Virus record (IMG/VR): IMGVR_UViG_3300027917_000169
Coordinates: 1 to 24,787 of that record
DNA length: 24,787 nucleotides
Strand: one strand, 5' to 3'
From: a virus
Part shown: piece after piece, positions 1-24,787 of the stretch
Position numbering within the stretch: position 1 is the first letter of the stretch
How the letters are laid out: each line of letters begins with the position of its first letter
Program-made: the position numbers and the translations under genes
The notes under the pieces: generated by a model
The model's database searches: none
What the model was told of the DNA's origin: nothing
The model's input: only the letters and a program-made list of their open reading frames with translations

Positions 1-223
1 CCGCTGGCTTGAGATGATCAGGGAAGTTATCTGGCCATTGTCTTATTGACCAGGGGCCTTTCTCAATGTGCTCATCGTAATTATCATCAACCCACACTCT
101 ACCCCCGCTACGCATGCAATAAATAGGGAAACCCCATTCCTTCCCATTGACCGCAACTATGAGACTCCCTGTACACAGATTGGGATAGTCACCGCTATAT
201 TCCACTTTGATGTTATCCATCAT
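1..223 (-). CDS. Small conserved phage-type protein, truncated by the window edge
   Basis: An open frame starts at ATG 221-223 (or the next in-frame ATG, 218-220) and stays open to base 1, giving at least 73 residues; the C-terminus lies outside the window. The upstream stop TGA is 220-222, so the genes overlap as ATGATGG, which implies translational coupling. Visible motifs are YPNLCTGSLIV, SGGRVWVDD and GPWSIRQWP, a tryptophan-rich pattern I associate with small hypothetical proteins of phage accessory operons. No catalytic motif, signal peptide or membrane segment is seen. Function unknown. Confidence 0.75.
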   Translation of the reverse strand, partial: MMDNIKVEYSGDYPNLCTGSLIVAVNGKEWGFPIYCMRSGGRVWVDDNYDEHIEKGPWSIRQWPDNFPDHLKPA

Positions 224-429
224 TCATCCTCTGATTCATCGCCAGTTCTTGACCAGTACTCAGCTATGAGAATTTGCATTCCAAATTCACCGTGACATGA
301 CGGACATTCTATGTCAACCATATTTGGTACACCAAGCACGGCATCAAATCCTTCCCACCAATACATATCAGCATACCCACAATGTGGGCATACCGGATAC
401 AACTTAATGTAATTAACTTTACCTTCCAT
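220..429 (-). CDS. Small zinc-ribbon-like protein (69 aa)
   Basis: Two cysteine pairs, CPHC near residue 14 and CPSC near residue 43, have the spacing of a zinc ribbon. The C-terminus is acidic. I chose ATG 427-429 over the upstream GTG at 433-435 because GGAGG lies 7 nt before the ATG. The end of the preceding gene (stop 432-434) supplies this ribosome site. Zinc ribbons of this size in phage accessory operons may bind nucleic acid or modify host enzymes, but nothing here says which. Specific role unknown. Confidence 0.75.
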   Translation of the reverse strand: MEGKVNYIKLYPVCPHCGYADMYWWEGFDAVLGVPNMVDIECPSCHGEFGMQILIAEYWSRTGDESEDE

Positions 430-431
430 CC

Positions 432-614
432 TCACTCCTCCATCCTCGCCGTCACAGCGATTTCATAATACTTGACCTTTGTTTTATCAAAGCCATCCTT
501 TTGTTGTAATGCTTCCCATGCCATGTTGAAAACCTCACGCATCCATGATGATTCTCCAAAAGGCGATGTGATGTCCTCTGGTTTGACCGCTTGGATTGAT
601 TTGATGTCAGGCAT
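432..614 (-). CDS. Hypothetical small phage protein (60 aa)
   Basis: The ATG at 612-614 overlaps the upstream TAA (614-616) as TAATG, so it is probably translated by termination-reinitiation. The protein is soluble and mixed-charge with no cysteines, membrane segment or recognisable motif. The middle (around SSWMREVFNMAWEAL) is probably helical. It sits inside the leftward small-gene operon between a DUF7352-like protein and a zinc-ribbon protein. I do not recognise the family and assign no function. Confidence 0.65.
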   Translation of the reverse strand: MPDIKSIQAVKPEDITSPFGESSWMREVFNMAWEALQQKDGFDKTKVKYYEIAVTARMEE

Positions 615-901
615 TAGTAGTCACCCATAAATTTGAGGACATGCCAGACATGTACCTGGTCATGGTCATGGACCGTGCAAATATATTTGAACTCCTGCGA
701 AAATTCTTGATCCGTTCCAACAACAGATATGAAATTACTTTGCTTCCCTTTCGGCTCCCTCAGATCATCTATCATAAAATAAATGCTGACCTGATTAACC
801 TTTTGGCTTACCGCCGAAACGATTTTAAATGGTCTGTCCATCTGGATCATTTCCGGCTTTGAGTGATGTACCAACTCAATAGTGTGCTTGAATATTTTCA
901 T
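614..901 (-). CDS. DUF7352-like phage protein (95 aa)
   Basis: The sequence follows the pattern of a small phage family I know as DUF7352: an N-terminal strand (MKIFKHTIEL), a central stretch ending in a hydrophobic strand plus D (VSIYFMIDD), then ISVVGTDQEF, a tyrosine-containing strand (FKYICTV) and the C-terminal signature VHVWHVLKF. Length fits the family. It starts 1 nt after the HTH gene's stop, with GAGGGATGAG as ribosome site. Family assignment rests on motif memory only; the biochemical role of this family is not established. Confidence 0.7.
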   Translation of the reverse strand: MKIFKHTIELVHHSKPEMIQMDRPFKIVSAVSQKVNQVSIYFMIDDLREPKGKQSNFISVVGTDQEFSQEFKYICTVHDHDQVHVWHVLKFMGDY

Positions 902-902
902 C

Positions 903-1100
903 TCATCCCTCCCTTTCCAGATCCTCGACGGTCACGCCAAGAGCCTCTGCTAACTGTTCCAGCTTGTGACGCTGAGGGTTACCCCTTGCGATCATCATAG
1001 CCACTGCGTCAACTGAAGTCTGGCAATGCTCTGCAATGTCGCCAAAGCTGATCTCTTTGTTTAGCATGTAATATAACGTGTTGTATTCAAACCATTTCAT
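903..1100 (-). CDS. Small helix-turn-helix DNA-binding protein, Cro/XRE-like (65 aa)
   Basis: Residues ~19-60 fit an HTH fold: ISFGDIAEHCQTSVDAVAMM (helix-turn-recognition helix), then a helix with RHKLEQLAEALGVTVEDL, the typical end of an XRE/Cro domain. At 65 residues it is a bare DNA-binding domain with no effector region. I chose ATG 1098-1100, after the AGGAGG at 1111-1116; a GTG at 1125-1127 would add nine residues but overlap its neighbour by 26 bp. It is the only transcription-factor-like gene seen and may regulate the operon it sits in, whose promoter is near 2506-2533; that link is inference. Confidence 0.72.
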   Translation of the reverse strand: MKWFEYNTLYYMLNKEISFGDIAEHCQTSVDAVAMMIARGNPQRHKLEQLAEALGVTVEDLEREG

Positions 1101-1101
1101 T

Positions 1102-1341
1102 TTAGTCTGTTTCCTCCTGTGCGCCACATTTGCCTTTTGTTAACAGGCCGTACACATCCCCATGCGCAAGCCACAGTGACGAACACATCTGACCTTTCCT
1201 TATCAATACAAGCTGATACGTCATAGGGTATCTATGGCATGTCATCTTGTCGAAAAACAGTGTCCCGATCGTTAGCATACCGACATCCATATGTATGCAT
1301 TTGATTCCACTGTCAGTCACTGAATAACTTAATTTCATCAT
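1102..1341 (-). CDS. Hypothetical small phage protein (79 aa)
   Basis: A clear AGGAGG lies 5 nt before ATG 1339-1341; the second ATG (1336-1338) is also possible, at 8 nt. The protein has beta-like segments (VGMLTIGTLFF, YQLVLIRKG) and three cysteines, but no known motif, signal peptide or membrane segment. The next gene's AGGAGG sits inside its 3' end, so the two are coupled. The 69-bp gap upstream (1342-1410) holds only a weak hairpin. Function unknown. Confidence 0.65.
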   Translation of the reverse strand: MMKLSYSVTDSGIKCIHMDVGMLTIGTLFFDKMTCHRYPMTYQLVLIRKGQMCSSLWLAHGDVYGLLTKGKCGAQEETD

Positions 1342-1410
1342 CCATCCTCCTTGTTATCCTCTCTCGGAAAGCCCCGACTTCTGAGGGCAGGGCTAACCGG
1401 CAAAGGGCAA

Positions 1411-1695
1411 CTATTTCACTAATCTCTTACCCGTAGCCTTAAGAGCACGCATGTTAGCTTTAACCGCACGATCTTCAGCTTTCCGCTTCAGCTTCTCCTC
1501 TTTCAACTCAGCCGCCTTTGCAATCTTTTCAATCCTCCTCACGCTTCGTGACATCTTATTAAGTTCTCTCCGCACCTTGCGCATCCCTTTTATATCGGTG
1601 TTTTCATGGACCCATTCCAGAGCATCCGTAATAGCTGGTTCTGCCCATTTCGCAGCATTAGCAGCATGTCGTAGTTTTTCAGCGTCGGTTTTCAT
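1411..1695 (-). CDS. Basic, all-helical coiled-coil protein (94 aa)
   Basis: The protein is almost entirely alpha-helical, rich in Lys, Arg, Glu and Ala, with heptad-like stretches from residue ~35 to the C-terminus (MRKVRRELNKMSRSVRRIEK and the following KIAKAAELKEEKLKRKAED). There is no signal peptide or membrane segment, so it is not an Rz-type spanin. The positive charge suggests nucleic-acid or acidic-partner binding, which is inference. It starts 1 nt after the preceding stop (GATTGAGATGA) and ends with TAG. I do not recognise the family. Confidence 0.65.
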   Translation of the reverse strand: MKTDAEKLRHAANAAKWAEPAITDALEWVHENTDIKGMRKVRRELNKMSRSVRRIEKIAKAAELKEEKLKRKAEDRAVKANMRALKATGKRLVK

Positions 1696-1696
1696 C

Positions 1697-1972
1697 TCAA
1701 TCCCCCTCCCAATCCGGTTGACTTTTCTCCCAATCGGCCCTTGCCATATTTCTCAATGCTGCATCAACCCTGCTATTGAACGTCAAATTTATCAGGTCAG
1801 TTTCGTAAGACTTATCATTGACAATTGTTACAATATATACACGTTCTATTGTGATATAGGAGGGCCATGCCGGTTCTGTCAGACTACCCCTGCAAGCCGG
1901 GTGATAAGTGTATTCAACGGTCGCTGGTAGTTCTGTGCCGTTGATGTCGATTGTGATTTGAAAGTTAGGCAT
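1697..1972 (-). CDS. Hypothetical phage protein with MPNF start (91 aa)
   Basis: I chose ATG 1970-1972 (MPNFQITIDINGTEL), which overlaps the upstream stop by 8 bp and has CAGGGA before it; a longer frame to 2032 would overlap the neighbour by 68 bp. The protein begins with beta strands, has one cysteine (HPACRG) and ends with a tryptophan-rich tail (ARADWEKSQPDWEGD). Its first nine residues resemble a non-coding or out-of-gene stretch at 2216 (MPNFAITTD), which suggests a past duplication of this gene start. Function unknown. Confidence 0.6.
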   Translation of the reverse strand: MPNFQITIDINGTELPATVEYTYHPACRGSLTEPAWPSYITIERVYIVTIVNDKSYETDLINLTFNSRVDAALRNMARADWEKSQPDWEGD

Positions 1973-2156
1973 AATCCCTGCCGTCCGCAAAGTATTCAGA
2001 ATAGCGTCCCCCGACTTCGAACATATGAACAAGGCACTTCCATTGTTTTGCGAGCCAGTCGGCGTGCTCCCGTGCCTCTCTTATATTGTCAAACTCCACA
2101 CGTTCATCAAACTGGCCTTTACTTTTGTTACCGTAGAAGTTGAAAGTTAAAGTCAT
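1965..2156 (-). CDS. Hypothetical small phage protein (63 aa)
   Basis: The frame is open from ATG 2216, but ATG 2154-2156 is the better start because AGGAGG with a purine-rich spacer lies directly upstream and homologous leader DNA precedes the next gene upstream. The protein runs MTLTFNFYGNKSKGQFDE then a helix (IREAREHADWLAKQWKC) and a short C-terminal part with FADGRDYA. It looks like a compact alpha/beta domain of about 60 residues. No signal peptide, membrane segment or catalytic motif is seen. Family not recognised. Confidence 0.6.
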   Translation of the reverse strand: MTLTFNFYGNKSKGQFDERVEFDNIREAREHADWLAKQWKCLVHMFEVGGRYSEYFADGRDYA

Positions 2157-2163
2157 TTCCTTT

Positions 2164-2192
2164 TCCTCCTTTTTTGTTCTCTCGATCATGTC
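2164..2192 (-). repeat. Leader repeat, copy B (RBS plus GACATGATCGAGAG)
   Basis: On the minus strand this 29-nt stretch reads GACATGATCGAGAG followed by an A-rich run and AGGAGGA. It is the ribosome-site region of the gene starting at 2156. The same 14-nt block plus RBS occurs at 2476-2502, about 310 bp upstream, with a 2-nt difference in the A-rich run. The two copies imply duplication of a 5' leader. Confidence 0.6.
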
Positions 2193-2234
2193 GGTTGTGA
2201 TGGCGAAGTTAGGCATTTACTTATACCAAATGCT

Positions 2235-2468
2235 TCATTGGGTTTCCATCCCCGCCACAGCACTTACAAATTTGTCAAGGCACTTCTGAGAGCAAAACCA
2301 CCACGCTCCACTATATTTGCCGTTAATCCCCCACGGTTGACCTATTATATCAACGCCACATTCATCGCAATGTTGATTTTCTATTAGTGCATCACAAATT
2401 TTGCATCTTGTATACCTGTCGTCGGCAATGTAAAATTGTTTTCCGTGGCCATGCGGACATCTGTTCAT
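2235..2468 (-). CDS. Small cysteine-rich zinc-binding protein (77 aa)
   Basis: First gene after the predicted promoter at 2506-2533, with AGGAGG 8 nt before ATG 2466-2468. It has Cys/His pairs in order: CPHGHG near residue 4, CKIC near 22, CDECG near 34 and CSQKC near 59. The spacing fits two zinc knuckles or ribbons. The segment GAWWFCSQKCLDKF is typical of treble-clef style metal sites. It is soluble with no signal peptide. A role in binding nucleic acid or protein is likely from the metal sites, but the actual target is unknown. Confidence 0.75.
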   Translation of the reverse strand: MNRCPHGHGKQFYIADDRYTRCKICDALIENQHCDECGVDIIGQPWGINGKYSGAWWFCSQKCLDKFVSAVAGMETQ

Positions 2469-2475
2469 GGTGCTA

Positions 2476-2502
2476 TCCTCCTTTTTTTCTCTCGATCATG
2501 TC
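2476..2502 (-). repeat. Leader repeat, copy A (5' UTR of the small-gene operon)
   Basis: On the minus strand it begins with GACATGATCGAGAG, runs through seven A residues and ends in AGGAGGA. It starts 3 nt after the predicted -10 box, so it would form the first bases of the transcript. It encodes a possible eight-codon leader (ATG ATC GAG AGA AAA AAA GGA GGA, then TAG). Copy B is at 2164-2192. Confidence 0.6.
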
Positions 2503-2505
2503 CTT

Positions 2506-2533
2506 ATAATAACATATTTCTAAACTTTGTCAA
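2506..2533 (-). promoter_or_regulatory. Sigma70-like promoter of the leftward small-gene operon
   Basis: On the minus strand a perfect -35 TTGACA (2533-2528) is separated by 16 nt from TATTAT (2511-2506), a 5/6 match to the -10 consensus. The surrounding DNA is very AT-rich. It lies between the late-operon terminator and the first small gene, where a new transcript must start. Confidence 0.7.
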
Positions 2534-2607
2534 GCACTTTTTTTAGAAAATTTGAAAAAACACAAGATATAGGAAGGAAAGTTTAAAATACACAATATGT
2601 AGTGGTC

Positions 2608-2649
2608 AAAAAAGCGGACCCCGGCAGGGCAAAACCTTATCCGGGGTCC
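2608..2649 (-). terminator. Rho-independent terminator of the late (structural/lysis) operon
   Basis: Reading the minus strand, a perfect 9-bp stem GGACCCCGG (2649-2641) and CCGGGGTCC (2624-2616) encloses a 16-nt loop with a nested AGG/CCT pairing, and is followed by GC and six T residues (2613-2608). The T-tract is only on this side, so it acts on leftward transcription. It follows the last late gene by about 30 nt. Confidence 0.88.
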
Positions 2650-2680
2650 ATTCTGAGCGGAGGAGGCACTCAGAAGCGGA

Positions 2681-2977
2681 TTATTTAATAATAATTACAG
2701 GTAGTTGCTTGATTAATTCCCTCATATTGGCCGCAATCCACGCCACAAGAGCCGCTTTCGCCGGTCCTTTGGCCTGGTCCCAAACGGGTTTAATGAAAAT
2801 ACCTGTTTCAAAACACCACATTACATAATCAATGTACGGGTCATCATCCTTGACAGCCTCAGATCGGGCCTCCTCACCTTTTCTGAGGGCCAACATAAAG
2901 GCAACGTTACCCCTCGCCCATGCGTTTAAACGTGCTTGAAGGTCAGCCAGAGCCGCTATAACGTCCTTATTTGCCAT
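2681..2977 (-). CDS. Hypothetical protein at the end of the late operon (98 aa)
   Basis: Last gene before the terminator. It overlaps the upstream TM-protein gene by 11 bp, so it belongs to the same operon. The sequence is mainly helical: an N-terminal helix (VIAALADLQARLNAWARG), a charged linker with DDDPYIDYVMWCF, then a C-terminal helix (AALVAWIAANMRELIKQL) and the hydrophobic tail PVIIIK. There is no clear transmembrane span or signal peptide. Position next to endolysin and TM proteins suggests the lysis cassette, but no family is recognised. Confidence 0.65.
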   Translation of the reverse strand: MANKDVIAALADLQARLNAWARGNVAFMLALRKGEEARSEAVKDDDPYIDYVMWCFETGIFIKPVWDQAKGPAKAALVAWIAANMRELIKQLPVIIIK

Positions 2978-3245
2978 TTCTGGACCTCACCTTCTTGATG
3001 ATCTTGTCAAGCTTCTTTTTCCGTTTTGGCTTAACCTTAATCTTGGTTCTAATGTTGCCCGTAATCACCTTTGCATGGTCTGCCAATAACGGATTATTAA
3101 CAGCATCTTCAAGGTTCTCTACCAAGGTCTCGGTGATATTGTCAGAATCCCTAAGCTGCAATATTGTCCTGACAAGCCAGCCAACAACAAAAGCAAGCGA
3201 TCCTAAAAACTCCCAGTTATCCACAATCCAAGATAAGTTTTCCAT
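2967..3245 (-). CDS. Single-TM membrane protein, holin-like or lysis accessory (92 aa)
   Basis: ATG 3243-3245 overlaps the upstream TGA by one base (TGATG); the upstream GTG (3246-3248) is less likely. Residues ~13-31 form one hydrophobic span (FLGSLAFVVGWLVRTIL), followed by an amphipathic acidic stretch and a very basic C-terminal tail (KVKPKRKKKLDKIIKKVR). One N-terminal TM with a charged cytoplasmic tail is compatible with a holin or a lysis accessory protein. Gene order endolysin, two mini-ORFs, this gene supports a lysis role, but the sequence alone does not prove it. Confidence 0.65.
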   Translation of the reverse strand: MENLSWIVDNWEFLGSLAFVVGWLVRTILQLRDSDNITETLVENLEDAVNNPLLADHAKVITGNIRTKIKVKPKRKKKLDKIIKKVRSRNGK

Positions 3246-3424
3246 CACATGTCCTTCCCGATGGCCACAGCCGCTTCCAGGATGTGTTCAAGGTCTTGCA
3301 TCATAGCAGCCGCATGTAAGTGTCCGGTTTCTCTCAGCCGCTCCTCAATCTGTGATCTTCCTTCCGGTGAGCCGAGTGCCGCCGCCGCTGAGTTGATACT
3401 GTCAACAATAGCCTTAATATCCAT
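3245..3424 (-). CDS. Small helical protein of the lysis cassette (59 aa)
   Basis: ATG 3422-3424 follows AAAGGAAA at good spacing; the frame ends at TGA 3245-3247 and overlaps the next ATG by one base. Translation starts MDIKAIVDSINSAAAALG and continues with a charged helix (RSQIEERLRETG), then HAAAMMQDLEHILEAAVAIG. It is soluble and probably two or three helices, with no signal or membrane span. The gene tiles the space between the 25-aa ORF and the TM protein exactly. Family not recognised. Confidence 0.7.
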   Translation of the reverse strand: MDIKAIVDSINSAAAALGSPEGRSQIEERLRETGHLHAAAMMQDLEHILEAAVAIGKDM

Positions 3425-3426
3425 AA

Positions 3427-3504
3427 TTATTTTCCTTTCGTTTGATAGATAAAAAATGCGAGCACAGCAAGGACCACGATTATTACAGCCAGCTTGAAGG
3501 ACAT
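3427..3504 (-). CDS. Mini transmembrane ORF after the endolysin (25 aa)
   Basis: From ATG 3502-3504 the frame reads MSFKLAVIIVVLAVLAFFIY then QTKGK and stops at TAA 3427-3429. It is one transmembrane helix with a short basic tail. It is in the same frame as the upstream endolysin, separated by that gene's TAG (3529-3531) and eight sense codons, so a GTG at 3508-3510 or readthrough would also include it. No good ribosome site precedes the ATG, which lowers confidence. It fills most of a 105-bp gap in an otherwise fully packed operon, as expected of a small holin- or spanin-like peptide. Confidence 0.45.
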   Translation of the reverse strand: MSFKLAVIIVVLAVLAFFIYQTKGK

Positions 3505-3528
3505 GAACACGCTCGCAACAACAATATA

Positions 3529-3897
3529 CTACGCCCCACCCCAGCGGGCCGGGAATCCTCGAACATCAACATGTACAAAGCCGTTCTTTGGATAGAATCC
3601 GATCCCACCACGCCTGAAACTATCGACCATCTTGGCGAGGTCCATGGTCTCCTTTGGGGTCATGGTTCTGATTCTAATGTCGGCCGCCTTACCTAGCTTA
3701 TGTTGGCTATTTTCAGCGCCTCCCACGGCTTCATTGTGGCGCTTACATCTGCGGCCGGATAAAATCATAATAGGTTGTCCAGCCTTTAATCTCAGTTCCT
3801 CAAGTGAATCTATCAACTTCTGTGAAACATCTGATTCACCGCACCCGCAATGACAAGCAAATTCCCAACTGTTGAAATGCTCTGATAAATCTCCCAT
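3529..3897 (-). CDS. Endolysin, M15-family peptidoglycan peptidase (122 aa)
   Basis: The protein matches the compact Peptidase_M15_3 form of phage endolysins, which cut the peptide stem of peptidoglycan. It begins LSEHFNSWEFACHCGCG, typical of this group, then has SGRRCKRHNEAVGG followed by SQHKLGKAADI, supplying zinc ligands His66 and Asp73. The third ligand, His109, is in GFVHVDVRG, and the sequence ends near ARWGG. All three metal ligands are present, so it should be active. There is no cell-wall-binding domain and no signal peptide, so a holin is needed for export. GGAGGAGATC precedes the ATG. The stop is TAG. Confidence 0.92.
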   Translation of the reverse strand: MGDLSEHFNSWEFACHCGCGESDVSQKLIDSLEELRLKAGQPIMILSGRRCKRHNEAVGGAENSQHKLGKAADIRIRTMTPKETMDLAKMVDSFRRGGIGFYPKNGFVHVDVRGFPARWGGA

Positions 3898-3906
3898 GAT
3901 CTCCTC

Positions 3907-4575
3907 CTATTCAGTTCGGTAGATTAGCTGGGCCGTAAAGTACAAACCGGCTCCGTCTGATTCTTCATCAAAAAATATAACAAGATCTCCGTCACCGGGT
4001 GCGGCGCTTCCCCCGAGAAAAGTGGTCAAGTTTACATCAGTCTGCCACTGAACGGAGTTTGTATCTTTGTACCCTGAATTAACATATGTTAGTGTAGTTC
4101 CAGATTGCGTGAGGTCTAAGCCATAATAAGGATATTGTTGTAATTTCGGCATGGCGTAACAGCCCTTATTCGTGATTTTTGACCCATTGTACCATGTAAC
4201 ATCGCCGTTAGTTGCATCAATCCTTGTTACAGTGCCAAAGGTTATCTCCCAACTGCCCGTGTTAGCATCCAAGCAAGCCGTATAGATAATCTCTTTCAGA
4301 ATAACGTGGTCAGTCTCGCTATGAGGGTAATTTGTGGTGTCGGATAGATCAATTACAATGAACCTTTGATCTCCAGTAAGCGCCGTACCTTTGGGAAGGT
4401 GTTGATAGACCACGTTCCACGGGTAATCGGCCTGATATACATCAATAGCCGTGCCGCTGTTAATCTCCCTGGTCGTGGATACGCCAGCCTCGAAATGGTA
4501 GCTGTAAGCCGTGCTCCCAAATGTTCCCACGAAAAGGATCAAAAATATGATTGCCGTTATTTGCGCTCTGTTCAC
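3907..4575 (-). CDS. Exported or membrane-anchored protein of unknown function (222 aa)
   Basis: It starts with GTG (4573-4575) preceded by AGGAGG at good spacing. Residues ~6-25 are a signal peptide or anchor (ITAIIFLILFVGTFGSTAYS), with a plausible cleavage after AYS. The rest is beta-rich and Gly/Thr/Asp-rich with two cysteines (TACLDAN, NKGCYAMP) that could pair in the periplasm. The C-terminal half alternates strands (DLVIFFDEESDGAGLYF). It is the last of four consecutive genes with N-terminal hydrophobic signals, immediately before the endolysin. Family not recognised; a surface-displayed or envelope role is inference. Confidence 0.75.
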   Translation of the reverse strand: MNRAQITAIIFLILFVGTFGSTAYSYHFEAGVSTTREINSGTAIDVYQADYPWNVVYQHLPKGTALTGDQRFIVIDLSDTTNYPHSETDHVILKEIIYTACLDANTGSWEITFGTVTRIDATNGDVTWYNGSKITNKGCYAMPKLQQYPYYGLDLTQSGTTLTYVNSGYKDTNSVQWQTDVNLTTFLGGSAAPGDGDLVIFFDEESDGAGLYFTAQLIYRTE

Positions 4576-4584
4576 AATATCCTC

Positions 4585-5166
4585 CTAATTATTTGTGTGT
4601 TCGTACCACCCTGCATTGAGATTCACTAAATTTGCCGCACCGGCCTCGTTGTTTACTTTAAGTATGTATTTAGTATCCTGTTTTAAGACGATTTCATTGT
4701 CATTCCTGGCTACCCCGCCTTCAAATCGCCCTGAGCCTATCCTGTTGCTGCCTATAGAAGTTCCAAGACTTGCCACTGTTGGATCGACCGCCCACGTGAT
4801 GGTCGCTGAGTGTGCGCTGTTTCTATTATTATTGTAGATTGTTATAGCAGTTCCTCCGCTTGCGGTTGCCGCTTCGTATAGGACTATTTCACATTCTCCT
4901 TCGCAGCTTCCATCCATTAGCAAATGGCCCCATTCTGTAGTGTTAGGAGTAGTTATCAAAAATTGCAAGCTATCCCCACTGGCAACATCACGATAGCCTT
5001 GATAGTAAAAATGAGAGCCTGAGTGTATTTCATTATGTGCGTAGTCCACAGTTTTAGCTGAATTGGTTGTAGTGTCAAGCTCCAGCGGCAAGTAGGTCGC
5101 CATTGAAACCAAACCAAGTATCATTAAAAGTGTGATACCTATTGCCGATTTTTCTCTCGCTTTCAT
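4585..5166 (-). CDS. Conserved phage virion-type beta protein with N-terminal anchor (193 aa)
   Basis: The body resembles a widespread phage family of unknown role seen near structural genes: HSGSHFYYQGYRDVASGD, then a strand with LQFLITTPNTTEW, ECEIVLYEAATASGGT, YNNNRNS and a C-terminal WYEHTNN. Unlike the usual members as I remember them, it carries an N-terminal hydrophobic segment (IGITLLMILGLVSMATYL, residues ~9-26), a signal peptide or anchor. The mature part has two cysteines in a GSCEGEC motif. The next gene starts after a 9-nt gap. Family resemblance is from motif memory; whether it ends in the virion or the envelope is open. Confidence 0.72.
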   Translation of the reverse strand: MKAREKSAIGITLLMILGLVSMATYLPLELDTTTNSAKTVDYAHNEIHSGSHFYYQGYRDVASGDSLQFLITTPNTTEWGHLLMDGSCEGECEIVLYEAATASGGTAITIYNNNRNSAHSATITWAVDPTVASLGTSIGSNRIGSGRFEGGVARNDNEIVLKQDTKYILKVNNEAGAANLVNLNAGWYEHTNN

Positions 5167-5175
5167 ATCAGACCC

Positions 5176-6087
5176 CTAATAAATAAACCAGTTAGTGCCA
5201 TCTGAGTAAACGGAAACAGAGCCATAATCAGTTGTGATGACTGCTGTGCTGGCCCCGTCTATAACATCTGCGGCCTGCGGGTCAATGGTAATATTATTGC
5301 CCGATGCTCCCCCGGCTTCGTCTTTGATGTGAATAACCCGGCCTTCAATTGTCTGTGCTGTTGGTAATGTGATAGTTGCTGCCGTGTTCGCACACAACAC
5401 GCCAACAAAATAGTCACTGACAACGGTTGAATAGCCGGTTGTACACGTTCCCCCGTCAATCGTAGCGGTCCTGTTGTGTGTTATCCCGCCCTGGAAGTCA
5501 GCCCCGTTTGTTGGATTAAACGCCATAAACTCGCCATTGCTGGCATTTAAAAATGAGATGTCATAGGCATCATTTAAAAGTCTTATTTCCAGGTCCGCAT
5601 CGGTATTGAACGGGAACACGGTGTCAAGGTAAGCCGCTACCTGAGCATATAATCTATTAGCGTGCCACCCCCCGGCCCCGGCGACTACTTTAAACTTGGT
5701 GTCTGATTCATCCCACCACACACGGGGAGCATCCGTCACATCAACGGTAATCACATCAACGTCAGTGTCAGACCCCGGAGTGTAGTTTATCCCGTTCACG
5801 GTGGCAACAGATACCGCACCGTTGAGGGTGGCTGTTCCGTCAACCGTCAATGCTCCATCAATGGAAGCCCCAGCAGATGTATAAACAGTAGTCCCGGAGA
5901 TTTCATCTGCGGTAATATCGCCTGTGACAGCAAGATCACCACCTATTGTCGCATCCCCGGTTGTCGTTATGGTTCCTGATACGAAAGCCCCGAAATACTC
6001 ATAATGGGTAGCGAGGCCGGGCACGGCCAAAGCAAGGCCACACACAAGGGCCAACAGGGTCCAAAGAGCCTTGCTTGATCTGGTCAT
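5176..6087 (-). CDS. Secreted tail-fibre-like protein (303 aa)
   Basis: A typical signal peptide covers residues ~1-27 (basic TRSSK, hydrophobic LWTLLALVCGLALA, possible cleavage after ALA or GLA). Residues ~35-105 are short beta repeats rich in G, T and D (TTTGDATIGGDLAVTGDITA), as in fibre shafts. The C-terminal ~60 residues match the fibre-tip pattern: TITLPTAQTIEGRVIHIKDE, then NNITIDPQ, VIDGASTAVI and a final YSDGTNWFIY. Fibres are normally made in the cytoplasm, so the export signal is unusual. It overlaps the upstream gene by 4 bp. It may be displayed on the cell envelope or processed before assembly; both are inference. Confidence 0.78.
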   Translation of the reverse strand: MTRSSKALWTLLALVCGLALAVPGLATHYEYFGAFVSGTITTTGDATIGGDLAVTGDITADEISGTTVYTSAGASIDGALTVDGTATLNGAVSVATVNGINYTPGSDTDVDVITVDVTDAPRVWWDESDTKFKVVAGAGGWHANRLYAQVAAYLDTVFPFNTDADLEIRLLNDAYDISFLNASNGEFMAFNPTNGADFQGGITHNRTATIDGGTCTTGYSTVVSDYFVGVLCANTAATITLPTAQTIEGRVIHIKDEAGGASGNNITIDPQAADVIDGASTAVITTDYGSVSVYSDGTNWFIY

Positions 6088-6506
6088 CGTACTATACTCT
6101 TGAGCGTCATATCAACATCACACGATGAGCAAGCTGTAACATTACCCCGGCATTGATCGGCATTGAAATTGAAATGGTAGCTATCGCCTGACGCAATAGT
6201 GGCCATGTCGTACCATGTTGTCCCGGCATCCGGCGAACACTGGAATTTAACGGTTGCAGTCCCAGACGCTACGGTAACATATACCGTGTGCTGATTCTGT
6301 CCGTCAACCGTCATCCCTGATCCTGCCCCGGTCGCAGTTACACCATCAAGTAGGGTGTTCCCCGCTACAGCATTAAACGCTATTGACCTGTTGCCACTTG
6401 GCCCGATTTCCGTATAGTCGCTGGAAATCGTAAAGCCTATTGCCCACTTTGCTCCAATAAGGACAAACACAACTATGATGATCGCCTTAAATAAATCTCT
6501 GTCCAT
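6084..6506 (-). CDS. Small exported or anchored beta-sandwich protein (140 aa)
   Basis: AGGAGG precedes ATG 6504-6506. Residues ~8-24 are hydrophobic (AIIIVVFVLIGAKWAIG), a signal peptide or N-terminal anchor. The remainder looks like a compact beta domain: NQHTVYVTVASGTATVKFQC then GTTWYDMATI and DSYHFNFNADQC. The mature part has four cysteines (FQC, DQC, TAC, SSC), which would suit disulfides outside the cytoplasm. The domain resembles small phage proteins that describe a mean signal on a particle surface, but I cannot name a family. The gene ends with an ATGA overlap into the fibre-like gene. Confidence 0.72.
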   Translation of the reverse strand: MDRDLFKAIIIVVFVLIGAKWAIGFTISSDYTEIGPSGNRSIAFNAVAGNTLLDGVTATGAGSGMTVDGQNQHTVYVTVASGTATVKFQCSPDAGTTWYDMATIASGDSYHFNFNADQCRGNVTACSSCDVDMTLKSIVR

Positions 6507-6516
6507 AATAGACCTC

Positions 6517-6777
6517 CTATGTAACCAACTTTATGATCCCGAAAACAATGCCTGAAATTGCAGATACTACAAGCCCGGCAATTCCTAATCCTATCCCGAC
6601 ACGCCTTAGTGACATGGACTTCCAGTTATTATAACGTTCATGCTCTTTCTCATGTGCCTCGTTTGACACTTCCAGCTTTGCGACCTTTACCTTGATGTCT
6701 GACATATCATCTTTCAATCCGTCTACTTTTGTATGTAGCCCGTCAATGCTTGCCGTTAAATGGTCTAGGTCTTTCAT
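6517..6777 (-). CDS. XhlA/holin-like protein: coiled coil plus C-terminal TM (86 aa)
   Basis: The N-terminal ~45 residues form a coiled coil (LHTKVDGLKDDMSDIKVKVA and KLEVSNEAHEKEHERY), and residues ~60-84 form one C-terminal hydrophobic span (VGIGLGIAGLVVSAISGIVF). This layout is that of XhlA-like phage membrane proteins, which assist lysis, and of similar small tail-region proteins. It overlaps the upstream lipoprotein gene as ATGA. Together with the M15 endolysin downstream it could be the holin or a partner. Layout supports this; exact role is not proven. Confidence 0.68.
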   Translation of the reverse strand: MKDLDHLTASIDGLHTKVDGLKDDMSDIKVKVAKLEVSNEAHEKEHERYNNWKSMSLRRVGIGLGIAGLVVSAISGIVFGIIKLVT

Positions 6778-7358
6778 TGTGATACTTCCTTTCCGATTAA
6801 ATTACCTATAATAGCCTGTGACTCCGGTGAATAATGCACTCCGTCAGCACGATTCAAGTGGCAAGTTAAAATGTCCGGGTCTTGCTGGTCGGCTATTGAC
6901 CGATTACCATATGGACAGGTTTCAACTACTATGATTTTAGCTTGTGAAAAATCCTGATACATCCATGATAGCACGGTGTCCAGCTTGTCTTGATATGTGG
7001 CAACTAAAGCAGCTTGCCTGAAATCAGCCTCCCCTTGAATCCAAACCACAGCGGCCACAGGATCACCGACGAATGGCAAAAGAACATCATCATAATAATT
7101 TGCAATCCATTCATCTATCCTGGTTCCTGATATTCCATTCTGCTTCACGCAATGGTCAATCCCCGTGTATGCTCTGGCCGATTGATTGGTTGCGATTCCC
7201 AACGTGTAGCCCAAAGAATTAGACTGGCCGGTTATTATGATAATGGGCTGACCGACTTCGCACTTCTCATTAACGGGCATAGGGGTTTTTGTTTCAGCCT
7301 GTTTGTCAGCGCACCCGGCCAGAATAATTAATGCTATGGTTAATAAATACTTCATCAT
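6774..7358 (-). CDS. SGNH/sialate-O-acetylesterase-like lipoprotein (194 aa)
   Basis: Residues 1-16 form a lipoprotein signal with lipobox LAGC; Cys16 would be lipidated, and the following Ala does not give inner-membrane retention, so outer-membrane sorting is expected in a Gram-negative host. The SGNH hydrolase blocks are present: GQSNSLG with nucleophile Ser46, a VVWIQGEAD block at 104-112, and DGVHYS with Asp172 and His175. This is the pattern of the sialate O-acetylesterase-like carbohydrate esterases (SASA family), which remove O-acetyl groups from sugars. Length is short but catalytically complete. It overlaps its neighbours by 4 bp on both sides, in the tail-to-lysis region. Possible roles are surface receptor modification, superinfection exclusion or virion-associated deacetylation. 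Confidence 0.83.
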   Translation of the reverse strand: MMKYLLTIALIILAGCADKQAETKTPMPVNEKCEVGQPIIIITGQSNSLGYTLGIATNQSARAYTGIDHCVKQNGISGTRIDEWIANYYDDVLLPFVGDPVAAVVWIQGEADFRQAALVATYQDKLDTVLSWMYQDFSQAKIIVVETCPYGNRSIADQQDPDILTCHLNRADGVHYSPESQAIIGNLIGKEVSQ

Positions 7359-7849
7359 GCGATAGCTATTGTTATATAGCCTCCTCTAACATCGGTAACA
7401 GCACCCGCATCCGTAGCCACCCGGACGCTCATATAGTTTGTTGTTGTTGCAGTTATATCAGTGATGTCAATTTCTGTGTTACAGTTCCCAGAACCTTTGT
7501 TAGTGGCTGTTGTCTGATCACTAATTTCATGTTCATAGGCTATTACTGCTCTGTTGGCACTGGCATAGACCATAACGTGAGTTGCCTTGTATCCTGTGGG
7601 TATATTATATGTTGCCACCATATAGTCAGCCGCTACAGCCGGTGCCCTTATGAATGCACCCGATACTCCCTGCATTTCCAGGGGTGCATTAGTGTAGTCG
7701 GTAGTAACAAAATCACCGGGCAGTATTTTAATTCTCGTCCCTGTTATATCTTCGACAAAATCAATATTATTCCTGATCTTGTCCATCAAGGTCTGATTCA
7801 ATGGACTGTTGGCATCTGTTTCAGAACTTGCTATCGGTGACCAAGCCAT
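7355..7849 (-). CDS. Small baseplate/fibre-type tail protein (164 aa)
   Basis: The N-terminus contains ANSPLNQTLMDKIRNNIDFV, a motif I recognise from phage tail fibre and baseplate-associated proteins that begin with W-P and then N-S-P-L. A beta-rich C-terminal domain follows (YKATHVMVYASANRAVIAYE, ending GGYITIAIA). AGGAGGATAT precedes the start. It follows the tail hub gene directly. No enzymatic motif or export signal. A structural role at the tail tip is likely from motif and position. Confidence 0.7.
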   Translation of the reverse strand: MAWSPIASSETDANSPLNQTLMDKIRNNIDFVEDITGTRIKILPGDFVTTDYTNAPLEMQGVSGAFIRAPAVAADYMVATYNIPTGYKATHVMVYASANRAVIAYEHEISDQTTATNKGSGNCNTEIDITDITATTTNYMSVRVATDAGAVTDVRGGYITIAIA

Positions 7850-7858
7850 TATATCCTC

Positions 7859-9850
7859 CTAAAATATCAAATAGCCGTCATCAAGTGCGGCACCTAGTTT
7901 ATTGTCTGCGTTTCCAATCCATCCGTAAACGTTCTTATCTGCGCTGGTCGCATCATAATCATTTGAATCCGAACTTATCAGACAGTATTTGTTATCGCCG
8001 TATCCGGTGTCAATAACGGTGTAATCAACCTCACCACCCTTGATTTGATGCTTGCGGATAACTTTATAAAAACGTGCATCCTCGGCACCGTCATCATCAA
8101 CCACTTCGGGGATGGTAATTTCTATCAGGTCTGCTATTTTCTCACCCTCGTTGACGAGTCCGGTTGTGAATTTTATTATAGGTCGTGCTGATATGTTTGC
8201 TGTAAATTCATGAGCGGCTAGCCATGTGGCCTCGGCTGTGTCTTTTATCCACTCTGAGTAGATAACTTTATCCCGGACCTCGTTATATGAGTTTGAACTT
8301 TCAGCATCTTTATCAATGTAAACATCTGCTGCTGAATAGTTGTCAGGGCTTTGTCCAGGGTCAGCACTTGAAGGATCATAATAAACCGTTACCCGTGTAA
8401 TCCTCATTTCCTCATTTCTAAACAAGGTGCGCTTAGTCCAGTCAGCCTCGGTGTATGAATTAGGAGTAGTTGAATACAGTGGAGGTTTATTTATCCGGCC
8501 TTCAACATTGCCGCTTTCGTTGACCCACATGTCAGCCATGACAGACCGTTTTATAGTGTTGATTCGCTCGTTCACCTTTGTTGGTTTTTCCAATCTTGCG
8601 GCGTACAAAAAGCCCTGAATCCAGTTTCCAAAGTCGTTTGAAAAGCTGAGAACGTCCACATCATCGTCATCAGACAAGGCCGCCGGAGTAGTCCCGTAAC
8701 ATCCACGCTTACATCCTGTAAGGTCCGCTCCATCCTTACCAGTGTAACGGATAAATTCTGATCCTACCTTAATAATGCCAACCCCCGGCAAATCTGCAAT
8801 ATCTGAAACCGTGATCGTGGTTGCCGTCGCCAATTGATTGCCGTCTATCTGTGTATCTATCCCAGTGTCAACCTCTAAATAACTTGCACTCACGCCGCCA
8901 AGATTGACCACAAGGTCTGCTAGAATGTGATCCACGGGCAATCCGGTTACGGCATCCCAATCGCCATCACTGGCATCGACTTCACCGTAATAGTTAACCT
9001 GAGTTATAGCCGTGCCCTGGATGTGAGCAGCTGCCGTCGATCCCATAACGCCACGAACACAGCCCGTCAATTGATCCGAACTGATAGCAGTATAGGCGAT
9101 GATTTCATTTTCGATCTTGACAAAGCGATATTGATTGACGGTAGATGAACCACTATCAGCATCCGGTGATTCAAAATGATCAGATGCACTATAACTACCT
9201 GAGCCGTCATCAAGGTTTATTGTAGTAGCTCCATCCGTCAACGGGTTATCATCAACGACAACCTTAGCCGGTATCTTCGCCGGTGTCTCGTTCAAGGTTG
9301 CAGACCATAGCAAATCGAGGCAGTCAATGACAATGCCATTCTGTGACCAGTCAATATTGTCCATGATACCACGCCACTTGAGAGTTGACGTGCTCCCGTC
9401 ATACCAGTATAACTCAGCCAGCCGTCCACGATAAGCGGGGTTTCTGGCTAACCAGTTAGGCCAGTAGTTTCCTGTATCAGCGGCATCACTGGCTTTCGCT
9501 AAATCAAATAACTTGTCCGGGTCCGCTATTTTGTGGTGGGTGTCTGCTACAAGCTCAAAGCGAATGTTACCCCGTGTGGTTTTGAACTTGTCAGGGTTAA
9601 TCTCTGTAGGGAGAGCACCGGAAGGATTATTTAGATAGGGTACCGCCCCGGACAATTTTAAACCCCTTGAGCAATATTCAAATATCTTTGTTCCTTTGTC
9701 ATAGTTCACCTGATCTTCGCATGTATCATAGGTGTAATGGCATTGGCTGGTAGCAGTACAAGTAACGGCCGCACCATACATGTACAGATTCTCTAACGTG
9801 CATCTGTCAAGTGTCAGCTTTAAGTGCCAGCCTTTAGAAGTAGGAGCCAT
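7859..9850 (-). CDS. Tail hub / tail-tip protein (663 aa)
   Basis: Size, place after a distal-tail-like protein, and mixed beta content fit a tail hub. Residues ~18-60 carry a cysteine-rich segment (TCTATSQCHYTYDTCEDQ, then FEYCSRG) like gpL-type minor tail proteins of lambda-like phages. Two copies of a beta motif with G-x-I-K-x-x-x-E-x-I-x-Y-T and then L-T-G-C-x-R-G lie at ~240-285 (VKIENEIIAYTAISSDQLTG) and ~341-400 (IIKVGSEFIRYTGKDGADLT), each followed by RG and an Ala-rich or Thr-rich loop. Similar modules occur in tail proteins and may be accessory domains. The ATG overlaps the upstream TAA by one base. The C-terminal ~60 residues (GYGDNKYCLIS...) look like a small separate domain. Confidence 0.75.
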   Translation of the reverse strand: MAPTSKGWHLKLTLDRCTLENLYMYGAAVTCTATSQCHYTYDTCEDQVNYDKGTKIFEYCSRGLKLSGAVPYLNNPSGALPTEINPDKFKTTRGNIRFELVADTHHKIADPDKLFDLAKASDAADTGNYWPNWLARNPAYRGRLAELYWYDGSTSTLKWRGIMDNIDWSQNGIVIDCLDLLWSATLNETPAKIPAKVVVDDNPLTDGATTINLDDGSGSYSASDHFESPDADSGSSTVNQYRFVKIENEIIAYTAISSDQLTGCVRGVMGSTAAAHIQGTAITQVNYYGEVDASDGDWDAVTGLPVDHILADLVVNLGGVSASYLEVDTGIDTQIDGNQLATATTITVSDIADLPGVGIIKVGSEFIRYTGKDGADLTGCKRGCYGTTPAALSDDDDVDVLSFSNDFGNWIQGFLYAARLEKPTKVNERINTIKRSVMADMWVNESGNVEGRINKPPLYSTTPNSYTEADWTKRTLFRNEEMRITRVTVYYDPSSADPGQSPDNYSAADVYIDKDAESSNSYNEVRDKVIYSEWIKDTAEATWLAAHEFTANISARPIIKFTTGLVNEGEKIADLIEITIPEVVDDDGAEDARFYKVIRKHQIKGGEVDYTVIDTGYGDNKYCLISSDSNDYDATSADKNVYGWIGNADNKLGAALDDGYLIF

Positions 9851-11226
9851 TATGCACTTATCCCCTCTTCTTCCATCCGGCCCTCAAGGGTAAACGTCAA
9901 ATCACGGTATAACCCCTGATATGGCATTGTGTGTCTGTTATCTGCAAATCGCATCAAACGTGCCTCGTCACTATGGTTAGTGGCATCCCATACAAATATG
10001 AAATTGCTTTCACGGTAATCGAATATAAATGGCTTCCAGGTATCATCAATGAAAGTCTGTGTAATCAGATTGCTGGTATAGGTTGATTTCCTCATTGTGT
10101 GCTCGTGGTTAACCTCCAGCATGTACCCAGTGCCCCCGATCAACTTGTTATTGACATCTTCTAATTCGTCCGGGTCATGTGGTGTCCGGGATAGCCTTGG
10201 CAGTTCAATTTTCTCCCCCACATACCATATGCCGAGTTGAGGTATGAAATTAGAGCCGCCATTGTTGTCATATGTCAGCTTGAGAAACAGGAAAGGCTGT
10301 GTCGGAGTAAAGAACTTGGCTATCGTTTCATCTCCATTGGGAGGAGCAAAAGCAGCTATTTCTTCTGCGTATCCTACCCCGCCTACGCTTGATTCCAATT
10401 TTATTCTCGTAATTCCAACAGTATCGAAATTATGACCGGCCAGCCCCATGCAATCAACACTCTGAGCCGATGCATGATAGAGGGTAGCACAAGTGGCTGT
10501 CATGCTGCCGCCCGTTCTCGTGTCAACAAAGAACTCGATTATATGACTGTTTAAAGTAGTTGATTGATAGTTGCTGCCTCCTGCGTAAGTGCCGTTAGCA
10601 TGATATGATGAATCATTGTCATCATAGACCTTGCATGTGACATCGCCATTGGTTTCACGTTCAATATTTATCCGGCCTGACGTACCCCCTCCTAATGTGT
10701 AGTCGTCAACATCCGTATAACTTCCAGCATTGGCATCTCTGGAAAATGTAATACGTGGTGATCCTCCGTTATCGTCAACCTTGGCCCTCACCTTATAGCC
10801 TGCGGCAAATTCAAGTTCCCAATACCACTCCGAACTAGTAGCAGTTGCGAATGCCGTAGCGTCAAACACAAGCTCCATTGCGAAGTTAGAAGCTACGGTC
10901 AATGTACCATCCTGGTTGATGTCGGGGTTGTCATTAGCATTTGCGCCGCTGTTATAAGTCAGCGCACCGCCGGATACTGACAAAGTACCATTGGCATCTG
11001 TCTCGGTCCACGAGTCAAGATTATCGAATGTATCACCTAGAGCGCCATTAGCAAGCTCTGCCACGATATTATAAGTTGCCGCCCCACTGGATTGAACGTA
11101 TGTATATTCTTTCCAGTCCTGAGTATTAGCCACAGGATAACCCGTATCAGAAGCGCTAGCGGTCAATGTAGCCGATTCAATTATATCGCCGCTCCTTAAT
11201 ATTCTAGGATTTGCACAAGTAGACAT
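9850..11226 (-). CDS. Distal-tail-like protein with a nested lectin-like insert (458 aa)
   Basis: The N-terminal ~60 residues and the part from ~254 fit one beta-sandwich domain: TYNIVAELANGA ends before the break, and AQSVDCMGLAGHNFDTVGIT continues it (a galactose-binding-like domain typical of phage tail-tip proteins). Residues ~63-253 are an inserted domain that begins DTFDNLDSWTETDANGTLSV and has the strand pattern of concanavalin/LamG-like domains (ELEFAAGYKVRAKV, GRINIERETNGDV, HIIEFFVDTRT). The C-terminal part (EKIELPRLSRTPHDPDE...) is a distal-tail-style domain. Placed between tape measure and hub. The insert probably binds a ligand, perhaps a surface glycan (inference). Confidence 0.72.
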   Translation of the reverse strand: MSTCANPRILRSGDIIESATLTASASDTGYPVANTQDWKEYTYVQSSGAATYNIVAELANGALGDTFDNLDSWTETDANGTLSVSGGALTYNSGANANDNPDINQDGTLTVASNFAMELVFDATAFATATSSEWYWELEFAAGYKVRAKVDDNGGSPRITFSRDANAGSYTDVDDYTLGGGTSGRINIERETNGDVTCKVYDDNDSSYHANGTYAGGSNYQSTTLNSHIIEFFVDTRTGGSMTATCATLYHASAQSVDCMGLAGHNFDTVGITRIKLESSVGGVGYAEEIAAFAPPNGDETIAKFFTPTQPFLFLKLTYDNNGGSNFIPQLGIWYVGEKIELPRLSRTPHDPDELEDVNNKLIGGTGYMLEVNHEHTMRKSTYTSNLITQTFIDDTWKPFIFDYRESNFIFVWDATNHSDEARLMRFADNRHTMPYQGLYRDLTFTLEGRMEEEGISA

Positions 11227-11229
11227 TCT

Positions 11230-12984
11230 CTACCCCGTCACATTCGATTGCACAAACGTTACATCCATATCCATGTCCTGGCCCTTGCCGAACTCCTGGA
11301 AAGCGTTTTTAAGGAACTCAAGCGGACTGACAATAATACCTTGTGATGGGACCACAACGGTAGCCCTTAGCCTACGCCTTTCATCGGGTACCATTGTTCC
11401 CTCACCAGGTATTGCACGGCCACGGCCACCACCGCCACGGCCACCACCGCCACCACCGCCGCCGCCAGACGAACCGCCGCCGCCCATAGCTCCTAGTTTC
11501 GCGCCTAATGCGACAAGAGCCGCTCCTTTAACAATCATTCCAGTCCCGCCGGTTATCTTGGTAGGCTTATCGGTAGCTATACCCTCAAATATTTCTGCCG
11601 CACCATGAGCCATTTTTTCCAAGCCTTCCATTCTGGCTTTTTTGCCAAGCATTTTGCCGTATGCTTTTATGGCCGCTTGGCCACCTTTCTCCGATCCGCT
11701 GACAATGGCATCTATCACTTCTGCGTTAGCGTCAGATACAGCATTTCCCCATTCTTTGTACATATCCAAACGTTCGTCAAGTTGTTCCTGTTCCCTTTGC
11801 TTGACATACTCGTCATACTCCTGTTGGATTTCAACTTGCCTGTTTTGAAATTCAATCTGAGCGTTTATCCTTTGCAGATAAGCGTCTTTTTCTGCCTGGA
11901 GCCGAGCGTTTTCAAATTGCATGGGGTCGAATTTGGATTCCTTACTTCCACCCCCGCCACCGCCGCCACCACCACCACCGCTCGTGGTTGTTGTTTTGTT
12001 CGTCTTTTTAAATGCAACTTGTGGAATGGATGCTAATGCACTAGGAGCATCCCCGGTTGTATCTGTTACCCAATTATGATAAGCCCGCCTTGCGTCTTCA
12101 ATGCCATCAAATACCCTGCCCCAAGCTGCTGCTACCTTATCCAATATCAGCACAAGCGGATTAAACCGTTTATTAAGTTCAACAACCCATCCAATATAAC
12201 CTTCAATAGCATCACTGTTATCTTTTACCCATTGGGCAACGTCTTGTAAATCTTCTACCAATTCTGTCAACATAGGGATAAGTTCATTTCCTAATGCTAT
12301 TTGGAGTCCATCAAACTGAGCCTCAAGCCTTGTGATCTCATCATTGAATTTAGCGGCATTGTCAGCCGCTTCCTGATCAAAGACTATGCCAAGCCTTTCA
12401 GCTTCTTCCATCATTTCTCTAATGCCGTCTGCTCCTTCATTGAGTAGCGGGATAAGTTCTTTCCCTGCCCTGCCAAATAGCCTCTGGGCCGCCGCTGATT
12501 TTTCTGCCTCACTACCCATGCCCTCCATGGCATCTGCGAGGTCATAGAATATGTCAATAGTTTCTCTGGTATTACCTTCGGCATCCTTGACATTAACGCC
12601 AAGTTCCTCGAACTCAATAGCCGCCGATTTCAGCCCGCGGCCTGCGTCAACTGCCCTTTGGTTAAGGGTTTGAAATCCCTTTCCTAGAACATCAATATTT
12701 GATCCTGACAATTTAGCCGCATGTGCAAGCGCAGATAAATCTTCTACAGCTACACCTGTATTTTTGGATAGCTTCTGATACTTGTCACCGAGGTCTGCCG
12801 TTTTCTTGGCAAGGGCAAACATAGCCGTGCCTGCCGTAAGAGCCGCAGCACCTACAGCCGCTATCGCCGGAGCCGCCACCATAGCACCCTTAGTTAGCTT
12901 CGGGAACTTCTCCCCGATCTTACCCAGCGGCTTACTCGCCTTGTCCTTTACGGCTACGACAATATTTAGTTTTTTACTCGGCAT
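11230..12984 (-). CDS. Tape measure protein (584 aa)
   Basis: I start it at ATG 12982-12984 (MPSKKLNIVVAVKDKASKPL), which overlaps the chaperone stop as TAATG; the GTG at 13000-13002 is unlikely. Residues ~34-58 are hydrophobic (GAMVAAPAIAAVGAAALTAG), then a helical region with the TMP signature (YQKLSKNTGVAVEDLSALAH). Residues ~350-410 are a coiled coil. Two polyglycine tracts interrupt it at ~335-345 and ~498-522. Position after the tail assembly chaperones and before the distal tail protein fixes the call. At about 1.5 angstrom per residue the tail would be near 90 nm, an estimate that ignores cleavage. Confidence 0.88.
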   Translation of the reverse strand: MPSKKLNIVVAVKDKASKPLGKIGEKFPKLTKGAMVAAPAIAAVGAAALTAGTAMFALAKKTADLGDKYQKLSKNTGVAVEDLSALAHAAKLSGSNIDVLGKGFQTLNQRAVDAGRGLKSAAIEFEELGVNVKDAEGNTRETIDIFYDLADAMEGMGSEAEKSAAAQRLFGRAGKELIPLLNEGADGIREMMEEAERLGIVFDQEAADNAAKFNDEITRLEAQFDGLQIALGNELIPMLTELVEDLQDVAQWVKDNSDAIEGYIGWVVELNKRFNPLVLILDKVAAAWGRVFDGIEDARRAYHNWVTDTTGDAPSALASIPQVAFKKTNKTTTTSGGGGGGGGGGGSKESKFDPMQFENARLQAEKDAYLQRINAQIEFQNRQVEIQQEYDEYVKQREQEQLDERLDMYKEWGNAVSDANAEVIDAIVSGSEKGGQAAIKAYGKMLGKKARMEGLEKMAHGAAEIFEGIATDKPTKITGGTGMIVKGAALVALGAKLGAMGGGGSSGGGGGGGGGRGGGGRGRAIPGEGTMVPDERRRLRATVVVPSQGIIVSPLEFLKNAFQEFGKGQDMDMDVTFVQSNVTG

Positions 12985-13325
12985 TATTTTTTCGGCCTGC
13001 ACTCAAGTATTACTTGGTCAATTATGCTGAAAGCCTCCATTAAAATGTTCGGCTGATTTAAGGCACCCCCGGCCAATGGTAATATCCCGTTCGGCTGTGG
13101 TCGCCCCTCCGTCATGGTTCTGCACATCTGATATATCTGAAACACGGGATGCCAACTTGTGTCTAAGTGTTCCCTCGGACATCCTGTATATTCCACGCCT
13201 TTTATGTAAAACCCTTGATTCCATTCTATGTGTTCGCCTCTTTGACATTTTTCTTTAATCACGGGGTCACATGTTTCGCAGTCAGCTTCTTTGAATTTCC
13301 CAGCCATAAACATGGCCCCGATCAT
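12984..13325 (-). CDS. Tail assembly chaperone, frameshift extension (gpT-like, 113 aa)
   Basis: This frame lies directly after the gpG-like gene and directly before the tape measure gene, where the T part of a G-T tail chaperone belongs. It starts within the slippery region (ATG 13323-13325 overlaps the TGA), but no suitable ribosome site precedes that ATG, so it is best explained as the C-terminal part of a -1 frameshift product. It has four cysteines in a CETC...C...GCP arrangement, which may bind zinc. The last ~50 residues are helical. The fusion product would be about 245 residues. Confidence 0.78.
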   Translation of the reverse strand: MIGAMFMAGKFKEADCETCDPVIKEKCQRGEHIEWNQGFYIKGVEYTGCPREHLDTSWHPVFQIYQMCRTMTEGRPQPNGILPLAGGALNQPNILMEAFSIIDQVILECRPKK

Positions 13326-13720
13326 CAGTTTTTTTGGTCATCCCCTTCAATACTGGTTTCCAGCATGATCGCTATTGCCAGCTCCCCCCATACTCCCTTA
13401 ATAGCGTCAAGGGATTCATCGCTTGCGTATTGCTTTTCATTGACATCCGGTTCAAACTCGATTGTACCTTTCCCAGTATGGTCTTTCAGATTTTTCCATC
13501 CTTCAACGCCACACTTACAGGTATAATAAAGATAACTGCCGTGACCCTCCTCCTGTCTATAATTGATAGCCGTTGCATTCTCAAGCGGTGTCAATCCCCG
13601 TAATGTAAACACAGTGCAATCATCATCACGCTTGTATGTCGTTTTCCCCTTGGTTGTCTTTTCTTTCCGCTCCGATTTGAGAACATACTCAAACGGTGTT
13701 CCCATCCTGCTCGCTTTCAT
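13325..13720 (-). CDS. Tail assembly chaperone, gpG-like (131 aa)
   Basis: The C-terminal part (LDAIKGVWGELAIAIMLETS followed by IEGDDQKN) ends exactly in the W-x-E-L ... K-N pattern of gpG-like tail assembly chaperones, and the N-terminus (TPFEYVLKSERKEK, DDCTVFTLRGL) fits phage tail chaperones of this size. Two cysteines lie in YTCKCGVEGW. It overlaps the upstream gene by 4 bp (ATGA). The codon string CAA AAA AAC just before its TGA is the predicted frameshift site. It should bind the tape measure protein during tail assembly. Confidence 0.78.
   Translation of the reverse strand: MKASRMGTPFEYVLKSERKEKTTKGKTTYKRDDDCTVFTLRGLTPLENATAINYRQEEGHGSYLYYTCKCGVEGWKNLKDHTGKGTIEFEPDVNEKQYASDESLDAIKGVWGELAIAIMLETSIEGDDQKN
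13328..13334 (-). promoter_or_regulatory. Predicted -1 ribosomal frameshift site (A AAA AAC)
   Basis: On the minus strand the gpG-like frame reads GAC CAA AAA AAC TGA, so A AAA AAC is in the correct phase for a -1 slip. The -1 frame after the slip reads CTG ATG ATC GGG and continues as the 113-aa frame without a stop. A purine-rich AAGGGG lies 7 nt upstream of the heptamer. A short hairpin GGCCAT-GTTT-ATGGCT starts about 11 nt downstream. Confidence 0.8.
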
Positions 13721-13980
13721 CTTGCTCCTCCTAATTCCGATAATCTAGCCATAGCCTTGTCACCTACAAGTGTCCGCACACCTTCAGCATTGACAGTACA
13801 TTTCCCTTGCCGCTTCAGTTCCAGACTTTCCGGCCAAGCGCACATAAAGTGCTGGCCTTCCAGGATGAGGCATCCGTAATGTTCAAAATTATAATTCGCA
13901 GTACAGGAACTCATCATCCCCGGCCATGCCGGTTTTCCATATTTGTACCTGAGCCACAATTTCCTAATCCTTTTTATCAT
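13717..13980 (-). CDS. Hypothetical small protein between tail tube and chaperones (87 aa)
   Basis: I chose ATG 13978-13980 (MIKRIRKLWLRYKYGKPAW) because GAGGAG lies at good spacing before it; a longer frame to 14043 would overlap the neighbour by 80 bp. The protein has a very basic N-terminal helix, then a region with CTANYNFEHYGCLILEG and a CAWPESLELKRQG segment. Cysteines are at CTAN, GCLI, MCAW and KCTV, possibly metal-binding or structural. It ends ATGA-overlapped with the chaperone gene. Family not recognised. Confidence 0.62.
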   Translation of the reverse strand: MIKRIRKLWLRYKYGKPAWPGMMSSCTANYNFEHYGCLILEGQHFMCAWPESLELKRQGKCTVNAEGVRTLVGDKAMARLSELGGAR

Positions 13981-14239
13981 CCTTTTTTCTCCTCCTCTTT
14001 TTGACACAATTTGCCGGTTGATCTTCTTCAACTGGTACGCCATAATCAGGCTCTTCCAGTTCCTCCTCGACCAGTTCTATGGGCACCATAGTTGCGGCTA
14101 TCTCTGCCTTTTCGTTAGCGATGAGCCTGTTTGCTCTGATTGGGTCGCACCAAAAGGCCTCACCCACACCGTGCAGATCTTTATTGTTATCTGACCACAA
14201 TGGGAACTTAGTCGCTTTGATGTAAAGTTTATCGCTCAT
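13964..14239 (-). CDS. Small phage protein with RLI motif (91 aa)
   Basis: ATG 14237-14239 is preceded by AGGGTGG at 6 nt; ATG 14243-14245 is the alternative. The N-terminal half (GEAFWCDPIRANRLIANEKA then EI) has the G-E/D...A-x-x-L-I pattern of a small domain that recurs in phage structural regions, and which also appears in the 86-aa gene at 17725-17985 (GDIKIVDKADAKKLIENTRV). The C-terminal part is acidic, then ends very basic (KKRRRKKDDKKD). It overlaps both neighbours by 11 and 17 bp. Role unknown; similarity to the other gene is modest. Confidence 0.6.
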   Translation of the reverse strand: MSDKLYIKATKFPLWSDNNKDLHGVGEAFWCDPIRANRLIANEKAEIAATMVPIELVEEELEEPDYGVPVEEDQPANCVKKRRRKKDDKKD

Positions 14240-14474
14240 ATTCATCCACCCTAACCCTTATCCATTCTCCGAGTTTTTCTTTGAAACACTTTTGACATAT
14301 GTCAATTTCAACCGTTGCACCATCGCCAAAAACAGAACCATACCCACCCTTAAACTTTATCAAAATCATTTCTCCAAACTCTTTATCTTCAAGTTTGTCA
14401 TGATATTTAGCGCAGCAAACGTCACACTTCACAGCGTCTAAAATTTGGGTTCTTATTTCGGCATAATACTTCAT
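14229..14474 (-). CDS. Small zinc-binding protein with GYGSVFGDG motif (81 aa)
   Basis: It has a CDVC pair at residues ~17-20 and CQKC at ~60-63, flanking an intervening strand with GGYGSVFGDGATVEIDI. Such C-x-x-C pairs around a conserved glycine-rich loop are known in small phage proteins and fit a zinc-ribbon fold. It begins 9 nt after the tail tube gene's stop. Placement in the tail operon is unusual for a zinc protein and suggests it is an added gene, or a regulator of late functions. Function unknown. Confidence 0.7.
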   Translation of the reverse strand: MKYYAEIRTQILDAVKCDVCCAKYHDKLEDKEFGEMILIKFKGGYGSVFGDGATVEIDICQKCFKEKLGEWIRVRVDEYER

Positions 14475-14483
14475 TTATCCTAC

Positions 14484-15947
14484 TTACTTGAACACGATTT
14501 CACAACTCGCATTAGTGACACTTTCATCAAGCCCTAATGTCAAGTTACGTCTTGCCTTCGGGCTACCATAATCCGTTTCGTCTGCCATAATTTGACCGTG
14601 CATAACCCGGAACTCCACGATATTGCCGGATGTGGTTCCGACTACGCATTCCCAGTAAAGCTCATCAGCATCATCAAACAAGTCTCCGAGATCCCAGTTG
14701 GCATCAAGCATTTCCTCCGGTGTCAATGATACCTGGATATGTCTGTCAACGATCCCGCCTGATTCCCAACCCTGAGATGCACAAGGATCTTCCCTTAGTT
14801 CGATAACGTTGTTCATATTGAACTCTGAAGGACCGAACTTGAGGTTCGGGTCAGTGGCTACAAGGATTTGCATGGACAGATTTTTGAGTGCAAGGGCCGC
14901 CCATGCTGCATCATAATAAGCACTATCCTGTGCTCCTGCTCCTACAGATTCGGTGTCAATAGATACATGATTAGAGGCATCTGTGTCATAGTCACCCTGG
15001 AAAACTATCCAATAATCTGTGCTCGCAGATAAGGTAGGCTCTGATCCTTTGGTGAATGTAAAGTTTACCCAGGTCTGAGTACTTGATATGCTGGTAGTTG
15101 CCACATAAGCGGACGTACCGTTAGTGATAGGTGTCCCGTCCGGGTCTCCTGCACTGTCGCCCTCGATCGTTATCCACACCCCGTTAGTTTCATTCTGCGG
15201 GCTTCCCACGAGGGCCAAAGGCAAGCGAATCATTCCCACTTTTTGAGCGGTCGTTCCTTGTGTAAATGACCTTGCAAGTTTAATGTTACTTGCCGCTCCA
15301 TCTCTCAATCCTTCCACAACTCCGTCAATGGTTTCATTATTGTCAGCGTGATACTCAAGCAACCTCTGGCAAATACCCTTTAACGCCACTGGTTTCTGTG
15401 TAGGCTCACCACTTGCGGCTAATACGGTATCATCGGCATCTGCCGCAAACACGCCTTGACCATCGCACTGAGCATTAACCTTTTCGCCTGGATTGAAAGG
15501 CACTGTCAGATTGTATCTAACGCCCGCCGCTGTCTTGCTCTTTGCTGTACTACCAACAGCCGCACCCATCCACGTCTTGAACGTAGTTGAAGCGTTCCCA
15601 GCAGGATCAGCCGTGATAGTAAACGTATCCGAGAAGCTAGCTATGTTAGACGCTGTGAATCCGCAGGCTTTTAAAATGTCAGACACAGGATTCCAAACAC
15701 TCCCGGCTGTGCCTGAGTTTTTAACTTCCCAGCCAAAGGAAACGTCACAGGACTTGCCGCCAACAGTCGGGTTGAGCCTGCCCAGACTGGACGTTACCCC
15801 CGTCCGTTCCTGCGGGTTATCGTTGATTGTGATTGTAGGTTCAAGTGCCCGGAAACAATCAGCCGCTACGATGGTCTCAGCGGTTCCGATTGTTGATTCA
15901 GTTTCTACGCCTGCGGCCTGGAATTGTGTTAGTAAAGGGTTTGCCAT
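14484..15947 (-). CDS. Major tail (tube) protein with inserted beta-sandwich domain (487 aa)
   Basis: N-terminal residues (GVETESTIGTAETIVAADCF and later ERTGVTSSLGRLNP) and C-terminal ones (MHGQIMADETDYGSPKARRN then LTLGLDESVT) match tail tube proteins of siphophages. Residues ~205-362 are an insert with a different pattern: ARSFTQGTTAQKVGMIRLPL, then WVNFTFTKGSEPTLSASTDY and WIVFQGDY. This is the layout of the so-called choice-of-anchor beta-sandwich domains. The tube domain alone would be about 330 residues. The insert likely sits on the outside of the tail. It has eight cysteines. ATG follows AGGAGGCGA. Confidence 0.82.
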   Translation of the reverse strand: MANPLLTQFQAAGVETESTIGTAETIVAADCFRALEPTITINDNPQERTGVTSSLGRLNPTVGGKSCDVSFGWEVKNSGTAGSVWNPVSDILKACGFTASNIASFSDTFTITADPAGNASTTFKTWMGAAVGSTAKSKTAAGVRYNLTVPFNPGEKVNAQCDGQGVFAADADDTVLAASGEPTQKPVALKGICQRLLEYHADNNETIDGVVEGLRDGAASNIKLARSFTQGTTAQKVGMIRLPLALVGSPQNETNGVWITIEGDSAGDPDGTPITNGTSAYVATTSISSTQTWVNFTFTKGSEPTLSASTDYWIVFQGDYDTDASNHVSIDTESVGAGAQDSAYYDAAWAALALKNLSMQILVATDPNLKFGPSEFNMNNVIELREDPCASQGWESGGIVDRHIQVSLTPEEMLDANWDLGDLFDDADELYWECVVGTTSGNIVEFRVMHGQIMADETDYGSPKARRNLTLGLDESVTNASCEIVFK

Positions 15948-15958
15948 TTGTTCGCCTC

Positions 15959-16471
15959 CTAAATCTGATTATATGGATCACCATATGTATGTCTGAAAAC
16001 TACCTCGTAATCTATTTCAACATATCCAGTCATCACGTCCGGTGTGTCGATGTCTGCATATATAACGGTCGTTCCTGTTATGTTTGAATCAATCGCCAGG
16101 TTGTTGTGTTGTAGCTTGTCCATGTCAATTGATCCGCTTGTTATAAACAAGGCCTTTTCGATGTCAGCCGATACAAACGTCAAAGCCTGATCCGGGTTAG
16201 CGTTATCCGTGACGCTTGCTTGTATTTTTATGATAAGGGTCTTTTCAACTTCAGCGGCCGTGTCCATGTCAGACCCGTTTACTCCCGTGTCATTGGTCGG
16301 GGTTGTGTCAACCCAAAAGCATATCGCCGGGTGTTCTACTTCCTTGATATCATCAATTTGAATGTGCCTGTAAACGTCCGTGATGGTATAGGTCGCACCA
16401 TTTGCAGCCGTGACGGTATTGAGCAGTGATTCAACGTTGTCGATGATCTGTTCTTTTATAGTGTCTGCCAT
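15959..16471 (-). CDS. Tail terminator / tail completion protein (170 aa)
   Basis: An N-terminal helix (IKEQIIDNVESLLNTV) is followed by alternating strands, and the C-terminus VEIDYEVVFRHTYGDPYNQI is a signature of tail terminator (gpU-like) proteins that cap the tail tube. The place between the gp10-like protein and the tail tube protein is the usual one. Start is ATG 16469-16471 directly after the gp10-like gene. Length (170) is normal. No unusual features. Confidence 0.78.
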   Translation of the reverse strand: MADTIKEQIIDNVESLLNTVTAANGATYTITDVYRHIQIDDIKEVEHPAICFWVDTTPTNDTGVNGSDMDTAAEVEKTLIIKIQASVTDNANPDQALTFVSADIEKALFITSGSIDMDKLQHNNLAIDSNITGTTVIYADIDTPDVMTGYVEIDYEVVFRHTYGDPYNQI

Positions 16472-17038
16472 TTATCTGAAACCTTGAGCGATGATTCTAT
16501 CAATCGCCTTGTTGGTTGCCTTTATCAAATCAACTTCCACGCCTTTTGAATGGGTTTCGAAGGGATGTCGAGCGGGAACTTTGCCATAATTCACTGTTAA
16601 AACATTCCCAGTAAAGGAGCCGTCTTTTTTTTCTCGCCTTTGTTGTATACGATCCACGGTGCCGCCCTCTTGGAATCTGGCAATATACGCCGCTCCTCTT
16701 ATTTCATAACCCTCATAGTGCCCCACTCGGACCCATCCGCCCATTTTCTTGCGCTTGCCTACTTTGATTCTTTGTTGAACATTTAGCCTTGTTGATCGTC
16801 TATTTTGCTGGTTCTTTCGCTTGGTTCTTTGTTCTCTCGTCTGCTCTCCAATGCTATTTGTTCCTCTCCTTTTGTATCCCCTCGATCTTATCTTGCGGAC
16901 GGCCTTAGTAGCTTCCTTTTTCCATTCAAGACGGATGTGCTTTGCTGTCTCTTTTGGAAATAGCTTCATCCATATCGCAAGCTGTGCCCACGCTTTATCA
17001 TCAATCTCGACGAAGCCCATGTCTTTCTGCATTGCCAT
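16472..17038 (-). CDS. HK97 gp10-like head-tail/tail completion protein (188 aa)
   Basis: The N-terminal residues (AWAQLAIWMKLFPKETAKHI) and the C-terminal signature VPARHPFETHSKGVEVDLIK followed by a helix fit the HK97 gp10-like family of head-tail completion proteins. The middle is strikingly basic (KRRGTNSIGEQTREQRTKRK and RRSTRLNVQQRIKVGKRKK), an Arg/Lys-rich loop of about 45 residues that is more basic than usual. I chose ATG 17036-17038 (TAATG overlap, GAGG 8 nt upstream) over the TTG at 17042-17044. Order adaptor, gp10-like, terminator is typical. Confidence 0.76.
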   Translation of the reverse strand: MAMQKDMGFVEIDDKAWAQLAIWMKLFPKETAKHIRLEWKKEATKAVRKIRSRGYKRRGTNSIGEQTREQRTKRKNQQNRRSTRLNVQQRIKVGKRKKMGGWVRVGHYEGYEIRGAAYIARFQEGGTVDRIQQRREKKDGSFTGNVLTVNYGKVPARHPFETHSKGVEVDLIKATNKAIDRIIAQGFR

Positions 17039-17721
17039 TACCAAGACCTCGCATGGTTTTGGAGCACTTGGCGTACCGTTACAAGCCAGTTGACGGATGA
17101 TTCAAAGGTGAAAGAAGCGCCTATGATGCCCTCCGTAGTGGCTCCCCAATTGATGCTCCTCTTGTACATATCAGCAACTTGCTCATCAATGGCCGCCGCT
17201 ATATCTGGATAAGCTGTTAAAAATGCAGTAGTGGTTGCCGCCATTCCCCCGGTGTAAGTCACCTTCAATGTCTGTGGTCCTGCCGTTAAGCTGGTTTCAA
17301 AGTATATCCTCCCCATCTTGGCATTAGCAGGATGAAGGTTATTGCTTGTCCCGTCATTTGACGGATAGTAATACTTCGCATCTATCTCATCATCCGAGTC
17401 GCTGTAATCTCTTGGCTGGTCAGAATTGGAAACTATAGTGATAGTAGAGCTAGTGTCAATCGGACTTCCAAGGACGTATATTTCACGCTGCCCTTGCATG
17501 ATGTCAAAATATTCCGTCCTTGAAGCCGATTTAACGCCACGATGCATGATGTCTGTCATTGCTCGACGGGAAACCAAATCAATCAGATTATTGATAACGG
17601 CCTCTGCATTGGTTTTCCATGTGGTCGTACCGTTAGGATCACACAGAGCCTTAACCCTGGCCAACGTGGTAAGATCAATAGTGGCTTCATCTTCAAGCAA
17701 TGTCAGATTGTTCATGCTCAT
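17038..17721 (-). CDS. Head-tail adaptor (gp6-like connector) (227 aa)
   Basis: The layout is that of gp6-like adaptors: an N-terminal helix (LTTLARVKALCDPNG), a second helix (AVINNLIDLVSRRAMTDIM), then YFDIMQGQREIYVLGSPIDT and strands (TITIVSN; TLKVTYTGGMA), and C-terminal helices (AAAIDEQVADMYKRSI). It sits after the head genes and before the gp10-like protein, as expected. It forms the ring that joins the portal to the tail. Start is ATG 17719-17721; a second ATG follows two codons later. Confidence 0.8.
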   Translation of the reverse strand: MSMNNLTLLEDEATIDLTTLARVKALCDPNGTTTWKTNAEAVINNLIDLVSRRAMTDIMHRGVKSASRTEYFDIMQGQREIYVLGSPIDTSSTITIVSNSDQPRDYSDSDDEIDAKYYYPSNDGTSNNLHPANAKMGRIYFETSLTAGPQTLKVTYTGGMAATTTAFLTAYPDIAAAIDEQVADMYKRSINWGATTEGIIGASFTFESSVNWLVTVRQVLQNHARSW

Positions 17722-17724
17722 TTT

Positions 17725-17985
17725 TTAGTGCTCCAAAGTCTGAGTCTCCGCATCCTCATAGGATAGTCTTGTGTTTTCTACTTTAGGCTCGTCTTTGACA
17801 AGTTCTGCGAGAGGATATGCTACGATGTCCTCTTTGCCGTCCTTGTCAGTAATTACCCGTGTGTTCTCGATCAACTTCTTTGCATCTGCCTTGTCAACGA
17901 TCTTGATGTCACCGGCCTTCCAGTTGTTGTGTGCATCCGGTCCACACCTGTTAGTTAACATTTTCACTCTTACTGGTTTTGCCAT
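17725..17985 (-). CDS. Small CGPD-motif phage protein, paralogue B (86 aa)
   Basis: The N-terminus PVRVKMLTNRCGPDAHNNWK followed by AGDIKIV resembles that of the adjacent upstream gene (KVLVKSNICGPDLNLRDGD), with shared CGPD and a G-D at similar spacing, so the two look like tandem paralogues. The middle has ADAKKLIENTRV. The C-terminus is acidic. A strong GGGGAGGAG precedes the start. Small proteins with this beginning occur near capsid/connector genes in phages; the role is not known to me. Confidence 0.66.
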   Translation of the reverse strand: MAKPVRVKMLTNRCGPDAHNNWKAGDIKIVDKADAKKLIENTRVITDKDGKEDIVAYPLAELVKDEPKVENTRLSYEDAETQTLEH

Positions 17986-18006
17986 TTCTAGCTCCTCCCC
18001 TTTTGG

Positions 18007-18243
18007 TTAATTGCCTTCCGGGTCTTCAATTTCATCGGTCCTTCTCTCGATGATTTCTACATAACCCCCATCTGCCATTTGATCAACGTTAGTGGTTTTC
18101 TTCTTTTCCGTGCCCTCGTCAACTTCGATCTCTTTGACTTCCATATCAACCACGTCACCATCCCTCAGATTAAGGTCGGGTCCACAGATGTTAGATTTTA
18201 CCAAAACCTTAGCCATTTTCTTTTTGATTGTTTTCTTCGTCAT
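18007..18243 (-). CDS. Small CGPD-motif phage protein, paralogue A (78 aa)
   Basis: I chose ATG 18241-18243, preceded by GGAGGA at good spacing, although it overlaps the glycosyltransferase gene by 35 bp; an ATG at 18214-18216 is a shorter alternative with a weaker site. The conserved part MAKVLVKSNICGPDLNLRDG is followed by DVVDMEVKEIEVDEG. The last half is acidic with VDQMADGGYVEIIERRTDEI. It is similar to the next gene (17725-17985), which suggests duplication. Role unknown. Confidence 0.62.
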   Translation of the reverse strand: MTKKTIKKKMAKVLVKSNICGPDLNLRDGDVVDMEVKEIEVDEGTEKKKTTNVDQMADGGYVEIIERRTDEIEDPEGN

Positions 18244-18913
18244 GAGTCGTCCTCCAATGTTGAATTGATACATGATCTTCCACAATGTGCCCGCAGACCA
18301 GAGAGGTGTCGGTGTAAATCTTAAACCGATCCCCGAACCTGGCCTTTTCGCAAAAAAGCACATCCTCCGAGACGCTTTGCTCGCCTGTTATTTCGTTTAT
18401 TTTATACCCAAACCAAGGAGATTTAAGCTCCTTAAATACTTTCACGGGAGTTATCGCACAACCCATCCCGATTAGATCGCATTCAACAAGGTCGGCATCT
18501 CCCTTAGTCGGGTCAATATTTTGATACACGTTTGATACCGATGTCCGGTATCCCTTGTGCGCTATAGCTGATATGCATTCATAAGGTGGTCCCTTTTTAA
18601 AGTATGTCCCTGACACTATCCCGCCAGCCGTTCCAATACAGTTCTTAACAAGCCTTTGTAATGTATCAGGAGGGAATGTCATATCACCATCAAACCAGAC
18701 CAGCATATCCGCACCACGTTTCATGGCCTCTCTTGCGAGATTGTTCCGGTTAAAATCAATGGGAAATTGAGGGCTGATAAGCTGTACCGTTTCGTAGATT
18801 CCAAGTTCTCGCAAGGATTCTAAGTTATCCGACATCATCATCGCCATCATCGACTGAAAAAACGCACGATGAACATAAGGCCAGGTATTCGGTATGCAGA
18901 TCGCTAGTTTCAT
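18209..18913 (-). CDS. GT-A-like glycosyltransferase (234 aa)
   Basis: The fold pattern is a GT-A/GT2-like glycosyltransferase: N-terminal strand MKLAICIPN, a strand/helix region (PIDFNRNNLAREAMKRGADM), and the metal-binding DGD at residues 75-77 in LVWFDGDMTFPPDTLQRLVK. Further on are GGIVSGTYFKKGPPYE, GMGCAITPVKVF and, near the end, SEDVLFCEKARFGDRFKIY and CGHIVEDH, with the late histidine often seen in these enzymes. It should move a sugar from an activated donor to an unknown acceptor. It has no signal peptide or TM. It sits between head and connector genes, an unusual place, so a virion protein or cell surface could be the target. Confidence 0.8.
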   Translation of the reverse strand: MKLAICIPNTWPYVHRAFFQSMMAMMMSDNLESLRELGIYETVQLISPQFPIDFNRNNLAREAMKRGADMLVWFDGDMTFPPDTLQRLVKNCIGTAGGIVSGTYFKKGPPYECISAIAHKGYRTSVSNVYQNIDPTKGDADLVECDLIGMGCAITPVKVFKELKSPWFGYKINEITGEQSVSEDVLFCEKARFGDRFKIYTDTSLVCGHIVEDHVSIQHWRTTHDEENNQKENG

Positions 18914-18915
18914 TT

Positions 18916-18956
18916 TGCCCTTTCATCCAAGGGCAGGAGGATCAAACCCCCTGCCC
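18916..18956 (-). promoter_or_regulatory. Two overlapping hairpins in front of the glycosyltransferase gene
   Basis: In the transcript, hairpin 1 (18956-18931) has a 10-bp stem GGGCAGGGGG/CCTCCTGCCC with one G-T wobble and a six-base loop, starting 11 nt after the upstream stop. Hairpin 2 (18935-18916) pairs TGCCCTT with AAGGGCA across a six-base loop and covers the AAAGGG ribosome site 5 nt before the ATG. They share TGCCC, so only one can form. No T-tract follows hairpin 1, so it is not a normal terminator. Confidence 0.55.
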
Positions 18957-18967
18957 CGGATAGTTAA

Positions 18968-20419
18968 TTATGGAGCCGCAAATATCTGACAACTCTCCAG
19001 GGTTGTAGTATCACTGCCATGTCCAGATTGTATATTAACCTGTACAGTGATCGCCCCTGCCGAGAAGTCCGTGGTATCTGTTGCCCTTGTTGCTACGATT
19101 GCCGCATCGGTGTCAGCGTTTAGAACACAATCAACTTCCTGAGATGCCGCCGTTACCTGATACATGGTCGCATCGAATACCCAGTCATCTGCCCCTGCCG
19201 TAGCCTGAGCAGTAGTACAGATGTCTGTGCCGTCAATGTTTAGATGGATAGTCCCTGCGGCATTACCGCCTGCGAAAGTTCCCATAGCGTGAACCTTGAG
19301 AACTCCTCCTGCTGGTAAAGTGTTCTGTGCAATAGACACAGTGCAATTAGTTGCAGTTGAACCATCACCTAAAGTAGCACCATTTGCCGTCCCGGTATCA
19401 AAAATCATGAGTAATGCCGATCCGGTAATCCCGCCGATAGAATTTGCCGAGGATGCTAGAGTAGCCACGCCTGATACGTTCAAAGTATCGGCATCGGTCG
19501 TCCCTGCAATATCAGCATCGAACCCAATGTCTAAAGACAGGTTACCAGCATCGAAGGTTGCAAGTGCCGTTTTATCATCACCATAGATGATGACATCACT
19601 ATCTGCGGTTGTGTCGTTGATCGTTGTCGGCCCCTGGATATTAGCAATCCCGTCAACATCTAAGGTGTCAGCATTAAAGGTTCCCGTTACGTCTACACTG
19701 GAAGCCTCTAAAGCAACAGCCGCCAAAGTATCGGCATCGAGATTCCTTGCCACATCCAAGTCAAACCCGAGGTCAAGCGACAGAGTACCAGCATCGAAGG
19801 TTGCCATAGCAGTCTTGTCATTTCCGTAAATGACCACATCGCTGTCAGCGGTTGTGTCGTTGATGGTAGTCGGACCTTGAATATTAGCCACGGCGTCAAT
19901 ATCAAGCGTGTCAGCATTGAGGGTCACAATATCAACGCTTGAGGCTGATAAGGCAACAGCCGCTAAAGTGTCAGCGTCCAAGTTGCGGCCAACGTCCAGA
20001 TCGAAACCTAGATCAACGCTTAACGTCCCGGCGTTAACATGGAGCATGGCCGTTTTATCATTTCCGTAAATGATCACGTCGTAATCAGCCGTTCCTCCGT
20101 TGATGGTAACGGTGTTGTCAATCGCTGTTACTCCATCAATGTCAACGGTATCCCCGTTAAAAGTTCCGTTGCTGTTCAAGGTTCCGGTCACAGTCGCATT
20201 AACAAAAGTAGCCGTCCCCAGTGATGCAACAGTACCACCAAAGGAAACCGATGATCCTGCTTTAGTACTAAGCACACCGTAGATGTTAAGATCATTGTTG
20301 CCGTCCGAACTTGCCGCAAAGTAATTCTTAACGGACTGCCCATCGGGAATAGCCGCTAGAACATACCCGGCAAAGAGGACGCAGCAGAGAACTATAAGTA
20401 ATTTTTCTCTTAACTTCAT
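18968..20419 (-). CDS. Export-signal protein with three tandem fibre-like repeats (483 aa)
   Basis: Residues 1-22 form a signal peptide (KLREKLLIVLCCVLFAGYVL, probable cleavage after VLA). Residues ~40-90 are short G/T/N-rich beta repeats. Three repeats follow at ~90-169, 170-250 and 251-323, each with D-T-x-D-x-D, then TINDTTADSDVVIYGNDKTA, an ATFDAGTLSLDLGFDLDV stretch and L-D-A-D-T-L. The third repeat is shorter. The last ~155 residues look like a globular beta domain with four cysteines, ending TLESCQIFAAP. The overall shape is that of a shaft with a C-terminal tip, but it carries an export signal and lies between capsid and glycosyltransferase genes. AAGGAGGTAAGAT precedes the ATG. Function unknown. 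Confidence 0.75.
   Translation of the reverse strand: MKLREKLLIVLCCVLFAGYVLAAIPDGQSVKNYFAASSDGNNDLNIYGVLSTKAGSSVSFGGTVASLGTATFVNATVTGTLNSNGTFNGDTVDIDGVTAIDNTVTINGGTADYDVIIYGNDKTAMLHVNAGTLSVDLGFDLDVGRNLDADTLAAVALSASSVDIVTLNADTLDIDAVANIQGPTTINDTTADSDVVIYGNDKTAMATFDAGTLSLDLGFDLDVARNLDADTLAAVALEASSVDVTGTFNADTLDVDGIANIQGPTTINDTTADSDVIIYGDDKTALATFDAGNLSLDIGFDADIAGTTDADTLNVSGVATLASSANSIGGITGSALLMIFDTGTANGATLGDGSTATNCTVSIAQNTLPAGGVLKVHAMGTFAGGNAAGTIHLNIDGTDICTTAQATAGADDWVFDATMYQVTAASQEVDCVLNADTDAAIVATRATDTTDFSAGAITVQVNIQSGHGSDTTTLESCQIFAAP
19451..20152 (-). repeat. Tandem ~240-bp coding repeats in the 483-aa gene
   Basis: Three in-frame units, ~19913-20152, ~19670-19912 and ~19451-19669 (the last shorter). 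At DNA level, blocks around GTTGTGTCGTTGAT (19608-19621 and 19852-19865) and TCAGCGTT/TCAGCATT recur. Units 1 and 2 differ by one codon in length (80 and 81). The repeats keep the frame, which fits selection for a modular protein shaft. Confidence 0.7.
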
Positions 20420-20444
20420 ATCTTACCTCCTTTGAGGCACCCCC

Positions 20445-20894
20445 TTAAGCAGTGCCTTCATCCGGGCTATCCAACACCTGAGAGCCGCTAACAACGGTAG
20501 TCCCCTGTGTCGGAGGCTTGTCAGCCGTCCCGTACTGGATTGCGATGATACCATCTAGCACAGCGTTGGCGGTAGCACGATCTACAACAGGTTTAAGATA
20601 CTGTTCCTGAGGTCTGTAAATCTCATTAATCAGAATCTTGTTGCTGTCAGCGGTAGTGGTTGCTAATGCAACAGAGCTGCCCTCCAGGTCAGTCCCATTA
20701 GTAAAAGTGCTGATTGTGTCCTGCTGAACCCTGACCGCGGTTACGGCGGTATTCGTGATAGCTCCGAAAAGAGCCACAAAACAGCATCCATCATACCCGG
20801 CCATGTTGGTCACAGTGGCCGTAGTAATGTCAGTGGTGCCTGCAGCAACAGCATTAGCCACTCTGGAAAATAATACGTTTTTGATAAGGTTCAT
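20445..20894 (-). CDS. Conserved virion-type protein next to capsid gene (149 aa)
   Basis: The N-terminus NLIKNVLFSRVANAVAAGTT, the middle GYDGCCFVALFGAITNTAVT and TADSNKILINEIYRPQEQYL, and the end AVLDGIIAIQYGTADKPPTQ then SPDEGTA match a conserved phage family that often follows the major capsid gene. It is beta-rich with no export signal. It is probably a virion component such as a capsid decoration protein, but the role of this family is not clear to me. AGGAGGATTAAC precedes the ATG. Confidence 0.72.
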   Translation of the reverse strand: MNLIKNVLFSRVANAVAAGTTDITTATVTNMAGYDGCCFVALFGAITNTAVTAVRVQQDTISTFTNGTDLEGSSVALATTTADSNKILINEIYRPQEQYLKPVVDRATANAVLDGIIAIQYGTADKPPTQGTTVVSGSQVLDSPDEGTA

Positions 20895-20906
20895 GTTAAT
20901 CCTCCT

Positions 20907-22172
20907 TTATGTTCCAAGCGTCACACGGGCAAAGGCCTCTTCGAGAACAGGCATGCCGTCGTTTTTTAGGCGCATAAAGAAACCAGTCTGATTAGTTGTG
21001 ATCCAGTGTTCCTTGGCAACTTCGACAGTGGCCGTCATGCTGTCCACAATCCAATACCAGCGAAGATCGCCGATCAATCCTACATAGAGACCCGCAGTAA
21101 AGGTGTTCGGAACATACTCTGACATGATGTAAGGCTTTCCAAGAATGGTCATGGCACGGCCACCCTGTACGTCGGGCTGAAGCAGAGGCCTGCCGTCACC
21201 GTCTACCAGCTTGTGAATCTGCTTGATAGCGTCACGATGGAACAACCAGCGGGTAGAACTTGAATTAATATACTGAGGTTTCAGGCTGTACAAAGCCTCT
21301 ACCAGTCCGGCATACTTGATCTCGCTGGTAGTGTTGCCGGTTGAAACGTCACGGCTTGAACTGATACCGCTGCTGGAACTGACAAACAAGCCAAGAGGCT
21401 GCTGTGACCCGGTTCCCTCCATAAACGCCGTTTCCTCGGTGTCCCTTGCATCATAAGCCAACTCGCCCATAACTTCCTGCTCGATGTTAACAGTGGACAC
21501 TCGGAGCAGTTCTTTAGAAACGAGAATATAACCGGCCATGGGATGTGGGCGGAACTCACGCTTACCATAAATCAAAGCGGTGTCTGCGCTGCCAGCGGTA
21601 AGTTCATCGGCAACATAGGCCATCGTGTTCAATCTGGCGTCTCTTTTCGGAGTACCAAGACTTTCGGCATCTGGAACAGTCCTGATAGTCGCAAACTGGC
21701 GAATGTATTGTTCATCATCCACACCTTTGATGATAAAGCTCTCGAACTGCTGAGGGTTGACGGTAAAGCCGCCTGAGATGTCGAGGTTAGCTTGAAGTGC
21801 TCTTTCCTCTTCCCGGTGAGCGGGCATACCAGCAATTTTCCAAAGGCCAGCCCTTAACTCGGTCAGCTTTGCCTGTTTCTCTTTGTCCCGTTTTTCTTCT
21901 GCGGTTTCGATCACGACGCCGTGAGTCTGGACAACATCACCACGGGGTTCGAGCTCGTCAAGCTCCTTGGCTTTGTCGGCAACTTCCTTGGCTCTTAGTT
22001 CACGGTCAAGGTCTTTGGTAAGTTTAACGAACTCATTATGCAATTCATCAAACCTCTTCTCCTCGTCAGCATTCCGATCTCTACCTTCGTCACGAGGCTT
22101 TTTCAGCAATGTTTGAATGTCAGCATTACAGTTAAGCACCTTGTCACGAAGTTCTTTAATGATTTCACTCAT
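20907..22172 (-). CDS. Major capsid protein, HK97 fold (421 aa)
   Basis: Residues 1-~110 are a charged coiled coil (ELRDKVLNCNADIQTLLKK, then FDELHNEFVKLTKDLDREL) of the delta-domain type that acts as scaffold and is removed by the protease. The coat domain follows: ISGGFTVNPQQF, VAKEHWITTNQTGFFMRLKN and VLEEAFARVTLGT, with RPHPMAGYILVSKELLRVST and YDARDTEETAFMEGTGSQQP in the middle. These match HK97-type coats. It overlaps the protease gene as ATGA. It is not fused to a scaffold gene and has no separate scaffold nearby. Confidence 0.92.
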   Translation of the reverse strand: MSEIIKELRDKVLNCNADIQTLLKKPRDEGRDRNADEEKRFDELHNEFVKLTKDLDRELRAKEVADKAKELDELEPRGDVVQTHGVVIETAEEKRDKEKQAKLTELRAGLWKIAGMPAHREEERALQANLDISGGFTVNPQQFESFIIKGVDDEQYIRQFATIRTVPDAESLGTPKRDARLNTMAYVADELTAGSADTALIYGKREFRPHPMAGYILVSKELLRVSTVNIEQEVMGELAYDARDTEETAFMEGTGSQQPLGLFVSSSSGISSSRDVSTGNTTSEIKYAGLVEALYSLKPQYINSSSTRWLFHRDAIKQIHKLVDGDGRPLLQPDVQGGRAMTILGKPYIMSEYVPNTFTAGLYVGLIGDLRWYWIVDSMTATVEVAKEHWITTNQTGFFMRLKNDGMPVLEEAFARVTLGT

Positions 22173-22870
22173 GTTAAACTCCTTGTGATTGCATCATAGG
22201 TTTTGCCTAAGATTTCAGCATCACGACAATCACGCTCCTGCGGTTCATCTTTCTTGCCTTCGTCTAGGAAATCGTTTAGCGCATCTCTGAGGGCAATCAA
22301 AGCCTCCTGGCTCTTCTCGCTAATGTCTTGGCCTGCGCTCCTGGCCTCGACCCCTTGTATAACGTCATCTAGGGCAATTCCCAGAATCGACCTAGCTTGC
22401 GCCGCAGATTTCGGATAAGCGGGCATGGCTACCGGCGAGAACTCGTAGACCTCACCTCGGATAAGCTCCCGCTTTGTATTGTCATCATTCCAGTTTTGAT
22501 CTATCGCCCGGAAAGCGAAAGAGGCGCCGTCAACATAGCCACCCTCGACAGATGTGATAGCATCCCTTCCCCACTGTGTATCAGGAGGAGTAGCTAGAAT
22601 TTCGAGAAATCCTTTATGATCCTTGAACTCAAGAGTACCGTTCCCGGACCTACCGAGAACGAAGTCTGAATTATGATTCCAGTAGGACCGGATGTCCCGG
22701 TTAACAATGCTGTCCGAGAAGAAACCCGGCAAGATTCTTTCCTTAAATCCGCCAAGATCATCTGACCATGAATTGTAAGGAACGGTCATTCTGATCGTTT
22801 TCTTCCCGTCGTCACCCTCTCGGATTTCCACTTGCTCACATTTGAAAGTCCGCTTTTCAATCTTTTCCAT
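22169..22870 (-). CDS. HK97-family prohead protease (233 aa)
   Basis: The catalytic histidine is at residue 66 in YWNHNSDFVLGR and the serine at residue 117 in GYVDGASFAFRA, as in the S78/U35 prohead protease family. Conserved EVYEFSPVAMPAYP follows at ~140-153. N-terminal KTIRMTVPYNSWSDDLGGFK is also typical. It removes the delta domain of the capsid protein and then itself. It overlaps the portal gene by 14 bp and the capsid gene by 4 bp. The C-terminal tail (~170-233) is charged. Confidence 0.92.
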   Translation of the reverse strand: MEKIEKRTFKCEQVEIREGDDGKKTIRMTVPYNSWSDDLGGFKERILPGFFSDSIVNRDIRSYWNHNSDFVLGRSGNGTLEFKDHKGFLEILATPPDTQWGRDAITSVEGGYVDGASFAFRAIDQNWNDDNTKRELIRGEVYEFSPVAMPAYPKSAAQARSILGIALDDVIQGVEARSAGQDISEKSQEALIALRDALNDFLDEGKKDEPQERDCRDAEILGKTYDAITRSLT

Positions 22871-24365
22871 CTGTCAACTCCTTGATTCTGCTTTCGATGA
22901 ACTTTTCAAGGTCGAATTTATCCCCGGCCGCCTGCGCGTAGGGGCTGAATACGGTCCTTATAAATTCCTTGTGTTTTTCGGTGTTTATCTTACCGTTGTC
23001 TTTTCGTTCCCTTGTCTCAATCCGCTCTATGGCATCATTCCAAAATGGAATAAGGCTCCGTTCGTCATCATCCGTGGTCTGGTCATCCTGTACCACATCA
23101 TCGCCGGTCCCGGTGTCCTGTTCCTCTTCCTCGTCCAGATCTTCTATGTTTCCGAGGTTGTTAGTCGGAATTGTGAATATCTGCCCCGAACCATCGGGGA
23201 GCGGGTTCATGTTCTCAAAACTTCTGACCTCATCACGATTGAGGAAGCCGTTATTTAAAGCCTTTTCATAAGCCTCGAACCTTGTTTTTGTATCAGCCCT
23301 CAACATGCTATCAATCTTGAACTCTACAAACTCGTTATCAGCCGTTACAAGTGCCTTCGTGAACTCCTGCTCCCAGTTCACATAAATCGGCCTCATGGTG
23401 TCCCTGATAAACTCGATTGATGCCATTTCCACATTATTATATTTGACAGATTCAGCCTCGTTCAAGTAATGAGCGGGCATGTTCATCATGGTAGCTACTT
23501 GCCTTGTTTCATGTTTCTTGGTTTCGTTAAACTGGGCATTTTCAGGAGGCACGCCTGTTGGCAGATACTTCAAACCCCCAGGAACTACCATCAATTTATG
23601 CGCTCTTTCTAGCCCTTTATGTAAGTCCTCTACTTGCCTTTTTAACCTTGTCCATGCATCATCGCTTATTCTTTTACCATCCGTTGATTCAAGCATTCCA
23701 GAAGGGTTAGCATTATTGCCGAAGAATCTAGACCCGTACTCATCCACGGCTATGGCAGAGGCTATGCGCTCCTCCTGTACAGAAATAGGGTCATATCCCC
23801 ATAGGCCATCCGGTGAGAAATACTTGACGTGGAATATGTTTTCAGGGTCAAATACCTTTTTAGAGCCGTCTGGTAATGTGAAAGTGTACAATATCGAACC
23901 ATCTTTGTTGACAGCCATTCCCACACTATCTGGAGGAAGCGGCCAGATTTCCACGGCTTCGCCGGTTGCCTTGTTCCTCCGGATGTGAGAGAAGTGGTTG
24001 CCACGATGTAATAGATGATGAGCACCAAGGCTTTGCCATGTGTAGCTAGTCATTTGTGGATTAGGACCGTTTTTTAGTATAGATGATATGTTTCCGCTTG
24101 TTATCCTGTCCTTTCCTCCGTCTGACCTGGCCCTATAATGGAAAGCCCTGGTACTCGCAAATGTAAAGGCAATCTTGATATTAGATGCCCACACCGCCGT
24201 ATTTGATAAAGCAGTTTGAGGGGTTACAACTACCCCTGATGCTGTGTCACCCGACCTCAATCCGTGAAAGACTTGCATAAGCCAGTCTGAGGGCGGTTGT
24301 GACGGGTGATAGTTGCCGCTCACCCTGTATCGCTTTTCTTTGAATAGCTTTTTAGCTAGGCTCAT
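22857..24365 (-). CDS. Portal protein, HK97 family (502 aa)
   Basis: I use ATG 24363-24365 (MSLAKKLFKEKRYRVSG), preceded by AAGGTGG, rather than the ATG at 24411-24413, which would overlap the previous gene by 62 bp. Portal features in order: VTPQTALSNTAVWASNIKIA, NPQMTSYTWQSLGAHHLLHRGN, WPLPPDSVGMAV, HVKYFSPDGLWGYDPISVQ, MLESTDGKRIS, AQFNETKKHETRQVATMMNM with PAHYL, and YNNVEMASIEFIRDTM. These are the HK97/phage portal family motifs. The last ~90 residues are acidic and probably flexible (IEDLDEEEEQDTGTGDDVVQ). It forms the vertex through which DNA is packed. Confidence 0.94.
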   Translation of the reverse strand: MSLAKKLFKEKRYRVSGNYHPSQPPSDWLMQVFHGLRSGDTASGVVVTPQTALSNTAVWASNIKIAFTFASTRAFHYRARSDGGKDRITSGNISSILKNGPNPQMTSYTWQSLGAHHLLHRGNHFSHIRRNKATGEAVEIWPLPPDSVGMAVNKDGSILYTFTLPDGSKKVFDPENIFHVKYFSPDGLWGYDPISVQEERIASAIAVDEYGSRFFGNNANPSGMLESTDGKRISDDAWTRLKRQVEDLHKGLERAHKLMVVPGGLKYLPTGVPPENAQFNETKKHETRQVATMMNMPAHYLNEAESVKYNNVEMASIEFIRDTMRPIYVNWEQEFTKALVTADNEFVEFKIDSMLRADTKTRFEAYEKALNNGFLNRDEVRSFENMNPLPDGSGQIFTIPTNNLGNIEDLDEEEEQDTGTGDDVVQDDQTTDDDERSLIPFWNDAIERIETRERKDNGKINTEKHKEFIRTVFSPYAQAAGDKFDLEKFIESRIKELTDGKD

Positions 24366-24546
24366 CTGAATCCACCTTTTCAACGTTTTCGCTTTGAGCC
24401 TGTGCCCTCGCAAGGGCTAATCCGAGGCATAACAGGATGATCCCGGCCACACCGGGCGCTGAATAGGGATAAACCAGATATGCACAAGATGTTAATCCTA
24501 TCAAGCCTAGAAAAATCATAACGTCTGCTATGCCGATATATTTCAT
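24352..24546 (-). CDS. Small two-TM membrane protein between terminase and portal (64 aa)
   Basis: Two hydrophobic spans occupy residues ~5-25 (GIADVMIFLGLIGLTSCAYL) and ~30-47 (SAPGVAGIILLCLGLALA), followed by a short acidic C-terminal tail. It overlaps the terminase stop by 4 bp (ATGA) and the portal start by 14 bp, so it is in the same coupled operon. Small membrane ORFs occur in this slot in some phages but have no clear role; a holin-like or host-membrane function is possible but unproven. Confidence 0.7.
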   Translation of the reverse strand: MKYIGIADVMIFLGLIGLTSCAYLVYPYSAPGVAGIILLCLGLALARAQAQSENVEKVDSDEPS

Positions 24547-24787
24547 AAAAACCTTATCTCGTAATCAGCGGGCGGGACCACATCATGTGATTGAATGGCC
24601 ATGACAGCCGCCGATACGGCATCAATCTTTGATCCTGAGCCTTTACGGTCTGGGACCACGTTGTCATTAGCGTCACGCCGGCCCACACAGTTTGAGAACA
24701 TCCAGGTTGCTAGGGGATTCCCTCCGTGATTGAATGAGCCTTCCTTGATGCGCTTTACGAGTTGCCCGGTAGGTGCCCCCAATGTTG
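24543..24787 (-). CDS. Terminase large subunit, C-terminal end only
   Basis: The frame is open to the window's right edge, so only about 81 residues are seen. The sequence GQLVKRIKEGSFNHGGNPLA followed by TWMFSNCVGRRDANDN and KGSGSKIDAVSAAVMAIQ is the end of the nuclease domain of HK97-type terminase large subunits (the usual form is HGGNPVLRWM...N...D...KIDGIVALIMALGR). The TTG near the edge is not a real start. The enzyme packs phage DNA using the portal encoded downstream. Confidence 0.88.
   Translation of the reverse strand, partial: TLGAPTGQLVKRIKEGSFNHGGNPLATWMFSNCVGRRDANDNVVPDRKGSGSKIDAVSAAVMAIQSHDVVPPADYEIRFL

Follow-up and report, generated by a model that had tools for sequence, protein, structure and literature searches.

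Tailed phages are taken to make and assemble their virion proteins, fibres included, inside the cytoplasm. Virion proteins with Sec signals are known from the inoviruses, whose coat proteins carry them; filamentous phages assemble in the membrane. Among tailed phages, T5 encodes Llp, a disulfide-bonded lipoprotein whose gene lies directly downstream of the receptor-binding protein (RBP) gene and which blocks the receptor FhuA (PMC9586334). The purified RBP, pb5, also blocks infection when added alone, and Llp-type genes are usually positioned just past the tail-tip gene (PMC9586334). Bacterial receptor-binding DGR target proteins are exported binding proteins, and phage-encoded DGR proteins are reported to have neither signal peptides nor TM regions (PMC6199706). 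In the open-access literature searched we found no tailed phage described as having tail fibres with a signal.

The window analysed here is a virus record of 24,787 bases. Unlike the inoviruses, it represents a tailed phage, with genes for capsid, portal and tape measure in a siphovirus-like order on the minus strand. From the terminase end, the portal (phrog_12), protease (phrog_80) and HK97-type capsid (phrog_10) genes are followed by a 149-aa gene, the 483-aa gene P0007 (18968-20419), a glycosyltransferase-like gene (18209-18913, directly after P0007), connectors, the tape measure and the tail tip (phrog_11439). Among named phages, Streptomyces phage Chymera has the closest capsid (37%). 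Downstream of the tail tip lies a run of six genes at 3907-7358, and then an M15 peptidase endolysin. The left edge of the run is P0011, a 164-aa cytosolic tail-tip neighbour (7355-7849, minus strand), and its right edge is the endolysin, which has no signal (3529-3897, minus strand). All six ORFs were recovered on the minus strand, separated by 9-10 bp or overlapping by 4 bp, and a search for a terminator-like site on the run's own strand found none. This packing suggests that the run would be expressed together with the tail and lysis genes, late in infection.

Five of the six genes in the run, and P0007, encode an N-terminal export signal or anchor, as does no other structural gene of the window. 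The peak hydropathy over 15 N-terminal residues is 2.05-2.87 in the five run products and 2.93 in P0007, with all other window genes at or below 1.79, a value set by the holin-like gene at 2967-3248. A basic n-region, a hydrophobic h-region and either small residues at -3/-1 or a lipobox were scored by a single home-made rule, which is crude and uncalibrated, and were present in P0001, P0002, P0003, P0006 and P0007. Candidate cleavage sites, placed by this rule and by eye, are TAYS/YHFE, SMA/TYLP, GLA/THYE, AIG/FTIS and VLA/AIPD, and the lipobox LAGC of P0006 was read directly. P0004, whose n-region is neutral, is scored by the rule as an N-terminal anchor only. By the same rule, 5 of the 26 window genes of at least 90 aa score as signal peptide or lipoprotein. 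How significant this enrichment is varies with the background chosen: the binomial probability is 1e-5 against a background of genes as far as the tail tip from 80 related loci (8/688) and 0.0025 against all scored genes (38/1012). Taken together, the ORFs, the hydropathy split, the cleavage motifs and the lipobox bear out the observation in the initial annotation of a run of envelope-directed proteins between tail tip and endolysin, and predicted export of these proteins and of P0007 has good sequence support. Of the six genes originally grouped, five keep their place by virtue of an N-terminal signal or anchor; the sixth, a coiled-coil/TM product, is anchored at its C-terminus and lacks an N-terminal signal.

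That product, P0005 (86 aa; 6517-6777, minus strand), combines a coiled coil with a C-terminal TM segment. Its best match is the haemolysin (XhlA-type) lysis family phrog_1193, at a weak E value of 0.009, with no Pfam XhlA match. It is probably an XhlA-type lysis-cassette gene outside the exported set.

Most of the exported bodies are, by homology, phage virion-type domains, and this is what is new here. A search of profile databases, proposed with the initial annotation, returned matches for P0002, P0003 and P0006 and left P0004 an orphan. P0001 (222 aa; 3907-4575, minus strand) carries a signal peptide ahead of a domain whose family comprises SI2 DVVG_00043 and 18 IMG/VR loci. The SI2 homologue has no signal and sits between genes that read from sequence as terminase-like and portal-like; an AF2 model of P0001 reached a pLDDT of 37. 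P0002 (193 aa; 4585-5166, minus strand) has a signal peptide or anchor followed by a phrog_5335 beta-sandwich domain (E 5e-12), a profile also matched by six relatives. Its AF2 model is all-beta and confident from about residue 50, and the top BFVD matches are phage proteins. Its nearest homologues have no signal. The closest, in locus L104, aligns at 37% identity from residue 30 onward, where the P0002 signal has just ended, begins with the signal-less N-terminus MSGFTKSPAVDRS and is located between terminase- and protease-like genes. In MEP301 the signal-less homologue gp38 lies between the terminase and a head-tail connector; indeed, the signal-less phage homologues of P0001 and P0002 mostly lie within head or terminase-portal gene blocks. 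Other phrog_5335 members are LIMEzero ORF57, the last gene of its genome, behind the endolysin, and a Vibrio phage 1.223 protein encoded after a Mu gp48-like gene.

P0003 (303 aa; 5176-6087, minus strand) is the fibre-like product of the run, with a signal peptide, fibre-like repeats and a probable C-terminal T4 gp9/10-like baseplate/fibre domain. It matches phrog_20556 (E 4e-8), PF07880 below the cut-off (E 4e-4; 21.0 bits against 25) and, by tblastn, halovirus baseplate proteins (E 9e-7). The same C-terminal domain occurs in signal-less baseplate or spike proteins. P0007 (minus strand), the second gene after the capsid gene, likewise joins a signal peptide to fibre-like repeats and a C-terminal head, which is homologous to an exported 264-aa fibre of the most closely related locus, L012. 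This homology and the hydropathy value bear out the earlier suggestion that P0007 belongs with the run, and the signal-less phage homologues of P0001, P0002 and the P0003 C-terminal domain, with the exported homologue of the P0007 head, argue for the further suggestion that structural-like proteins are sent to the envelope. P0004 (140 aa; 6084-6506, minus strand) has four Cys residues in its mature part. P0006 (194 aa; 6774-7358, minus strand) is, as first described, an SGNH lipoprotein: behind its lipobox it matches the SASA/SGNH esterase family PF03629 at 34.5 bits (cut-off 24.8), and the motifs GQSNS, WIQGEAD and DGVH, read directly, are intact. Against the Llp/Cor family this SASA protein showed no sequence match beyond a hit to phrog_1119 (Cor) at E 0.38 over the signal region. 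Single-protein scans found no relatives of P0003 among viral contigs or of P0007 and P0006 among phages, and PDB sequence and fold searches gave no significant match.

The run resembles the T5 Llp and Cor systems in that a phage encodes exported envelope proteins just past its tail-tip or RBP gene; the lipoprotein P0006 has a comparable position, and Llp contains a disulfide. In contrast, Llp and Cor are each a single small lipoprotein (PMC9586334), whereas the run has several signal-bearing domains of fibre type and larger size, and its lipoprotein is a predicted esterase. With ordinary tail fibres and baseplate proteins (phrog_20556, T4 gp9/10-like, phrog_5335, SO2946-like_C) the run shares domains, repeats and gene neighbourhoods, but the homologues examined are signal-less and the products of the run carry a Sec-type signal ahead of the domain. 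Bacterial DGR target proteins are exported, as the products of the run are predicted to be, unlike the phage-encoded ones, reported to be signal-less (PMC6199706).

The cysteine content of the mature exported products had been offered as weak support for disulfides, and the counts (2, 2, 2, 4, and 4 besides the lipidated Cys) were reproduced. At aligned positions, nearly all signal-less homologues lack the Cys pairs seen in P0002 and P0003, the exception being one position in MEP301. This pattern is suggestive for these two proteins only. In the P0001 family the exported L249 protein has one Cys and the signal-less L234, L235 and L236 proteins have two, and an even number was dropped as a general test; the argument fits P0002 and P0003, fails for the P0001 family and stays weak.

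The 80 related loci were collected via the tail tip; gene calls are automatic and contigs are fragments. The best tail-tip match, L012, in which the P0011 N-terminus is conserved, is the only one of the 80 whose interval behind the tail tip encodes several fibre-like proteins with signals. Among its products are a signal-bearing 540-aa protein with an SO2946-like_C domain (E 8e-21) and a lipoprotein that contains an SLT lysozyme domain; after the endolysin, signal-bearing fibre-like proteins of 212 and 264 aa are found. In the slot after the capsid-like gene (L224, reverse strand), the contig of L012 has several larger genes. Signals recur within individual families as well. In the P0002 family the L070 protein (and the identical L226) has one, and those of L104, L055, L024, L038, L228 and MEP301 do not; in the P0001 family L246 and L249 have one and 16 other loci do not. 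Downstream of the capsid-like gene, directly or past a gene of about 180 aa, fibre-like proteins that begin with a signal or anchor are encoded in L219 (6105-7442), L234 (3583-4725), L240 (3990-4607) and L250 (3398-4711), and similarly in L242 (3778-4707), where the capsid call is broken. Four of these five share sequence, and the gene slot is that of P0007. Because signals recur in other uncultured phages, an assembly artefact is unlikely, and an artefact of a single genome was discarded.

Signals on fibres are otherwise rare. A signal or anchor was scored in one (L219) of 100 complete viral ORFs that contain the motif G-[DN]-L-x-V-T-G-[DN]-I-T, and an earlier pass over 65 gave one, a doubtful, GTG-started case. 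Across all loci collected, 11 of 194 proteins of fibre-like composition carry a signal or anchor, ten of them from the recurrent groups and one a likely false call. In genome scans, tail-tip relatives turned up in Bordetella, Castellaniella, Hyphomonas, Rhodovulum and Chloroflexi/Anaerolineaceae MAGs, with no signal-bearing fibres downstream; scans for phrog_5335 across 398 genomes from the phylum to which the Bordetella genome belongs, and for the L250 fibre and P0008 across 400 genomes from that of the Chloroflexi MAG, yielded nothing new. Small signal-bearing proteins also occur in head/tail blocks of related prophage-like loci (L052 3213-3623 and 6166-6603, the latter weakly matching tail-protein family phrog_16194 at E 0.003; L033 2131-2520 and 4950-5381). 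The contig of L070 encodes a signal-bearing 228-aa protein resembling an outer-membrane beta-barrel among non-structural genes (L230 14613-15299), and L228 a signal-bearing 117-aa protein (971-1324) about 5 kb upstream of its signal-less P0002 homologue.

We tentatively favour, at somewhat below even probability, the explanation that virion-type receptor-binding or fibre domains have been redirected to the envelope, where they occupy or modify receptors in the late stage of infection. The phage would encode such domains fused to Sec signals, together with an envelope-anchored carbohydrate esterase. Late in infection the fibre domains would pass through the inner membrane and, once folded in the periplasm or at the cell surface, bind there the receptors or glycans used by the phage, and P0006 may remove acetyl groups from a surface glycan. 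The dying cell and its debris would then be poor targets for superinfecting and progeny phage, by analogy with T5 Llp and FhuA. Consistent with this proposal are the clean split in N-terminal hydropathy among window genes, the start of P0002 homology to a signal-less phage protein just behind the signal, the signal-less homologues of P0001 and P0003, the recurrence of signals in the P0001 and P0002 families, the similar L012 layout in the same interval and the intact esterase lipoprotein. Receptor blocking does not explain why P0007 adjoins the capsid gene, and head-gene blocks likewise contain the signal-bearing genes of L246 and L249 and the fibres of L234 type. In addition, Llp acts by allostery from the periplasm and not as an RBP copy.

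The capsid-side fibre is better accounted for by the main rival, which we consider possible but unlikely: the exported proteins are true virion fibres, secreted and folded in the periplasm, possibly with disulfides, that join heads and tails when lysis mixes the compartments. The bodies are virion-type, the slot after the capsid gene is common to the window, L219, L234, L240 and L250, and the run occupies the place after the tail tip where the relatives GJ44, P12026 and 1N2-2 encode signal-less tail fibres or spikes of the ordinary kind, with no other large fibre gene past the tail tip in the window. However, no tailed phage is so described in the open-access literature searched, receptor binding could reside in the tail tip or in the 458-aa gene at 9850-11226, and L234-type N-termini seem uncleaved, which would leave those fibres in the membrane. 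The lack of a clear cleavage site in P0004 and the L234-type proteins would suit cytosolic proteins whose N-terminal helices are hydrophobic virion anchors or membrane-insertion segments serving assembly and infection, and tape-measure and ejection proteins do have hydrophobic segments. This is very improbable given the basic n-region in five of six proteins, small-residue cleavage motifs in most and the true lipobox of P0006; moreover, homologues without the helix build virions. Also improbable is that the proteins are lysis helpers or lysogenic-conversion surface proteins with no relation to the virion. They are encoded amid lysis genes (M15 endolysin, holin-like, XhlA-like), the same stretch of L012 contains the SLT-domain lipoprotein, and the P0002-family gene of L070 also adjoins small TM genes. 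Nevertheless, the genes are tightly packed with tail genes, with no separate promoter or terminator evident; the bodies are virion-type and not spanin-like; and no integrase or repressor was found in the window, which is a fragment.

On a wider scale it is conceivable, though we would not expect it, that several unrelated uncultured tailed-phage lineages secrete or membrane-anchor fibres, part of the virion maturing in the periplasm or at the surface and either joining particles at lysis or coating the host as a phage-made layer. If fibre export in several lineages is true, receptor blocking by phage-made fibre copies would be an undescribed superinfection strategy, or virion assembly would be partly extracytoplasmic. 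Phage annotation would then change as well, as a signal peptide would cease to argue against a fibre role.
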